Positions 1-64,000 of a DNA stretch of 64,000 nucleotides are shown here, in pieces (the first letter of the stretch is position 1; every line of letters begins with the position of its first letter). The DNA comes from Methanococcoides methylutens MM1 (GTDB lineage Archaea; Halobacteriota; Methanosarcinia; Methanosarcinales; Methanosarcinaceae). The notes below the pieces were generated by a model that saw only the letters and a program-made list of their open reading frames with translations, was not told the origin of the DNA and did no database searches. The stretch spans positions 1,054,001 to 1,118,000 of the forward strand of contig NZ_CP009518.1 of NCBI RefSeq assembly GCF_000970325.1. The letters run 5' to 3'. Position numbers and translations under genes: made by a program.

Positions 1-359
1 AAGGAGGCAGGTTCGCGATAATTGCAACATCCATCGATGATTCCATCGCCGGTGTTGTCGGCATAAGCACAAGCGGGTATGATTCCGCTTCCCTGAGCAG
101 GGAGGATGTCGTCGATCAGGCAGCTTATGACTTCTTCATATCCATTGATCCTGACAACTATCTGGATTCAATATCACCACGTCCTTTTGTGATGATACAC
201 TCTCTCAATGATACCATCATTCCTTATGACAACGCTTTGAAGACTTTCGAGAAATCCGAAGATCCAAAAATTTTTGGAACCGTCGATGGCGAATCTCATG
301 GTTATACTGAAACGATGTATCCACATCTGAAAAGTGGTCTGGAAGATATCTTTGCCTGA
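1..359 (+). CDS. Alpha/beta hydrolase, C-terminal part
   Basis: The window opens inside this gene. Reading from base 3 gives 118 residues and a TGA stop. The C-terminal half carries an acid in 'HSLNDTIIPYD' and a His in 'DGESHGYTE', which match the Asp and His of an alpha/beta hydrolase catalytic triad in the dienelactone hydrolase or acetyl-esterase style. The nucleophile and the N-terminus lie outside the window, so substrate and localisation cannot be judged. A hairpin follows the stop by about 50 bases. The fold is a fairly confident call; the specific activity is unknown. Confidence 0.7.
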   Translation, partial: GGRFAIIATSIDDSIAGVVGISTSGYDSASLSREDVVDQAAYDFFISIDPDNYLDSISPRPFVMIHSLNDTIIPYDNALKTFEKSEDPKIFGTVDGESHGYTETMYPHLKSGLEDIFA

Positions 360-408
360 TTAACGCAAGCGGTTAATGAGTTCTATTATAGGATGCAATA
401 AGAAATTC

Positions 409-430
409 AGGCGTTCATTTGAGGACGCCT
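409..430 (+). terminator. Hairpin after hydrolase gene
   Basis: A 6-bp stem (AGGCGT/ACGCCT, loop of 10) is followed by TTCATTTTG. It sits about 50 bases after the hydrolase stop. It looks like a weak terminator or a 3' end structure. Confidence 0.45.
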
Positions 431-674
431 TCATTTTGTATATTCTTATATTTTGTACTCATAACTCATGATGGTTAAAAGAAACTAAATATGTGTCTTT
501 TCATATTTTATAATTAGAAAGCAATTCACAAAAATAGTATTTTCACAATCATTCCACTACATTGTTCTTGAAAATTCTCTTATTCAAAGCAAGAGAGTAT
601 GAATCTTCTTGTTGGAAAAGGGTAAACTGTTGTGTTCATAAATATTGTCTGTGTAATGTAATTGAGCTTACCTT
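431..674. other. AT-rich intergenic region
   Basis: No convincing gene on either strand between the hydrolase hairpin and the 3' end of the acyltransferase. The sequence is AT-rich and holds no tRNA-like or repeated element that I can see. Confidence 0.5.
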
Positions 675-1109
675 TTATTTCCAAACTCCCGTAACTGTAG
701 CACCTTCTGGAACATCTTTTAATACAATAGCACCAGCACCAATTTTTGCACCATTTCCTATTTTTATATCGCCCAAGATGCACGCAGTAGGACCAACAAA
801 AACATTGTCCCCTAATACAGTATTACAACTGCCGCCAAGACCTCTACAACCGATTGTAACATTCTGCCGGATGATACATTTTTCACCAAATTTTACATCT
901 CTATGCACAACAATCCCAATTGGGTGGTGAAAAGATGTAGATCTTGGAAATTGTGATAAATCCAAATCACAAAGAATCAATTTGAGAGATTTACATTGTA
1001 ACAAACAGATGTATATATTCTTTATTGTTGCTGTCGTAGCTCGTATCATTTTAGAAAAAGCTAACATGCGCATAATTTCCCCTTTTATTTGTCGATCTAA
1101 ATTCCCCAT
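675..1109 (-). CDS. Hexapeptide-repeat acyltransferase (serine acetyltransferase-like)
   Basis: 144 residues. The second half is a left-handed beta-helix: 'IGIVVHRDVKFGEKCIIRQ', 'TIGCRG', 'VLGDNVFVGPTACILGD' and 'IGNGAKIGAGAIVLKDVP' show the I/V-G-x4 hexapeptide periodicity. 'FHHPIGIVVHRD' resembles the His-containing active-site strand of CysE-type acetyltransferases. It is shorter than typical CysE (about 180-270 residues) and lacks the long N-terminal helical domain, so a sugar or lipid O-acetyltransferase from surface polysaccharide synthesis is as likely as a cysteine biosynthesis enzyme. The gene stands alone in AT-rich DNA unlike the following core genes, which suggests transfer. Acceptor substrate unknown. 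Confidence 0.75.
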   Translation of the reverse strand: MGNLDRQIKGEIMRMLAFSKMIRATTATIKNIYICLLQCKSLKLILCDLDLSQFPRSTSFHHPIGIVVHRDVKFGEKCIIRQNVTIGCRGLGGSCNTVLGDNVFVGPTACILGDIKIGNGAKIGAGAIVLKDVPEGATVTGVWK

Positions 1110-1366
1110 TCCTGTATTTGTAGTATCTTTAGATATATTTTCGCATTATTAATTTTTTTTGTAGGATATGCCTGACATGCTCCATAGAATTCGATGATGT
1201 TTATGGTAAATTGAGTAATCTACTAGTACAAGATTTTTCCTAAAAAACGTTTTGAAATGGGTATACATTTTGCTTATATGCATAACATACTCTTAAATAA
1301 AATAAATCAGTTCTATCATCGTTCCTGATCTGTGGAAATAACTATCAGGACCTTTGGAGCAATATT

Positions 1367-2593
1367 ATGAAAGACCGGTATGATGTGATCGTTGTAGGAG
1401 CCGGACCGGCTGGTTCGATAGCAGCAACAAATGCTGCCAGAAAAGGACTTTCCGTTCTTCTTGTTGAGAAGCGACAGGAGATAGGTGCACCTGTAAGGTG
1501 TGCCGAAGGTGTGAGTAAACTGAGGCTCCAGCAGCATATTGAACCGGATGAGAGCTGGATCTGCTCTGAGGTCAGGGGTGCACAAATCATAGCTCCTAAT
1601 GGCATTACTATTACCATGTCCGAGGAGAATGCCGGCTCTGAGGTTGGTTATGTCCTTGATCGTAAGGTCTTTGATCGTGCACTTGCAGAGCAAACTGCGG
1701 AAGCCGGTGCTGAAGTGCTTGTGAAGGCAAGGGTTACCGGATTGATCATTGAGGACGATAGTGTATGCGGTGTAAACCTGATGTATCACGGTGAAATGCA
1801 TACTATTCGTTCAAGCATTGTTATCGGTGCAGACGGGGTTGAATCCAAAGTTGGCAGGTGGGCAGGCATTGATACATCCCTGAAACCTTCACAGATCGAA
1901 ACATGTGCACAGTTCCTTGTAAGTGGTACCGGAATAGACCAGCAATTCTGTTATTTCTACATTGGAAATGAGGTTGCACCTGCGGGATACGTCTGGTTGT
2001 TCCCAAAAGGCAACGACCTTGCAAATGTTGGTATCGGCATACTCGGGAACAGGGCCGGTAGCAAGAGGCCAATAGATTTGCTAACCGAATTTGTTGAGAA
2101 GAATATTTCTGAAGGCAGGATCATTGAGCGTGTAGCAGGTGCAGTTCCTGCAAGTGGTCCCATTGAGAAGACCATTGCAAACGGGTTGATGCTTGTGGGT
2201 GACGCTGCCAGGCAGTCCGATCCTTTTACAGGAGGAGGGATCAGCAATGCGATGGATGCAGGAATGATGGCGGCAGAGGTTGCTACAAAAGCGATCGCTG
2301 CAGGTGATGTCTCCGAGAAGTTGCTTCAGGAATATGAGACATGCTGGCGTGAGAGCATTGGGAAGGATATAGGCAACAGCCTGATCGTGAAGGACACTTT
2401 CTTCAACCTGCCTGATGAGGACCTGAACTGTCTTGCTGAATCTGTTAAAGACGTGGATTTCGACAAGATGGACTTTATTGTGCTTGTATCTGCTTTGTTC
2501 AAGAGCAATAAGAAGCTTCTCTGGAACCTGAGGCCATTGTTTACCCAGAAGCTGAAGCAGAAGTTTTCTGCAAAGGGTATTTTCAGGAAATAA
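1367..2593 (+). CDS. Digeranylgeranylglycerophospholipid reductase (geranylgeranyl reductase family)
   Basis: 408-residue FAD flavoprotein that saturates the isoprenoid chains of archaeal ether lipids at the membrane. The N-terminal Rossmann motif 'VVGAGPAGS' (residues 9-17) is followed by '[16 protein letters not shown]' (about 37-52), the Cys-containing signature of archaeal geranylgeranyl reductases. The second FAD motif is '[17 protein letters not shown]' in the last third. Length is normal for the family. It is the first of a run of + strand core genes (nmd3 follows 56 bases later). The ATG is preceded by 'AGGACCTTTGGAGCAA', in which GGAG lies about 12 bases upstream. Confidence 0.93.
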
Positions 2594-2649
2594 AGTTTTT
2601 TGTGATGGACAAAAGACTAATATCCATCTACTTACCATTCACACACCTG

Positions 2650-3711
2650 ATGAGCCTTACATTATGCCCGAAATGCGGGGCAGAGACCAAAAGACTCTAC
2701 AAAAACGTTTGTAGGAAATGCTTTTTAGAAAATTTTACATTAGCTGTGCTTCCGCTTGTTCTCCATGCAAGGATATGTTCCAGGTGCAACGCACGTTTTG
2801 ACCGCAATAAATGGCGGGACGAAGGAGACCTTGAGGATATTGTGATCAGGACCGTTGAAGATGAACTCTTTGTCCACGAAGAAGCCGATGATGTTGATAT
2901 CGTCATGGAACCACGGGAGCTGACTCCACACCTATACAAAGTTAAAGTAGAGATCGATGCCATGGTCGAGGGAGAACCATTGCATCAGGAACTTGTAACA
3001 GAGGTCCGCATAATACGTGAGGCGTGTGACAGGTGCAGTCGTATGTCAGGCGGATACTTTGAGGCTATCCTGCAGATAAGGGCAGCTAACAGGATGGTGA
3101 CTCCTGAAGAGATCGATGCTTGCAAACTTATCTGTGCCGACATGGTGGAAAAATTATGGAAAAAAGGGGGCCGGTTTGCTTTTATTACTGATTGTATCGA
3201 CTCAAAGGACGGAGCCGATATCTACCTTGGTTCTGCAAACGCAGGGCGGCAGATCTGCAAGGCCGTTGTCTCGGAAATTGGTGGCACCTTTTCAGAGTCT
3301 CCTACTCTTTATGGTCATAAGGACGGAAAGGACCTTTACAGGATCACTTTCTCTATGAGACTTCCTGAGTTCATGCCCGGTGATATCATTCTCTATAAAG
3401 GCAGTGTCATAGAGATCCGCAACTCCGGGAAGAATTCCAAAGGAATCTACCTTGCAACCGGTGCCAGGTTCCTTGTAGAGACCGAGAAACTGGATGGTGC
3501 TATACGCATAGCCAACAGGGATGATGCAGTTGGTGCTGTTCTTGTAGCTGTGGAAGGCGATGACATCATGGTGCTGGACCCAACCACCTACCAGACGATA
3601 ACGCTAAAGAAACCCATGTTCTTCTCATCTGAAGCCGGTGATGAGATCCCGGTAATAAGTACCGAGCAGGGACTTTTTGCCCTGCCGGAGGACAGTGCAC
3701 ACAGGTTATAA
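2650..3711 (+). CDS. NMD3-family ribosomal export/60S-binding protein homologue
   Basis: Archaeal NMD3 homologue (353 residues from this start), a zinc-binding protein related to the eukaryotic 60S subunit export adaptor and thought to act in large-subunit maturation. Cys pairs occur in the N-terminus: 'CPKCGAE', 'CRKC', 'CSRCNARFDRNKW' and 'CDRCSRMSGGYF'. The reading frame is open further up (a GTG near 2602), but homologues begin directly at the first zinc finger, so ATG 2650 is preferred. No clear Shine-Dalgarno precedes it. The stop overlaps the ribosome binding site of the ATP-grasp gene that follows. Confidence 0.88.
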   Translation: MSLTLCPKCGAETKRLYKNVCRKCFLENFTLAVLPLVLHARICSRCNARFDRNKWRDEGDLEDIVIRTVEDELFVHEEADDVDIVMEPRELTPHLYKVKVEIDAMVEGEPLHQELVTEVRIIREACDRCSRMSGGYFEAILQIRAANRMVTPEEIDACKLICADMVEKLWKKGGRFAFITDCIDSKDGADIYLGSANAGRQICKAVVSEIGGTFSESPTLYGHKDGKDLYRITFSMRLPEFMPGDIILYKGSVIEIRNSGKNSKGIYLATGARFLVETEKLDGAIRIANRDDAVGAVLVAVEGDDIMVLDPTTYQTITLKKPMFFSSEAGDEIPVISTEQGLFALPEDSAHRL

Positions 3712-3716
3712 GGAGG
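3710..3716 (+). promoter_or_regulatory. Strong ribosome binding site that points to a CTG start
   Basis: AAGGAGG overlaps the nmd3 TAA. The only plausible initiator at proper spacing is CTG at 3725 (8 bases away). No ATG, GTG or TTG lies in frame between this site and the first beta strand of the ATP-grasp protein. Confidence 0.6.
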
Positions 3717-3724
3717 CCACACTT

Positions 3725-4876
3725 CTGGAGAACGTTCTTGTTTTGGGATACAGTAGCAGGAACATAGCCTGTTCGGCCACCCGGGCCGGTTATAATGTCT
3801 ATGCCATCGATGCTTTCTGTGACATGGACCTGAAGGAAAACACGGTTGACTGCCAGTCTCTTCTTACAGATGAGGATATCGATATCAAGGATATAGACAG
3901 GAAGACCATCCTGAAACTGATCGATAACTTTGATGTCTATCCTGATGCCATCGTTCTTGGTTCCGGTTTTGAGGAGCTTGATCTTAGCGATCAGTCCTGC
4001 AGGATACTGAACAATAGTCCTGATGTTATGAAGAAGGCTTCTGACAAATCATCGCTTGCAAAAGAACTCGAATCTCTGGGAATCCCTCATCCTGTTTCAG
4101 TTAATGTGGATGAAGCTGCTGAGATCGGCTACCCCTTGATGGTAAAGCCAAAATGTGCAGGAGGAGGTCGTTTGAACAGGGTTGCATATAATGAGGATGA
4201 TCTGAATGCTATTCTTGAAGAGCTACCTGAGGTCGATCCGACATTGTCTTCCGCGGATATCATGGTACAGGAATTCCTTTACGGTTTCCCTGCAAGTGTA
4301 TCGCTGATAGCTGACGGTTCCAGTGCAGTTCCTATCGCAGCCAATGAGCAGCTCATCGGAATTCCCTGGTTGTCAGGCCTGCCTTTTGCTTATTGCGGGA
4401 ATATAACTCCCTACAGGACACCTTATACTGAACAGATGTATGAGATATCCGAAAGGATAGCATCCGAGTTCGGTCTTGTTGGTTCCAACGGAGTGGATTT
4501 CCTTCTTACTGATTCAGGCCCTGTGGTGATCGAAGTTAATGCCAGGTTGCAGGGCAGTCTGGACAGTGTAGAAATGGCTACCGGCCTGAACCTCTTTGAT
4601 CTCCATGTGAAGGCCTTTGGAGGTATCCTTCCGGAAAATGTCCCGGAGATCGATCAGTATGCCATCAGGGCAGTGGTATATGCAGACAATGAAATAACTG
4701 TGGATAGCTCCTTTTATGAAAAGATGGATGGTGAGCCAATTGCTGATATTCCTGAAGGGGGATATCAGGCGCTACCGGATGATCCGATCACTTCAGTGCT
4801 GGCGACCGGAAAGACCCGGGAAGATGTAATAGAAAAGGTGATCAATGTAACTCGCAAGATAAGGGAACTGCATTGA
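3725..4876 (+). CDS. ATP-grasp carboligase-like enzyme (COG2232 type)
   Basis: ATP-grasp enzyme of about 383 residues. It opens with a pre-ATP-grasp Rossmann strand 'VLVLGYSSRNIACSA'. The ATP-grasp core follows: 'YPLMVKPKCAGGGR' (phosphate-binding Lys and Gly loop) and 'VVIEVNARLQGSLD' (the E-x-N metal-binding motif). It resembles the archaeal COG2232 predicted carboligases related to biotin carboxylase; the substrate is unknown. It is translationally coupled to nmd3, with the ribosome binding site overlapping the nmd3 stop. I place the start at CTG 3725; a TTG at 3677 is in frame but would lie inside nmd3 and 16 residues upstream of the conserved fold. Confidence 0.8.
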   Translation: MENVLVLGYSSRNIACSATRAGYNVYAIDAFCDMDLKENTVDCQSLLTDEDIDIKDIDRKTILKLIDNFDVYPDAIVLGSGFEELDLSDQSCRILNNSPDVMKKASDKSSLAKELESLGIPHPVSVNVDEAAEIGYPLMVKPKCAGGGRLNRVAYNEDDLNAILEELPEVDPTLSSADIMVQEFLYGFPASVSLIADGSSAVPIAANEQLIGIPWLSGLPFAYCGNITPYRTPYTEQMYEISERIASEFGLVGSNGVDFLLTDSGPVVIEVNARLQGSLDSVEMATGLNLFDLHVKAFGGILPENVPEIDQYAIRAVVYADNEITVDSSFYEKMDGEPIADIPEGGYQALPDDPITSVLATGKTREDVIEKVINVTRKIRELH

Positions 4877-4888
4877 CCTCTACGAAAG

Positions 4889-4900
4889 GCTCTCGAGAGC
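4889..4900. repeat. 12-bp perfect palindrome after the ATP-grasp gene
   Basis: GCTCTCGAGAGC begins 13 bases after the ATP-grasp stop. It may be a 3' hairpin end or a protein site. Confidence 0.4.
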
Positions 4901-4972
4901 TCTCTGTGGATTAGCTATAAATAATAAAATACACAAGAGTCCTACTCCTAATATAATATCTATTTATACGAT

Positions 4973-5040
4973 CTACTTACAAACACTACCTACTTACAAA
5001 CACTACCTACTTACAAACAGTATCTAATTATAAACACTAT
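4973..5040. repeat. Four tandem 17-bp repeats in front of tfe
   Basis: The unit CTACTTACAAACACTAC occurs twice exactly (4973-4989, 4990-5006), then with 2 changes (5007-5023) and with about 3 changes (5024-5040). The array ends 11 bases before the tfe ribosome binding site, so it lies in the promoter or 5' leader of tfe. Confidence 0.95.
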
Positions 5041-5060
5041 CTTACTTGCAAGGTGATATA

Positions 5061-5558
5061 TTGACAGATTTAAATGATCCAGTCGTCCGGGGATATCTTA
5101 TACAATTGATGGGTGAAGAGGGGCTTGAGATGATAGAGAAGATGCCTGAGGGCGAGGTCACTGACGAGCAGATCGCCGAAGCTACCGGTGTCATGCTCAA
5201 CATTGTCAGAAGGACGCTTTTCATCATGAACGAGAACAAGCTCGCTATCTGCAGGAGGGAGCGCGATTCAAGCAGCGGATGGCTGACCTACCTGTGGCAG
5301 CTGGATCTCAGTGATATCGAATCACATCTTGCAAAGGAAAAAAAGAAGCTTGTAAAGAATCTCCAGATGCGTCTTGATTTCGAAGAAGATAATGTGTTCT
5401 ATACATGTCCTGAAGGCTGTGTTAGATTTGAGTTCAACGATGCCAGCGAATGTGAGTTCCTCTGTCCTGTATGTGGTGAGGACCTTATGTTCGAGGACAA
5501 TTCTCTGATGGTGGATAATCTCACCAAACGTCTTGATGAGCTAAAAGCAAACAATTGA
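5061..5558 (+). CDS. tfe: Transcription factor E (TFE alpha subunit)
   Basis: Archaeal counterpart of TFIIE-alpha, a basal factor that helps RNA polymerase open promoters. The 165 residues hold an N-terminal winged helix ('DEQIAEATGVMLNIVRRTL') and a C-terminal zinc ribbon ('YTCPEGCVRFEF' then 'CEFLCPVCGEDL'), the normal domain order. I choose TTG 5061 because AGGTGAT lies 4-10 bases before it; a TTG at 5046 is in frame but has no site and sits against the repeat array. Its stop overlaps the next gene. Confidence 0.92.
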   Translation: MTDLNDPVVRGYLIQLMGEEGLEMIEKMPEGEVTDEQIAEATGVMLNIVRRTLFIMNENKLAICRRERDSSSGWLTYLWQLDLSDIESHLAKEKKKLVKNLQMRLDFEEDNVFYTCPEGCVRFEFNDASECEFLCPVCGEDLMFEDNSLMVDNLTKRLDELKANN

Positions 5559-5560
5559 AC

Positions 5561-6067
5561 ATGATAACAACTTCCGATGCCCTGAAATTGCTTAAGGAAG
5601 CAGGTTGTGCGGCCAACGTAATAAGGCATTGTCAGGTAGTTTCACAGATCGCTGTGGAGATAGCTGTTGCACAAAGGGATTCCGGGAAGGACGTTGATCT
5701 TGAAATTGTAGAGCTGGGTGCACTTTTCCATGATATTGGCAGGTCCCGTACTCATGGAATAAGGCATGCAATTGAAGGTGTATCGGTTGCAGAAGAGCTT
5801 GGGTTGGACCCCCGGCTTGTATTAATTATAAGAAATCATATCGGAGCAGGAATAAGTCGGCAGGAGGCCTTACTTCTTGGTCTGCCTGAGGACGATTATC
5901 TTCCTGTCAGCATTGAAGAGAAGATCGTATGTCATGCTGACAACCTTGTAATGGGGGAAGAAAGAGTGAATATTTCAAAGTGCATTCAAAGGATGAAGGA
6001 CAGGGGTATGAGCGATGAGGCCATAGCCAGGGTCCGGGATCTCGCGGATGAAGTAGGTATCGTTTGA
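5561..6067 (+). CDS. HD-domain phosphohydrolase-like protein (TIGR00295 type)
   Basis: 168 residues with the HD metal-binding signature 'GALFHDIGRSRTHGIRH' around residues 50-67 and a downstream His in 'IIRNHIGAG'. It matches the archaeal small HDIG family (TIGR00295), presumed to hydrolyse nucleotides or phosphoesters; the substrate is not known. ATG 5561 or TTG 5555 can start it. The TTG would give a TTGA overlap with the tfe stop, so the two genes are translationally coupled. Confidence 0.85.
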   Translation: MITTSDALKLLKEAGCAANVIRHCQVVSQIAVEIAVAQRDSGKDVDLEIVELGALFHDIGRSRTHGIRHAIEGVSVAEELGLDPRLVLIIRNHIGAGISRQEALLLGLPEDDYLPVSIEEKIVCHADNLVMGEERVNISKCIQRMKDRGMSDEAIARVRDLADEVGIV

Positions 6068-6104
6068 TCTCTATGTTGCTATTTCAAAGATCACCATGGA
6101 TAAA

Positions 6105-6114
6105 TTTATATATT
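6105..6114 (+). promoter_or_regulatory. TATA box of psmB
   Basis: TTTATATATT, an archaeal box A, lies about 90 bases before the psmB ATG. A start about 25 bases downstream would give a leader of roughly 65 bases. Confidence 0.5.
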
Positions 6115-6200
6115 AAAATCACTAAACAGATGTTGTATTGCGGGAAGCAAACACATTTTTACCTATTGATTTTCTCGTTTTTTACTATGAGGTATAATTA

Positions 6201-6833
6201 ATGGATAATGATAAGCATTTAAAAGGCACAACTACTGTAGGTATAGTGTGCTCTGATGGAGTAGTCCTTGCTACTGAACAGAGAGCAACTATGGGCAACT
6301 TTATCGCAAGCAAGACTGCAAAGAAGATCTACCAGATCGATGATCTTGTGGGAATGACCACAGCAGGTTCTGTAGGCGATGCACAGCAGATCGTACGTGT
6401 CATTAGTGTAGAATCCAAACTTTTCAAGATGAGGAGGCAGGAGTCTGTTACGATCAAAGGTATTGCAACACTTCTCTCCAACCTGTTAAGTGGTCAGAGA
6501 TATTATCCACTTATGGTTCAGTTACTCATAGGCGGATTTGACAAGAACGGACCTGCAGTCTATTCACTGGATGCTCTTGGTGGAAAGATCGAAGAGACCA
6601 AGGCGGTTGCAACAGGTTCAGGTTCTCCGATGGCCTATGGTGTCCTTGAGGACCGTTACAAAGATGACATGACCGTAGGAGAAGGAGTTGACCTTGCAAT
6701 ACGCGCTCTTCACAATGCAATGAAGAGAGATTCCGCTTCCGGTGAAGGTATTGATGTCGTTGTGATCACAAAGGACAAATATGAAAGACTTGATCAGGAA
6801 GAGGTAAAAAAGAAACGTGAAACCCTAAACTGA
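6201..6833 (+). CDS. psmB: 20S proteasome beta subunit
   Basis: 210 residues forming the catalytic ring of the archaeal proteasome. A 9-residue propeptide (MDNDKHLKG) precedes the nucleophile Thr10 in 'KGTTTVGIV', which is exposed by autocleavage. '[16 protein letters not shown]' contributes the active-site Lys, and '[13 protein letters not shown]' and '[14 protein letters not shown]' complete the N-terminal nucleophile hydrolase fold. Length and processing site fit archaeal PsmB. A hairpin and several T-runs separate it from fttA. Confidence 0.96.
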
Positions 6834-6840
6834 TCCTATG

Positions 6841-6872
6841 AAGATCATGCCCTCTTTTAGGGTTTTGATCTT
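6841..6872 (+). terminator. Hairpin terminator after psmB
   Basis: Two-part stem (AAGATCA/TGATCTT outside, CCCT/AGGG inside) starting 7 bases after the psmB stop. Confidence 0.6.
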
Positions 6873-6883
6873 ATCTTACCACA

Positions 6884-6918
6884 TTTTTTTAAAAAATTTA
6901 ACATTTTTTGACTTTTTT
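6884..6918 (+). promoter_or_regulatory. Three T-runs between psmB and fttA
   Basis: Runs of T7, T6 and T6 separated by A-rich sequence. U-tracts are the known substrate at which FttA and archaeal RNA polymerase end transcription, and here they lie just before fttA itself. The AT-rich stretch may also contain the fttA promoter. Confidence 0.45.
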
Positions 6919-6937
6919 CAAATAGGAAGGCTGTTTA

Positions 6938-8848
6938 ATGGCAATAGAAGATGTACTATCTGACCTAAAAAAGAAAATAGAAGAGAAGGTCCCTGATGGA
7001 ACTACTATTACAAGTGTTGAGTTCGAGGGGCCCCAGCTTGTTGTTTATACCGAGGATCCGAAACAATTTGCAGACAATGGTCATGTTGTAAGGAACCTTG
7101 CAAAAGCTCTTCGGACAAGGATAGTCGTTCGTCCGGACCCAAAGGTGTTAGTTCCCCCTGAGGAAGCTATTGATAAGATAAAAGATACCGTTCCAAAAGA
7201 TTCTGTTCTCTCTAATTTTCACTTTGATCCTGATGTTGGCGAAGTGGTCATTGAAGCGGAAAAACCCGGACTTGTGATAGGCAAGCATGGGGAAACACTT
7301 CGCGAGATCACAAAGAAGATCGGCTGGACACCAAAGGTTGTCCGCACACCGCCTATCAAATCCCGTACCGTCAATAACATCAGGGAGTTCATGCGAACCA
7401 ACCACAAGGAGCGCAAAGACATCCTTAAGACCGTCGGACGTAATATTCACCGGGAATGCACCTCCAAGGACAAGTGGGTAAGGGTCACATCTCTTGGTGG
7501 ATGTAAAGAGGTCGGAAGAAGCTGCTTCCTTCTATCAACACCCGAATCAAAGGTAATGATCGATTGTGGAGTGAACGTCGGTTCTGACGACAATATGACT
7601 CCATATCTCTATCTGCCTGAAGCTCAGCCATTTAACCAGATCGATGCCGTGGTACTGACACACGCTCACCTTGACCATCAGGGACTTGTGCCTCTTCTTT
7701 ACAAATATGGTTATGAAGGTCCGATCTATTGTACATCGCCTACAAGGGACATGATGACACTCTTGCAGCTTGACTATATCGATGTTGCTGCAAAGGATGG
7801 TAAGAGGATACCTTACGAGTCTGCAGATGTTCGTGAAGGCCTCAAACATACTATTGCACTTGATTTTGAAGAAGTTACAGACATCGCACCTGACATAAAG
7901 CTTACATTCCACAATGCAGGCCACATCATTGGTTCTGCAATATCACACTTCCATATTGGTGACGGACTTCACAATGTTGTCATAACCGGTGACTATAAGT
8001 ACGGTCCTACAAGGCTCTTTGACCCTGCTGTCAATAAGTTCCCACGTGTTGAGACCGTCATAACCGAGTCGACATATGGTGCTTCCAGTGCAACACAGCC
8101 ATCCCTTAAGGAAGCTGAGAAGAACCTCCAGCAGATCGTCAAGAAGACAATTGCCAACAATGGTATCGTACTTATCCCTGCGTTCGCTGTGGGAAGAAGT
8201 CAGGAAGTAATGATCGTACTTGAGGATGCGATCAGGAAAGGCATAATTGATGACATCCCGGTATACCTTGATGGTATGATATGGGAAGCTACAGCCATAC
8301 ATGCAACCTATCCGGAGTACCTGAACAATAACCTCAGAAAGCTCATCTTCCAGAAGGGCCAGAACCCATTCCTTGCGGAATGCTTCAAGCCGGTAGATTC
8401 CAATGACCTGCGAAAGAAGATCATCAATGATCCACATCCATGTGTTATCCTTTCAACCTCCGGTATGATGAATGCAGGTCCGGTCATGGAATACTTCAAG
8501 GCATTTGCACCTGACCCTAACAATACTCTCGTGTTTGTTGGTTACCAGGCAGATGGTACCCTTGGAAGACGTATCCAGAAAGGCTGGAAAGAGATCCCGC
8601 TCTCAACCAGGAACGGAACTGATGTCGTCCAGATGAATATGGGTGTTGAAGTTGTCGATGGTTTCTCAGGACACTCCGACAGGAAACAGCTGATGGACTT
8701 CTTTAAGAAGATGAGGCCACAGCCGGAACGTGTCTTCACAGAGCATGGTGATGAACGCTCCTGCATCGATCTTGCAAGTTCACTGCATAAGAAATACCGT
8801 CTTGAGACAAGGGCACTTACAAACCTTGAGACTGTAAGACTTGTTTAA
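6938..8848 (+). CDS. fttA: aCPSF1/FttA: KH-domain beta-CASP ribonuclease and transcription termination factor
   Basis: 636-residue archaeal homologue of CPSF73, a 5'-3' exo/endoribonuclease that terminates transcription at U-rich 3' ends. Domain order is N-terminal KH-like domains with the GxxG loop in '[15 protein letters not shown]' (about 109-123), then a metallo-beta-lactamase domain with '[10 protein letters not shown]' near 240, further metal ligands 'NAGHIIGSA' and 'VITGDYKYG', then a beta-CASP domain and the C-terminal His in '[11 protein letters not shown]'. Length is standard. ATG is preceded by AGGAAGG. The strong nested hairpin downstream may form its 3' end. Confidence 0.95.
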
Positions 8849-8873
8849 AAGCGGTTATTATCAAAGAATTAGT

Positions 8874-8962
8874 GTGGGATAAGCTGTGAAGGTATCTGCC
8901 ATGGTCACCTTCTTAGGGACCATGTCAGGGATTCGATAACGTTATCTCACAAACTACTTTTT
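8874..8962 (+). terminator. Nested hairpins and T-run between fttA and the HAD gene
   Basis: An outer stem (8874-8882 with 8942-8950, 8 of 9 paired) encloses a perfect 7-bp stem (CATGGTC 8900-8906 / GACCATG 8918-8924). A competing 6-bp stem (GAAGGT 8888-8893 / ACCTTC 8907-8912) shares its strands. T6 follows at 8957-8962. It may be a terminator shared by the converging genes or a small structured RNA. Confidence 0.5.
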
Positions 8963-8966
8963 TAAC

Positions 8967-9620
8967 TCATTCATCGAGCGGTTCCAGACCTTTCAGGAAG
9001 GACATCAAAGGAGCATGTTCAGGGAATATCCTGTCTGCCCTGCTTAGCTTTTCAGAATCAACATAAGTTGAAACTGCCACGCAGCATAGGTCGGCATTCT
9101 TTGCTGAAGCCACTCCCAGAGGTGCGTTCTCGATCACGAGGCAGTTCTCTTTTTTCACCCCGAGTATTTCGATAGCCTTCAGGTATGGTTCAGGATCCGG
9201 TTTTCCATTTGTCACATCGGCACCGGAAATTATCACTTCAAAGATATCCGGATAGAACTCGTTTAGCATACTATCCACTATAGGCCGATCGGAACCGGAG
9301 ACCACAGCAAGGTGGAATTGTTCTTTCAGTTCTTTCAGCAGATCGTACATTCCTTCAAATGGGGAAATGTTCCTCTTTTTTAAGAAGAGCTCACGTTTGC
9401 GTACCCGAAGCTTTTCTATCATTTCAGGGTCAGCTTTGCGACCGTCTCTCTCGAAGATCAGGTTGATTACGCCTACGTGATTCGATCCTTCAATGTCATA
9501 GATGTCCTGTCTGACTATGTTAATGCCAACTTCGGAGAATGTACGCACCCAAGCATCAGCGTGACAGGGCATGGAATCCATGAGAACACCATCTGCATCA
9601 AAGATAAGTGAATTGAACAT
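8967..9620 (-). CDS. HAD-superfamily phosphatase/beta-phosphoglucomutase-like
   Basis: 217 residues from this start. Motif I 'IFDADGVLMDSMPCHADAW' carries the two catalytic Asp, motif II is 'VVSGSDRPIV', the Lys motif is 'NGKPDPEPYLKA' and the C-terminal motif is 'CLVIENAPLGVASA' (E-N in place of the usual E-D). It has the cap-domain insertion of the beta-phosphoglucomutase/phosphoglycolate phosphatase branch. The sugar or glycolate phosphate substrate cannot be told. The frame is open to 9671; ATG 9653 has a purine-rich GGAAGG upstream and is a possible alternative start. It converges with fttA. Confidence 0.85.
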   Translation of the reverse strand: MFNSLIFDADGVLMDSMPCHADAWVRTFSEVGINIVRQDIYDIEGSNHVGVINLIFERDGRKADPEMIEKLRVRKRELFLKKRNISPFEGMYDLLKELKEQFHLAVVSGSDRPIVDSMLNEFYPDIFEVIISGADVTNGKPDPEPYLKAIEILGVKKENCLVIENAPLGVASAKNADLCCVAVSTYVDSEKLSRADRIFPEHAPLMSFLKGLEPLDE

Positions 9621-9746
9621 ACTTTTCAATTCAGGCTGATATGAGATAAACATTGCCTGCCCTTCCTGCAAATAACAGGTATATATAGCCTTCTTCGAAA
9701 GGATTAATAACTATACGAACCCAGTTAATTAATGAGGTGAAAATGT

Positions 9747-9872
9747 ATGTCAAAGTATAATAAACGAGAGTCAGAAAGAAAAGGTGATAAGAAGCTCGAA
9801 ATTCTGGAAGATAAATTAATACACGAAAACCTCGAAGATCTCAAGGGAGAAGGCGGTGAACTACTAGATTGA
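9747..9872 (+). CDS. 41-residue charged microprotein coupled to ubiquitin-like gene
   Basis: Short frame (starts MSKYNKRES, ends GELLD) too small for standard gene calls. GAGGTGA stands 7 bases before the ATG. It is dominated by Lys, Glu and Asp, predicts a single amphipathic helix, and has no membrane segment or Cys. The stop overlaps the TTG of the next gene (TTGA), a sign of translational coupling, so it is very likely a real gene. Function unknown; it could be a partner of the ubiquitin-like protein. Confidence 0.7.
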   Translation: MSKYNKRESERKGDKKLEILEDKLIHENLEDLKGEGGELLD

Positions 9873-10081
9873 GTCCGCAAGTAGAAGTAAAGATATATCC
9901 TGAGAGTCCTGATGGCCAGATGATGGATGTTCCTGAAGGTTCTACCTATGAGGATCTTCTGGAAACACTGGATATTAATCAGGAAATAGTTATATTATTG
10001 AACAACGGCCAGGCTGTTCCCGTCGATGGAACAGTCGAAGCCGGCACACTAACGATTCTTAAGGCAATATCAGGTGGTTGA
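9869..10081 (+). CDS. ThiS/MoaD/SAMP-like beta-grasp sulfur carrier or modifier
   Basis: 70 residues ending in 'KAISGG', the free C-terminal Gly-Gly that is activated by an E1-like enzyme for thiocarboxylate formation or protein conjugation. 'GSTYEDLLETLDINQEIVI' and 'LNNGQAVPVDGTVEAGT' fit the ThiS/MoaD beta-grasp pattern. It could carry sulfur for tRNA thiolation, thiamine or molybdopterin, or be a small archaeal modifier. No E1 gene is adjacent. The start is TTG overlapping the stop of the microprotein before it. Confidence 0.88.
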   Translation: MSPQVEVKIYPESPDGQMMDVPEGSTYEDLLETLDINQEIVILLNNGQAVPVDGTVEAGTLTILKAISGG

Positions 10082-10311
10082 TTCTGGTTTTAAGCCGTCC
10101 TGATTGCTAAAGTCTTTAATTGACTCTTGTATTCGATCTTTATGCCCGGTCTATATGCCGGAATAGTTATGGCCTGCTCTTATTGCCTTATAAACTAGTC
10201 AGAACATTCAGCTCTACTCCTATAAAGGAACAGTTCTATTACTTTAAAGCATAAAAGCAGAGCTGCTCTGAAACTTTCTGCTTACTATCAACAAATAAGC
10301 CTTACAAAAGA

Positions 10312-10335
10312 ACCCGGATAAAAAATATTCCGGGT
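10312..10335 (-). terminator. Terminator hairpin after the HTH regulator
   Basis: ACCCGGA/TCCGGGT, a perfect 7-bp stem with a 10-base loop, followed on the - strand by TTCTTTTG. It sits directly after the regulator stop codon. Confidence 0.7.
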
Positions 10336-10339
10336 AGTC

Positions 10340-10723
10340 TTATGTTGAAAGACTTTTGAGTTTGTTGATTATACGCATCCTTGCTTCGTTCTCTTCACGG
10401 ATCTTTTGTTCATAATGTTTGATGATCTTCTCAAAAGGCGTTGTTAAAGAATATATCTTTGTGGGCCTTCCTTTGCCGGTCACCTTCTTATTATGGACTG
10501 AAATCCATGAGTGCTCTCTCATTGCTCTCATTGCCACACTGACTTCGGGTTGACGAAGACCGGTGTTCATCTCTATCTCCTGCGAAGAAGCTTCTTTCAC
10601 ATTCGATAGATATGCAATGGTCGTTGCAAGATTTCTTGTCATTCCAAGACTTTTGAGTGACTCAACGATTTCCTCGCTGGACTCATCTGATTGCTTTCCA
10701 CCAAAGCTGATCATGTCCATCAC
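10340..10723 (-). CDS. Winged-helix transcriptional regulator (TrmB/ArsR-like)
   Basis: 127 residues. 'SSQEIEMNTGLRQPEVSVAMRAM' is a helix-turn-helix, 'KVTGKGRPTKIYSL' the wing, and the C-terminal 35 residues form a charged coiled-coil ('KIIKHYEQKIREENEARMR') for dimerisation. This small regulator type is common in methanogens; its target is not known. It faces away from the ubiquitin-like gene and is followed by its own terminator. Confidence 0.8.
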   Translation of the reverse strand: MMDMISFGGKQSDESSEEIVESLKSLGMTRNLATTIAYLSNVKEASSQEIEMNTGLRQPEVSVAMRAMREHSWISVHNKKVTGKGRPTKIYSLTTPFEKIIKHYEQKIREENEARMRIINKLKSLST

Positions 10724-10939
10724 CGTACCAAATACTATAGAGTATTTTCTACCCCCAATTAAAGATAGGTAATTATTATATTTAAACTGTATGTGACGAA
10801 ATCGGAAAAGGTGAATATTTTTATATAAATTATAAATTAATGGGTACTTAAGGCGGGACTAATAATGAGACTCATGATTTTAACATCAAGAGACCCTTCA
10901 ACAGGCATATAGCAATCAATCAGTATAGTATCTGTCAGT

Positions 10940-12076
10940 TTAGTAAACGATCAATGAAACTAGTTTTTCCCCGATAATTTCCTGGATACTGTTTTTCATT
11001 TCCTCAAAATTATTAAATTTTGTCCGGTCTTTCCCATTGAACAGTTCTTTCCTTATGATCTTTCCTATAACATCATCCCATCCCGGGTCAAGCTGCATGA
11101 CGATGGATCCGGGATAGAAATGTACAGTATGTGAGAAACCATCCGGGTCGCCGTCTGTGATGCCAATTACAGGGATGTGCAACCTGTAAAGAATATCGGC
11201 AGCGATTGCGGTAGTGTCATCTCCCACAGTGATAGCACAGTTGCAGCCTTCGGCCAGTTCAATGGATCGCTCTGCAATATGGTCTATCAAAGCTGTCATG
11301 CATGATGAATTATTTTCATGTATCATTGTGTGGCATTTCCCGGGACGAATGCCGGGGCCTTGACTCTGGCTGCGTCTTATGGCACCTGTCTTGACCCAGG
11401 CTTTTCTGATATCAAGTGGTTCCCTGGATTCATACATATGCAGTTTCTCAAGACCGTGCTCTTTTATGATGCCACCTTCAAGTCCTGTCACAAAACCGTT
11501 TTCCACTACAATTGACACGTCTTCGGATGTGGCTTTGCCAATCACGAATCCATCTATCATTATAAGTTCGTCCGGGTGGACTCCATTTATTTTCCTGAAT
11601 GTCCTTGTACCTTCTGTTGAGATACGAACATCCTCATGGTCACATCCTTCATTGACCGGCATCCTGAGAAGTTCTCCCAACCGTTTTGCAAGATCCTGAC
11701 CTTTGTCATTCCGGTAGACAATGCATCCGTCATCACAGCCCGGACTTTCTATCTGGATTAGGGGGATACTCTTCCTGTCCTTCAGCCTGGACATGACAAT
11801 GCTGCCAAATTCAAGCCCGTTCTCTGGTGTCTTCCCGTGGTTTAGCAGGCAGACAGCATCACAGGTATCAAGAAGGGAATCTATTGCGACACTGGGCTTC
11901 AGGCTTTCATTGATATCTATGAGGTCTTCCATGTCTGCATCAATGACAGCGATCTTTCCCATGGCACCGCCAAGTTTAGCAGTGACGTCGCCAAATCTGG
12001 AGAACAGCTCAAGTATCAGCTTTGCATGACCGGAATCGATAACTTCAGGTCCATGGATCACGACACCGAAATTCAT
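10940..12076 (-). CDS. DUF2117-like methanogen protein
   Basis: 378 residues from the preferred start. The N-terminus 'FGVVIHGPEVIDSGHA' and the Gly-rich segment 'VTAKLGGAMGKIAVIDADM' match my memory of the archaeal DUF2117 family. The second half has 'AITVGDDTTAIAADILYRL' and 'PVIGITDGDPDGF', a nucleotide- or phosphate-binding look, plus 'ESPGCDDGCIVYR' with two Cys. No function is established. The frame is open 21 residues further up, but the conserved start of the family fits ATG 12076. Confidence 0.7.
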   Translation of the reverse strand: MNFGVVIHGPEVIDSGHAKLILELFSRFGDVTAKLGGAMGKIAVIDADMEDLIDINESLKPSVAIDSLLDTCDAVCLLNHGKTPENGLEFGSIVMSRLKDRKSIPLIQIESPGCDDGCIVYRNDKGQDLAKRLGELLRMPVNEGCDHEDVRISTEGTRTFRKINGVHPDELIMIDGFVIGKATSEDVSIVVENGFVTGLEGGIIKEHGLEKLHMYESREPLDIRKAWVKTGAIRRSQSQGPGIRPGKCHTMIHENNSSCMTALIDHIAERSIELAEGCNCAITVGDDTTAIAADILYRLHIPVIGITDGDPDGFSHTVHFYPGSIVMQLDPGWDDVIGKIIRKELFNGKDRTKFNNFEEMKNSIQEIIGEKLVSLIVY

Positions 12077-12510
12077 AGTTATACTTTTGTTCTGGACCTT
12101 ATTTCTGGTTTTCGATATTGCCGGAAAAGATAAAATCAATACATTTATATTCGATGTAATCGAACTTTAATTAGGCAAAAGTCGAAATAATTATTATTAA
12201 CTATCTATACATCCCCTCTAAGCTTCCGTCATAGACTTTTGCCTTTCATCTTATTCTGATTTTTTAATCTGATGTCCGACTTTCGGGCTAGCTCTTGTTA
12301 TGTATTTTTTTATTGTTCTGCCGTTTCAAAATAAAGTATTTATAATAATGGATCTCAAAAGAAATGCTTCAAGATAAAGCCTTTCAGCTAATTGCTTAAA
12401 TGGTTTTTCTTCTAGAAAAAAGAAAATTAAAAAATATGTGGACCCTCAGATCCACAGAATTCAACATTAGTTAAATTAATTTTTGGTTAACTTATCCTGG
12501 TCCACTATCT
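12077..12510. other. Intergenic region with an 11-bp inverted repeat
   Basis: No gene found. AGGCAAAAGTC (12173-12183) and GACTTTTGCCT (12234-12244) form an exact 11-bp inverted repeat around a 50-base AT-rich loop. The right part holds the terminator of the first symporter. Confidence 0.6.
12430..12456 (-). terminator. Terminator after symporter copy 1
   Basis: TGTGGA/TCCACA stem with an 8-base loop, followed on the - strand by TATTTTTTAATTTTC. Confidence 0.7.
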
Positions 12511-14097
12511 TTATTTTTTGTAGCAGGTTGCAAGATGTTCCTCCGATGGAGGCTCTGTCATCAGGCTGACCACAATGGCCACAATTGCTGAAAGCGGGGT
12601 GGCTACCAGTATCGGGTCCACAACTACCCAGGTACCGGTCAGAATCGTATCCACTCCGAAAAGAGCCTGTGAAATGCCCAGTGGTACAGCCTCCTTTGCG
12701 TGAACGAATGTCAGCCAGAAAAGGCTGCTGAACGTACCGACCAGAAGACTTGCAATAGCTCCCTGGCGTGTCATCCTTTTCCAGAAAAGAGCACCTGCGT
12801 ACATGGGTAGGAAGGCTGCAGCACAAATTCCGAAGAATATTGCTGTTGCTCTTGCAATGATGCTGATAGGCAGGATGTATGCGAGTATGACGCTTGCAAC
12901 AATTGTAATAGAGATTCCCAGTCTTGTCATGGTTACCGTTTTTCCTGCATTGCCTTTCATAAGGTACTCGCGGTAGAAGTCATGACCAATCGCACTTCCC
13001 ATTGTGTGGTATTGTGAGCTCATGGTTGACATTGCTGCTGCAAGCAGGGTAACCATGAAGATGATCACGAACAGATCAGGCATAGCGCTGTTGATGTATT
13101 CAGGAATGATAAGGTCCTGGTTTCCACCGGCTGCAGCGATAGATATCAGCCCTTCTGTCTGGAAGAAATATACATTGGAGAGTGAACCTACGATAAATGC
13201 AACACCTGTCATCATGAGGATAAATGGTCCTCCCACAAATACTGCCCTGTTGAGTGATTTCTTGCTGTTCACTGTCATGAAACGTACTGCAAGCTGTGGC
13301 TGTGCAAGGACACCGATTCCTACTCCAAGCACCAGCGTTGAAATAAGTGTCCACCAGATAGGCGAGCCGAACGCGGGCATGGAGGTCCATCCTGTGTGTC
13401 CTCCTGCAGCCAGGCTTTCAGGTACAAGACCTGCCATGTTGGTAAGTGCCATATGAGCTTCAGTAATGCCTCCGAGCTTAATGTATGTAAGAGCCAGAAG
13501 GACGGTCATACCAATGAACATCAGGGCTCCCTGCAAGGCATCGGTGTACATGACAGCAAGTAATCCTCCTGTAATAACATAAGCTGCAACAATGATAGCA
13601 AGGATCAGGACTGCAACATCATAGTTTATGCCAAGAGTGGTTTCTACGAACCTTGCTCCGCCGATCAGGACAATTCCTGCATAAAGCGGCATGAATAAAC
13701 CGATTATCGCTCCGGAAAAACCCTGTATGAATCGGGACTGGTATCTCCTTCCCAGAAGTTCAGGGAAAGTGACTGCCTTAAGGTTAACTCCCATGCTTCT
13801 GGTTCTGGATCCGAATAGAACGAAAGCAACAAAAATGCCTACAATTATAGTCATGGCAGCAAGCCACAAGAGTCCCATTCCAAGGACAGCGGCGGCGCCT
13901 CCAAACCCTACAATTGCCGATGTACTGATGAATGCAGCACCATAAGAGAGGGCTAGAATAACAGGATGCACGTTTCTTCCTGCCAACATGTAGTCATCAA
14001 CTTCCTTGGTACGCTTGTATGCAATCCAACCGCACCAGAAAACAACCATCAGGTAAATAAGCACAATAATTCCGAGGAGAGGGATACTGACTGCCAT
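12511..14097 (-). CDS. Sodium/solute symporter (SSS family), copy 1
   Basis: 528-residue integral membrane protein of the sodium:solute symporter (PutP/SGLT-like) family with about 13 membrane segments. Typical SSS features are 'YMLAGRNVHPVILALSYGAA' in the first loop after TM1 and 'AAYVITGGLLAVMYTDALQG' in the core; 'MSSQYHTMGSA' lies in the sodium-binding region. It is about 95% identical by eye to copy 2 next door, so a recent tandem duplication. ATG overlaps the TAA of a 38-aa microprotein (TAATG). The transported solute is unknown; acetate, amino acids or osmolytes are all possible. Confidence 0.92.
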   Translation of the reverse strand: MAVSIPLLGIIVLIYLMVVFWCGWIAYKRTKEVDDYMLAGRNVHPVILALSYGAAFISTSAIVGFGGAAAVLGMGLLWLAAMTIIVGIFVAFVLFGSRTRSMGVNLKAVTFPELLGRRYQSRFIQGFSGAIIGLFMPLYAGIVLIGGARFVETTLGINYDVAVLILAIIVAAYVITGGLLAVMYTDALQGALMFIGMTVLLALTYIKLGGITEAHMALTNMAGLVPESLAAGGHTGWTSMPAFGSPIWWTLISTLVLGVGIGVLAQPQLAVRFMTVNSKKSLNRAVFVGGPFILMMTGVAFIVGSLSNVYFFQTEGLISIAAAGGNQDLIIPEYINSAMPDLFVIIFMVTLLAAAMSTMSSQYHTMGSAIGHDFYREYLMKGNAGKTVTMTRLGISITIVASVILAYILPISIIARATAIFFGICAAAFLPMYAGALFWKRMTRQGAIASLLVGTFSSLFWLTFVHAKEAVPLGISQALFGVDTILTGTWVVVDPILVATPLSAIVAIVVSLMTEPPSEEHLATCYKK

Positions 14098-14213
14098 TAG
14101 TATTCTTCCTCCTCTTCATTCCATTTTAAGAGACCATATACCATACAACCAAGAGCGCTTACAACGCAAAGGATGTAGGCGATCCATATTTGCGGATCAT
14201 CTATTCCTAACAT
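14097..14213 (-). CDS. Symporter small accessory protein, copy 1
   Basis: 38 residues: short N-terminus (MLGIDDPQIW), one membrane helix ('IAYILCVVSALGCMVYGLL') and an acidic tail 'KWNEEEEEY'. It lies immediately upstream of the symporter and its TAA overlaps the symporter ATG. The same arrangement recurs at 16045 and, with a diverged sequence, at 51097. It matches the small one-helix proteins known to accompany SSS symporters and is probably a subunit. GTGGTGA stands 6 bases before the ATG. Confidence 0.85.
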   Translation of the reverse strand: MLGIDDPQIWIAYILCVVSALGCMVYGLLKWNEEEEEY

Positions 14214-14401
14214 AATTGTCACCACGTCATTTTGTCAATATAAATCATGACAAATTCAACAAAGTCTTACATTAAGGTTTCGTACACAGTTAATACATTT
14301 CATAAGAGAACAAAAATATCTTTGAAGGAGTATGATTTTAGTGATAATGCTTGTAAAAAAAGATATCGTGAATGCAACAAAAAAGTAGAAAATAGGTGGA
14401 G

Positions 14402-14435
14402 AAAAAAGAATTAGATCAGATTCCATCTGATCTAA
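14402..14435 (-). terminator. Terminator after symporter copy 2
   Basis: Perfect 10-bp stem TTAGATCAGA/TCTGATCTAA with a 5-base loop, followed on the - strand by TTCTTTTTTC. It isolates copy 2 from the copy 1 unit. Confidence 0.85.
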
Positions 14436-14455
14436 TTAAATCTGTTTTTTGTATA

Positions 14456-16045
14456 TCATTTCTTGTTGTAGCATTTAGCAAGATGTTCCTCCGACGGAGG
14501 CTCTGTCATAAGGCTAACTGCAATTGCCACAATTGCTGAAAGCGGAGTTGCTACCAGTATCGGATCAACAACCACCCAGGTGCCTGTCAGGATTGTATCA
14601 ACACCGAAAAGTGCCTGTGAGATGCCAAGTGGTACTGCTTCCTTTGCATGGACGAATGTCAACCAGAACAGGCTGCTGAACGTACCGACCAGAAGACTTG
14701 CAATAGCTCCCTGGCGTGTCATCCTTTTCCAGAATAGAGCACCTGCATACATGGGCAGGAAAGCTGCAGCACAAATTCCGAAGAATATTGCTGTTGCTCT
14801 TGCAATGATGCTGATAGGCAGTATGTATGCGAGTATAACGCTTGCAACAATGGTTATGGAGATTCCTAGTCTTGTCATGGTTACCGTCTTTCCGGCATTG
14901 CCTTTCATGAGGTACTCGCGGTAGAAGTCATGACCAATCGCACTTCCCATTGTGTGGTACTGTGAGCTCATTGTGGACATTGCCGCTGCAAGCAGGGTTA
15001 CCATAAAGATTATCACGAAAAGGTCAGGCATGGCGCTGTTGATATATTCAGGGATGATAAGGTCCTGGTTTCCGCCGGCTGCAGCGATGGATATCAGGCC
15101 ATCGGTCTGGAAGAAATATACGTTGGAAAGTGAACCAACGACAAATGCGACACCTGTCATCATGAGGATGAAAGGTCCACCCACAAAGACTGCTCTGTTG
15201 AGGGACTTCTTGCTGTTCACTGTCATGAAACGTACTGCAAGCTGTGGTTGTGCAAGAACGCCAATTCCCACACCAAGCACCAGCGTTGAAATAAGTGTCC
15301 ACCAGATAGGCGAACCGAACGCAGGCATGGAGGTCCAACCGGTATGTCCTCCTGCAACCAGACTATCGGGTACAAGAGTTACCATATTGGTAAGTGCCAG
15401 GTGAGCTTCGGTAATGCCTCCAAGTTTAATGTATGTAAGGGCCAGAAGAATTGCCATACCAATGAACATCAGACCTCCCTGCAGGGCATCGGTGTACATG
15501 ACAGCAAGTAATCCTCCTGTAATTACGTAAGCTGCAACAATGATCGCAAGGATTAGGACTGCAATATCATAGTTGATTCCCAGTGTTGTTTCCACAAACC
15601 TTGCTCCGCCGATCAGGACAATTCCTGCATAAAGTGGCATGAACAATCCGATAACTGCTCCGGAGAAACCCTGTATGAATCGGGACTGGTATCTCTTTCC
15701 CAGAAGTTCGGGGAAGGTAACTGCCTTAAGGTTAACTCCCATGCTCCTGGTTCGGGATCCGAAGAGAACAAAAGCAATGAATATTCCTACAACTATATTC
15801 ATTACCGCAAGCCATAAGAGTCCCATACCAAGGACTGCGGCAGCACCTCCGAAACCAACGATCGCCGATGTGCTGATGAATGCAGCACCGTAAGAGAGGG
15901 CTAGAATGACAGGATGTACGTTCCTTCCTGCCAACATGTAATCATCAACTTCCTTGGTACGCTTGTATGCGATCCATCCGCACCAGAAAACCACCATCAG
16001 GTAAATAAGTACAACAACTCCGAGGAGGGGAGTACTGACTGCCAT
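14456..16045 (-). CDS. Sodium/solute symporter (SSS family), copy 2
   Basis: 529 residues, nearly the same protein as copy 1. Differences are scattered and conservative (for example MAVSTPLLGVVV against MAVSIPLLGIIV, and MVTLVPDSLV against MAGLVPESLA). Many silent changes are seen as well, so the duplication is not brand new and protein-level selection has kept both. It has its own microprotein, terminator and upstream region, so the copies can be expressed separately. ATG overlaps the microprotein stop. Confidence 0.92.
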   Translation of the reverse strand: MAVSTPLLGVVVLIYLMVVFWCGWIAYKRTKEVDDYMLAGRNVHPVILALSYGAAFISTSAIVGFGGAAAVLGMGLLWLAVMNIVVGIFIAFVLFGSRTRSMGVNLKAVTFPELLGKRYQSRFIQGFSGAVIGLFMPLYAGIVLIGGARFVETTLGINYDIAVLILAIIVAAYVITGGLLAVMYTDALQGGLMFIGMAILLALTYIKLGGITEAHLALTNMVTLVPDSLVAGGHTGWTSMPAFGSPIWWTLISTLVLGVGIGVLAQPQLAVRFMTVNSKKSLNRAVFVGGPFILMMTGVAFVVGSLSNVYFFQTDGLISIAAAGGNQDLIIPEYINSAMPDLFVIIFMVTLLAAAMSTMSSQYHTMGSAIGHDFYREYLMKGNAGKTVTMTRLGISITIVASVILAYILPISIIARATAIFFGICAAAFLPMYAGALFWKRMTRQGAIASLLVGTFSSLFWLTFVHAKEAVPLGISQALFGVDTILTGTWVVVDPILVATPLSAIVAIAVSLMTEPPSEEHLAKCYNKK

Positions 16046-16161
16046 TAGAGTTCATCCTCCTCTTCATTCCATTTTAAAAGACCATATACCATACAACCAA
16101 GAGCGCTTACAACGCACAGGACGTAGGCGATCCATATTTGCGGGTCATCTATTCCTAACAT
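16045..16161 (-). CDS. Symporter small accessory protein, copy 2
   Basis: 38 residues, differing from copy 1 at I14V and in the tail (EEEDEL against EEEEEY). It has the same single helix and the same TAATG junction with the symporter. The first few bases upstream are shared with copy 1 and then diverge, so regulation may differ between the copies. Confidence 0.85.
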   Translation of the reverse strand: MLGIDDPQIWIAYVLCVVSALGCMVYGLLKWNEEEDEL

Positions 16162-16409
16162 AATTGTCACCACGTGTTTTTTAAAAAAGTGTGTAAATCA
16201 TGTCAAACGTTAACACGAGTCATACTTTAATGTTTCGTCTGAGCTAAGTATATTATGGAAGTTATTGGACATTTTTTCACATCAATGTACATATATTTAC
16301 GGCAACCGTTGTAGGAGGATGCGGTATAAAAAGAAAATGGTCAAAAAAGTGAAAATTATAATTAATTTACATGTAAAATATGCGTGAATGTGCTGAACTG
16401 CAGGACAGT

Positions 16410-17234
16410 TCAGGCATGGTCATGGACCCAGAAGTTACCATCAACGGTGATCTCTTTCTTCCAGATCGGAACTTCTGATTTGACCCTTTCAAGTGTCTCG
16501 GCAAGGGCAGGGAAAAGCTGCTGCCTGTGACCTGCTGCCACGACGATGTACACAATATCTTCAAGAGGTTTTATAGTACCGACCTTGTGGTGTATAAGCA
16601 CATCAATAATGCCTTCCTGCTGCATGATCTCTTCGCGTATCTTTTGGATACTTGCAGCAGCTGCCTTTTCGTAACTCTCAAATTCGAGCTGGCTGGTCCT
16701 GAAATCCTCATTGTCAACACGGACTATGCCGGTAAAGCTTCCTATACCGCCGACCTTCTCGATTCCGGGAGTCTCTTTGATCTGCTTGAGAAGCAGGTCA
16801 AGTGTCACATGGTCAGGTTGTTCTTTGATGATGTCAACAAGCTCTTCAAGATCCCAGTCAGACCTTGCGGGAAGCTTCGCAACCACATTCCGGACACCCT
16901 CCTCCATATCTCCAAGCACTATTTTCGCAATAGGCTTGTCCTTTGCACCCTCGATCACAGCAAAGTCCATGCCTGCATCTGCAAGGGCATCGATAGCTTT
17001 CTCAATAGAAGGATCACGCTGGATGGAAACAAGCTCGCTATTAGTGACCGCTGTTACCATGTCAGCACCGGCATCGAAATGCTTCCCGGTATCTGCGTTT
17101 GGATTATCCAGCCGGTGATCGGTCATCATCTTGGCCGTTCCAACACGCCCGTGCTTTGAAAGTTCCTGCACCAGTTTTGTAACAAGGGTGGTCTTTCCTG
17201 TGTTCTTGTAGCCTATTACTGAGATGACTTTCAT
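16410..17234 (-). CDS. MobB-MoaE fusion, molybdopterin cofactor synthesis
   Basis: 274 residues, two enzymes in one chain. Residues 1-130 are MobB, a P-loop GTPase of cofactor attachment, with 'GYKNTGKTTLVTKL' and 'DFAVIEGAKD'. Residues about 145-274 are MoaE, the large subunit of molybdopterin synthase, with 'GSFTGIVRVDNED', 'IHHKVGTIKPLEDIV' and the catalytic Lys region 'VPIWKKEITVDG'. The product serves tungsten or molybdenum formylmethanofuran dehydrogenase. MoaE needs a MoaD thiocarboxylate donor; the Gly-Gly protein at 9869 is a candidate. No fused or adjacent moaD is seen. Confidence 0.92.
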   Translation of the reverse strand: MKVISVIGYKNTGKTTLVTKLVQELSKHGRVGTAKMMTDHRLDNPNADTGKHFDAGADMVTAVTNSELVSIQRDPSIEKAIDALADAGMDFAVIEGAKDKPIAKIVLGDMEEGVRNVVAKLPARSDWDLEELVDIIKEQPDHVTLDLLLKQIKETPGIEKVGGIGSFTGIVRVDNEDFRTSQLEFESYEKAAAASIQKIREEIMQQEGIIDVLIHHKVGTIKPLEDIVYIVVAAGHRQQLFPALAETLERVKSEVPIWKKEITVDGNFWVHDHA

Positions 17235-17421
17235 GGTCTTTCTGTATTTTCAGCTCTCTATATAAGGACGTTGGATTACAAGAGTTGAAGGGAATAGGTG
17301 ATGATAATAAGGCGAAAATAGGCAATGGTAGTAAAGCGATATATGATATTCCTCATAAAAATATAATCCACTAACTTAAATTTCGGCTGGTTTATATTAA
17401 TCAACAATATTATAGCTCCAC

Positions 17422-18111
17422 ATGCCTGACCACAAAGTGCGGATACATGATATGCCTGAAGAAGAACGTCCCAGGGAACGCCTTCTAAAACACGGTCCCG
17501 GCTCATTGTCCAATGCAGAACTATTGTCAATTATCCTCCGCACAGGCTCAAAGGATGAGAACGTACTGCACATGTGCTCACGCATCCTTTCTGAATACAA
17601 CCTGAAGCAGCTCAGTCAGGCAAACATCAGCCAGCTCACAAAGATACGCGGTGTAGGTCCTGCAAAAGCAACCCAGATAGCTGCTGTCTTTGAACTTGCC
17701 AGAAAACTGGAGATCTTCATTGACGACCCAAAAAGGAAGATAAGGTCTGCCGGAGATGTCTATTCTTTACTTTATCCTAAACACAGGGAGGTCAAGAAAG
17801 AGGTACTCACTGCTCTTTATCTTGATACCAAGAACCAGATATTGCGTGAAGAGATCGTGTCCATTGGCAGCCTGAACGCGAACATCGTCCACCCTCGCGA
17901 GGTGTTCAAGTCAGCACTGATGGAATCCTCGGCATCGGTCATACTGACCCATAACCACCCTTCAGGCGATCCTTCACCAAGCAGGGAGGATATCGCTGTA
18001 ACTGAAAAGCTTGTTGAGGGTGGGAAGATCCTCGGGATCAGTGTGCTTGATCACGTGATAATTGGGGATGGCAGGTATGTCAGTTTGAAAGAGGAAGGTT
18101 TCATTAGTTAA
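17422..18111 (+). CDS. radC: RadC/JAB-domain DNA-associated protein
   Basis: 229 residues. An N-terminal helix-hairpin-helix ('LTKIRGVGPAKATQIAAVFE') precedes a JAB/MPN metalloprotease-like domain with E in 'LREEIVSIGSLN' and the full zinc signature 'LTHNHPSGDPSPSREDI'. Standard bacterial RadC length and architecture. RadC is common in bacteria and patchy in archaea, so an old transfer is likely. The role in DNA metabolism is disputed in bacteria. 'TTTATATTA' about 27 bases upstream suggests a leaderless transcript. Confidence 0.92.
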   Translation: MPDHKVRIHDMPEEERPRERLLKHGPGSLSNAELLSIILRTGSKDENVLHMCSRILSEYNLKQLSQANISQLTKIRGVGPAKATQIAAVFELARKLEIFIDDPKRKIRSAGDVYSLLYPKHREVKKEVLTALYLDTKNQILREEIVSIGSLNANIVHPREVFKSALMESSASVILTHNHPSGDPSPSREDIAVTEKLVEGGKILGISVLDHVIIGDGRYVSLKEEGFIS

Positions 18112-18242
18112 TCGTTGTCTATTTTTCTTTTATCTAGTGACCGTATCAAAAATTGAAACTTTATGCTTTGTCAGCTAAATTAAAAAGAAATAATAGTGAA
18201 TCTCATTGAGTTCCCTTTATTAATTATATCTGAGGCTTGGCC

Positions 18243-20765
18243 TTAATTTAGAAATGACTTAAGATATTTGCCTGTATGGGAAGATTCGCATTCCATGATC
18301 TCCATAGGTGTTCCTTCAAAAATAATCTTGCCTCCATCACTTCCACCATGTGGTCCAAGATCAATGATCCAATCTGCATTGGATACCATTTCTAAAGAAT
18401 GTTCAATAATTAGAACTGTATTTCCTTCTCTAACAATTCTCTTGAGTAACCTGATTAATTTGTCAATATCACGTGGATGTAATCCTGATGTTGGTTCATC
18501 CAATAAGAACAACGTATTCTTATCACTTGTTTTTCCCAACTCTTTGGATAGTTTTATCCTTTGACATTCTCCTCCGGATAATGTGCTTGTGGATTGTCCT
18601 AATTCTAAATATCCAAGTCCGACTTGTTTAAGCGTCATTAACTTATTATGAATAGCTGGTTTTGATTTGAATATCTCAATATTTTCATCAATTGATAGAT
18701 TCAAAATATCCGAGATGCTGTAGCCTTTGTACTTAACTTGCAATACATCTTTTTTGAACCTTTTACCATGACACACTGGACAGGGTACATCAGTATCTGG
18801 GAGGAACTGCATATCTAAATTAATCACTCCCAACCCGAAACATTTCTCGCATCTCCCGCCCTTTATATTGAAGGAGAAGTGTTTTTTGCTTAAGTTTCTC
18901 TTTTTTGCATCATCCAGTCCTGAAAAAAGTGTTCTGATCTGTGTGAAAATATCGGTGTAAGTAGCTACATTTGATCTTGAAGCTCTTCCTATTGGTTTTT
19001 GATCAACTGTGATGATTCTCTGGACTTTCTCAAGACCAACTATTTTTTCACACTTTACTTTTTCCTGCATGGTCCAATTACGCAGTACATCAAAAACCAA
19101 CGTTGATTTACCAGATCCGGAAACTCCTGTGAAACAGACTAACTCCTTTATCGGAACATCGATATTTACATTTTTTAAGTTATGTTCATATGCATTAATG
19201 ATGCTGATCTTATCTTTGGATAATAATTTGTTTTCATTGACTACCCGATTCTTTGTAGTAAGATATTTACCGGTAACTGAGTTTGGATTTTCACTTATTT
19301 CTTCAGGTGTTCCTTCAGCTATAATTTGACCGCCTTCAATACCCGACTCAGGACCAAAATCAATCACATGATCAGCTTTTTTTATGAAATCAAGATCATG
19401 CTCTATAACAAGTACTGTATTACCAAGATCCCTTAATTTCTTCAAAGAATGAATTAGTTTGTCTACATCCTTTGGATGAAGTCCAGTCGTTGGTTCATCC
19501 AATACATATAATACACCAGTTAATCCAGAATCCAGTAGGGAGGCCAGCCTTAGTCTTTGCCCTTCTCCTCCAGATAACGTTGTCATGGCTCTGCCAATTG
19601 TCAGGTAATCTAATCCGATGTTCACTAAACCCAGGATTCTTTTTCTTATATCGAAAAGTACTGGTTTTGCTATGATCAAACTATCTTCAGATAAGTTCTC
19701 AGGTATGCTTTCTGTCCACTCCAGAAGCTCTTTAATCGTATAGTCCGATAATTCAACAATAGATCTATTGTTCAGTGTTACTTCCCTGCTTTCCTTGCGA
19801 AGGCGAGTTCCTTTACAGTCACTACATTCCTGCATCTTAAAGCAGGCTCCTATCTTTTTGTTGGAGATGCCTTTCTGGATATTGTCAGCAGATTTCTTTT
19901 TCATGAAGGTAATTACGCCTTCAAATTTACCATCCATGACCCTTTTCGGAGTTTTCTTGTCTGGATAAAGTTTCTTGAACTCTTCACTTTCAACTCCATG
20001 GTAAAAGACCAATCGTTCAATTTCATTGAAATCTTTTACTGGTTTTGAAGCATCCAGCTCTATTCTATAGTGTTTCCCTGCCGTTTCAAACACCTTGGAA
20101 TAATGTTCTCCAAAGGTATCTCCCCATAACTTTACAGCACCTTCTTTTATTGACAGGTTCTTATCTAAAATAGGTGTCAGGTCAATTGTACTAACTACAC
20201 CTAAACCTGAACAGGTTGGACAAAATCCATCTGGTTTGTTAAAGGAAAAGCTAGCCATTTTCAATTTTGGGAGCTTTGTATGACAGTTGTTACATTCAAC
20301 AAACTCTCCATCCTGGAAATCCTCATCAGAGTGCTGATCATCCAGATCTTCGATCTCATCCTCGAAGTCCGAATCATCCTGAAATACTGGTTTTACAATA
20401 TGGCCACAGTTTGGGCATGGTCTTTCCCCTAACTTTGCATATAATACTCTCAAATAAGTGAGTATTTCTGTTGATGTTCCTACAGTTGATCTGGGATTTC
20501 TGTTTGTTAACCTCTGGCTAATGGCAATAGATGGGGATAGACCGATGATGTCATCAACTTTTGGTTTACTCATTCCATCAGTAACCAATCCCATTGATTC
20601 CATATACTGCCGCTGACACTCTCTTTGCAATATATCCATGGCAAAAGTCGACTTTCCCGAACCAGATGGACCAGCTAGAACAACCAGTTTATTCTTAGGT
20701 ATCTTAGCTGACACATTCTTCAGATTGTGTTCTTTCGCTCCTTTTATCTCAATGAATTGGTCCAT
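18243..20765 (-). CDS. UvrA2-like ABC ATPase lacking the UvrB-binding domain
   Basis: 840 residues, shorter than UvrA (about 940). Walker A motifs are at 32-40 ('GPSGSGKST') and near 550 ('GVSGSGKSTL'), ABC signatures are 'TLSGGEGQRLRLASLL' and 'TLSGGECQRIKLSKEL', and Zn fingers include 'CEKCFGLG' and 'PCPVCHGKRF'. Between 'CPNCG' and 'CPTCSGLG' the usual UvrB-binding segment of about 130 residues is missing and replaced by a very acidic linker. That places it with UvrA2-type proteins tied to drug or DNA-damage tolerance without UvrB. It ends an operon behind a MarR regulator. Base composition is AT-richer than neighbouring core genes, suggesting transfer. Confidence 0.88.
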   Translation of the reverse strand: MDQFIEIKGAKEHNLKNVSAKIPKNKLVVLAGPSGSGKSTFAMDILQRECQRQYMESMGLVTDGMSKPKVDDIIGLSPSIAISQRLTNRNPRSTVGTSTEILTYLRVLYAKLGERPCPNCGHIVKPVFQDDSDFEDEIEDLDDQHSDEDFQDGEFVECNNCHTKLPKLKMASFSFNKPDGFCPTCSGLGVVSTIDLTPILDKNLSIKEGAVKLWGDTFGEHYSKVFETAGKHYRIELDASKPVKDFNEIERLVFYHGVESEEFKKLYPDKKTPKRVMDGKFEGVITFMKKKSADNIQKGISNKKIGACFKMQECSDCKGTRLRKESREVTLNNRSIVELSDYTIKELLEWTESIPENLSEDSLIIAKPVLFDIRKRILGLVNIGLDYLTIGRAMTTLSGGEGQRLRLASLLDSGLTGVLYVLDEPTTGLHPKDVDKLIHSLKKLRDLGNTVLVIEHDLDFIKKADHVIDFGPESGIEGGQIIAEGTPEEISENPNSVTGKYLTTKNRVVNENKLLSKDKISIINAYEHNLKNVNIDVPIKELVCFTGVSGSGKSTLVFDVLRNWTMQEKVKCEKIVGLEKVQRIITVDQKPIGRASRSNVATYTDIFTQIRTLFSGLDDAKKRNLSKKHFSFNIKGGRCEKCFGLGVINLDMQFLPDTDVPCPVCHGKRFKKDVLQVKYKGYSISDILNLSIDENIEIFKSKPAIHNKLMTLKQVGLGYLELGQSTSTLSGGECQRIKLSKELGKTSDKNTLFLLDEPTSGLHPRDIDKLIRLLKRIVREGNTVLIIEHSLEMVSNADWIIDLGPHGGSDGGKIIFEGTPMEIMECESSHTGKYLKSFLN

Positions 20766-20776
20766 AGGAATACCGC

Positions 20777-21301
20777 TTACCTTTTCGCATAATGGAGCAT
20801 TACCATTCCATTCACAGTTTCAGTCTTTAACAATTTCAACTTGATCTCAGGATTGATGTCTTTGAAAAGAGGAATCCCTTCTCCCAGAATACAAGGCATA
20901 ACACAAATGAAGTATTCGTCGATCAGGCCTTTCTTTAAGAAATCATCAATGACACCTGCACCGCCTATTAACCAGATATTCTTCCCATCCTCGTTCTTTA
21001 ATTTCTCGATGAGATCTTCGACATTTTCATCAGTGAATTCAACATCTTCGTTGTTGTCCCTCTTTTCTGATGTGTAGATGTATCCTTTGGTCCCCTTGTA
21101 TGGATATTCTCCGAAAGTAAGTATCTGGTCGTAGGTCTTCCGACCCATGATCACTGTATCAATGGTTCCATAGAATTCATCATAACCAATATCAGCATCC
21201 GGTTCAGAGCCATCGCCTTCCAGCCAGTCAACATCACCGTTCTTTCGTGCGATGTAACCATCCAGGCTCATTGCAATGTACAAAATGATATTTCTACTCA
21301 T
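20777..21301 (-). CDS. RibD C-terminal/dihydrofolate reductase-like protein
   Basis: 174 residues from the ATG at 21301, which has AAAGGTGG upstream. 'MSLDGYIARKNGDVDWLEG' is the typical N-terminus of the YyaP/YwjB-like DHFR family, 'TVIMGRKTYDQIL' and 'IWLIGGAGVIDDFLKKGL' are the NADPH-binding motifs. It reduces an unidentified pterin, flavin precursor or other small molecule. It lies 11 bases before uvrA2 and follows marR, so all three are probably one transcript. Confidence 0.88.
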   Translation of the reverse strand: MSRNIILYIAMSLDGYIARKNGDVDWLEGDGSEPDADIGYDEFYGTIDTVIMGRKTYDQILTFGEYPYKGTKGYIYTSEKRDNNEDVEFTDENVEDLIEKLKNEDGKNIWLIGGAGVIDDFLKKGLIDEYFICVMPCILGEGIPLFKDINPEIKLKLLKTETVNGMVMLHYAKR

Positions 21302-21366
21302 CTTTTTTCCACCTTTTGATTTTTCATCATATAGCACACAATTTCAACTGGCAGTCCCCTCGTCAC

Positions 21367-21795
21367 TTATGACCTAGTTTCCTCTTCAAGTCCTGATGAT
21401 ATTCTCTCCCAAAGATCTGCGAATAGCTTGAAGTCGTCATCACCCAGGATTTCCGCTATCTTTCTGAAGAACTGTTGATCTGCAGAATCAAGAACTTCAA
21501 GAACCTCTTTTCCAGTATCGGAAATGCAAAGATGAGAAACACGTCTATCCTTCGTAGATTCACGGATATCAACAAGCCCCATCTCCTGAAGTTTTTTGAC
21601 TGCATTGCTTACAGCAGGTTTTGATACTCTAGCACTGGTTGCCAGTTCCGACATGGTAGGGTTGCCTAACGTTTTGATCAGAGTGAGATACAGGTATAAT
21701 CTCGCACTCAGGTCCCTGTTATTGTCAGGTTTTCCGTCGTTCACGATCTTGTTGTAGTATATGCTAACGTTTTCAAAGGACAGTTGATCAGGCAT
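21367..21795 (-). CDS. MarR-family transcriptional regulator
   Basis: 142 residues. The winged helix is 'PTMSELATSARVSKPAVSNAVKKL' followed by 'VDIRESTKDRRVSHLCISD' (the DRR wing). MarR proteins dimerise on short palindromes and respond to phenolic or oxidising ligands. First gene of the operon with the RibD-like and uvrA2 genes. A pair of TTAATTAA octamers stands directly before the ATG, so autorepression is likely. Confidence 0.88.
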   Translation of the reverse strand: MPDQLSFENVSIYYNKIVNDGKPDNNRDLSARLYLYLTLIKTLGNPTMSELATSARVSKPAVSNAVKKLQEMGLVDIRESTKDRRVSHLCISDTGKEVLEVLDSADQQFFRKIAEILGDDDFKLFADLWERISSGLEEETRS

Positions 21796-21800
21796 AATAG

Positions 21801-21817
21801 TTAATTAAGTTAATTAA
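21801..21817. promoter_or_regulatory. Candidate MarR operator
   Basis: Two copies of the palindrome TTAATTAA (21801-21808, 21810-21817) one base apart, 5 bases before the marR ATG and in its leader or promoter. Inferred from position and symmetry only. Confidence 0.4.
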
Positions 21818-21978
21818 TTATATACTTATTGGGAACAGAGCTTTACTTGAAAGAGAATTATGATCAGAAATCAATGCTGAATGGGTATTCACACTTCAAA
21901 TCGAAAAATACTTTGTTTCCCGGACAAAGCACCCATTTGACAAAACTTTTAAACCATTGCCTGTAATTATCCAATCAG

Positions 21979-22887
21979 ATGAAAGAAGTAGAACTTACAG
22001 ACCCCTACACAATACCTTACAGGGGCATATATGTAGTCTGCGACGAGGAAAACAAGAACGCAGAGATCATTGAACATACCAATTGCTATAGCGGAGCTGC
22101 ATGGTCACGTTTTCATTATGCAAGGTCACCCCTGATACAGCAGGCAAGGGCTGTGGGTGACATGACCCGCTATCTTATGAGCACCGGGGCATGCGACCTT
22201 TCACTTCAGCCATCTGTGGCTGCTGCAGGAATTGAGTCCGTCGTGGTCGAAGGCGATGAGGTCTCCATCACCTATGCAGGCCTTGGTGGCGGTGGCGTGG
22301 GAGCTACCAAATGCAGGGCATTCGCACAGGGAGTACTGCGCTACGAAGTGAGCGAATCCGGTGGAGGAAAGGCTGCCAAGGGAACTATTGTAGTTCCAAG
22401 GCGTGAGCGTGTCCTTATTGGTATCGATGATACCGATACAAAGGAAGAGGGTGCCACCTGGTCAATGACACACAACATTGCAACTGCGCTCAACTGCAAC
22501 GAATCAGTCTATCTTTCACATTCACTTGTACAGCTTTTCCCGGTATCTGCAAAGACGCAGAACTGTGTTTCCACTGTGCTGGAGTTCGGTTGTGTCAGCA
22601 AGGAAGCCAAGGAAGAGCTCCTTGAGAACCTTGAAGCTGCCCTCCTCAAATACAGTGTGTCCGATGAGACCGGAATGGTCGTACTATCATCATTTGAAGC
22701 CTCCAAGATGGAGGAATACAGCACCATGTGTCGCAGTGGCGAGCTCACTAAGGATATCGCCATGGAGCATGCACAGAAGAATGGTGTTGATGTCAGGCTC
22801 GGAGGTAACGGTGTGATCGGTGCTCTTGCATCACTTGCATGGTTCGCACGACCTGATGAATCAGTAGATCTGGAAGCAAAGTTATGA
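21979..22887 (+). CDS. Methanogenesis marker protein 11
   Basis: 302 residues, a protein found nearly only in methanogens (TIGR03280 type). 'RVLIGIDDTDTKEEGATW' (about 145-162) is the DDT-rich motif shared with TiaS-type tRNA agmatinylcytidine synthetases, so an ATP- or tRNA-linked role is possible but unproven. 'GLGGGGVGATKCR' lies before it. Its stop overlaps the following IorA-like gene (ATGA), so the pair is translationally coupled. Confidence 0.9.
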   Translation: MKEVELTDPYTIPYRGIYVVCDEENKNAEIIEHTNCYSGAAWSRFHYARSPLIQQARAVGDMTRYLMSTGACDLSLQPSVAAAGIESVVVEGDEVSITYAGLGGGGVGATKCRAFAQGVLRYEVSESGGGKAAKGTIVVPRRERVLIGIDDTDTKEEGATWSMTHNIATALNCNESVYLSHSLVQLFPVSAKTQNCVSTVLEFGCVSKEAKEELLENLEAALLKYSVSDETGMVVLSSFEASKMEEYSTMCRSGELTKDIAMEHAQKNGVDVRLGGNGVIGALASLAWFARPDESVDLEAKL

Positions 22888-24428
22888 ACATCACTGACAG
22901 GGAGATCGGGGTTTCAGAGATCACAGGACTTGAAGCGCTCTATTTTGCATTGATCGACAGCAAGGTGGAGATGGTCACAGGAGTTGCTGGCTTTCCTGTC
23001 ACTGCCGTAATGAACTATTTTGAGAAGAACGCCACCCCCGAGATCACCACATTGTGGATGACCAATGAGAAGGTCGCCCTGGAGGCGGCACTAGGTGCTT
23101 CCGCTTCAGGCAAACGGTCCCTTGTTCTCACAAAGCATGTGGGAATGAACGTCCTTTCCGACCCCCTTGTCACATCTGTTAATCACACTATCGGTGCCGG
23201 AGTGGTCATCGTAGCAGGTGATGACCCCGGTGTCCTGGCATCCCAGAATGAACAGGATTCCCGGTGGTACGGTGAGGTTTCCGAGGTCGCTGTTTACGAC
23301 CCTTCCAATCCGGATGCCTCCTACAATTCTCTTGTAAGGGCTTTCGAGCTTTCCGAAAGCACAAAGGTCCCGATTATAGTAAGGATAACCGATCGCCTTG
23401 AGAAGGCCACAGGAACGGTTACAAGATCAGCTCCTGTCGAGAAGACAGAGATCACATTTGACAGGTCCATCTGGAAACTGACAATGCGTGGCAAGCACCA
23501 GCATTTCCACTTACATGCACAGCCACTTCTTCTGGACGAAGCAGAGAACAGCCCGCTGACCCGCTATGCTAAAGCCGCTGAGACGAGCAGGATCGGAATA
23601 ATCTCTTCCGGATATCCATCTACACTTGTGGATGAGGTGCTGGGCGAAGACCATCCAGAGATCTCACATCTTTCACTTAATGTCGTATCCCCGCTTCCTC
23701 TCAGGAAATTGAGGCAATTCATATCCGACCATGAAAAGGTCATTGTCATCGAAGAAAGTGAACCCTTCATCGAATCCCACATAAGTATCTGCGAGAACGT
23801 GCTTGGAAAGACAACTGGTCATCTACCCTATGGTCGCATTGAGAAAGAGCACATATCCTTTGCTATTGAGAACTGCGATAAGGGGAAGGTATCTGAATAT
23901 ACTGATGTCGAGACCATTGAGAAAAGAGGAGCTCGTTCCCTGTGCGAGGACTGTCTTTTCCTGCCGGTCTACAGAATGCTTCACGATCTGGATATCCTGA
24001 TAGCAGGCGACATGGGATGTTCCATACGCAGTGCCCCTGAACCTCTTGAAGCCGTTGATGTGGGATTTGCACTTGGTGCCGCTATTTCCACAGGTTCAGG
24101 TTTTGAAAAGAAGTCCGTTGCTGTCATAGGTGATTTCGGGCTGGCTCATTCCGGTATCGTGGGTCTGATAAATGCCATCCAGAACAATCGTGACGTGCTT
24201 GTGATGGTGCTGGACAACAGGACAGCGGCAATGACCGGAGGGCAATCCACACCTGACCTTGCGGAAGCTGTCAAGGCTCTCTGCAATGATGTCACGATCT
24301 TTGATTTCAATGACCCGAAGCTTGCTGAGAGCAGGATAGGGGAGCTTGAAGAGCTTGTGAGGGATAAGCTTTCCGTGAAAGGTGTTTCTGTTATCTATGT
24401 CAGGGCTGAGTGTGTTTTGTATAGGTGA
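22884..24428 (+). CDS. IorA-like thiamine-diphosphate 2-oxoacid oxidoreductase subunit without ferredoxin domain
   Basis: 514 residues aligned in order with indolepyruvate:ferredoxin oxidoreductase alpha. The pyrimidine-binding domain has 'MTNEKVALEAALGASASGK', the middle domain ends in 'VIEESEPFIESHI', and the diphosphate-binding domain has 'IAGDMGCSIRSA' and 'VMVLDNRTAAMTGGQSTPD' (GDG-like and NxxTA). The C-terminal 2x[4Fe-4S] domain present in the true IorA at 48711 is absent, and no IorB is adjacent. It may be a decarboxylase-like enzyme or use a distant gamma partner. The 4-base overlap with marker protein 11 ties it to methanogen-specific metabolism. Confidence 0.82.
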   Translation: MNITDREIGVSEITGLEALYFALIDSKVEMVTGVAGFPVTAVMNYFEKNATPEITTLWMTNEKVALEAALGASASGKRSLVLTKHVGMNVLSDPLVTSVNHTIGAGVVIVAGDDPGVLASQNEQDSRWYGEVSEVAVYDPSNPDASYNSLVRAFELSESTKVPIIVRITDRLEKATGTVTRSAPVEKTEITFDRSIWKLTMRGKHQHFHLHAQPLLLDEAENSPLTRYAKAAETSRIGIISSGYPSTLVDEVLGEDHPEISHLSLNVVSPLPLRKLRQFISDHEKVIVIEESEPFIESHISICENVLGKTTGHLPYGRIEKEHISFAIENCDKGKVSEYTDVETIEKRGARSLCEDCLFLPVYRMLHDLDILIAGDMGCSIRSAPEPLEAVDVGFALGAAISTGSGFEKKSVAVIGDFGLAHSGIVGLINAIQNNRDVLVMVLDNRTAAMTGGQSTPDLAEAVKALCNDVTIFDFNDPKLAESRIGELEELVRDKLSVKGVSVIYVRAECVLYR

Positions 24429-24520
24429 AGAATTAATTTTAAGTAATCAAAAATGAGCAATGAACAGAAATTCACAATAAAAATTACGACCTATTCAAAA
24501 AAATAAAGTGGGGCGAGTTA

Positions 24521-25396
24521 TTACTCACCAAGCCACTCGTTTACTTTTTCCGGATTGTTCTCGATCCATTTTGCTGCTGCTTCTTCTTGATCCATTCCCT
24601 GTTCAAGGTCTATCATAATGGATGCGATATCTGTCATATCCATCTCATATCTTGCAAGGATCGCATATGCTTCTGGTTTGTCCTCTGAGAGGCCATTTCT
24701 TGCCAGGAGGACAATGTTGTCACCCTCGCCATAGATATTCTTCGGGTCTTCCAGGAATTTAAGGTCCATTCTTGCAAATGTCCAGTGTGGCTGCCACAGG
24801 GTTACAACCATCCACTCTTCATTGTCGATGGAATCCTGCAGCTCAGTTGCCATTCCAACTGTACTGCTTGCACTTAGTACATAATCAAGGTCGTATTCTT
24901 CAAGTGCAACTTCAGTGGTTGCCATTATTCCTGCACCTGGTTCAATTCCCTGTATAACTCCTTCGAACTTCTCACTATTTTCGTTAAGTTCGTCTATGGA
25001 GTCAATAGTAACATAGGTAGGAACAACCAGTCCGATCTTTGCGCCAGTGCTTATGTTATTAACATAATCAAGGTCATCTTCATATCTTTCCCAGTAAGTT
25101 CCCTGAGTTGTCGGCAACCATGCACCTGCAAAGACATCGATGTCTCCCTGTGCAACTCCCTGGAAAATAGCACCAAGATCAGCATTTACGGTCTCAACTT
25201 CATATCCTTCTGATTCAAGTACCTGCTTTATTACGAAGGTATTTGCCCTTGTATCATCCCATGGAGGATATCCAAGGACGATAGTTTCTGTTTCTTCTAC
25301 TGTATTTTCGTTACTTTCGGACGATGTGCAACCGGCTCCTATAATGGCCAGTGCAAGCATGAAACATGCTAACACGTATATTGATTTATTTTTCAA
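24521..25396 (-). CDS. Glycine betaine/choline-type ABC substrate-binding lipoprotein, second copy
   Basis: 291 residues. The signal peptide ends in a lipobox 'IGAGCTSSES', so the protein is exported and probably membrane-anchored. The mature part is an OpuAC/ProX type periplasmic-binding fold: 'GYPPWDDTRANTFVIKQVL', aromatic ligand cage residues in 'GAWLPTTQGTYWERY' and 'VTLWQPHWTFARMDLKFL'. Last gene of the four-gene transporter operon, and about half identical to the binding protein before it, so it is a duplicate that may widen ligand range. Confidence 0.88.
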   Translation of the reverse strand: MKNKSIYVLACFMLALAIIGAGCTSSESNENTVEETETIVLGYPPWDDTRANTFVIKQVLESEGYEVETVNADLGAIFQGVAQGDIDVFAGAWLPTTQGTYWERYEDDLDYVNNISTGAKIGLVVPTYVTIDSIDELNENSEKFEGVIQGIEPGAGIMATTEVALEEYDLDYVLSASSTVGMATELQDSIDNEEWMVVTLWQPHWTFARMDLKFLEDPKNIYGEGDNIVLLARNGLSEDKPEAYAILARYEMDMTDIASIMIDLEQGMDQEEAAAKWIENNPEKVNEWLGE

Positions 25397-25573
25397 CTTT
25401 TTTCCTCCTGATTATTTAGATACAGGGATTTTATGCAAATATTGAAGATAGGAAGGAAACCCTGTTTGATCCGACCCAAACATAAATTTGAAGAAGGACA
25501 GAGAACACAGATCCTTTTCAGGTATGGTAGCTAAAATATGTATATTAGCTAAAATGAAAAGTGGGGTGAGTAA

Positions 25574-26449
25574 TTACTCACCAAGCCACTCGTTTACCTT
25601 TTCTGGATTGTTCTCGATCCACTTTGCGGCAGCCTCTTCAGGAGTCATACCGTTCTCCATGTCAAGCATTACAGACTGAATGTCTTCATGTGACCAGTGG
25701 AACCTTGTGAGCACATCATACACTTCTGGCATGTCTTCTTCAAAGCCAATGCGTGTAAGGGTGTCCACATTATCTGCCTGACCATATACGCCCTCGGGAT
25801 CATCGAGGTATTTGAGATCCCAGCGACCAAATGCCCAGTGTGGTGACCAGAGGGTGACAACAATAGGCTCTTCATCAGCGATAGCCCTGCTAAGCTCAGC
25901 GGTCATACCTGCTGTACTGCTTGAGATAAGTGTGTAATCAAGCTCGTATGCTTCAATTGCATTCTCAGTGTTCTGCATGATACCTGCACCTGGGTCGATA
26001 CCGATTATCTCAGAATCGAATGCTTCCTTGTTAGCATTGAGCTCATCGATGGAATCAATTTCAACGTATGTAGGTACTGCAAGTCCAAGCTGGCATCCTT
26101 CGAGATTATGTCTTACATTGACAAGCTGATCGCCATACTGGTTCCAGTAGTTCTCCTGTGTGATAGGTAACCATGCAGATGTTGTGAAATCGAAGTCTCC
26201 CTGTGAGAGGCCCTGGTAAAGTGCTCCTGCATCAACTGCAATGATCTCAACTTCATAGCCCTTCATCTCAAGGACCTGCTGGATCACATTGGTACTTGCG
26301 ATCTCTCCGTCCCAGAGGACGTATCCGACTGTAATCTCTTCGGAAACTGCTTCGTCTTCGCCAGCATCATCCTGTCCTGTACAACCTGCTGCAAAAAGAC
26401 TCAGCATTACTACCATAATTAAAATTAATGTTTTTATTTTGCCGTTCAA
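25574..26449 (-). CDS. proX: Glycine betaine-type ABC substrate-binding lipoprotein, first copy
   Basis: 291 residues with lipobox 'LFAAGCTGQDD'. 'GYVLWDGEIASTNVIQQVL', 'TSAWLPITQENYWNQY' and 'VTLWSPHWAFGRWDLKYL' give the Trp/Tyr-rich ligand pocket of quaternary-amine binding proteins. It follows the permease in the operon. In a methanogen the ligand may be glycine betaine used as osmolyte; the sequence does not exclude choline or proline betaine. Confidence 0.88.
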   Translation of the reverse strand: MNGKIKTLILIMVVMLSLFAAGCTGQDDAGEDEAVSEEITVGYVLWDGEIASTNVIQQVLEMKGYEVEIIAVDAGALYQGLSQGDFDFTTSAWLPITQENYWNQYGDQLVNVRHNLEGCQLGLAVPTYVEIDSIDELNANKEAFDSEIIGIDPGAGIMQNTENAIEAYELDYTLISSSTAGMTAELSRAIADEEPIVVTLWSPHWAFGRWDLKYLDDPEGVYGQADNVDTLTRIGFEEDMPEVYDVLTRFHWSHEDIQSVMLDMENGMTPEEAAAKWIENNPEKVNEWLGE

Positions 26450-26531
26450 ATTATCACAAACTTTTTAGTTTTCTCCGTTTCATTTTTCTAACATGTCATA
26501 CGACGCTTTGTCGTTATGAAAAATAAGCATC

Positions 26532-27362
26532 TTACTTGGGTGTAAGATGCTGTGTGAACCTGTCAAGTATGATCGCGATGATCACAATACCAAGTCCTGC
26601 TTCGAATCCCTGGCCAATATCGACCCTCTGGATACCAATAAGCACCTGATATCCCAGCCCTCTTGCACCGATCATGGCAGCAATTACTACCATTGAAAGT
26701 GAGAGCATGATGCACTGGTTGACACCTGCCATTATGCTTGGCAAAGCGGTTGGAAGCTCGACTTTGACAAGCTTCTGCCATGGAGTTGAACCAAATGCAT
26801 CGGCCACTTCGGTCAGCTCTTTAGGGACCTGCCTGATACCAAGGTTGGTAAGCCTGATAGCCGGAGGCATTGCGAAAACAATGGTCGCAACAAGGCCCGG
26901 TACATTTCCAAGTCCGAAGAATATGACCGCTGGAATGAGGTATACAAATGAAGGCATTGTCTGCATCAGGTCAAGTATTGGCTTGAGCACATGGAAGATC
27001 ATTTCATTCTTTGCTGACAGAATTCCCAGGGGAATTGCAATAAGCAATGCAAGGAATGCTGATGAGAGGACAAGTGCGATCGTCTCCATTGATAGTTCCC
27101 AAAGTCCCAGGTTATCCAGCAGGAGCAGCCCAACAGCACTTCCAATTGCAAGTCTTTTATCTTTATTTCCAATGAAATATGCAGCAACTGCGATGATCAG
27201 TGTGAACAGTATCGGCGGGAACATGAGCAGGCCATCATTAAGGCCTGAGATCATGTAATCGGTCACATCACTGAAAACATCAAGTAAGAATCCGAAATTA
27301 GCTTCGATCCAGGTAACAAGAACTTCTACGCCCTCGCCAACCGGAATTCTGGTCAATTCCAT
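26532..27362 (-). CDS. proW: Glycine betaine-type ABC transporter permease
   Basis: 276 residues, about six to seven membrane helices. 'LTEVADAFGSTPWQKLVKVELPTALPSI' region (residues about 180-207) is the EAA loop that docks to the ATPase. 'MIGARGLGYQVLIGIQR' is typical of ProW/OpuAB. It lies 3 bases behind the ATPase gene, so the two are translated as a unit. Confidence 0.93.
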   Translation of the reverse strand: MELTRIPVGEGVEVLVTWIEANFGFLLDVFSDVTDYMISGLNDGLLMFPPILFTLIIAVAAYFIGNKDKRLAIGSAVGLLLLDNLGLWELSMETIALVLSSAFLALLIAIPLGILSAKNEMIFHVLKPILDLMQTMPSFVYLIPAVIFFGLGNVPGLVATIVFAMPPAIRLTNLGIRQVPKELTEVADAFGSTPWQKLVKVELPTALPSIMAGVNQCIMLSLSMVVIAAMIGARGLGYQVLIGIQRVDIGQGFEAGLGIVIIAIILDRFTQHLTPK

Positions 27363-27365
27363 TGA

Positions 27366-28556
27366 TCACACCTCCTCGATGGCAAGTGCACCAAGCACAC
27401 TTCCCCTTACGATTATCCCTGTCAGTTTTCCATCATCCCTTGTCACTGCAAGTGGAGAACTGTTCTCAATTACCGGGATAAGCTCGTTCAAAGGAGTGTC
27501 AGGATGAATGGTAGTAACATCATCTGACATAATGTCTCTCAGGGTCTTTCCTTCTTTGGAAGCACCTAATGCATCATCTACTGTAATGATGCCCTCAACG
27601 TGCTTTTCCCTGTTAACGACAAAGATGGAAGAGATTCCATGTTCTCGCATTAACTGTAAGGCCACCTTAGGACCGGAGTTGATCGATACAACTGGTTCAG
27701 CACGCTTCATAACTGCTTCTGCGGTGAAGATCTTGGTCCTGTCAACACCTGCCACGAACTTTGAGACATAATCATCCGCAGGTTCGGTAAGGATCTCTTC
27801 AGCAGTGCCTATTTGTGCGATTTTTCCATCGTTCATTATCATGATCCTGTCACCCAGTTTCAGGGCTTCATCAAGGTCATGGGATACAAAAACAATGGTT
27901 TTCTGCATCTTGTCCTCAAGTGCAAGCAGCTCATCCTGCATCTCGCTTCTTATAAGGGGATCAAGTGCACTGAAAGCTTCATCCATGAGTAGGATGTCAG
28001 GATCCGTTGCAAGTGCTCTTGCAAGTCCGACCCTTTGCTGCATACCTCCGCTAAGCTGGGATGTCTTGCTTTCTTCATATCCTTTGAGACCAACTGTCTC
28101 GATTGCCTCTTCAGCTTTAGGATACCTCTCATCTTTTGATACTCCCTGTATCTCCAGACCGTAAGCAACATTATCGAGAACGGTTCTGTGGGGAATAAGT
28201 GCAAAATTCTGGAAGACCATTCCCATCTTTTTCCTGCGCATTTCTCGCAGTTCTTCAGCGGTTGCAGTGGCCACATCGTCACCATCAAGGAGGACATGGC
28301 CATCGGTTGGTTCTATCAGGCGGTTAATACAGCGCAAAAGAGTGGATTTTCCTGAGCCGGAGAGGCCCATTATTACAAAAATTTCGCCTTCGTAGATATC
28401 GAAATTAACGTTGTAGAGTCCAACGTTCTGACCGGTCTTTTCAAAAATTTCACTTTTTGAGGAACCGGTTTCGATGAGAGAAAGTGCTTTTTTGGGACGC
28501 TTCCCAAAAATCTTAGTTAAATTTCTTACTTCAATTTTCTTTTTTGGCTTTGGAAT
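27366..28556 (-). CDS. proV: Glycine betaine-type ABC transporter ATPase with CBS pair; probable ATT start
   Basis: About 396 residues. The frame upstream of Walker A ('IMGLSGSGKSTLL') continues for 62 codons with clear family sequence ('IEVRNLTKIFGKRPKKAL', 'SEIFEKTGQNVGLYNVNF') up to a stop at 28572-28574 without any ATG, GTG or TTG. ATT at 28556 with GGAG 8 bases before it is the best start. ABC signature 'SQLSGGMQQRVGLARAL', Walker B 'DILLMDEAFSAL', then two C-terminal CBS domains that sense ionic strength in OpuA-type transporters. A short frame beginning at Met 28370 would lose the ATPase N-terminus. Confidence 0.85.
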   Translation of the reverse strand: MPKPKKKIEVRNLTKIFGKRPKKALSLIETGSSKSEIFEKTGQNVGLYNVNFDIYEGEIFVIMGLSGSGKSTLLRCINRLIEPTDGHVLLDGDDVATATAEELREMRRKKMGMVFQNFALIPHRTVLDNVAYGLEIQGVSKDERYPKAEEAIETVGLKGYEESKTSQLSGGMQQRVGLARALATDPDILLMDEAFSALDPLIRSEMQDELLALEDKMQKTIVFVSHDLDEALKLGDRIMIMNDGKIAQIGTAEEILTEPADDYVSKFVAGVDRTKIFTAEAVMKRAEPVVSINSGPKVALQLMREHGISSIFVVNREKHVEGIITVDDALGASKEGKTLRDIMSDDVTTIHPDTPLNELIPVIENSSPLAVTRDDGKLTGIIVRGSVLGALAIEEV

Positions 28557-28574
28557 ACTAAAATCTCCAGTTTA

Positions 28575-28594
28575 CATTGAATGCCCTTTCAATG
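28575..28594 (-). promoter_or_regulatory. Hairpin in the leader of the betaine operon
   Basis: CATTGAA/TTCAATG, a 7-bp stem with a 6-base loop, starting about 19 bases upstream of the ATT start. A TATA-like TTATATAAAAG on the - strand lies around 28646-28656. The stem may affect initiation of the transporter operon. Confidence 0.4.
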
Positions 28595-28829
28595 TTGAGT
28601 AAAAATGTATAAGCGTGTAATTCCGTCTTATTCATTGAAACGATCTTTTATATAATTTATGGATGTATAAAAGTTTCAAAAGATACTACGAATGATCACT
28701 TTATGACAACAATACTCTTCAAAAATGCAATTGATTTATAATAACAGAACACAAACATATCTATTATCTCGATTGTGATTCTTTTTGAGATTTACATCAA
28801 CTAACAAGTTTAAAACATGTGGTCAGGAA

Positions 28830-29426
28830 ATGAATAAAGTAAAGATTCTTGGGATTGGAGGAAGCCCGCGGAAGAACGGTAACACTGATATCCTGCTTGA
28901 CAGCTTTTTAAAAGGAGCAGAATCTGCAGGAGTGGAAACAAAAAAGGTTATGTTGAGAAATTACTCAATTGAATCCTGTATTGGTTGTGAAGCCTGCAGA
29001 AAAACCGGGATATGCACACAGTTTCATGATGGGATGGAGCTCCTTTACCCTGAGATCGAAACATCAAAAGGTCTCATTCTGGGCTCTCCTACCTACAACT
29101 ACAATATAACATCGTCTATGAAAACTTTCATCGATCGACTATACCCTTACTACAATTTCACGAACGACCGGCCAAGACAGTATTCAAGCAAACTTGCAGA
29201 TCAGGGACGCAAAGCAAGTGTCTTTTCAATTTGTGAGCAACCTACGATCGAAGAAATGGGATTTGCACTTGAAGCCATGGAAATGCCTCTTGATGCCCTG
29301 GGTTATGATGTTATTGAGAAGTTTCCGGTTATAGGTTGCTTTGATCGGGGAATTGTTTCAAAGGATGATGAACTTCTCAAGAGGGCCTTTGATGCTGGTA
29401 AAAAACTGGCTGAGGATCTTCGTTAA
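28830..29426 (+). CDS. Iron-sulfur flavoprotein (Isf-like NADPH:FMN reductase family)
   Basis: 198 residues from ATG 28830. 'ILGIGGSPRKNGNTDILL' is the FMN phosphate loop, 'GLILGSPTYNYNITSSMKTF' the flavodoxin-like core. 'CIGCEACRKTGIC' gives C-x2-C-x2-C-x5-C, the compact [4Fe-4S] motif of Isf. Isf proteins move electrons from ferredoxin and protect methanogens against oxygen or peroxide. Stands alone; another Isf-like gene is at 44106. The frame is open to 28785, but the FMN loop favours the later start. Confidence 0.85.
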   Translation: MNKVKILGIGGSPRKNGNTDILLDSFLKGAESAGVETKKVMLRNYSIESCIGCEACRKTGICTQFHDGMELLYPEIETSKGLILGSPTYNYNITSSMKTFIDRLYPYYNFTNDRPRQYSSKLADQGRKASVFSICEQPTIEEMGFALEAMEMPLDALGYDVIEKFPVIGCFDRGIVSKDDELLKRAFDAGKKLAEDLR

Positions 29427-29504
29427 GGTTATTGTTGTTAGATAATGCTATCTTTCCCTATTCCTCTCTTTTTTCAAAAGGTTATACTTCATTTTGTGAT
29501 CTCT
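29427..29504. other. Short spacer after isf-like gene
   Basis: T-rich DNA (a run of T6 in CTCTCTTTTTTCAAAAGG) that could end transcription from the left. No gene. Confidence 0.4.
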
Positions 29505-29783
29505 CTAGGAACTTTCTCTTAATCTCTTAATCTCTTCTTCTTCTTCTTCTTCAAAAAATGCCTGAGCTTTCTTTATATTCAATTCATGTTCATCTATGTT
29601 GTTGGTTTCTTTGCCAATGTAACCAACAGCATCAGCATGAACATATTTCCTCTCAAGAATCTCATGAATCCCATAAGAGTTGTACTCAGGATGTCCACAA
29701 AGTGAGAGATTTTCGAATAGCCACCATAAAACTGAAATTTCGGTGTAAATGATTGGTTTGAATGGAAATGCATGTCGAGAGAC
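29505..29783 (-). pseudogene. Open frame without start codon, protein-like, ending in a Glu-rich tail
   Basis: 92 codons open on the - strand then TAG. The translation looks like real protein: 'WWLFENLSLCGHPEYNSYG', 'IHEILERKYVHADAVGYIG', 'ETNNIDEHELNIKKAQAFF', then a run of seven Glu from the (TTC)6 repeat. No ATG, GTG or TTG starts it at a fitting place. I read it as a gene that has lost its 5' end, or one with an unusual start. If UAG is a sense codon here, the frame continues 18 codons to the next TAG. Family not recognised. Confidence 0.4.
29535..29552. repeat. (TTC)6 microsatellite
   Basis: Six TTC units in phase with the Glu codons of the antisense frame at 29505-29783, so possibly a coding poly-Glu tract and not only a slippage artefact. 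Confidence 0.8.
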
Positions 29784-29872
29784 TTAATATGGAACTATTT
29801 TAAAAGTTGAAATGTAATATCAGCGAAGATTTTATATTTAAATAACAATAATTTTACAATGGGGTAAAGTTA

Positions 29873-31261
29873 TTGGATACAATCATATATTCATCTGCTA
29901 AGTCACTGGCACAGAGTATTCGTTCAAAAGAGATCAGTTCCGAAGAAGTTGTTGAAACATACTTAGAGCGTATCGAAGAAGTAAATCCTGAATTGAACGC
30001 GATCGTACAACTTCAGGCCAATGAGGCCCGGGAACAGGCTAAAAAAGCCGATGCTGCTCTTGCACGGGGAGATATTAAAGGCCCGCTTCACGGTGTACCA
30101 TTTACGGTCAAAGATAATGCAGAGATAAAAGGAATTATTTGCACATCAGGAACTAAAGGCCGTTCATCATTTGTTCCGGCTCAGGATGCTACCATTGTAA
30201 CCCGAATGAAGGAATCAGGAGGCATTTTGTTGGGAAAGACCAATCTCCCGGAGCTTGCTCTTGCCCTTGAGAGCGATAATCTGGTTTATGGACATACATC
30301 GAACCCTTACGACCTTTCGCGTACATCCGGAGGTAGCAGTGGAGGAGAAGCAGCTATTATTGCTGCGGGAGGATCTCCATTGGGCCTTGGGAATGATGCA
30401 GGTGGTAGCATTCGTTTACCATCCCATTTCTGTGGCATAGCCGGTATCAAGCCGACTGTAGGAAGAGTGCCATTAACAGGACACTTTCCGGCTCCATTCG
30501 GACACATAACTCAATTATGGCAGGCCGGACCAATGGCAAGGTTCGTAGAAGATCTGATCTTAACCCTCCCGATTATTGCAGGTGTGGACTGGCGCGATCC
30601 TGGGATCGTCCCTATGCCACTGGGTGATCCTGATAAGGTTGAGATCAATAAACTTCGTGCTGCGGTTTACACAGATAATGGTATCATACCACCTACGTCG
30701 GAAATAGCTAAGGTTGTAATGAAAACCGCAGAGGTGCTTTCAGATGCGGGTATGGAAGTGATAGAAGCCATTCCTGAAGACATTGAACAGTCCTTTTGGT
30801 TTGAGAATGCTATTTTTGAAGCAGACGGAGGATATTGGATTGAAAAGTCCTTAGAGGATGCAGGGACAACTGAAATACATCCCTTTACAGAAGGTATTTT
30901 GGAAGACTGTAACTTAAAAGCCGGATCATCTGCTGATTTCAGTGAATTGCTGATTCAACTTGATAGGTTTCGCAGTAAAATGCTTTCTTTCATGGAGAAC
31001 TACGATGTGATAATATGTCCGGTGTGTGCATATCCTGCAATGCCTCATGGAACCACGTTTGAAAATTTCTCTGCATTTAGCTATACTATGACCTATAACC
31101 TGACCGGATGGCCTGGTGCGGTTGTCCGTGCCGGTACTTCCCCTGAAGGACTGCCTATTGGTGTACAGGTTGTAGCTCGTCCATGGCGAGAAGACGTTGC
31201 TCTGGCTGTGGCTCAGTATATTGAGAAGGTCATGGGTGGCTGGCAGCCTCCACAGCTCTGA
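29873..31261 (+). CDS. Amidase (amidase signature family)
   Basis: 462 residues with the Ser-cisSer-Lys triad: Lys in 'GVPFTVKDNAEIKG', Ser-rich 'RTSGGSSGGEAAIIAAGG' and 'GLGNDAGGSIRLPSHFCG'. It resembles GatA and general amidases, but no gatB/C neighbours are seen, so hydrolysis of a small-molecule amide is more likely than tRNA amidation. Start is TTG 29873 with GGGGTAAAG before it. Surroundings do not suggest a substrate. Confidence 0.87.
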   Translation: MDTIIYSSAKSLAQSIRSKEISSEEVVETYLERIEEVNPELNAIVQLQANEAREQAKKADAALARGDIKGPLHGVPFTVKDNAEIKGIICTSGTKGRSSFVPAQDATIVTRMKESGGILLGKTNLPELALALESDNLVYGHTSNPYDLSRTSGGSSGGEAAIIAAGGSPLGLGNDAGGSIRLPSHFCGIAGIKPTVGRVPLTGHFPAPFGHITQLWQAGPMARFVEDLILTLPIIAGVDWRDPGIVPMPLGDPDKVEINKLRAAVYTDNGIIPPTSEIAKVVMKTAEVLSDAGMEVIEAIPEDIEQSFWFENAIFEADGGYWIEKSLEDAGTTEIHPFTEGILEDCNLKAGSSADFSELLIQLDRFRSKMLSFMENYDVIICPVCAYPAMPHGTTFENFSAFSYTMTYNLTGWPGAVVRAGTSPEGLPIGVQVVARPWREDVALAVAQYIEKVMGGWQPPQL

Positions 31262-31321
31262 TGATATATTCACATTTATCCATGTATATCAAGTCTGGAA
31301 TATATACAACGCTAAAAAAGT

Positions 31322-31627
31322 GTGCTTGCGGTGGGGAGTTATAAAATAATTGTTTCCGAGATTTATTATGTATTGTACAGATCAAAACTCGTTCCACGAT
31401 TCATATCTGCATGGGGTTTCATTGCTGCTATAGCTTTGTTGACCGGTTCTGTACTGATCAATATTGACCTGTTCTCCGGAATTTCAGAAGTTGGATTGGA
31501 GCTCATCTTTGCCCTTCCTATAGCTGTGGCTGAGATCATGCTCTCGATATGGCTTATAATGAAAGGGTTCGACCCATCTGCGATCGCTTCCATGTCTGCC
31601 AGAACAGATACGGATAAAGTCAATTGA
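31322..31627 (+). pseudogene. DUF4386-like membrane protein remnant (C-terminal half)
   Basis: 101 codons. 'YYVLYRSKLVPRFISAWGF', 'LIFALPIAVAEIMLSIWLI' and 'KGFDPSAI' match the last third of DUF4386 proteins, which are normally about 220-230 residues. A TAA lies in frame just upstream and no N-terminal helices can be found in the 60 bases to the amidase. So this is probably a truncated, dead copy. The family function is unknown. Confidence 0.6.
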
Positions 31628-31656
31628 CCAAATTTTGAATAATGGGGGATACTGAA

Positions 31657-32634
31657 ATGAAAGCTGTTGTTCATGAGAAATACGGTCCTCCTGATGTTCT
31701 TGAAATAAGGGAGATAGCTAAACCTATCCCAAAGGACAATGAAGTTCTCATAAAAATGCATTCAGCGGCAGTAACAATATCGGATATAATGATGGTAAAG
31801 GGCTCCCCATTTATTACAAGATTTTTCACCGGTCTTGTAAGACCAAGAAGAGCTGTACAAGGATCTGAGTTTGCCGGAGAGATCGAAGCAGTAGGCAAAG
31901 ATGCTAAGCGATTTAAAGCAGGTGACAGGGTCTTTGGATCAAATGGTGACTATCGAGGTTGTTATGCCGAGTTTGTATGTATCCCTGAAGAGGAGTTTCT
32001 GGATACAATGCCAGACAACATGTCCTATGAGGAAGCAGCTCCTGTATGTGGAGCATTAGCAGCTTGGAACTTCCTTGCAGATAAGGCAAATATCCAGAGC
32101 GGGCAGAAAGTCCTTATCAATGGCGCTTCTGGAAGTATGGGTACAGCGGCTATACAGATCGCCAGATACTTTGGAACGGAGGTTACCGGGGTATGCAGTA
32201 CCAGGAATTTAGAACTGGTGAGGTCTCTGGGGGCCGATAAGGTAATTGATGATACCAAAGAGGATTTTACCAAAAGTGGTGAGACCTATGATATTATTTT
32301 TGATACCGAAAGCACGAGTTCATTTTCGCACTGTAAAGGCTCGCTAACGCAAAAGGGCATATATCTTAAAACATTTCCCGGGATAGCGACCCTTCTTCAA
32401 ATGCTATGGACTTCAAAGATCGGCAGTAAGAAAGCTATGTTTTCGGCCACAGGCCTTCTGCCAGTTCCAGAACGTCTTGGCTTCCTCAAAGAGCTTAAAG
32501 GGCTTATTGAGGCCGGGATACTAAAATCGGTAATTGACAGAAACTATCCGCTGGAACAAATTGTCGAAGCTTACAGGTATGTTGAAAAAGGAGATGAGGT
32601 CGGAAATGTGGTCATAACTGTGAAGCACAATTAA
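31657..32634 (+). CDS. Zinc-independent MDR oxidoreductase (quinone oxidoreductase-like)
   Basis: 325 residues. The GroES-like N-terminal domain ('VHEKYGPPDVLEIREIAKP', 'GSEFAGEIEAVGKDAKRFK', 'GDRVFGSNG') is followed by the NADPH Rossmann domain 'VLINGASGSMGTAAIQIA' and 'SLGADKVIDDTKEDF'. The catalytic zinc Cys/His set of alcohol dehydrogenases is absent, which points to the quinone or enone reductase branch. ATG 31657 is preceded by GGGGGAT. Substrate unknown. Confidence 0.87.
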   Translation: MKAVVHEKYGPPDVLEIREIAKPIPKDNEVLIKMHSAAVTISDIMMVKGSPFITRFFTGLVRPRRAVQGSEFAGEIEAVGKDAKRFKAGDRVFGSNGDYRGCYAEFVCIPEEEFLDTMPDNMSYEEAAPVCGALAAWNFLADKANIQSGQKVLINGASGSMGTAAIQIARYFGTEVTGVCSTRNLELVRSLGADKVIDDTKEDFTKSGETYDIIFDTESTSSFSHCKGSLTQKGIYLKTFPGIATLLQMLWTSKIGSKKAMFSATGLLPVPERLGFLKELKGLIEAGILKSVIDRNYPLEQIVEAYRYVEKGDEVGNVVITVKHN

Positions 32635-32719
32635 AAAAGCTGATAACTTCTTCGCAGGACAATGTCACATTCAAAGTGCTTAAATAGATTTTACTCTTAG
32701 ATTAATTTGGGGTGTGAAC

Positions 32720-33295
32720 ATGAAATTAGGCTTAACTCTATTCTTGGTAGGTGTGATCCTTGCTGTGGCAATCGGAGGGATCGCAAGTCACAGTGTAACT
32801 TCTACTTTTAAGGAAGCTTCTTCAATGGAAGAAGTAAATGAGACCATATGGAAGGTTCCAGGTTTTTGGTTCTTATTGTGGGCATATGGTGTTCCATTTG
32901 CAGCTATTTTAGCAGGAACTGGTATTATCTTTTATGGACATGGGGATAAAAGTGTTCTTTTTGGCGGCGGAACTCTTCTTGTTGTTGCTTTTATTAGTAT
33001 TATTAACATGCCACTTCCGCATATTCCTATCCTTTTCGGTATTGGTGGAAATTTGATACTGCTGTTCTTTTTTGGGATCTTGTGGCTCTATTCCCGGAAA
33101 CTCAATGAAAGAGGTTCTTACTTTAAATTGACAGGATATACTTTTTTGCTTACTGGATTGTGGTTCTCATGCGAGAAGATGGCCAGACCTTATTTGACTG
33201 CAGCTGAGGGTCTGGGTGAAAGCCCGGCAAATATAATGATATTCTTTGTTCTGGCATTTCTGTTCTTCTTCCTTGGAGAGAGGGAAAAACAATAA
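32720..33295 (+). CDS. Membrane protein of unknown function
   Basis: 191 residues with about six hydrophobic segments: 'LTLFLVGVILAVAIGGIA' at the N-terminus, then around 48-70, 76-95, 100-125, 133-150 and a last helix before the charged tail 'GEREKQ'. The first loop holds 'SVTSTFKEASSMEEVNETIW', predicted outside. No family recognised. GGGGTGTGAAC precedes ATG. Its end is 28 bases before the endonuclease V gene. Confidence 0.65.
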   Translation: MKLGLTLFLVGVILAVAIGGIASHSVTSTFKEASSMEEVNETIWKVPGFWFLLWAYGVPFAAILAGTGIIFYGHGDKSVLFGGGTLLVVAFISIINMPLPHIPILFGIGGNLILLFFFGILWLYSRKLNERGSYFKLTGYTFLLTGLWFSCEKMARPYLTAAEGLGESPANIMIFFVLAFLFFFLGEREKQ

Positions 33296-33323
33296 TAAAA
33301 CAGAAAGACACAAAGGTCGGATT

Positions 33324-34007
33324 ATGAAGGATCTAGTCGATTCACTGGACCCGAAGTCGCACTCATCTGAGTATTTGAGGGGTATTCAGGCTGAAATAGC
33401 AGCTTCTGTGAGCACAGAGGATGATTTCGGAAATCTGAAGAAAATAGCAGGTGTAGATTGCGCATTTCTCGGAGACCGGATAATCTGTGGAGTGGTCCTT
33501 CTTGACTACGACACGATGGATGTCATTGAAAGGGCATGTGTGGTCCGCGAAATCGATTTCCCTTACATACCAACATACCTTACATTCAGAGAGGGAAAAC
33601 CGGTTGTTGAAGCCCTTTCTAAATTAAAGAGAAAACCCGATCTTCTGATGGTTGACGGTTGTGGGATCAACCACCCGAGGAAAGCTGGCCTTGCCACTCA
33701 TATAGGTGTTGTGATGGACATGCCTACAATAGGGATTGCAAAGAAGATCCTCTGTGGTGAGGCTGAAAAGCCGGATGTAGGGGAAGCAAACCCCCTGTTA
33801 TATCATGGAGATCAGATAGGCTGGCTCCTGAAAACGAATAAACGGAGCAATCCCATTGTGGTTGCACCTGGTCACAGGATATCCATGGATACTTGTCTTG
33901 AAGTTACCAGAAAATGCCTGAGAGGTTACAAACTGCCGGAGACCACAAGGCTTGCTCACATGTATGTCAATGAGATCAAGAGGGAAATGTTAGAGAATAA
34001 GCTATGA
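33324..34007 (+). CDS. nfi: Endonuclease V
   Basis: 227 residues. Cuts DNA next to deaminated bases, mainly inosine, using Mg. 'GVDCAFLGDRIICGVVLLDY' region carries the first catalytic Asp, 'LLMVDGCGINHPRKAGLATH' the second Asp and the HPR/GLA-H motif, and 'VVAPGHRISMDTCLEV' the C-terminal motif. Normal length. ATG 33324 with AAGGTCGG upstream is preferred; an open frame extends into the preceding membrane gene. Confidence 0.93.
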   Translation: MKDLVDSLDPKSHSSEYLRGIQAEIAASVSTEDDFGNLKKIAGVDCAFLGDRIICGVVLLDYDTMDVIERACVVREIDFPYIPTYLTFREGKPVVEALSKLKRKPDLLMVDGCGINHPRKAGLATHIGVVMDMPTIGIAKKILCGEAEKPDVGEANPLLYHGDQIGWLLKTNKRSNPIVVAPGHRISMDTCLEVTRKCLRGYKLPETTRLAHMYVNEIKREMLENKL

Positions 34008-34094
34008 AGCATTTGTGGAGCTATAATTTTGCAAGATCATTTGAGTTAACGGTAAAAATCTGAAATCCCTTATTTTTGTTAAAATCTAAATGGA

Positions 34095-34553
34095 TTATGA
34101 TGCGTTGATTCTTTTTCCCATATAAACACGGGTGTCATCATGTTCAATTTCTGACCATCCCAAATGGAGATAAAAAGAAATATTCTCTTTCAATAACACA
34201 TGAGTCGCTAAACGCATTTCCAAATAGCCTCTGCGTTTAGCTTCAGACTCAGCGAAGTCCATTAGCCCTCGCCCCAGACCAGTTCCCTGGAAATCAGGGC
34301 GTACTGCTACATTTGCTATTGTGGTATAATCGTCCTCGAACATTAGTATTAGACCTCCGACTATCTCTTTGCCAGATTCTGCAACCCAGACCGGGAAATA
34401 GGTTATCTCTTCTTCGTAATCAACATCCATGGGCGGTAAGCGTTCCCCTTTAAGTCTCTCCAGATACTTTGAATAAGCCAGGTCCATACAAAGCTTGAGA
34501 CCCTTTGCATCATCAACAACAGCTTTCCGTATTTTCCAGCTTTTTTGATTCAT
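34095..34553 (-). CDS. GNAT family N-acetyltransferase
   Basis: 152 residues from ATG 34553, with AAGGTAGGAAC before it. Motif A 'ANVAVRPDFQGTGLGRGLMD' binds acetyl-CoA (Q-G-x-G-x-G), and the C-terminus has 'FYLHLGWSEIEHDDTRVYM'. Acceptor unknown; it could be a free amino compound or a protein N-terminus. Converges with endonuclease V. Confidence 0.87.
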   Translation of the reverse strand: MNQKSWKIRKAVVDDAKGLKLCMDLAYSKYLERLKGERLPPMDVDYEEEITYFPVWVAESGKEIVGGLILMFEDDYTTIANVAVRPDFQGTGLGRGLMDFAESEAKRRGYLEMRLATHVLLKENISFYLHLGWSEIEHDDTRVYMGKRINAS

Positions 34554-34790
34554 GTTCCTACCTTTCATTTTAGTCATGGCTACCAATAACAATTTTGATT
34601 TTCAGATCTAAAATATCATCACAAGGTCAAAATGAAATGTTCTGTTTGTTTTATTACTATGGATCTTAATTTGTCTTATCCAATTGCTTGAAACCGTGAA
34701 TCCCTCGCCAATCTCTCTTTTTAGAATTGATTTGTGGGGGAAATCGGTATATTCCAGCAATACAACATTTTAACATGGAGGGGGAGGAAC

Positions 34791-35321
34791 ATGAAATTAT
34801 TGATCTTATCTGATACTCATATCAAAGCCGGACAGTCACTGATCGAGAAGTTACCTGATGATCTTGTTGCAATAATGAAAAACAGCGATATTCTGATTCA
34901 TGCAGGGGACTTTGAGACAATGGAATGTTACAATGAATTGTCAAGTCTGGGAAATCTTGTGGCAGTACGTGGGGATACTGATGTACCTGAAATTATGGAG
35001 CTTCTGCCTGAAAGGAAGGTCATTGAGGTTGAAGGTGTAAAGGTGGGTGTCATTCATAGGGGACAGCTGACATCTGATAATCCGGATGGCCTGCGCTATC
35101 TTGCAAAAGAGATGGGTGTGGACGTTCTGATCTTCGGGCATTTCCATCATCCGATCATCGAGGATTATGAAGTACTCCTGCTATCTCCGGGCAGTGCGAC
35201 AGTACCTGGAGTTGCCGAACCCAGTGCAATAGAACTCGAAATAGTTGAGGGCAAGGTAACTGGGAGGGTGATTAGGTGCGATGAGGATGTATGCCGTTAT
35301 TTTGAGTACGAGAAGAAATGA
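34791..35321 (+). CDS. YfcE/MJ0936-type metallophosphoesterase
   Basis: 176 residues from ATG 34791 (GGAGGGGGAGG upstream). Metal-binding motifs occur in order: 'ILSDTHIKAG', 'ILIHAGDFET', 'VAVRGDTDVPE', 'VGVIHRGQL', 'IFGHFHHPII'. The third motif has GDTD where GNCD/GNMD is usual, and the fourth has HR where HG is usual, so substrate range may differ. The stop codon lies in an (AAATG)5 repeat. Confidence 0.88.
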   Translation: MKLLILSDTHIKAGQSLIEKLPDDLVAIMKNSDILIHAGDFETMECYNELSSLGNLVAVRGDTDVPEIMELLPERKVIEVEGVKVGVIHRGQLTSDNPDGLRYLAKEMGVDVLIFGHFHHPIIEDYEVLLLSPGSATVPGVAEPSAIELEIVEGKVTGRVIRCDEDVCRYFEYEKK

Positions 35322-35340
35322 AATGAAATGAAATGAAATG
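35316..35340. repeat. (AAATG)5 pentanucleotide repeat
   Basis: Five exact AAATG units covering the stop codon of the phosphoesterase. The first TGA is the stop; slippage would change little in the protein. Confidence 0.9.
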
Positions 35341-35400
35341 AACAAAAAAGTATGTTGATAAGGCTCAAAGAACCCTATCAATTTTTGGATGTTCAACTTT

Positions 35401-36060
35401 TCAGTTAAGGTTCGGTCTCTGGTTAGTGACCATATAGACGACACTCTCACAGATATTGCATGCGTGATCTGCAATACGTTCCAGATATCTGAGGACGAAT
35501 ATCAGGTCCACTGCATTTGGAATAAGGATCGCATCATCTATCATCATGTTGACCATCTTTTCCCATGTGGAATAGAACAGTCTGTCCACTTTCTCATCCT
35601 CTGAAGCAGTGGTTTTTGCAAGGTCAGCATCTGCTTCGGCGTAGGCTTTCATAGAATTTTCTATCATGTTCTGTGTGATGGATGCGATGGTGCTGATCTC
35701 GTCTAACGGGATGGTATGTTCACCTTCGATCTTCTTGACAAGTTCTGCGATGTTGACGGCGAAATCACTCATTCTTTCAAGGTCTATTGCGATCTTGTAA
35801 GAAGATGTGATCAGACGGAGATCGCCGGCCATTGGTTGCTGTAGGGCCAGCAGGTGTGCCGTAGCTTTCTCGACATCATATTCGTAGTTGTCAACGGCTG
35901 TATCCATTTCAATGACCTTTTCGGCGAGGTCGACATCAAGGGTTTCCAGTGCTTTTACCGAACTTGTCAGCATTTCCCCGGATACCTTTCCCATCTCTTC
36001 GATCTCAGATCTCAAGTAATCAAGTCTTTCAACGTATCTTTCTCTAACCATTAAGATCAC
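35401..36060 (-). CDS. phoU: Phosphate transport system regulator PhoU
   Basis: 219 residues, all-helical with two PhoU repeats. '[23 protein letters not shown]' region and '[19 protein letters not shown]' are the E/D-x3-D metal-binding signatures of the two halves. It restrains the Pst transporter and phosphate signalling. GTG 36060 overlaps the pstB stop (GTGA); ATG 36051 is an alternative. Last gene of the pst operon. Confidence 0.94.
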
Positions 36061-36842
36061 CCGAACCTTCCTGTAATGTAATCCTCAGTACTCTTTACCT
36101 GTGGGTTCTCAAATATGTTCTTTGTCTTTCCGAACTCGATAAGTTCTCCGAGCAGGAAGAATGCTGTGTAGTCGGAAATACGGGCTGCCTGCTGCATGTT
36201 GTGTGTTACGATAACAATGGTATAGTCCTTTTTAAGCTCAAGGATAAGGTCCTCGATCTTGGAAGTTGATATTGGGTCTAGGGCACTGCATGGTTCGTCG
36301 AACAGGATAATTTCCGGTTTGACAGCAAGTGTTCTTGCAATACACAACCTCTGCTGCTGTCCTCCACTGAGTGCAAATGCCTGATCTCCAAGCCTCTCCC
36401 GGACTTCGCCCATAAGGGCAGCATCTTCGAGTGCACCATGTACTCTTTCATCGATCTCTGACTTAGGGCAACCGTGTATCTTCGGGCCATAGGCAATATT
36501 ATCGTAGATGGACATTGGGAATGGGTTTGGCTTCTGGAACACCATTCCAACCTTTTTCCTAAGGTCAACGACATCCACATTCTTTTCATAGATGTTTTCG
36601 TCATCGACAAGAACATCTCCTTCTATCCTGCATGATTTCACAAGGTCGTTCATACGGTTCAGGCATCTCAGGAAAGTGGATTTTCCACAACCTGACGGCC
36701 CGATGAGTGCTGTAACGCTCTTCTCAGGTATGTCTATTGAGATATCCTTTAGTGCGTGTTTATCACCATACCAGAGGTTGAGGTCTTTAACATTGATATT
36801 TGTTGTAATTTCTTTTGTTGTCATAAGATCTCTCCGGAACAT
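36057..36842 (-). CDS. pstB: Phosphate ABC transporter ATPase PstB
   Basis: 261 residues. Walker A '[20 protein letters not shown]', Q-loop '[19 protein letters not shown]', signature '[19 protein letters not shown]' and Walker B '[13 protein letters not shown]' are all intact and typical for PstB. It energises phosphate uptake with PstA and PstC. It starts directly behind pstA. Confidence 0.96.
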
Positions 36843-37700
36843 TTACCGGTTAAGTTTTTTCCTGTAATGTCTTCTGATCACAACTGCAATACTGTTCATG
36901 AAAACAACAATCAGTAACAGTATCAATGCAGTTCCATACTGGATCGGTCGTGTCTGTGTAATGCTCGTACCTGAGGTCGCCAGTACGAAAAGGTGGTATG
37001 GCAATGCCATGAACTGGGAGAAGACCGAATCAGGTATTCTTGGTAAGAAGTATGCTGCTCCCGTAAGCAGTATAGGTGCTGTCTCGCCTGCAACCCTGCC
37101 GATACTCAGGATTATCCCGGTCATCATTCCGGGAATTGCTGCCGGGAGAATTACCTTCCTTGTGGTCTGCCATTTAGTGACACCAAGTGCCAGGGATGCT
37201 TCCCTGTATTCTTGCGGGACTGTCATCAGTGCTTCCTTACTTGCACGGATTATCACGGGTAGGATAAGCAGTGCAAGTGTCAGTGATGCTGACAGGAGGG
37301 ATGCTCCGAATCCAAAATACTTGACGAACAATGCCAGTCCGAAAAGACCGAATACTACTGATGGTGTACCTGCAAGGTTATTGATAGCCATTTCAATTGT
37401 CCATGAAATACGTCCCGGAGTTGAGTATTCGTTCAGATATACTGCTGAGAGTATGCCAAGAGGGATGGCAAATGCCATTGAGAGCCCGATAAGCATTAGA
37501 CTTCCCATGATTGCCGGATAGATACCTCCTTGTGTCATCCTTTTCATCGGCATCTGGGTTATGAAATCAAGGCTTAGCACGCTGTAACCGTTCACTGTGA
37601 TGTAGATCACAAGGATCGATACGAAGGCAAGTACAACTGCCATGGAGAGCTTCAGCGTGGCAAATGCCAGCTTTTCAGACGTTTTTGCTCCAAAGAACAT
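36843..37700 (-). CDS. pstA: Phosphate ABC transporter permease PstA
   Basis: 285 residues, six membrane helices. 'MTVPQEYREASLALGVTKWQ' is the EAA loop, and 'NLAGTPSVVFGLFGLALF' the conserved helix of PstA. The stop overlaps no gene, but pstB begins at the next base; the start overlaps the last base of pstC. Confidence 0.95.
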   Translation of the reverse strand: MFFGAKTSEKLAFATLKLSMAVVLAFVSILVIYITVNGYSVLSLDFITQMPMKRMTQGGIYPAIMGSLMLIGLSMAFAIPLGILSAVYLNEYSTPGRISWTIEMAINNLAGTPSVVFGLFGLALFVKYFGFGASLLSASLTLALLILPVIIRASKEALMTVPQEYREASLALGVTKWQTTRKVILPAAIPGMMTGIILSIGRVAGETAPILLTGAAYFLPRIPDSVFSQFMALPYHLFVLATSGTSITQTRPIQYGTALILLLIVVFMNSIAVVIRRHYRKKLNR

Positions 37701-38593
37701 TATGCTGCCTCCTTAAGTCTGTATTTCTTTTTGACGCTGTCAGCGATAAGATTGATGATGAATGTGATTATGAAAAGTACTGAACCAACTGCGAACAGTG
37801 CATGGAAATGGTCGCTTCCCTGTGGAACTTCTCCCATTTCAAGCGCAATGGTTGCGGTCATGGTCCTTACCGGATCGAAAAGTCCTTCCGGAACTCCTGG
37901 TATGATGGCAGTGTTTCCTGTAACCATCATAACTGTCATGGTCTCTCCGATAGCCCTTCCTATACCAAGCATGACTGCTGCGGATATTCCTGACAATGCT
38001 GCCGGCAGTACTACCCTGTAGATTGTCTGCCACTTTGTGCTTCCAAGTGCAAGGGATCCTTCCTTTAGTGCGGTTGGGACTGAATTGATAGCATCCTCTG
38101 ATACTGAGATTATAGTAGGAAGTGCCATCATTCCAAGCATAATGGAACCAGCTAGTGCTGTTTGTCCTGTAGGGAGGTCTAACATATCCTGCAGTAATGG
38201 AACTACAATAACAAGACCAAAGAAACCGTAAACGACTGAAGGTATGCCTGCAAGTATCTCTACGAAGGGCTTGATAATTTGTGCTACTCTGGGATCTGCA
38301 AGTTCAGATATATAGACCGCTGCAGCAATTCCGAGAGGTACTGAAAGAATTATAGCACCTGCTGTTACGATCAGTGATCCTGTCAATAGTGGCAATAGTC
38401 CAAACTTTGCCGGTGATGATGATGGATACCATGAACTTCCGGTAATAAATGAAAAGAGAGAATAATCACCGAATAAAAGATATCCTTCTCTGAAAAGGAA
38501 AAAACAAAGAAGGAATAAGGCTACGACTGTAACCCCACTTACTATTAAGAGAGTGGACTCAATTGCTTTTTCCTTCTTTCTTCTATGCAACAT
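37700..38593 (-). CDS. pstC: Phosphate ABC transporter permease PstC
   Basis: 297 residues, six helices. 'LAGIPSVVYGFFGLVIVVPL' region and the EAA loop 'VPTALKEGSLALGSTKWQTI' identify PstC. It starts 34 bases after pstS on the - strand. Confidence 0.95.
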   Translation of the reverse strand: MLHRRKKEKAIESTLLIVSGVTVVALFLLCFFLFREGYLLFGDYSLFSFITGSSWYPSSSPAKFGLLPLLTGSLIVTAGAIILSVPLGIAAAVYISELADPRVAQIIKPFVEILAGIPSVVYGFFGLVIVVPLLQDMLDLPTGQTALAGSIMLGMMALPTIISVSEDAINSVPTALKEGSLALGSTKWQTIYRVVLPAALSGISAAVMLGIGRAIGETMTVMMVTGNTAIIPGVPEGLFDPVRTMTATIALEMGEVPQGSDHFHALFAVGSVLFIITFIINLIADSVKKKYRLKEAA

Positions 38594-38627
38594 AGTTCAT
38601 CCTGTCCCCTGAAGGACCTTAAAAGAA

Positions 38628-39497
38628 TTAAGCAGGGAAGTACCCTACTTCAAAGATTGTTTCTTCTCCGGTCTCGCTTGAGATGAACTCAATGAACTCA
38701 AGTGCAAGGCCTTCTGGCTCACCATCGGTGTAGAAGTAAAGTGGTCTTGCAAGTGGGTATGTACCTGCGAGAATGTTCTCGGATGTTGGCTCTTCAGCAC
38801 CATTTCCACCGTCTACTGCAAGTGGCTTTGTTGTTCCATCAAGGTAAGCAACACCTACATATCCGATAGCGTTAGGGTTCTGTGATACTGTTTGGATGAT
38901 AGCTCCGGTTGACGGGTTGATAAGTGCGTCAGCCCTGTATTCCTCTCCATCCATTACTTCGTCTTTGAAGTACTCGTAGGTACCGGAACTGCTGTCACGT
39001 GAGAGTACGACAATTTCCCTGTCTTCGCCGCCAACTTCATTCCAGTTGGAAATATCTCCTACATAAATTGCCTTGAGCTGTTCGTAGGTAAGTTCAGATA
39101 CTGGGTTCTCAGGGCTTACAACAACTGAGATTCCATCCCATGCAATTGTGTGCTGGATCGGATCGATACCATTAGCATGAGCATTTTCGATCTCTGCTTC
39201 TTTCATTTCCCTTGATGCCATGGCGATGTCAACTTCACCGTCAATAAGTGCTGCAATACCGACACCGGATCCACCTCCAATGATAGATACAGCCTTGTCA
39301 GGGTTTTCGATCATGAAAACTTCGGCTTCTCCCTGAGCAAGTGGAAGAACGGTATCTGATCCTTTGATCTGAATTGACTGCATTTCATCTGCACCGTGGT
39401 CTGCAGCATCATCGTTACCAACACAACCTGCTCCGAAAAGAGCAAGTGATGTGACCAGCAAAAGCGTGATCATATATGACATTGATTTCTTGAACAT
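38628..39497 (-). CDS. pstS: Phosphate-binding lipoprotein PstS
   Basis: 289 residues. Signal peptide ends with lipobox 'LFGAGCVGNDD'. Phosphate is held by 'IKGSDTVLPLAQGEAEVF' (Ser-Asp-Thr), 'IIGGGSGVGIAALIDGEVD' and 'VLSRDSSSGTYEYF'. It follows the short archaeal PstS pattern. First gene of pstSCAB-phoU, behind an AT-rich regulatory region. Confidence 0.95.
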   Translation of the reverse strand: MFKKSMSYMITLLLVTSLALFGAGCVGNDDAADHGADEMQSIQIKGSDTVLPLAQGEAEVFMIENPDKAVSIIGGGSGVGIAALIDGEVDIAMASREMKEAEIENAHANGIDPIQHTIAWDGISVVVSPENPVSELTYEQLKAIYVGDISNWNEVGGEDREIVVLSRDSSSGTYEYFKDEVMDGEEYRADALINPSTGAIIQTVSQNPNAIGYVGVAYLDGTTKPLAVDGGNGAEEPTSENILAGTYPLARPLYFYTDGEPEGLALEFIEFISSETGEETIFEVGYFPA

Positions 39498-39837
39498 TGG
39501 TTTTTCACCTTATTGATCTAAAGTGGCTTTTTTATTGCAGGTCTGAATTATGATCTCCTGATCTGCAAGTTGGAAGATAAGGTGAATTGTATATAGACAT
39601 TCGCTGTATATTCTATATCTCTCTATATACTACTAAATATGCTCTATATTGATATATATTTTATATATTTGCTAGCGCATAGCTTGCTTTTTGTGAAGAA
39701 TACTGGATAATGAAGGGTTAGAAATTAAAATTAAAGCTAAAACGAGAAAGAACAGTTTTATAACACATAAAAAAGTAAATCCAAGCACTAAGTTCAGCGT
39801 GAAATAACACCACAATTCTCAGAAGGGGGCTCCATCG
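39498..39837. promoter_or_regulatory. AT-rich control region between pstS and pyrC
   Basis: No gene. Between about 39587 and 39670 there are repeated CTATAT/TATATA words (TGTATATAG, TGTATATTC, CTCTATATAC, GCTCTATATTG) on a roughly 17-22 base spacing. They are candidates for the TATA box and phosphate-response sites of pstS on the - strand. The pyrC ATG on the + strand has GAAGGGGGC before it. Confidence 0.45.
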
Positions 39838-41208
39838 ATGACTGATATCCTTATTAAGAACACAAAGGTCTTCTACAACAACTTTTTGCAGCCAGGCGAA
39901 ATACTGATCAATAATGGAAAGATCGAGCGCATTGCAAAGGATCTCAGTGGATCTGACCCTGATCTCCTGATCGATGCCAAAGGAGCGCTTACAATACCTG
40001 CCGGCATAGATGCTCATGTGCACTTCAGGGAACCTGGTATGACACAGAAAGAAGACTGGCACACAGGTTCCTGCTCGGCAGCAGCAGGTGGTATTACTAC
40101 TGTGGTCGAGCATCCAAACACTATTCCACCAACGGTGGACAAGTCATCTTTCAAGGAAAAGCTGAAGCTGGCAAAGCGCAAATCTGTAATTGATTTTGGA
40201 ATCAATGGCGGTGTGACGCAGAACCTTGAATCCCTTTCACTGCTCTGGGAGCTTGGTGTTACCTCATTTGGTGAGATCTTCATGGCGGAGTCCACAGGTG
40301 GGCTGAATATCTGTGAAGAGGATTTCGCAGAGGCAATGGGGATCATCAAGGAGCTTGATGCAGTGGCCTGTATCCATGCAGAGGATGAGAATCTGCGCCT
40401 GGAGAATGAAAAGTTACTCAAGAAGGACCTTTCACCTTCATCACACTCACGTATTCGATCAAACCTTTGTGAAGGATATGCCGTGGAGAAAGCCCTTGAA
40501 GTTATTGCAGAGAAAGGAACAAGGTCCCACTTCTGTCACATTAGCACTCTTGAGGCTATCGGGCAGATCCGCAAGGAAAGATATGTGGCAGCATCAGAAA
40601 ATCGTGCACATACTGTAACCTGTGAGGTCGCTCCTCACCACCTGTTCTTATCCACAAGAGACTGGGACCGGCTGGGTACCTTTGGAAAGATGAACCCTCC
40701 ACTGCGTGATCGCAGGAACGTTAAAGCAGTTATGAATGCCGTCAATGACGGTACTGTGAGTTCCATAGCCTCAGACCATGCTCCGCATACGGAATTTGAT
40801 AAGGACCTTGACATCAGAAGTGCGCCATCAGGAGTGCCTGGTGTGGAAACATTGATGCCTTTGATGTTGATGGCTGTCAAGAAGAACATTCTTCCCATTG
40901 GCAGGATGATCGAAGTTACGAGCAGGAACCCTGCACATATATTCGGTCTTGATACACGTCACTCAAAGGGAGTTTTTGCTGAAGGCTATGATGCAGACCT
41001 GATCATTGTGGACACACGCAATGCAACCACTATAAAGGCTGACAGGCTTCACAGTAAGGCCGGATGGTCACCCTTTGAAGGCATGGATGCTATCTTCCCG
41101 GAGATAACGATAGCAAGGGGAGAAGTAATCTGGGAGGAGGAAGTCCTTGCTGAGAAAGGCAGGGGTAAGTTCCTTGAAGGTCAGGGCTATCCTGAAGAAG
41201 AGGACTGA
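39838..41208 (+). CDS. pyrC: Dihydroorotase
   Basis: 456 residues, type I amidohydrolase that closes carbamoyl-aspartate to dihydroorotate in pyrimidine synthesis. Metal ligands are 'DAHVHFREPGMTQKEDW' (HxH), His in 'SHFCHISTLEAI', 'CEVAPHHLFL' and Asp in 'IASDHAPHTEFDK'. 'AVACIHAEDENLR' fits the lid region. Length is usual for archaeal PyrC. Other pyr genes are not in the window. Confidence 0.93.
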   Translation: MTDILIKNTKVFYNNFLQPGEILINNGKIERIAKDLSGSDPDLLIDAKGALTIPAGIDAHVHFREPGMTQKEDWHTGSCSAAAGGITTVVEHPNTIPPTVDKSSFKEKLKLAKRKSVIDFGINGGVTQNLESLSLLWELGVTSFGEIFMAESTGGLNICEEDFAEAMGIIKELDAVACIHAEDENLRLENEKLLKKDLSPSSHSRIRSNLCEGYAVEKALEVIAEKGTRSHFCHISTLEAIGQIRKERYVAASENRAHTVTCEVAPHHLFLSTRDWDRLGTFGKMNPPLRDRRNVKAVMNAVNDGTVSSIASDHAPHTEFDKDLDIRSAPSGVPGVETLMPLMLMAVKKNILPIGRMIEVTSRNPAHIFGLDTRHSKGVFAEGYDADLIIVDTRNATTIKADRLHSKAGWSPFEGMDAIFPEITIARGEVIWEEEVLAEKGRGKFLEGQGYPEEED

Positions 41209-41252
41209 TGGACATAATGTTAATATCTGTGAACACAGCGGAAGTAAGCCTT

Positions 41253-41258
41253 ATATAC
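41253..41258 (+). promoter_or_regulatory. TATA box of the KaiC-like gene
   Basis: TATATA within CTTATATACT lies 27 bases before ATG 41280, so the transcript is probably leaderless; no Shine-Dalgarno is seen. Confidence 0.6.
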
Positions 41259-41279
41259 TGAGTGTCTTAATCTACTTTT

Positions 41280-42182
41280 ATGGCACGAAACAAGTTCCCT
41301 GTTCACACAACATTAAGTTCTGACGCTGTTAAGATACTTGAAAGGTATGAAAAGGAACTTGGAGCCAAGAACCTTGTACTTGAAAAGGCGCTGATGTCCC
41401 TTGACAGTAGCAAGTTCAAATCCAAGATCGATACGAACAATATAGACAAAGCTATTAAAAGGATCAATACCGGTGTAGCAGGTCTTGACGACATGCTCGA
41501 AGGCGGGGTTCCCGAGGGATTCTCTGTTGTAGTCACCGGTCCGCCGGGAACAGGTAAGACCACGCTTTGCATGCAGTTCCTGATGGAAGGTGTCAGGAAC
41601 GATGAGAAATGCCTCTTTTTCTCCTTTGAAGAAAGGATACAGCAACTGATACAGCATTTCATGCGTTTTGGCTGGGATATCGGCAAACACATTGATGATG
41701 GCTACCTTGAGATATTTGGGATGTCACCACTGTCATTTGAAGAGATCGGCGAGATCATTGATGCATACAAGCCAAAGAGGATCGTTTTTGATTCCCTGAA
41801 CATGGTTACCGATCCGTCAGAGTTCAGGAAATCCCTGTCGTGGCGTACATTGCATAAGCAGCTTAAGGCAAAGAACATCACTTCATTCCTTATTACTGAA
41901 AAAGAGCATGGTATTGAGACAAAGTCATATGATACATATGATTTCCTGGGTGATGGTATTATCTTCCTTGACCAGATTCAGGCAAATGAGGTGGAGCCAA
42001 ACCTTACACCTGTGATGGCTGTCCGGAAGATGAGAGCTACACGCGTGGATACTTCGCCACAGCCTTTCAGATTCACTGACAAGGGTATTTCAAAGTACAG
42101 GACGGTAAACCTGACAGCCAGCAAACTTCAGGAAAGAATGAACATGCACCATAGTGCATCTTCACATGAACCAGGATATTAA
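41280..42182 (+). CDS. KaiC/RecA-superfamily ATPase with N-terminal ribbon-helix-helix-like segment
   Basis: 300 residues. Walker A 'VVTGPPGTGKTTLCMQFL', the glutamate pair 'FFSFEERIQQLIQHF' and Walker B-like 'RIVFDSLNMVTD' identify a single KaiC-like (RadA-related) domain. Residues 1-45 before it ('KFPVHTTLSSDAVKILERY') resemble a short ribbon-helix-helix DNA-binding unit. Archaeal single-domain KaiC proteins often act in signalling or motility; this one is not near archaellum genes. Its 3' end overlaps the converging DUF1614 gene by 21 bases. Confidence 0.83.
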   Translation: MARNKFPVHTTLSSDAVKILERYEKELGAKNLVLEKALMSLDSSKFKSKIDTNNIDKAIKRINTGVAGLDDMLEGGVPEGFSVVVTGPPGTGKTTLCMQFLMEGVRNDEKCLFFSFEERIQQLIQHFMRFGWDIGKHIDDGYLEIFGMSPLSFEEIGEIIDAYKPKRIVFDSLNMVTDPSEFRKSLSWRTLHKQLKAKNITSFLITEKEHGIETKSYDTYDFLGDGIIFLDQIQANEVEPNLTPVMAVRKMRATRVDTSPQPFRFTDKGISKYRTVNLTASKLQERMNMHHSASSHEPGY

Positions 42183-42821
42183 AGTTGCAACAACGGTTGT
42201 TACATAAATTGCCTTAAAGCTTCCAACCCCGCCAAGGTTGATGAAAGCACTTCCATTATTTTCCCTGTCCACCATAAGGAGACCTGTGAGGTTTCCTAGA
42301 AGGATTCCTCCAATACCGGCTACGAAGGTCACAGCCGCAGCGTTCTCAGGTGCGAATATTAATGCGAAGGGAACTGCTATCAGTCCTATGTAATCAGGCA
42401 TGACCACGCCGATACCATTGACAAAATCTGAGAGTAGCGTTGCAGCTACAATCATGATCAGCATGATCTCAAGTCCGACGAAATCAGGTTGGAATACGAT
42501 GAGGAACAGCATCATAATAAAAGGAATTATGAACCCGCCAAGGTTGAGGGTTACAACTGTATTGAATGCCAGTTTCATGCTGGATGAGACGTCCTTTACA
42601 AGAGGCACGGAATATATCTCTTCCAGTATCATTGCATCCCTCTCAAGGGTTTGTGGTTTCCTTGACTTGAAAGAGCTTACAGGTATCTCAATGTTAGCGC
42701 CAACAAGCATGAGAACAAGCAGGATGAACAACGGATAAGAGGGTATTATCCCCAGTGATAGTTCCTACTGGAAGAACAGGACCGCCATGGGTATAAGCAT
42801 TATTCCAAAGATCAAAAACAT
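42162..42821 (-). CDS. DUF1614-like membrane protein interrupted by in-frame UAG (putative pyrrolysine)
   Basis: Reading from ATG 42821 gives MFLIFGIMLIPMAVLFFQ, then TAG, then ELSLGIIPSYPLFILL and so on in the same frame to TAA, 219 residues if UAG is read. The part before the TAG is a good membrane helix of the kind DUF1614 proteins have at their N-terminus, and the part after continues the family (about five more helices, 'VMPDYIGLIAVPFALIFAP', 'AGIGGILLGNLTGLLMVD'). A TATA box stands 24 bases before the ATG. In Methanosarcinaceae UAG is decoded as pyrrolysine. The alternative is a pseudogene, or a shorter protein starting at TTG 42731. Confidence 0.7.
42765..42767 (-). other. In-frame UAG codon
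   Basis: TAG on the - strand, codon 19 of the DUF1614-like gene. Frame is the same on both sides, so there is no frameshift at the site. Confidence 0.85.
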
Positions 42822-42837
42822 CCGAATTTCTGATTTA

Positions 42838-42845
42838 TTTATATA
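42838..42845 (-). promoter_or_regulatory. TATA box of the DUF1614-like gene
   Basis: TATATAAA on the - strand, 24 bases before ATG 42821. This spacing would place the RNA start at the ATG (leaderless). It supports transcription of the full frame including the UAG. Confidence 0.55.
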
Positions 42846-42970
42846 GCCTCTCATTGTTCTCATTAACAAGAGCTCGTTTTTAGTTATTAAATATTTCTAA
42901 TGAAGATCGAATTGAGAGGCTGAAAAGCTAGGGGATTAAAGCTTACAATCCGGTCAAGGATCAGTAAGCT

Positions 42971-43570
42971 TCAAAATTCTGCCGGCAGATCGATGGCATC
43001 GTTAGGACATTTCTCATAACAATTTCCACATTCCAGACAGATGGAACTATCGATGCTATAGATATTTCCTTCACTGATGGCACCCGTCGGGCATGAACCC
43101 TTGCAAATGCCACATGCGATGCAGTTCTCATTGATCCTGTATCCACTCTCTACAACCTCAGCACCGCCGAAAGCAAATCTTTCACGTTTTGGCGGTACAA
43201 TGGAAAGATCAAAAACTTCCCCGATGCCTTTTGGGAGGCAGAATACATCAAGGATTTCTCTTGTATCTCCAGGATATATGTGGTTCATTACAGGATTTGC
43301 TTCGAATATCCTTTCAAGAAGAGCTCTGTCAACAAATTCTATCTTTCCTTTTACCCTGACAGTGACGTAATTCTCATCCATTGCCACTATGGCAATTTCT
43401 GGATTTTCCTTTAGTTGTTTGTAGTACGGTTTTCCCCTGGCAGTTAAAAAATAGAGTTTGTCATCTTCATGCAACATCACATCAGCTATCCTTACTGCCG
43501 GAGTTCCATTATTTACGGTTGCAACCGAGACTGATTTGATATTTCTCAAGAATTCAAGTGGATCTTCCAT
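42971..43570 (-). CDS. Pyridoxamine-phosphate-oxidase-like flavoprotein fused to 2[4Fe-4S] ferredoxin
   Basis: 199 residues. Residues 1-125 form a split-barrel FMN-binding domain ('VSVATVNNGTPAVRIADVM', 'LYFLTARGKPYYKQLKENP'), and residues 145-199 are a bacterial-type ferredoxin with 'CIACGICKGSCPTGAI' and 'CLECGNCYEKCPNDAI'. It should pass electrons between ferredoxin clusters and a flavin. It sits 27 bases behind the HxlR regulator on the same strand, which probably controls it. Confidence 0.88.
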   Translation of the reverse strand: MEDPLEFLRNIKSVSVATVNNGTPAVRIADVMLHEDDKLYFLTARGKPYYKQLKENPEIAIVAMDENYVTVRVKGKIEFVDRALLERIFEANPVMNHIYPGDTREILDVFCLPKGIGEVFDLSIVPPKRERFAFGGAEVVESGYRINENCIACGICKGSCPTGAISEGNIYSIDSSICLECGNCYEKCPNDAIDLPAEF

Positions 43571-43597
43571 GGTATCCCTCGCTGATTTGATCTTTAT

Positions 43598-43969
43598 TTA
43601 TTCTTCCTGTCCAAGTGTACACTGTCTTCCCAGATACTCACTACCCCAGTCGCAAAGTGCTTCGAGTATAGGAGCAACGGTCCAACCGAATTCTGTTAGT
43701 GAATATTCGACCTTTGGAGGGATCTCCGGATACATTTTCCGGTTTACCAGTCCATCTTCTTCAAGCTCTCGCAGCTGTTTTGTCAGCATTCTGGGGGAAA
43801 CACCATGGAGATTCTGCTGTAGTTTGTTATAACGTATAACATCGACTTCTTTTAGCTGCCAGAGGATCAAAGGTTTCCATTTTCCCCCGATGACATCAAG
43901 GGTCGCTTCCACAGGGCAGTGGTATTCCTTGTTGTTCCTGATGTTGATATGTTTCTTATCGATTGCCAT
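43598..43969 (-). CDS. HxlR-family transcriptional regulator
   Basis: 123 residues. Cys18 in 'KEYHCPVEATLDVIGGKWK' is at the position used for redox sensing in several HxlR proteins. The winged helix is 'RYNKLQQNLHGVSPRMLTKQ' followed by 'LRELEEDGLVNRKMY'. It is divergent from the Isf-like gene and upstream of the flavin-ferredoxin gene, so it may regulate both. Two palindromes lie in front of it. Confidence 0.88.
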   Translation of the reverse strand: MAIDKKHINIRNNKEYHCPVEATLDVIGGKWKPLILWQLKEVDVIRYNKLQQNLHGVSPRMLTKQLRELEEDGLVNRKMYPEIPPKVEYSLTEFGWTVAPILEALCDWGSEYLGRQCTLGQEE

Positions 43970-43980
43970 GATTTACACCT

Positions 43981-43990
43981 AAGTATACTT
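43981..43990. promoter_or_regulatory. Palindrome AAGTATACTT before hxlR
   Basis: Perfect 10-bp palindrome 11 bases upstream of the hxlR start. Candidate operator for autoregulation. Confidence 0.4.
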
Positions 43991-44019
43991 TTTGTTAGTG
44001 GCTATGTATAATGTCTGTA

Positions 44020-44037
44020 TGATGTTTATGTACATCA
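44020..44037. promoter_or_regulatory. Palindrome between hxlR and isf-like gene
   Basis: TGATGT-N6-ACATCA in the middle of the divergent promoter region. Candidate HxlR site acting on both genes. Confidence 0.4.
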
Positions 44038-44105
44038 GTATCTATTTGATAGTATTTAACACAATTTGTTGGATTTGAACTATTCAGAATATGGAAGGAA
44101 TTATA

Positions 44106-44681
44106 ATGAAAGTAGTAGCAATTAATGGAAGCCCCAGAAAAGACGGAAACACAGCAAAGCTCATAGGACATGTATTTTCAGAGCTTGAGAAAGAAGGAAT
44201 AGAGACAGAAATGATCCAGCTTGGTGGCAAACCTGTCAGAGGATGTACTGCCTGTATGAAGTGTTGGGAGAACAAGGACAAAAGCTGTGTCATCAAGAAC
44301 GACATGATCAATGAGTGCATTGAAAAGATGTCTGAGGCTGACGGTATCATTATTGGATCTCCTACATACTTTGCGGATCTCAATACAGAAACTAAAGCTC
44401 TGATCGACAGGTCTGGTTTTGTTTCTCTTGCAAATGATGTACTTTTCAAGCGCAAGGTTGGAGCAGCTGTTGTAGCTGTCAGGAGAGCAGGTGCAATTCA
44501 TGCATTTGATTCTATCAATCACCTCTTTGCGATAAACCAGATGGTTATTCCGGGATCAAGCTACTGGAACCTGGGTATCGGGCTTGCACCGGGAGAAGTT
44601 GAATCCGATGAGGAAGGGATCCAGACCATGAAAAATCTTGGTCAGAACATGGCATGGTTGTTGAAGAAAATTCAGGAATGA
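44106..44681 (+). CDS. Iron-sulfur flavoprotein (Isf-like), second
   Basis: 191 residues from ATG 44106 (AAGGAATT upstream). FMN loop '[19 protein letters not shown]', then '[15 protein letters not shown]', C-x2-C-x2-C-x7-C, the compact Isf cluster motif. '[20 protein letters not shown]' and '[15 protein letters not shown]' complete the flavodoxin fold. Divergent from hxlR, with which it shares a control region. Has its own strong terminator. Likely oxidative-stress related. Confidence 0.88.
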
Positions 44682-44701
44682 AGGATGGGAATCGGATTTC
44701 T

Positions 44702-44733
44702 GCCACCATCTTAATGGTGGCTTTCTTTTTTTA
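44702..44733 (+). terminator. Terminator after second isf-like gene
   Basis: Perfect 8-bp stem GCCACCAT/ATGGTGGC with a 4-base loop, then TTTCTTTTTTTA. Confidence 0.85.
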
Positions 44734-44776
44734 TGTTTCTTTAATCTTGAAGAAGTGATCCGGGTTATGCAAAAAA

Positions 44777-45055
44777 TTAACAGCAACTGCAGGATGAGTT
44801 CCTATGCCTTGCAATCCTTCGCAGGTATTCTTTAGGAGGGAGCTTTATAGCACCTTCCGAACAGACTATGGCACATGCAGTGCATCCGACAATACAATTA
44901 TCTTTGTTGCAGACAACCGGCTTATCGTCTTCTTTGCCAAAAACGTCGTGATTGCATTCTAAACAGATCATACAACCGTTACAGATATCATAATCAATTG
45001 TAGGGAACCAGTCAATAGTTTTCCTGTTGATCCCAAACCATTTCTCTTCTTTCAT
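44777..45055 (-). CDS. Ferredoxin-like 4Fe-4S protein with Cys-rich tail
   Basis: 92 residues. 'YDICNGCMICLECNHDVF' supplies C-x2-C-x2-C-x2-C and 'CNKDNCIVGCTACAIVCSEG' has a second cysteine set. The C-terminus ends 'SSCSCC'. Spacing differs slightly from classical ferredoxins in the first motif. It follows the Cys-containing gene at 45119 on the same strand with a gap of 63 bases. Likely an electron carrier of the redox group. Confidence 0.82.
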   Translation of the reverse strand: MKEEKWFGINRKTIDWFPTIDYDICNGCMICLECNHDVFGKEDDKPVVCNKDNCIVGCTACAIVCSEGAIKLPPKEYLRRIARHRNSSCSCC

Positions 45056-45118
45056 TGTTCAGTTGCTCCTCAGGTATTTCTACTTTCATTTACTTTTAAA
45101 TGATAACAGTTCCAGAGC

Positions 45119-45433
45119 TCACTTGAACTCGATACACATCGGACCTGATCTTTGAGCCAGGGACTTTGCCAGGAAACCGGCTTCGATCCTGCATACATTG
45201 AGAATACCACAGGGTACCAGGCAGTTTGAAGAGCATTTTGCTTCCTGTGCCTTTACCATTACGTAGTTGTCTTTGATGTCGAGTATTTCCATCATTGGAA
45301 CTTCCATGTGTGACATTTGCTGTATCTTTTCACAGGGGGATTCGATATCAATTATTATTTTATCTCCTTTAAGTTCCCCATGGATCTCATGAACAAAGTC
45401 ACATATTGTTGAATTTACTGTTACATCTGTCAT
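45119..45433 (-). CDS. Small Cys-containing methanogen protein, unknown function
   Basis: 104 residues. 'TVNSTICDFVHEIHGEL', 'IDIESPCEKIQQMSHM' and 'AKCSSNCLVPCGILNVCRIE' give seven Cys in all, with the last part looking like a metal or Fe-S site. It may belong to DUF6951, but I am unsure. It lies upstream of the ferredoxin-like gene, probably in one operon. Confidence 0.7.
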   Translation of the reverse strand: MTDVTVNSTICDFVHEIHGELKGDKIIIDIESPCEKIQQMSHMEVPMMEILDIKDNYVMVKAQEAKCSSNCLVPCGILNVCRIEAGFLAKSLAQRSGPMCIEFK

Positions 45434-45754
45434 ATGATCATACCTCTAAAATTCATCTTTTTAATTACAGGAGCCCTTAATGAGTTATATTTATTCTAGC
45501 ATTTAAGGGTATTTCAAAAATTTCTGAAACCCCATCTGTATTTCTTATTATTTCCACTTAAGTTGAAATTCTTCGCATGGAGATTTCATAGTCTTTCCGT
45601 TTGAAATAACTTAGTTTATTCCTGGAATATATAGTCTATGTACTTTATATTTCAATCTATAAACTAATTACAAAGCATATATATCATACAATCGCGTATT
45701 GTCAAATGTAACAGAACAGAGCAAAATATAGTAAAAACAAAAAGAGGAGAGTCT
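45434..45754. promoter_or_regulatory. Divergent control region with three inverted repeats
   Basis: No gene. A hairpin GGG-TA-TTTCA/TGAAACCC at 45507-45532; a 20-base near-palindrome ATTTCCACTTAAGTTGAAAT at 45550-45569; and ACAAT-N5-ATTGT around 45688-45702, next to TATATATCATAC, a likely TATA box for the small gene at 45755. Confidence 0.45.
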
Positions 45755-45913
45755 ATGAACACTATTCAAACCACAAACAACATCATTCCGGTAAAAGCGG
45801 CTCCGGGAAATAATGATCAGCATTCAGTTGTTGGAGGTCACACTGGTACAGATCTGGATTCTGAAGATCTTGACCTTTACAGGTTCATGCTAGGTGGTCT
45901 TCTGTCCAAATAA
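45755..45913 (+). CDS. 52-residue protein of unknown function
   Basis: Starts MNTIQTTNNIIPVKAAPG and ends 'LYRFMLGGLLSK'. AGAGGAGA is 5-12 bases before the ATG, a clear ribosome binding site. No Cys, no membrane helix in the first part; an acidic middle ('GTDLDSEDLD') and a short hydrophobic end. Followed 52 bases later by a small zinc-finger gene, likely cotranscribed. Not recognised; it could be a small regulator or a peptide precursor, but the sequence gives no direct proof. Confidence 0.6.
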   Translation: MNTIQTTNNIIPVKAAPGNNDQHSVVGGHTGTDLDSEDLDLYRFMLGGLLSK

Positions 45914-45965
45914 GTCTGGAATTTCGATAGTCAAAGGTGGTATAGAGCAAAGGGAGGAGTACATT

Positions 45966-46145
45966 ATGACAAAAGAGCAAAAACTATTCTGCCAGAATTG
46001 TAACACAGAACTTGAAAAACAAGTTATAGGTCTGAACACATTTTACTGTTGCAGGGAATGCATGAGCATGACATCTGTAAGGGAAATTGTCAAGCTAAAA
46101 CTTGATATGATGAAATCGATAGAAGTATTGGAAGCAAGTTCGTAA
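45966..46145 (+). CDS. 59-residue zinc-finger-like protein
   Basis: 'FCQNCNTELEKQVIGLNTFY' followed by 'CCRECMSM' forms two Cys pairs about 17 apart, a treble-clef or zinc-ribbon type knuckle. The rest is a charged helix ('REIVKLKLDMMKSIEVL'). GGGAGGAG precedes ATG 45966. It lies behind the 52-residue gene. Similar small archaeal zinc proteins may bind nucleic acid or protein; no function is known. Confidence 0.7.
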   Translation: MTKEQKLFCQNCNTELEKQVIGLNTFYCCRECMSMTSVREIVKLKLDMMKSIEVLEASS

Positions 46146-46216
46146 CACAAAGATGATAGAAACATATTTGTCCCGGAATGTATATGATTCGGACACATCC
46201 ATTTCATATTTTTAAT

Positions 46217-46693
46217 TTAAAAAGGATCCCTCATTTTCGAGACTAAAAAGTCCGATACGATATGGACCTCAATTGAAAGTAGTATTCCTGCCGTGGCCAC
46301 GATAGCAAATCTTAATGGAACGGTATGCAGGTCTACTCCGACAAGCAATAGCAATAGAGCAACTATAACTGCAAGGTTGGCTACAATAGACAGAGGGCCG
46401 AGGATCGGATTATGTGAGAATCCCCTGTGTTTGAATATGACCTTGTAAGGCCACCAGATGAACCTCAGCAATCCCCATCTTTTGTAAGGGGTGCTTTCAA
46501 TATCAAGATCCGGGCTAAGGAAGAATGTTCCAAACAGGTAGGATATGGAAAAAAGCGATATCGTGTAAATGTTCAGGTACCTGACAGCTATGGGATTTTT
46601 ATCCCAGATCATAAGATAGGAAAGACCTGCCAGTATAGCTATCATTATTCCGATATTTATCGCGTCATGTGTTTTTGCATCCGGCATTGTCAT
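46217..46693 (-). CDS. DUF2227-like membrane metal-binding protein
   Basis: 158 residues. 'MPDAKTHDAINIGIMIAI', 'FLSPDLDIESTPYKRWG', 'KHRGFSHNPILGPL' and 'EVHIVSDFLVSKM' give several His and Asp at membrane edges, the pattern of the YfhO/DUF2227 metal-dependent hydrolase-like family. Four membrane segments. The catalytic role is not known. Start could be the first or third codon (MTMPDAK). Confidence 0.78.
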   Translation of the reverse strand: MTMPDAKTHDAINIGIMIAILAGLSYLMIWDKNPIAVRYLNIYTISLFSISYLFGTFFLSPDLDIESTPYKRWGLLRFIWWPYKVIFKHRGFSHNPILGPLSIVANLAVIVALLLLLVGVDLHTVPLRFAIVATAGILLSIEVHIVSDFLVSKMRDPF

Positions 46694-46798
46694 TCATTCC
46701 CCTGATTCTAAATCGGTCTTTTATGATCTAGTGGACCTTATATCTTTGCATAAAGGTCCTTTTCCATATCAGGGGAAAGATGCCGGATTTTTCAGACC

Positions 46799-48121
46799 TC
46801 ACTGATCCCTGTTATCAAAGACCCTCTTGCTCTTTTTCTCACTGCGGGGAAGCTCTCCCATGCCGACGCATTCCACATTCACACTGATACCTATGAAATC
46901 CCTGAAGGCTTTATTCAGTGCTTTTGCAGACCCGGCATTCTTTTCAGGATCATCCGCACCATCGATCTCAACCCTGAACAGCATTGAATCCCTTCCCTGA
47001 TCCCTTTCAAGGATTATCTGGTACTCGCTGCTGACGCCTTCGACCCTCTGGATGACATCCTCGATCTGGCCAGGGTAGACGTTGACTCCCTTGATCTTGA
47101 TCCTGTCGTCGGTACGTCCCAGCAGGCGGTCTATTCTTGGGAAAGGACAACCGCATTCGCAGGCTTCGGGAATGATACGTGTAAGGTCCCTTGTCCTGTA
47201 ACGTATAAGGGGAGCACCTTCTTTTGTGAGTGTCGTTATCACAAGCTCACCAAGGGTGCCGTCTGGTAGCTTCTCTTCTGTGACGGGATCGATGATCTCA
47301 AAGAGCAAATGGTCTGACCAGTAGTGGAGACCATCATGCATAGAACAATCCAGGGCAATGCCGGGGCCGTAGATCTCGGTGAGGCCGAAGATATCAAAAC
47401 TCTCGATACCGAGTTCATCCTCGATACGTGCCCTCATCTTTGGACTCCAGCGCTCGGAACCTATGATGCCGACCTTGAGATTGATCCTGTCCTTAAGGCC
47501 CCGTTTATTGATCTCCTCTGCAAGAAGGAGGGCGTAGGATGAGGTGCTTGCAAGTGCTGTGGACTTGAGGTCGAGCAGCATCTGCAGTTGTTTTTCCGTG
47601 TTTCCAGGTCCCATTGGGACTGCCATTGCCCCGAGGCGCTCTGCTCCTGCCTGGAAACCGATACCTGCGGTCCAGAGGCCGTATCCGGGTGTGATCTGGA
47701 TCCTGTCCTTGTTGGTAAGGCCTGCCATCCGGTAACAGCGCATCATCATTTCTGCCCATACATCAACATCCTTCTGAGTGTATGGGATAATGACAGGACT
47801 GCCGGTGGTGCCTGATGATGAATGTATCCTGATGATCTCTTCATCCGGAACTGCCTGAAGTCCCAGGGGATAAGCATCCCTTAGCTCTTCCTTGGTTGTA
47901 AAAGGGAGCTTTGCAATATCTTCCGGAGTCTTTATTGAGCCGATGTCAACTCCGGCTTCTTCGAACTTTTTCTGATAGAAGGGACTGCCTGATGTTACCC
48001 TTTTGAGGAGGTCTTTTAGCTTTGCCAACTGATCTTCCTCAGAAAGGTCGGGTAACTCTTCTTTCTGGCAGGGGTTGTTTTGGGCTATTTCATTATCCCT
48101 GGAATCATTGCACATATTCAT
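46799..48121 (-). CDS. paaK: Aryl-CoA ligase (phenylacetate-CoA ligase family)
   Basis: 440 residues, ANL superfamily. The phosphate loop is 'RIHSSSGTTGSPVIIPY', adenine motif 'FGLTEIYGPGIALDC', 'YRTRDLTRIIPEACECGCP' and 'DRIKIKGVNVYPGQIEDVI' follow. Activates an arylacetate (phenylacetate, indoleacetate) to CoA with ATP. Its ATG overlaps the iorB stop by 4 bases, so it works with IorAB in making or degrading aryl-CoA. Confidence 0.9.
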   Translation of the reverse strand: MNMCNDSRDNEIAQNNPCQKEELPDLSEEDQLAKLKDLLKRVTSGSPFYQKKFEEAGVDIGSIKTPEDIAKLPFTTKEELRDAYPLGLQAVPDEEIIRIHSSSGTTGSPVIIPYTQKDVDVWAEMMMRCYRMAGLTNKDRIQITPGYGLWTAGIGFQAGAERLGAMAVPMGPGNTEKQLQMLLDLKSTALASTSSYALLLAEEINKRGLKDRINLKVGIIGSERWSPKMRARIEDELGIESFDIFGLTEIYGPGIALDCSMHDGLHYWSDHLLFEIIDPVTEEKLPDGTLGELVITTLTKEGAPLIRYRTRDLTRIIPEACECGCPFPRIDRLLGRTDDRIKIKGVNVYPGQIEDVIQRVEGVSSEYQIILERDQGRDSMLFRVEIDGADDPEKNAGSAKALNKAFRDFIGISVNVECVGMGELPRSEKKSKRVFDNRDQ

Positions 48122-48714
48122 GCCCTCCGGATGTCTGAGACCTTTTCGAGGGACATGTCGAATGCCTTTCTGTTCAGTTCCCTGTACTTCTCCGGTACCA
48201 TCTTCTCAAGCACACTCCACAATTCATCCGGATCGAAAGGAAGCAGATCCGCACCTGCAGCTGCTGCCAGCATGGCAACGTTCGCTGCCCTGTAGGTTCC
48301 TGCTTCTTTTGCAAGTTGTGTGAAATCCACGTTTATTGTTTCCTGGCAGTTCTCTTTCAGGAATTCGATGACCTGTTCCGGGATGTATTCAGTATTGTTA
48401 GCTGAAGCCGAAGGTATCACAGCATGTTCATTTACAACAATGCTGCCGTCCTTGCTAAGGAAATGGATGTTCCTTGCGGCTTCCGCAGGCTCAAGACCGA
48501 TTATCAGGTCTGCATTCCCGGCAGGGATGAGTGATCCGCAGACCTCGTCACCGATCCTGACGTGGCTGGTTACCGAGCCTTCTCTCTGGGCCATACCGAT
48601 GGTCTCGGCGGTGGCCACATGGTAGCCGGCATCTATGGCAGCCGTTGCCAGCAGGCGGGATGCAAGTACAACGCCCTGCCCTCCCACACCTGCAATAAGA
48701 ATATCGAATTTCAT
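48118..48714 (-). CDS. iorB: Indolepyruvate:ferredoxin oxidoreductase beta subunit
   Basis: 198 residues from ATG 48714, which overlaps the iorA stop (ATGA). The glycine motif 'ILIAGVGGQGVVLASRLLAT' and 'AETIGMAQREGSVTSHVRIG' are standard in the gamma-like domain of 2-oxoacid oxidoreductases. A longer open frame reaches 48870 but lies inside iorA. Partner of IorA in ferredoxin-linked interconversion of aryl pyruvates and aryl-acetyl-CoA. Confidence 0.93.
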   Translation of the reverse strand: MKFDILIAGVGGQGVVLASRLLATAAIDAGYHVATAETIGMAQREGSVTSHVRIGDEVCGSLIPAGNADLIIGLEPAEAARNIHFLSKDGSIVVNEHAVIPSASANNTEYIPEQVIEFLKENCQETINVDFTQLAKEAGTYRAANVAMLAAAAGADLLPFDPDELWSVLEKMVPEKYRELNRKAFDMSLEKVSDIRRA

Positions 48715-50594
48715 TGTAGTACCTCCCTGAGGACGATAGCATCCGATGGACAGACCTGTGCACAGAGACTGCAACCGGTACAGTTGTCCTGTATCTGCGG
48801 TATTCCGGATGACATCGAGAAGATTGCAGGACATCCAAGTTGTGAGACACAGAAGTTGCAACCTGTGCATTTGTCTTCATCGATCACGTATTGTCCTGTT
48901 GCCTTTGTGATGCCCACACATTTTCCTTTGAATACCACAGCAGAGGGGCCTTCGTACTCAATTGCTTTTTTTGCCATGTTGATGCATTCACCAAGGTCAT
49001 CCGCCCCGATGGTCTCAACAAGTTCCACTCCACAGCTTCGGAGCACTTCGGCAATATCAATGGCCTTTGTAGGTTTGCCCATGGCGGTCAGTCCGATTCC
49101 CGGATGTGGCTGGTGTCCTGTCATGGCAGTGGTTCGGTTGTCAAGGACTGCCAGTGTGATGTCTGCATTGTTGTAAACTGCGCTGATCATTGCAGCGATT
49201 CCGGAATGGAAGAAAGTTGAGTCCCCGATGAAGGCCACCTGTTTAGCATAATTTCCATCCTGGTATTGTTGTGTGTGGGAAAGACCTGCTGCCATACTGA
49301 TGCCTGCTCCCATGCAGAGGCAGGTGTCCACCATGTTGAGCGGCTGGGCGTTTCCGAGGGTGTAGCATCCAATGTCACCTGAGAACACGGTACCTTTTCC
49401 GTTCTCTTTTTTCAGCTTCGCTGCTGCTTTCTTGAAAGCATAGAAGACAGTTCGGTGCATGCAGCCTGCACAGAATGTGGGTGGCCTTACAGGAAGCGGT
49501 GGAATGTTTTCCCTGGCGACTACAGGTGTTGAATGATTCAGGAGAGGAAAGTCTGTATTCATGGCCTGAAGTGAGCTGTTAACTCCGTCGATAACGGCGT
49601 CTACATCATATTCTCCGCTTACGGGGAAATGGCCTTTCTTCTTTCCATAAACGTTCACATTGAGATGATGTTTGCCTATCAGTTGCAGGAACTGCTCCTC
49701 GAGGTATGGGTCAAGCTCTTCGATGACTATAAGGTCTGTAATGTCGCTGAGGAATTCAAGGGCTGCTTTTTCTGGGAAGGGGTAGATGGTTGCGACCTTG
49801 AAATGTGACAAGGTTTCGGAGTGGTCCTTTATGGCTTCCTTGGCGTACAGGGAGGACACACCTGAGGATGCAATACCTATCCTGCTGTTTCCTTTTGTTA
49901 TTGAGTTGAATGTATTTTCACTGAAAAGATCTGAGAAACGGTCCGAAAGCCTTACCTGAAGATCTTCAAGCCAGGGGTGCCTTTGTGCTGTCAGTTTTGG
50001 GAATATGGTCCAGCGTGGTTCCTTTACGTAGCCTTCGATGTCACGATCTGCCTGTTCGATATCTTCGGTCACCACGTCAGCACATCCATGGGATACACGG
50101 GTGGTGGTTCTGAGTATCACAGGGATCTCCATCTCATGTGACAGTTTGAAGGCCAGTTTAGCCATATCATAGGCTTCCTGGGGGGTGGATGGGTCAAGGA
50201 CCGGAATGTTCGAGAAGTGTCCAAAAGCTCTGGTATCCTGTTCGGTCTGGGATGAATGTGGTCCGGGGTCATCAGATACGAGGATAACAAGGGAGCCCTT
50301 TACTCCTATGTAAGAGAGGCTCATGAGAGGATCTGAGGCAACGTTGAGTCCGACCTGCTTCATTGTGACCAGGGTATTGGCACCTGAGTATGCGGCTCCG
50401 ACTGCTGTTTCAAGGGCTACTTTCTCGTTGGTTGCCCATTCGGCATATATGCCATATTTGCTCGCATGAGAGGCGATGGTCTCCATAACTTCGGTAGAAG
50501 GTGTTCCAGGATAGCCGCTTGCTACCTGAAGACCAGCCTTCATCGCCCCAAAGGCGATCGCTTCGTTTCCCATTAATATACGTTTAGCGGTCAA
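48711..50594 (-). CDS. iorA: Indolepyruvate:ferredoxin oxidoreductase alpha subunit
   Basis: 627 residues. Thiamine-diphosphate site 'FSGDIGCYTLGNAQPLNMV' with 'LAVLDNRTTAMTGHQPHPG', and two C-terminal [4Fe-4S] motifs 'CTGCNFCVSQLGCPAIF' and 'CTGCSLCAQVCPSDAIV'. Full length and complete. In methanogens this enzyme also runs in reverse to make aromatic amino acids from aryl acids. First gene of iorA-iorB-paaK, with a long leader (see region upstream). Confidence 0.95.
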   Translation of the reverse strand: MTAKRILMGNEAIAFGAMKAGLQVASGYPGTPSTEVMETIASHASKYGIYAEWATNEKVALETAVGAAYSGANTLVTMKQVGLNVASDPLMSLSYIGVKGSLVILVSDDPGPHSSQTEQDTRAFGHFSNIPVLDPSTPQEAYDMAKLAFKLSHEMEIPVILRTTTRVSHGCADVVTEDIEQADRDIEGYVKEPRWTIFPKLTAQRHPWLEDLQVRLSDRFSDLFSENTFNSITKGNSRIGIASSGVSSLYAKEAIKDHSETLSHFKVATIYPFPEKAALEFLSDITDLIVIEELDPYLEEQFLQLIGKHHLNVNVYGKKKGHFPVSGEYDVDAVIDGVNSSLQAMNTDFPLLNHSTPVVARENIPPLPVRPPTFCAGCMHRTVFYAFKKAAAKLKKENGKGTVFSGDIGCYTLGNAQPLNMVDTCLCMGAGISMAAGLSHTQQYQDGNYAKQVAFIGDSTFFHSGIAAMISAVYNNADITLAVLDNRTTAMTGHQPHPGIGLTAMGKPTKAIDIAEVLRSCGVELVETIGADDLGECINMAKKAIEYEGPSAVVFKGKCVGITKATGQYVIDEDKCTGCNFCVSQLGCPAIFSMSSGIPQIQDNCTGCSLCAQVCPSDAIVLREVLQ

Positions 50595-51096
50595 TATCGT
50601 TCCTCTTGTATTTGATAGGTGAAAATAGGTAATTTGAATTACTCCTACGGACGTTTCAGCAGTAATTCAGATATGAGCCATCATGTTGTTTAAGCAGATG
50701 TCTGGAAAGTCCGCACATTTTAGCCATAAGGGAATTATAGGGCCATTGAATTCGGCGGAACTATAACATTGCATATATTTATACATTGATGTGGTCATAT
50801 GCACTTATTTAATGAAATATAAACGTTTTGTTATTACTTTTCAGACTTTGGTGGAAAACTTGATAACAGTTTCAAGATCGTGATACTTTCTAGGAAAATA
50901 ATGTGTTTAAAAATCTTTTAGAAAGGCTCTGTCATTGGAAACAAACAAAAATGTATTTAATCTATAATGCATTATTCCGCGCATCATAGTACATAGTAGC
51001 CCAATGAAGAGGAGGATAGGAATTGGTATTGAAATACAACACATTAAAAATAACCATTACTAAGAATGAAAACCAGAATAGGGGGATGAGCTCCTG
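50595..51096. promoter_or_regulatory. Divergent control region between iorA and third symporter unit
   Basis: No gene. On the - strand TGTATAAATATATG at about 50773-50786 is the likely iorA TATA box, giving a leader of roughly 160 bases. That leader holds an inverted repeat GAATTACT (50636-50643)/AGTAATTC (50661-50668). The right side is AT-rich and must hold the promoter of the symporter unit. Confidence 0.5.
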
Positions 51097-51186
51097 ATGC
51101 CTCTGCCTTACATTTACCTGATGATCGCCGTCATGATAATGCTGGCCACAACATTCTTTTTCGTATTGAGGCAAGACCATGATTAA
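51097..51186 (+). CDS. Symporter small accessory protein, third type
   Basis: 29 residues (starts MPLPYIYLMIAVM, ends 'FVLRQDHD'), a single membrane helix with a short charged tail. GGGGGATGAG stands 6-15 bases before the ATG. It overlaps the start of the symporter by 8 bases. Sequence is unlike the 38-residue proteins at 14097 and 16045, but size, topology and position are the same. Confidence 0.72.
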   Translation: MPLPYIYLMIAVMIMLATTFFFVLRQDHD

Positions 51187-52591
51187 TCAGGTTCTTCTGG
51201 TTTTGTATATACTTGGTATACTTTTACTTTCCCTTAAGCTCAGGCAGGGAACCTTTTCAGGATTTGTGGTCTCGGACAGGAATGTGATGCATCCTGCGGT
51301 AATAGGCATTGCCTATATGGCTGCTTACTTTAGTGCTGCCTCTTTCCTCGGGGGCGGAGGCTACGGTCTCATTGCCGGACTTCCATGGGTCATCTGGGGT
51401 GTATTCTTCCATGTAGCATTTGCCTGCCTGGCATTCATCATTGCACCGAAGATATGGATGTTCTCCCAGAAGTACGATGCAAAGACAGTACCCCAGCTAC
51501 TGGAACGAAGGTACGATTCACAGGGAGGCAAGGTGTTGCTTGCAGGGATCATGCTGTTGATGTATACAATATACCTGGTTGCTATTTTCAAGGGTTGTGC
51601 CAATCTTTTCCAGGGACTGCTGGGAATAACATATGTTCAGGGTCTCCTCATAGCTGTTGCCATCGTGGCACTCTACTATGTGATAGGAGGACTGCCGGCA
51701 ATTATCTGGATAAGCTTTTTGCAGGGTTTGATCATGCTTGTGGGTGCAGTGCTGCTTTACACAGGTCTTATTTCAAGTGGAGGGGGCCTGGCAATATGGG
51801 ATATGGTCCCGGCCGACATCCTTAGTATGACAGGTGCAGCAGTACCATGGCAAAAGACCTTTGGAATGGCATTTGCCATCAGTCTCGGACTTCTGGCATT
51901 ACCGGATCTGCTGATCATGCTTTTCTCTGCAAAGGACAAGAGAGTAGTACGTTTTGCAGGTATCTATGGCCCAATATCCATCACAATTTATGCAATATGC
52001 ATTTTCTCTCTGGGAGTCATGGTTCACGGGGTATTCAGTTCAGAACAACTGGCACCTTTCATGACAAACCCGGATGGTCTGATACCGTTCCTGGCAACAT
52101 CACTGCTGCCCCGTGGATTTGACAGTATCGTCCTGCTGGCCGCGATCTCCGCTGCCATGTCCACCATGAGTGCCATTGTATTGGTCACGACAACCGCCCT
52201 TACTTCGGATATCCTGAGATACCTGCGTCCGGCAACCCCGGACGACAAGGTGCTTCGCATAACAAGGGTAGTAGGTGTCATCATCATCATAGTATCGGCA
52301 TTCTTCGCAATGGATGTGCCACAGATGATAGTGCCTCTTGTATCCGTAAGTATGGGTGTGATCGCTTGCTGCGTCTTTATACCACTCATTTTCGGACTTT
52401 ACTGGGACCGTGGTACTTCCATCGGATTTGTCGCAAGCCTTGTGGCAAGCTTTGGTTCTGTAGTGCTGTGGCAGTTCTTTGGAAATCCTCTCATCCATCC
52501 CGTGTTCATCGGTTTGATCTGCGGTACCGTGGCATACCTGGGAGGAAGTCTGGCAAGTCCCCGTCCGGCCCCTGTGGCAGAAATGGAATAA
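51179..52591 (+). CDS. Sodium/solute symporter (SSS family), third type
   Basis: 470 residues, about 13 membrane helices. 'GFVVSDRNVMHPAVIGIAYM' corresponds to the first loop, 'YYVIGGLPAIIWISFLQGLI' and 'LLAAISAAMSTMSAIVLV' to the SSS core and sodium site. It differs clearly from the two copies at 12511/14456 and is shorter by about 60 residues, so substrate may be different. Lies 8 bases into its microprotein gene. Ends with a terminator. Confidence 0.9.
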   Translation: MINQVLLVLYILGILLLSLKLRQGTFSGFVVSDRNVMHPAVIGIAYMAAYFSAASFLGGGGYGLIAGLPWVIWGVFFHVAFACLAFIIAPKIWMFSQKYDAKTVPQLLERRYDSQGGKVLLAGIMLLMYTIYLVAIFKGCANLFQGLLGITYVQGLLIAVAIVALYYVIGGLPAIIWISFLQGLIMLVGAVLLYTGLISSGGGLAIWDMVPADILSMTGAAVPWQKTFGMAFAISLGLLALPDLLIMLFSAKDKRVVRFAGIYGPISITIYAICIFSLGVMVHGVFSSEQLAPFMTNPDGLIPFLATSLLPRGFDSIVLLAAISAAMSTMSAIVLVTTTALTSDILRYLRPATPDDKVLRITRVVGVIIIIVSAFFAMDVPQMIVPLVSVSMGVIACCVFIPLIFGLYWDRGTSIGFVASLVASFGSVVLWQFFGNPLIHPVFIGLICGTVAYLGGSLASPRPAPVAEME

Positions 52592-52618
52592 TGTATAAAG
52601 GTCTTCAATACCTGATTC

Positions 52619-52666
52619 GGTGCTGAAAACAAAACTTCAGCACCATTTCTTCTTCAGCCATTTTTT
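52619..52666 (+). terminator. Terminator after third symporter
   Basis: Perfect 9-bp stem GGTGCTGAA/TTCAGCACC with an 8-base loop, followed by ATTTCTTCTTC and TTTTTT. Confidence 0.8.
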
Positions 52667-52824
52667 ATTTAGGGATGAAACCAGTTCATCTTTATGGGAA
52701 TCATCAGTCTGTTTTGTTGTATGATATTCCGTTTGCAGCTATTCAGTATGATGTATCTCTATTCAGTCCTTTCACAAAACTGATTTAACTAATTAATATC
52801 AATAAACCCACAAGGTGTTCAAAA

Positions 52825-53181
52825 TTGAAGAATGTGATCAGTAAGAGCTTCGAAATTAAGGATTATGCCATAGATAATTCCCTGATCAATGGATTCTGGA
52901 TGATTCTGGTGGACAGGGAAACACTAACAACAGAAATACTTTACAGTCCTCTAGAGGGCGACTCTTTTGATGCAGCTCGTACAAAAAGGATGATCAGTGA
53001 GATCACCGGCAAATGTGATCACTTCAGTTCATTGCTCCCTGAGAACATCAGTTGTGCGGTTACCTTCAAGGAACTCGATGGTCTCACATACGTTGCAGGA
53101 TCAGGGAATTTTAATGTGGATGCTGGTGAGATGGATGAGATAAGGGTGATCTACAGGCTGCATGTTGAGTATCACATCTGA
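52825..53181 (+). CDS. Small protein of unknown function
   Basis: 118 residues, start TTG 52825 with AAGGTG upstream. Contains 'NGFWMILVDRETLTTEILYS', 'ISCAVTFKELDGLTYVAG' and an acidic centre; no membrane helix, one conserved-looking Cys pair 'CDHFSSLLPENISC'. Predicted alpha/beta, soluble. It lies alone, convergent with the histidine kinase. Not recognised. Confidence 0.6.
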   Translation: MKNVISKSFEIKDYAIDNSLINGFWMILVDRETLTTEILYSPLEGDSFDAARTKRMISEITGKCDHFSSLLPENISCAVTFKELDGLTYVAGSGNFNVDAGEMDEIRVIYRLHVEYHI

Positions 53182-53260
53182 TCGGTTTCACTTGTCGGCT
53201 GAAGATGCGTATTGAAATGTTTTCTAATAACAGGCTTCCTTTTGATTCGTCTGCCACAGT

Positions 53261-54853
53261 TCAGCAGTGCATGTTCACGGGCTCAGCAGGTATGCTGAAT
53301 CCAAAGGTGCTTCCTTTTCCGGGTTCGCTTTCCACCCAGACCTTGCCTCCATGCATTTCAACAAATTTCTTTACAAGAGTAAGCCCGAGCCCGGTTCCTC
53401 CAAATTCTCTTGAGTTCGATGAATCAACCTGGAAGAAAGGCTTAAACAGTTTTTCCTGATCCTCCGGTGCGATTCCGATGCCTATGTCCTTCACAAAGAA
53501 ATCAACGGCCTTATCGGAGATCTTACCGCCGATGGTCACTGCACCACCCTCTTCTGTGAACTTGATGGAGTTGTTAACCAAATTGTAAAGTATTTGCTTG
53601 AATTTCAGCAGGTCCGCTTTAATGATAGGTTTCTCGATCTCGATGTTGCATGTCAAGTCGATCCCCTTCTTCTTTGAAAGAGGCATCATCAATGCTTCTA
53701 TCTCATCAATAGCGTCGGATACCCGGAATTCGTTGACATGGAGTTCCATCTCCCCGGTTTCAATATTAGAAAAGTCCAGGAGATCATTGATGAGCTTCAA
53801 AAGGTGATTCCCATTATTGAGGATCGTGGATATGTAACTCTTCTGCTGTTCGTTCAGACAACCGTAATCTTCACTGCAAAGCAGGTCCGAGAAACCGATG
53901 ATCAAAGTAAGGGGAGTTCTCAGCTCATGGTTGATGTTTGAGATGAATTCGGTCTTGGCCCGGTTCGAATCTTCCGCAGCAAGTTTGGCCTGAAGCATTG
54001 CCTCTTCTGCCTGTTTTCGCTCGGTGATATCCTCGACTATTCCCTGGTAATGAGTTGCTTTTCCATTCTCGTTCCTCAGGATGAAGGTTTTCTCACATAC
54101 CCACAACAACTTTCCTTCCTTTGTTATCAGACGATACTCTGAGGTAAAGTTGTCACTACCATCATCACACTTTGCAGCAAGGGTATCCCATACCTTTTGA
54201 TAGTCATCGGGATGGACCAGGTTACCATAATTAATGTGGCCATGTACGAAATCTTCAGCTGAATAACCAAGTTTTGCAACATTCTCCGAAGCATATTCCG
54301 CAGGCCAGAGTTCTTCTGCCTTCCACAGGAAGACCATTGTAGAGCTGTTGTTTATGATATCTTCCAGGGCCTTCTGTCTTTTGATTGCTTTTTCAAAGGC
54401 AAGATCATTGTTCTTCTTTTCAGTGACATCATCTACAGTTAGTAATACAAGAGGTTCATTGTTTTCCTGTATTAGTTTTGTTGAGATTACAAAATTGAGT
54501 TTTACAGACTTAATATTGGTTGTGATCTCCAATTCGCCTTCTTTTTTGTAAATGCTTTCACCGGTTTCGAAGGTGTGCATAACAGAGTTTCTTACAGCAC
54601 ATTCTGAGCATTCCCTGTTCTTACCACAACCGTTCCCATTTATCGAATTTACGCAACCGAACAGTTCACCACCAAGAAGGCCAATGCTATCCTGTTTTTC
54701 GTTCCCTAGTTTAATAGAGGCAGTACGATTGAGGTATTTAACTCTCCCTTCCTGATCAACAAGGATGATGATCATGGGAATATCCTCAAAAATGGGATTT
54801 AGGATATCAGGATCTATAAAGAATTCAGCATGATCCTTACAGGATCCTTCCAA
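53261..54853 (-). CDS. PAS/PAC sensor histidine kinase
   Basis: 530 residues without membrane segments. PAS domain 1 (about 17-130) carries four Cys at 67, 76, 82 and 85 ('CGKNRECSECAVRN'), a motif often seen in PAS domains of archaeal kinases. PAS/PAC 2 follows (about 165-285). The dimerisation motif is 'FISNINHELRTPLTLIIGF' with the phospho-His near 308. ATP-binding motifs are 'NLVNNSIKFTEEGG', 'DIGIGIAPEDQEKLFKPFF' and 'GGTGLGLTLVKKFVEMHGG'. Cytosolic sensing of redox or small ligands is likely. No receiver domain and no adjacent regulator. Confidence 0.93.
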   Translation of the reverse strand: MEGSCKDHAEFFIDPDILNPIFEDIPMIIILVDQEGRVKYLNRTASIKLGNEKQDSIGLLGGELFGCVNSINGNGCGKNRECSECAVRNSVMHTFETGESIYKKEGELEITTNIKSVKLNFVISTKLIQENNEPLVLLTVDDVTEKKNNDLAFEKAIKRQKALEDIINNSSTMVFLWKAEELWPAEYASENVAKLGYSAEDFVHGHINYGNLVHPDDYQKVWDTLAAKCDDGSDNFTSEYRLITKEGKLLWVCEKTFILRNENGKATHYQGIVEDITERKQAEEAMLQAKLAAEDSNRAKTEFISNINHELRTPLTLIIGFSDLLCSEDYGCLNEQQKSYISTILNNGNHLLKLINDLLDFSNIETGEMELHVNEFRVSDAIDEIEALMMPLSKKKGIDLTCNIEIEKPIIKADLLKFKQILYNLVNNSIKFTEEGGAVTIGGKISDKAVDFFVKDIGIGIAPEDQEKLFKPFFQVDSSNSREFGGTGLGLTLVKKFVEMHGGKVWVESEPGKGSTFGFSIPAEPVNMHC

Positions 54854-55053
54854 GGCAAATTCACGTTGAATTATGTTACTTTCATTCAGATATGGCCCCT
54901 CCGTCTTCCCATATACACTGTTCAGCAGATTATGTGCCTTAATGTGCTAAATTAGTATAATTTATGGTTGTATATATAATGCTATGATTTGATCTTTTTA
55001 GAGAGGATAGTACTTCAGTGGCAAAATTAAAAAAAAGCATTAAAATACTTTGA

Positions 55054-56928
55054 ATGCTTCCAAAATGCCTGATGACGGCGCAAAAGCAACATTATCTGAC
55101 GCCACAGGAAGTGGCCAAACATCTGAGGGTTGAGACAAAGACGATCCATGCATGGCTAGAGGAAGGGACCATGGACGGCCTTAATGTGGGCAGGCTCTGG
55201 AGGATCCCGCGGACCCAGCTGGAGCAGGCAGATAATAATTCTTTCATGAAGAACGCAGATAAATTGAGCACAAAAGAGTTCCCTCGCAATATGTGTGATT
55301 ACGACAGGACCAGGGAAGAGTGGAACAATGATGTGCCTGAGTTCTTTAATTTCGGATATGACATCATTGATGCCTGGGCAAAGGAAGACCGCAACAAGCT
55401 TGCAATGATCTGGGTGAACCAGAAGGGCGAGGAGAAAAAGTACACCTTCAGGGACCTGATGAAGCTCTCCAACCAGGCGGCGAACATCCTTCTCAAATAC
55501 GGTATCAACAAGGGTGACAAGGTCATGCTGATGCTTCACCGCGTGCCGGAATGGTGGATCTTTGTGATCGCACTGGCAAAACTCGGTGCTATTGTGTGCC
55601 CGTGTCCTACACTTCTTACTCCAAGCGACCTTCAGTACAGGATAAACGCCGGCAAGTTCAAGATGGCAGTTACTGATCTGGAAAATGCTCCCAAGTTCGA
55701 TGAGGTCCGTGAGGAATGTGCCACTCTCAAGGAATGCATGGTGGTTGACGGGGAAAGGGAGGACTGGATCAGCTTCCAGTATGAGTTGCTGTATCCTGCA
55801 CCTGTGTCACACCATTCGGTGTCCATGCCGGCACTTACCAGCTCCACCGACCCGCTGCTGATATACTTCACTTCAGGTACCACCGGCAAGGGAAAGATGG
55901 TGCTTCACAATCACGCATACCCGCTGGGTCACAGGGTGACTGCAGAGTTGTGGCAGGATCTGACCGAGAACGACCTGCATTTCACCTACTCGGACACCGG
56001 TTGGGCAAAATGCGCATGGGGAAAGATCTTCGGTCAGTGGATAGCCGGAGCATGTGTTTTCGTGTATGACATCAGAGGCAAGTTCAAGGCAACAGAACTT
56101 CTTCCGCTTATCGAGAAGTATGAGGTCACATCCTTCTGCTGTCCTCCTACTATCTACAGGATGCTCATACTTGCAGACCTGAGCAAGTTCGACCTCACCC
56201 AGCTCCGCCACTGCTGTAGTGCAGGCGAGCCGCTGAACCCTGAGGTTATCAAGGTGTGGAAGGAAGGAACAGGTCTTAATATCTACGAAGGCTACGGGCA
56301 GACCGAGACCTGCTGTGCCATCGCATCCTTTGCTTGCCTGGAGAACAAGCCGGGATCAATGGGCAAGCCATCTCCTGGATGGAACATCGAACTGCATGAT
56401 GACGACGGAAATCCGGTGGACAACTTCGAGGAAGGCAGGATCGCTATCTCACTTGACCCACGCCCGCCGGGACTTCTTGTGAAATACGTCAACAACGATG
56501 AAGAGAACGAAAAGTCATTCCAGAACGGCTTCTACTACACCGGTGATAAGGCATACAGGGACGAGGACGGCTACTTCTGGTTCGTAGGCCGCGATGACGA
56601 CGTTATCAAGAGCTCAGGATACCGTATCGGCCCGTTCGAGGTGGAAAGCGCACTCCTTGAGCACCCTGCTGTTCAGGAATCCGCTGTGATCGGTGTTCCG
56701 GACAACATCAGGGGTATGATCGTCAAGGCCTTCATAGTACTTCATGACGGGTTCGAGCCATCGGAGAATCTGATAAAAGAGCTTCAAGACCATGTGAAGC
56801 ACACAACAGCTCCATACAAGTACCCGAGGGCCGTTGAATTCGTGAAGGACCTGCCAAAGACCATCGGTGGTAAGATCAAGCGAAAAGAGCTCAGGCACAT
56901 GGAAGCTGAAAAGGCTGGATGTGAGTGA
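55054..56928 (+). CDS. Acyl-CoA synthetase fused to an excisionase-type helix-turn-helix
   Basis: 624 residues. Residues about 14-60 match the MerR/excisionase helix-turn-helix ('YLTPQEVAKHLRVETKTIH', 'AWLEEGTMDGLNVGRLWRIP'). The rest is a complete medium-chain/acetyl type acyl-CoA synthetase: P-loop 'YFTSGTTGKGKMVLHNH', 'IYEGYGQTET', 'DVIKSSGYRIGPFEVES' and catalytic Lys in 'KTIGGKIKRKELR'. The fusion is in frame without any stop. The domain may tether the enzyme to DNA or act as autoregulator. Starts are ATG 55054 or 55072; no Shine-Dalgarno. Confidence 0.88.
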   Translation: MLPKCLMTAQKQHYLTPQEVAKHLRVETKTIHAWLEEGTMDGLNVGRLWRIPRTQLEQADNNSFMKNADKLSTKEFPRNMCDYDRTREEWNNDVPEFFNFGYDIIDAWAKEDRNKLAMIWVNQKGEEKKYTFRDLMKLSNQAANILLKYGINKGDKVMLMLHRVPEWWIFVIALAKLGAIVCPCPTLLTPSDLQYRINAGKFKMAVTDLENAPKFDEVREECATLKECMVVDGEREDWISFQYELLYPAPVSHHSVSMPALTSSTDPLLIYFTSGTTGKGKMVLHNHAYPLGHRVTAELWQDLTENDLHFTYSDTGWAKCAWGKIFGQWIAGACVFVYDIRGKFKATELLPLIEKYEVTSFCCPPTIYRMLILADLSKFDLTQLRHCCSAGEPLNPEVIKVWKEGTGLNIYEGYGQTETCCAIASFACLENKPGSMGKPSPGWNIELHDDDGNPVDNFEEGRIAISLDPRPPGLLVKYVNNDEENEKSFQNGFYYTGDKAYRDEDGYFWFVGRDDDVIKSSGYRIGPFEVESALLEHPAVQESAVIGVPDNIRGMIVKAFIVLHDGFEPSENLIKELQDHVKHTTAPYKYPRAVEFVKDLPKTIGGKIKRKELRHMEAEKAGCE

Positions 56929-57017
56929 CCTTCCGGATTTTGTTATTTTCGTGGGGATTGTTCCCCACGTTTTTAGCATTAAATACGAACAGGTAGTTTC
57001 ATTTTTGAAAAATCATT

Positions 57018-57185
57018 TTACATTATTTGATGAAATAACTGGGTGTCCGTAATATGTTTCTCTTTATGAGGTAGCTCCTTTTCGAATACTTCAACTTCTT
57101 CCTCAGTGACCTCAATGGACTCTGATGCGAAGAACTTCCCGAATATCTCACACAGGTTCCCGTTCTGCTCATTCCGATGCCACAA
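57018..57185 (-). other. Open frame, possible gene fragment
   Basis: 55 codons from a TTG. The sequence reads like protein: 'NEQNGNLCEIFGKFFASE', 'SIEVTEEEVEVFEKELPH'. No ribosome binding site or ATG; it overlaps the end of the membrane gene at 57169 by 17 bases. Either a short coupled gene with TTG start or the tail of a lost gene. Not recognised. Confidence 0.3.
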
Positions 57186-57804
57186 CTTCAGTACTTTTAG
57201 ACATAACCTCCCGGATGTACAATCCTCCCACCAGAGGTCCTGTCACAAACAAAAAAGAGAACATCAAAGCAGCCATGAGCTCACTATTTACACCCTGGGA
57301 TACGAATAATTCATTGTAAACAATAATTAAACCATTTATTGCGGAAAGAACCAGGATTATCTTTAGATTCCTGGTATTGTCGCATCTGAGAGAACGGGCA
57401 TATATGTAGAAACTTGCAGGCATTGCTACCAGTAGTAATATAATCAGCAAAAGCGCAATTTCCTGTAGAAAATCAAATTCATTTTCAAATCCTAAATTAA
57501 GCTTTAAGTGCGAAATTATTGCCAGAGCACCGATCATACATGAAAAGATTATCAAAAGCAGACCAGCAGCATTTCTGTTCATTAATATCTTAAGTCCAAT
57601 AACAGATATTGGAAACAGGTAGACAACACCTGTGATCAAGTGATAAATATCTAAAATGGGTTTATGCAAGTACATGTTGGCCAGTGTCATTCCGAACACA
57701 GAAAATGCCAGCCAGATCCATGCTATAAAGAAAAGAGATGCTTCCCAGGGTATCTCTTTAATATTATCGATCAATGATGCCATCGATCCATACCTTTTGT
57801 TCAT
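57169..57804 (-). CDS. Membrane protein of unknown function
   Basis: 211 residues from ATG 57804. About six helices: around 20-40 ('LFFIAWIWLAFSVFGMTLA'), 50-68, 76-97, 112-133, 150-168 and 172-195. Charged N-terminus and a short C-terminal tail with Glu. No family recognised. GAGTTGGAGAAAG precedes the open frame. Confidence 0.6.
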   Translation of the reverse strand: MNKRYGSMASLIDNIKEIPWEASLFFIAWIWLAFSVFGMTLANMYLHKPILDIYHLITGVVYLFPISVIGLKILMNRNAAGLLLIIFSCMIGALAIISHLKLNLGFENEFDFLQEIALLLIILLLVAMPASFYIYARSLRCDNTRNLKIILVLSAINGLIIVYNELFVSQGVNSELMAALMFSFLFVTGPLVGGLYIREVMSKSTEVVASE

Positions 57805-57819
57805 TTTTTCTTTCTCCAA

Positions 57820-58206
57820 CTCCCTTCCTCACTTTCTGTCCTTTCTCTTCTCTCCCATATTTATAACTTTAGACAAATAATCGCGATACAATAAAAGAAT
57901 TTATATAAAATGCAATATTAATGGCATCAGTCAGGCAATGCGTGATCATCTGCAACTTGCAGACAGGGAAAGGGGTCCTCTGGTCTTGTTGCATCCATAC
58001 TATCCGGTAATAGCACAAACATGATGATGCAGACATATCTAAATCTTGATCTGTCGATATCATTGTTTTCATGAAAGATAGCAGATACCAGACAATAGAT
58101 ACAGATAGTAGATACAAAAAGTAGCTACAGGTACTATATACCAGGCGCTAACACTCCTTACATCATGCAAATGTCTGAAACCTATAACATGACAAAGTGA
58201 TGTAAT
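57820..58206. other. Intergenic region with 13-bp imperfect tandem repeats
   Basis: No convincing gene. The right part (58077-58143) has five imperfect 13-14 base units of the kind GATAGTAGATACA (best copies 58091-58103 and 58104-58116), in the region where the promoter of the small gene at 58207 should lie. Confidence 0.6.
58077..58143. repeat. Imperfect 13-14-bp tandem repeats
   Basis: Units begin at 58077, 58091, 58104, 58117 and 58130; units share TAGATAC or TAGCTAC in the second half. Confidence 0.65.
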
Positions 58207-58512
58207 ATGGAACAAAGGGGTACAACAAACAGAAAATTAAAGGATACAATAATAATTGCAATTGTATTTTGTACGATCATAGGTGGCTTTACATTCCTGG
58301 CAGCTGCAGCAGAGCTTAATCACCAGATGAAGAACAGCGAAAGTTTTGCCCAGGGGTATTCAGATTATCCAAACGATAACAAGTATAATGAGGTCGTGGA
58401 AAATGCGAACGTGTTTGATGATATTGATTCATTCTTCTACGTGCGTGGATTTAAGACTGCTAAGAACGATGAAATGATGCGTTTACCGCATCGTGATGTG
58501 ATCCATGGGTGA
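58207..58512 (+). CDS. Small membrane-anchored or secreted protein, unknown
   Basis: 101 residues. Charged start, then a hydrophobic segment 14-36 ('TIIIAIVFCTIIGGFTFLAA') as signal anchor, then a polar outside part rich in Asn, Asp and Tyr ('GYSDYPNDNKYNEVVENANV'). No Cys outside the helix. Not recognised; the ATG lacks a clear Shine-Dalgarno. Confidence 0.5.
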   Translation: MEQRGTTNRKLKDTIIIAIVFCTIIGGFTFLAAAAELNHQMKNSESFAQGYSDYPNDNKYNEVVENANVFDDIDSFFYVRGFKTAKNDEMMRLPHRDVIHG

Positions 58513-58762
58513 TGAGGGATAGTATTGGGGATCCTGATGATCCTCATATGTACTTTTTTTTGGTTTTTATGGGTACGATTGTATTATATTGATCCTTGCT
58601 GACAGATCGTTTTATTGTTTTAACCGAATGAAAGAATATGTGTTTTTCCGGATGTGCTTTGCATTACATGAAGCAAAATGCCGGTGTTGATTGTTTGTGG
58701 AATACAGATACTATAAGGAAGAACTGGCCTTTTCATCAAAATGTAAAAAAGATGGAAACGAT

Positions 58763-59194
58763 TCATGCTTCCTGTTTCGGCCACTTCCATGCATATCCGA
58801 CAATCAGTAAAAGAAGCATAATTACTACACTATGACCAAGTATATAAAAAGCCCAGGACTCTCCCATCATGGTTCCTATTCCAACAACGACATACAATGT
58901 ACCCACGATGATGTTTGTCCAGCGATTAGCTTTAGCTGGCAATACAAGAGACATGAAGATCATAAGAATCGGAATCATCATCAGTACCATTGCTGATAAT
59001 AATGCCATTTGAGTCGCTGGGAAAGGACCCATATATCCCGTCATCATGTTCTCCATTTCCCCGGGCAGAAATAAATAGAAAAAATCTGCATATATGTATA
59101 AACCCAGCACAGCAACCCATAATGCTGAAAGTTTGATCTTCACATTTATCTTCACATCTTCTAAGAAAGTGGGAGTACTTTCATCCGGATTCAT
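58763..59194 (-). CDS. DUF6326-like small membrane protein
   Basis: 143 residues from ATG 59194 (AGGTGATA upstream). Four helices: 'LSALWVAVLGLYIYADFFYL', around 58-80, 'NIIVGTLYVVVGIGTMM' and the last near 115-133. 'LSALWVAVLGLYIYAD' resembles the opening of DUF6326 proteins. Function unknown. Another tiny membrane protein follows upstream. Confidence 0.65.
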   Translation of the reverse strand: MNPDESTPTFLEDVKINVKIKLSALWVAVLGLYIYADFFYLFLPGEMENMMTGYMGPFPATQMALLSAMVLMMIPILMIFMSLVLPAKANRWTNIIVGTLYVVVGIGTMMGESWAFYILGHSVVIMLLLLIVGYAWKWPKQEA

Positions 59195-59279
59195 TTTATC
59201 ACCTCTATTTTTTACCAAATGCTTTTATGAATCTATTTCAGAACCCCATTTCGGCTATTTTAGTGATGAAAATAACTTT

Positions 59280-59465
59280 TCACTTTGTCCCGACTTTATA
59301 GTTCATACCAATATAGATTCCTGCAGCTATCCCCAGTAAGAACAAAAGCAAAGGCCCGACTTCACCTTTTGATACTAAGACACCAAGTATTGCAATAACT
59401 GGAGCAAGTGCCCTGAGCACCTTTTTGTTGATAGTGATGGAATCATTCGCAGGTTTTTCATCCAT
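59280..59465 (-). CDS. Small two-helix membrane protein
   Basis: 61 residues with helices around 18-33 ('VLRALAPVIAILGVLVS') and 37-54 ('GPLLLFLLGIAAGIYIGM'). No recognised family. It is upstream of the DUF6326-like gene on the same strand with a gap of 85 bases. Confidence 0.55.
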   Translation of the reverse strand: MDEKPANDSITINKKVLRALAPVIAILGVLVSKGEVGPLLLFLLGIAAGIYIGMNYKVGTK

Positions 59466-59627
59466 ATATATAAATTAAAGCATCGACACATTTAATGCTT
59501 TGGGGAAGTGATGGATCGTTTCCTCTTAATGTTGATGTTAAAGAGTCTGTTGTTATTTATTCCTGCATGATAAACAAAAATATAATGATCAATAAATATT
59601 GTATGGACCCCTCCCTCTAACCAAACA

Positions 59628-60134
59628 TCATTTTATGATATGTCCGCCGGAAGCAGTTTTTTCGAAATATTGCTGGTGGTATTCCTTTGCCCTGAAAAAT
59701 CTTGTAGCAGGACGTATCTCGGTGATAATGTCCTTCCTGAATTTTCCGGAACTCTCGATCTCTTTTTTTGAAAGTATTGCAAGGGACTTCTGGTCCTCGT
59801 TATGGTAAAAAATAACTGAACCATATTGACCTGGCACTTTTTCCCCTTTTTCATCAGGAGCCGTTGGGTTATGTAGTTCCCAGAACAATTCAAGGAGCTT
59901 TCCATAAGGCACAACCTTCGGATCATAAACGATCTGGACAACCTCGACGTGTCCGGTATCTCCTACACTTACTTCTTCATAGGTGGGATATTCAAGTTCT
60001 CCTCCCATGTAACCTACTGCAGTCGCGACAACGCCCTGAACCCTGCGAAAGATGGCTTCTGCTATCCAGAAACTTCCCGCAGCGAAAGTGGTGACCTCAT
60101 ATCCTTCGTTCCTTAGCTTCTCAAAAAGCTCCAT
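59628..60134 (-). CDS. MsrA-like protein with catalytic Cys replaced by Ser
   Basis: 168 residues from ATG 60134, normal MsrA length and order: 'TTFAAGSFWIAEAIFRRV', 'YPTYEEVSVGDTGHVEVVQI', 'QYGSVIFYH', 'TRFFRAKEYHQQYF'. In MsrA the first motif is GCFWG and the Cys is the nucleophile for methionine sulfoxide. Here codon 21 is AGT (60072-60074), Ser, and the following Gly is Ile. No Cys occurs anywhere in the protein, so the resolving Cys is missing too. So it cannot run the known mechanism; it may bind sulfoxides without reducing them, or have a new role. No frame damage. Confidence 0.85.
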   Translation of the reverse strand: MELFEKLRNEGYEVTTFAAGSFWIAEAIFRRVQGVVATAVGYMGGELEYPTYEEVSVGDTGHVEVVQIVYDPKVVPYGKLLELFWELHNPTAPDEKGEKVPGQYGSVIFYHNEDQKSLAILSKKEIESSGKFRKDIITEIRPATRFFRAKEYHQQYFEKTASGGHIIK

Positions 60135-60453
60135 TGTAACATCGGTAAATATAATACCCCCAATTATCACATTGGTGATTCCTTTAAGATTTATTTTGAA
60201 TTCTTAGTTTATAGTTGAGTTCCTGGAAGCAATAAATTTTGGGTTTGTAGAGAATTTGAAAAAGATTAAAGAAAGGGTTATTGTCCCCAGATAACCTAAT
60301 TTTGTCCTGTATCCTCTTAATAGTCCTCTGTAAGCAATGGCTACCTTCCTGGTTGTGAGCAGCTCCAGGTTCCCTGACCATGGCTTCATTTTGACCAGAA
60401 TTAGCACATATAATATAAATGAAGATAGAGCAATTAATAGATAGGTGAGTTGT

Positions 60454-62430
60454 ATGAAAAGAAACATTATCTTAGTTCTGCTCATTTCCATAGCTCTTTT
60501 GACCGGAATAACAGGTACATGCTTGGCTTTATCTAATTCGGGGGGCGGAGAATGGAATTACTCTGAAGAACTGACAATAAAAGAGAACTCTGGTAAGGAT
60601 CTGATCAATTACCAGATACAGGTTCTGCTGGATTCTTCAAATTTCGATTTCTCAAAAGCAAATCCGGGTGGTTCAGATATCAGATTTGCCATAAATGACA
60701 GGCAATTATATCATTGGACCGAAGAGTGGGATGGTGAATCCGAGAGTGCTATAATATGGATCAAGGTTCCATTTATTCCCGCTAATGGAATGACAGATGT
60801 GACAATGCATTATGGAAATCCGGCTGCAACTGACATCAGCAATGGTGATTCCACGTTCGATTTCTTTGATGACTTTGTAGAATCACGCCTGAGCATTTCG
60901 AAATGGAGATCACATACAAATGCTGGAGGAGAAATTGAAATTAGCAGCGGGATCCTCAGATTGGTAAACCCAGTAAAACACCCCACGGATTTTTCGGAAA
61001 TTAAGTCCAGGGATGCATTTGAAATAAACTCCATGTTCGTTGTCAAGAGAATGAAGGTTACCACAGGATCCGAACCAATAGGTCCGGTACTGGAGCAGGG
61101 ACTTCTTGATCCGCAAGACGAAAGCGAGAATAAGATAGTCCTTCGTACAGAACTTGCCAATGAGAGCAAGGTTTCATGGGCTCTGACCAGGGATGACGAT
61201 AGGTTCAAGTCATGGGATCTGACGAACCTTGGTATTGCAGAGGGAACATGGTATACATCAGGTATTGCATGGTATCAGGATGGTGATTTCAAAAACGTTT
61301 CATGGTTCAAGAATGGGGTAAGAGATACAAGGATGGATTATTCCTATTATATTGAAAATGAAGATGAAACTATAATTGACCACATCCCGGATAATGAATT
61401 GAAATTATACCTGTATTCGAGTACAGCAAGCACCATTAATAATATGGGCTATATGGCTGTGGATTATGCAATTGTACGTAAATATACGCCACAGGAACCA
61501 ACAGTTTTCATGCCCGGAGAGCTTGTCACACAAGAGTCTGAGTCCTTGCCGGAAAGTGATGTGCAGGTCCCTCAGCCCATTTTAAAAGATATTAATATGC
61601 CTGCCTCTGAGGCTGGAAAACAAGCGATATTTATCTTTGAGCCTTATTCTGACGACAGATCGATCTCTGTTATAAAAGATCTGAAGGACAGTGGCATAAA
61701 CACAGTGTTCCTGAGAACGGATGTCAACAATATCTGGAGCTCTGAGAGATTCATAAAATCGGCCCATGAAAATGACATAACAGTCCACGCAATGATACTT
61801 GATGAAAAGAAGGATTTCGTGGATGGTAGTGGCGAAAGTTCAATTGAGGCGGTCGAGGCGGTCCTTGATTACAACACGAAATCACTTGCAGGATTTGATG
61901 GTATATACATAAGCCTGAAAACCTGCGATCCTGCTGAACTGGAACAGGTGTGTCAGGAAAACGCACTGCTTCTGGAATCTATCCATGAAAGAACAGCTGG
62001 AAATGTATTACTGGTTGCAGGAATTCCGGCAGCTTATGACAGATCAGCTATAGAGAACATTACATCCAATGTTGATCTCTTTGTTCTAATGGCCCACGAC
62101 ATGGATGAGGTCGATCTGACAGCTGAAGAAATAGAGGATTCTGTTGCTTCAAAGATGGGAGAGATCCGAGGAGCTGAAGAATATGCCCTGATCACAGTTG
62201 TCGTGAGCGAAGGATCCGATGATGCAGAAGTCAATGAACTGTTGAACAGTCTATATGCCTACTACTCTGATGATCCGGCATTCCTGGGTGTTTCTCTTCT
62301 AATGCATGAAGACCTGCAGGAAGTTATAGAGACTTCAGCCCCGGCCGAAGATAAGGGAACACCAGGATTCGAAGCTATATTTGCGATCATTGGTTTGCTA
62401 TCGATCGCATATAGGCTGAGAAAGCAATGA
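60454..62430 (+). CDS. Secreted DUF2341-type surface protein with PGF-CTERM anchor
   Basis: 658 residues from ATG 60454 (AGGTGAGTT upstream). Signal peptide to about residue 26. Residues about 30-125 are a DUF2341 domain ('YQIQVLLDSSNFDFSKANPGG', 'MTDVTMHYGNPAATDIS' region), then a lectin-like beta domain to about 330. Residues 385-620 look like a TIM barrel ('AIFIFEPYSDDRSISVIKDL', 'GFDGIYISLKTCDPAELEQ', 'VDLFVLMAHDMDEVD'). The tail 'GTPGFEAIFAIIGLLSIAYR' plus RLRKQ is a PGF-CTERM signal for archaeosortase and lipid anchoring. Possible glycan binding or hydrolysis at the cell surface. Confidence 0.8.
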   Translation: MKRNIILVLLISIALLTGITGTCLALSNSGGGEWNYSEELTIKENSGKDLINYQIQVLLDSSNFDFSKANPGGSDIRFAINDRQLYHWTEEWDGESESAIIWIKVPFIPANGMTDVTMHYGNPAATDISNGDSTFDFFDDFVESRLSISKWRSHTNAGGEIEISSGILRLVNPVKHPTDFSEIKSRDAFEINSMFVVKRMKVTTGSEPIGPVLEQGLLDPQDESENKIVLRTELANESKVSWALTRDDDRFKSWDLTNLGIAEGTWYTSGIAWYQDGDFKNVSWFKNGVRDTRMDYSYYIENEDETIIDHIPDNELKLYLYSSTASTINNMGYMAVDYAIVRKYTPQEPTVFMPGELVTQESESLPESDVQVPQPILKDINMPASEAGKQAIFIFEPYSDDRSISVIKDLKDSGINTVFLRTDVNNIWSSERFIKSAHENDITVHAMILDEKKDFVDGSGESSIEAVEAVLDYNTKSLAGFDGIYISLKTCDPAELEQVCQENALLLESIHERTAGNVLLVAGIPAAYDRSAIENITSNVDLFVLMAHDMDEVDLTAEEIEDSVASKMGEIRGAEEYALITVVVSEGSDDAEVNELLNSLYAYYSDDPAFLGVSLLMHEDLQEVIETSAPAEDKGTPGFEAIFAIIGLLSIAYRLRKQ

Positions 62431-62523
62431 GATCGTTGGTATATCAGAATATCTGAAAATGTGAATAGGATGGATCTTTTGGGAATGATCTTCCAATTAT
62501 CCATTCCTTAATCTCTTTTTTTA

Positions 62524-62670
62524 ATGATCTCTTTTTATACAGTTACTTTTCGAAATCATTTTCGAGAGAAGCTTCATCTCAAACTGGATATCAGTCAGGA
62601 TGATCTAATTAATGAGTGGCGCATCCTTGAAGACACGAAAGAAAACAGGGCATTCTTGGGAATAAATTGA
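62524..62670 (+). other. Short open frame, uncertain
   Basis: 48 residues from ATG, TGA stop ('LHLKLDISQDDLINEWRIL' in the middle). Looks protein-like but has no ribosome binding site and no neighbour to support it. Confidence 0.25.
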
Positions 62671-62834
62671 AGGATTACAAATTCTCTTTCTTCTTCTTCT
62701 TCTTCTTCTTCTTCATACACTTCACAGACTTCTTCACCAGCTACCAAATAACAAAACTAGATTACTGTAAAGTATAAACGTCCAAAAATAATATATAGTG
62801 ATTTTCCGACTTTATAATGAGGGAGTGATATTAG
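62671..62834. other. Intergenic region with TTC repeat and TATA box
   Basis: (TTC)9 at 62689-62715. Further right, AATAATATATAG near 62788-62799 is a likely TATA box for the small gene at 62835. Confidence 0.55.
62689..62715. repeat. (TTC)9 microsatellite
   Basis: Nine TTC units; the second such run in the window, after the one at 29535. Confidence 0.9.
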
Positions 62835-63086
62835 ATGAAAGAAAATAGTAGAGGCTTACCTATTATAGGAGCACTGATTGGTGGAACTGTTGGATATCTA
62901 CTAAGACCAAGTGCTCCACTAGTGGGTCAACTACCATTCGATGTGGTCATTACCAGGGGAAGTAACCTACAGGGCTTAGAGAGGATGGTAATACCAACAG
63001 CAGAAGCATCTTTTAACTACATTGTAGCAGGCGTAATTATAGGTGCAATACTGTTCTGGATAATAAGCATCCAATTAAAGAAATAA
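62835..63086 (+). CDS. Small two-helix membrane protein
   Basis: 83 residues. Helices 8-25 ('LPIIGALIGGTVGYLL') and 60-78 ('FNYIVAGVIIGAILFWII'), with a loop of about 35 residues between them. GAGGGAGTGATATTAG precedes the ATG. No family recognised. Both termini are predicted on the same side. Confidence 0.6.
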   Translation: MKENSRGLPIIGALIGGTVGYLLRPSAPLVGQLPFDVVITRGSNLQGLERMVIPTAEASFNYIVAGVIIGAILFWIISIQLKK

Positions 63087-63195
63087 GATATATCAAAACC
63101 AATTACAATAGATTTAATTTTTTATATGGTTTGCTGGTTTGACCAGAGATCTGATCAAACCACAGCAACTTCCAGAAAATGGGATAGTCAGGACC

Positions 63196-63363
63196 TCAAA
63201 AGAGGTTGACATAAGATGAAAGCCTGAGGAAGGCAGCAAATGCGATGGACATTGTAAGTGTGGCAATGAATGCGGTGTTGCCATCAATGTTAAGTCCTCC
63301 AGTTGTCCATTCAAGGATGCGGTCTTCTTCGTCCATCATGGAACCTTCGTAGTATGTGTCCAT
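63196..63363 (-). CDS. 55-residue membrane microprotein
   Basis: Starts MDTYYEGSMMDEEDR and ends 'RLSSYVNLF'. Acidic N-terminal part, then 'TAFIATLTMSIAFAAFLRL', a weak membrane helix. GGAGGAAAG is 6 bases before the ATG, a strong site, so the gene is probably real. Convergent with the two-helix protein and divergent from the MgtE-like gene. Unknown function. Confidence 0.65.
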   Translation of the reverse strand: MDTYYEGSMMDEEDRILEWTTGGLNIDGNTAFIATLTMSIAFAAFLRLSSYVNLF

Positions 63364-63612
63364 TTATTCTTTCCTCCGAAATTGTGTTAATTGTTTTATT
63401 GATGATTATTAATTGTCACGATTAATCATCAAACATATTATAACGATTAATCATTTATAAGGTTTTCTATTCTACACAACTTCGTACACTTTTTCAGCGT
63501 TTTATATATCCCCGGTAGGAGTTAAGAGGCATAAGCTCCAAACCATCGAAAATCAACTCTTGCCCCAAACCTCTCACAAATCGTTTAATACTAAAAGTAC
63601 AAATAGCAGACT

Positions 63613-64000
63613 ATGTCTCACAGCTCCCACGCTGAAGAGGACGACGATGTTGAGATCGAAGAGGAATACCTGGGAGATTATGCCAGTGTTCGGTCTATTG
63701 TGAAGGAGGCATTGCCGTTCCAGCTTATTGCTACGTTAGGAGGAGCTGTGGCCGGGCTTATACTTACGGGGATGACGGAGGAGCTTGAGCTTATTCCGGG
63801 GCTGATCGTAATTTATCCGGCGGTCCTGGGGATGCGTGGGAACATTTCGTGTACTCTGGGGTCACGGCTTGGGAGTGCTATTCATATGGGTCTTATTACT
63901 AAGATCGAGAGAAATCCGGAGCTTACCAATAATATTCTGGGGTCTTTGATACTCGGTTTTATTCTGTCTATCGTTCTGGGTATACTGGGACATGGCATGA
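63613..64000 (+). CDS. MgtE/SLC41-like divalent cation transporter, N-terminal part
   Basis: Gene runs off the window. 129 residues are seen: an acidic cytosolic start ('EEDDDVEIEEEYLGDY'), then 'IVKEALPFQLIATLGGAVAG', 'IPGLIVIYPAVLGMRGNISC' and 'TLGSRLGSAIHMGLI'. The P-A-V-L-G-x-R-G-N segment is the conserved pore region of MgtE membrane domains (Mg or other divalent metals). It lacks the N-terminal N and CBS domains of bacterial MgtE, as usual for archaeal half-size forms. No Shine-Dalgarno; probably leaderless. Confidence 0.82.
   Translation, partial: MSHSSHAEEDDDVEIEEEYLGDYASVRSIVKEALPFQLIATLGGAVAGLILTGMTEELELIPGLIVIYPAVLGMRGNISCTLGSRLGSAIHMGLITKIERNPELTNNILGSLILGFILSIVLGILGHGM

Follow-up and report, generated by a model that had tools for sequence, protein, structure and literature searches.

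An in-frame amber codon of recent origin, very probably read as pyrrolysine, in a DUF1614 membrane-protein gene of Methanococcoides methylutens

A DUF1614 membrane-protein gene on the minus strand of the window, i.e. the whole stretch of 64,000 nucleotides of Methanococcoides methylutens MM1 DNA that was analysed, carries an in-frame amber codon that, to judge from comparative sequence analysis, is very probably decoded as pyrrolysine (Pyl). The data directly support the codon itself and its recent origin, show that the gene evolves under purifying selection and that pyl genes are present, and reveal almost no termination at TAG over the third of the genome that was sampled. The most likely reading is a neutral replacement of glutamine by Pyl that entails no special switch. 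Hereafter, G000 denotes the genome carrying the gene under study and G001-G010 its ten congeners.

Results

Extent and start of the DUF1614 gene

The gene and its principal codons were delimited as follows (window positions):

42162-42854, minus strand: DUF1614 (PF07758) membrane-protein gene of 230 codons, with UAG as residue 30, defined by translation with TAG read as O, the Pfam match and an alignment of 17 homologues
42852-42854, minus strand: start codon ATG of MRGYINKSEIRM, a start kept in homologues
42765-42767, minus strand: in-frame TAG, codon 30, where the ten congeners encode Gln (CAA/CAG) or Lys (AAA)
42164-42162, minus strand: stop codon TGA

A hydrophobic segment upstream of the TAG and DUF1614 sequence downstream of it lie in a single frame, which confirms the arrangement described in the earlier note on this DNA. 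The downstream part matches PF07758 over profile positions 1-171 (8.4e-33, 114 bits, against a curated Pfam cut-off of 23.9 bits) and hence belongs to the DUF1614 family. All 17 aligned homologues are one open protein across the UAG position, with near-equal length and start, and residues M1, R2, R11, L20, P22, A24 and L26 of the N-terminal segment are invariant among them. The MRGYINKSEIRM start is common to 10/10 congeners, with small changes (MRGH in one), and takes the form MRxY in further genera of this family; at locus L045, the open frame starts exactly at the corresponding Met, after a TGA.

The start is thus ATG 42854, so that UAG becomes codon 30 and the sequence previously taken for a TATA box falls within the coding sequence. 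The earlier note had assumed a leaderless start at ATG 42821, served by a TATA box at 42838-42845, had numbered the UAG as residue 19 and had ended the gene at a TAA. That start and that box are ruled out by the conserved coding sequence upstream, ATG 42821 encoding the internal Met of 'RMFLIFG'; the residue number shifts with the start, and the stop codon is a TGA.

A sequence search of the PDB returned no chain related to DUF1614, and no confident fold match was obtained (best E = 3.2). A search on the function of DUF1614 gave no paper naming the family within the literature collection covered.

Promoter region and neighbouring gene

The features flanking or overlapping the 5' and 3' ends of the gene are:

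42838-42845, minus strand: TATATAAA, the former 'TATA box', which corresponds to codons Tyr-Ile-Asn inside the gene; string not conserved
42880-42899, minus strand: promoter-like A/T box TAGAAATATTTAATAACTAA, likely the TATA region, conserved at a fixed distance from the ATG
41280-42182, plus strand: convergent KaiC/RecA-like ATPase gene, taken from the ORF list, with the family assigned by eye from its Walker motif

The TATATAAA string is lost in 9/10 congeners (eight with an ATC isoleucine codon and one with CAT for TAT), and the protein is conserved there. The TAGAAATATTTAATAACTAA box (42899-42880) lies 26-45 bases upstream of ATG 42854, is identical or near-identical in 11/11 Methanococcoides genomes and is the better promoter candidate, its function being putative. 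At their 3' ends, the DUF1614 gene and the convergent ATPase gene share 21 bases (42162-42182).

Origin and position of the amber codon

The residues aligned with the UAG, which the earlier note had proposed to compare, are Gln or Lys in every congener compared. The counterpart of codon 30 is CAA in G008, the nearest species (97% protein identity), CAG in G001, G004, G005, G006 and G007, and AAA in G002, G003, G009 and G010. With a sense codon at this place in every congener (10/10), the TAG is private to G000 and is accounted for by one C-to-T transition, on the G000 branch, from an ancestral CAG.

Q, K, M, G, S or E is found in this column among the 17 homologues, and this variability indicates that codon 30 is no conserved catalytic position. 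In an AlphaFold model computed with Lys at residue 30 (mean pLDDT 83.9), this residue is found just beyond helix 7-28; Pyl would accordingly occupy a variable position just past helix 1. In being lineage-specific and in a column that varies, the TAG follows the pattern of neutral acquisition exemplified by Thg1, which is discussed below.

Selection on the gene

The DUF1614 gene is under purifying selection, as the comparison of G000 with G008 yielded a dN of 0.012 and a dS of 0.225 (dN/dS about 0.05). On the G000 branch, a hand count polarised by the other congeners gave, besides the TAG, approximately 9 synonymous versus 2 nonsynonymous changes, which departs from a neutral 3:1 (binomial p = 1.3e-4). 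The 29 codons before the TAG differ from those of G008 by one synonymous change. Part of the purifying selection may predate the TAG; the codon may have arisen too recently for later selection to leave a visible trace.

Pyrrolysine machinery

The G000 genome contains pylS with an adjoining tRNA-Pyl gene (anticodon CUA), pylC and pylB; a neighbouring ORF (301613-302392) occupies the place expected of pylD and is a candidate on that ground. An in-frame UAG flanked by homologous coding sequence and the pyl machinery are thus present in the same genome. Two mtbB matches in G000 have one internal TAG each, and two mtmB genes carry a TAG that is kept in G008. The genome also encodes one full-length aRF1, so that some termination at UAG is possible; in M. 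acetivorans, an introduced amber codon showed an apparent 20-30% readthrough (PMC2933860).

Genome-wide use of TAG

Stop-codon use was surveyed in a sample of approximately 780 kb, about one third of the 2.39-Mb single-contig G000 genome, with a home-made gene caller based on simple codon usage, which provided approximate counts. Among the 348 genes in 400 kb around the window, 176 end in TGA, 165 in TAA and 7 in TAG; the window itself has 59 predicted genes and no TAG end. A second segment of 380 kb contains 351 genes with 4 TAG ends, 3 of them followed by coding extensions. The pooled 699 predicted genes therefore comprise 365 TGA, 323 TAA and 11 TAG ends, and an in-frame coding extension follows 10/11 TAG ends versus 47/688 (about 7%) TAA/TGA ends (Fisher p = 6e-11). 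As 10 of the 11 run on as coding sequence, UAG would nearly always be a sense codon in G000. In a 100-kb sample of G013, which belongs to another genus, TAG is an ordinary stop, used by 7/65 genes with a median of 4 residues to the next stop.

Further TAG-containing genes and TAG-ended ORFs are (contig C1 of G000):

903010-903801, 1136125-1136628, 1263192-1263614, about 1263789-1266359 and 1293143-1293580 (L052, L063, L070, L071): ordinary genes with in-frame TAGs
1666882-1667376, 1768801-1769367 and 1771491-1772102: upstream pieces of three more TAG-ended ORFs with long coding extensions

All seven TAG ends in the 400 kb continue in frame as coding sequence, and the genes concerned are the two mtmB genes and those for quinolinate phosphoribosyltransferase, methyladenine glycosylase, a histidine kinase, a MarR regulator and a small membrane protein, the latter five functions being those read at the first group of loci. 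In the methyladenine glycosylase gene, the PF03352 match spans the TAG codon. When these seven sites and that of DUF1614 were compared with G008, four had Lys AAG or Gln CAG/CAA, the two mtmB sites had TAG and two were unaligned; the three genes other than DUF1614 with a sense codon have Lys AAG or Gln CAG, one step from TAG. The DUF1614 gene is thus one of about a dozen in-frame TAG cases in the 780-kb sample.

By eye, the three further ORFs may include a gene for a cytochrome c assembly protein and another for a GAF/PAS sensor protein. In G016, from another genus, a DUF1614 paralogue (L047) carries an in-frame TAG elsewhere in its sequence, around 'VRDSOIKVFG'.

Discussion

Proposed explanation

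The explanation that we hold to be highly probable is that an ordinary DUF1614 gene gained its amber codon through one transition, from CAG to TAG, on the lineage of the G000 species, and that the pylTSBCD machinery would translate it as Pyl, like TAG in other genes, because UAG hardly serves to terminate translation in G000. The functional product would be the complete protein of 230 residues, with Pyl30 immediately past helix 1, in which the change from Gln at residue 30 would be tolerated or neutral. We infer Pyl insertion into the DUF1614 protein, the efficiency of this insertion and its neutrality from the combined data. The earlier proposal that UAG is read through as Pyl in a gene unrelated to methylamines is well supported: homologues beginning after the UAG, or a genome lacking pylT and pylS, were named as evidence against it, but the homologues begin before the UAG, and pylS, pylT, pylC and pylB are present along with the ORF in the pylD position.

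Alternatives

The following feature bears on how far UAG has become a sense codon:

G000:C1:303489-304529, minus strand (L117): pylB, ending in TAG

UAG might be a full Pyl sense codon in G000, with ambers drifting freely and the pylB TAG as a rare exception, possibly a feedback point that would add 42 residues across the pylC start. This reading is unlikely. The 42-residue frame behind the pylB TAG overlaps the start of pylC and scores as non-coding, and pylB also ends in TAG in M. mazei, M. acetivorans and M. burtonii, where it is taken as a stop (PMC2933860). The ORF at 1699260-1699637 likewise ends at a TAG, beyond which the frame stays open for just 7 residues. These two TAG-ended genes and the presence of aRF1 suggest that UAG is perhaps not purely a sense codon and that its reassignment may be incomplete. 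Of note, the length of PylB might, through the pylB TAG, depend on the supply of Pyl.

A recent nonsense mutation that has just turned the strain's gene into a pseudogene, or alternatively a sequencing error at the TAG, is improbable. The TAG does arise by a single private C-to-T change, and a scan of genome contigs with the DUF1614 protein returned M. vulcani only and no second strain of the species; with one genome of the species compared, a sequencing error or a strain polymorphism is conceivable. However, the gene has no other lesion, its dN/dS is low with the G000 branch included, the genome has the Pyl machinery, and coding sequence extends beyond the TAG in nearly all ORFs that end there.

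The earlier note had also considered a two-form gene, with a short product on termination and a long one on readthrough. In the version weighed here, termination would release a 29-residue membrane peptide and readthrough the full protein, and Pyl supply would set the balance, whereby the cell would sense its methylamine status. The presence of aRF1, the dependence of Pyl supply on the pyl genes and the single hydrophobic helix (residues 7-28) that the short product would hold are compatible with it. Conservation of the stop and its signals among relatives, by which programmed two-form readthrough is recognised, was not found: the TAG is missing from 10/10 congeners, which speaks against a conserved two-form design, and RNA structure after the codon is not significant, with no signal for a PYLIS-like element (z = 0.35). 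In addition, such TAGs occur in many unrelated genes. A private change in a variable column, shared in kind with some ten other sampled genes, gives no support to a gene-specific feature, and we consider the two-form design very improbable.

Least credible is a restart of translation after the UAG (TTG 42731 or ATG 42710) to give a protein without helix 1: the listed ORF after the TAG begins at TTG 42731 and the Pfam domain lies wholly downstream of the UAG, but the N-terminal segment with its invariant residues is present in 17/17 homologues, and inspection by eye revealed no Shine-Dalgarno-like sequence before 42731.

Under the preferred reading, translation of the private amber as Pyl, the one-step CAG-to-TAG change in a single species illustrates how a former stop would drift into ordinary genes once its use in termination is nearly gone. 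Standard gene calling truncates such in-frame TAG genes in Methanococcoides.

Comparison with known systems

In the methylamine methyltransferases MtmB, MtbB and MttB, the UAG is conserved and Pyl is catalytic. The DUF1614 gene resembles them in having an in-frame UAG that would be read as Pyl by the same machinery, and differs in that its TAG is private and its column variable. In a proteomics study in Science in 2025, Kivenson and co-workers reportedly found that certain archaea, including Methanococcoides, read all TAG codons as Pyl. G000 is akin to these 'Pyl code' archaea, with TAG almost absent as a terminator and in-frame TAGs in ordinary genes, but its pylB, and perhaps one other gene, still has TAG at the apparent end.

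The closest precedent is the tRNA-His guanylyltransferase Thg1 of Methanosarcina acetivorans, which gained Pyl by neutral evolution, as summarised in PMC2933860, citing Heinemann et al. 2009. According to that account, the Thg1 amber is confined to a single species and lacking in relatives, as is the DUF1614 TAG, and it is translated as Pyl yet dispensable for activity. Unlike Thg1, DUF1614 is a membrane protein in Methanococcoides, and its Pyl is a prediction from sequence. An earlier computational survey reported many in-frame UAG candidates in Methanosarcina (PMC1242214), and DUF1614 adds a membrane protein to the pyrrolysine candidates outside methylamine metabolism.
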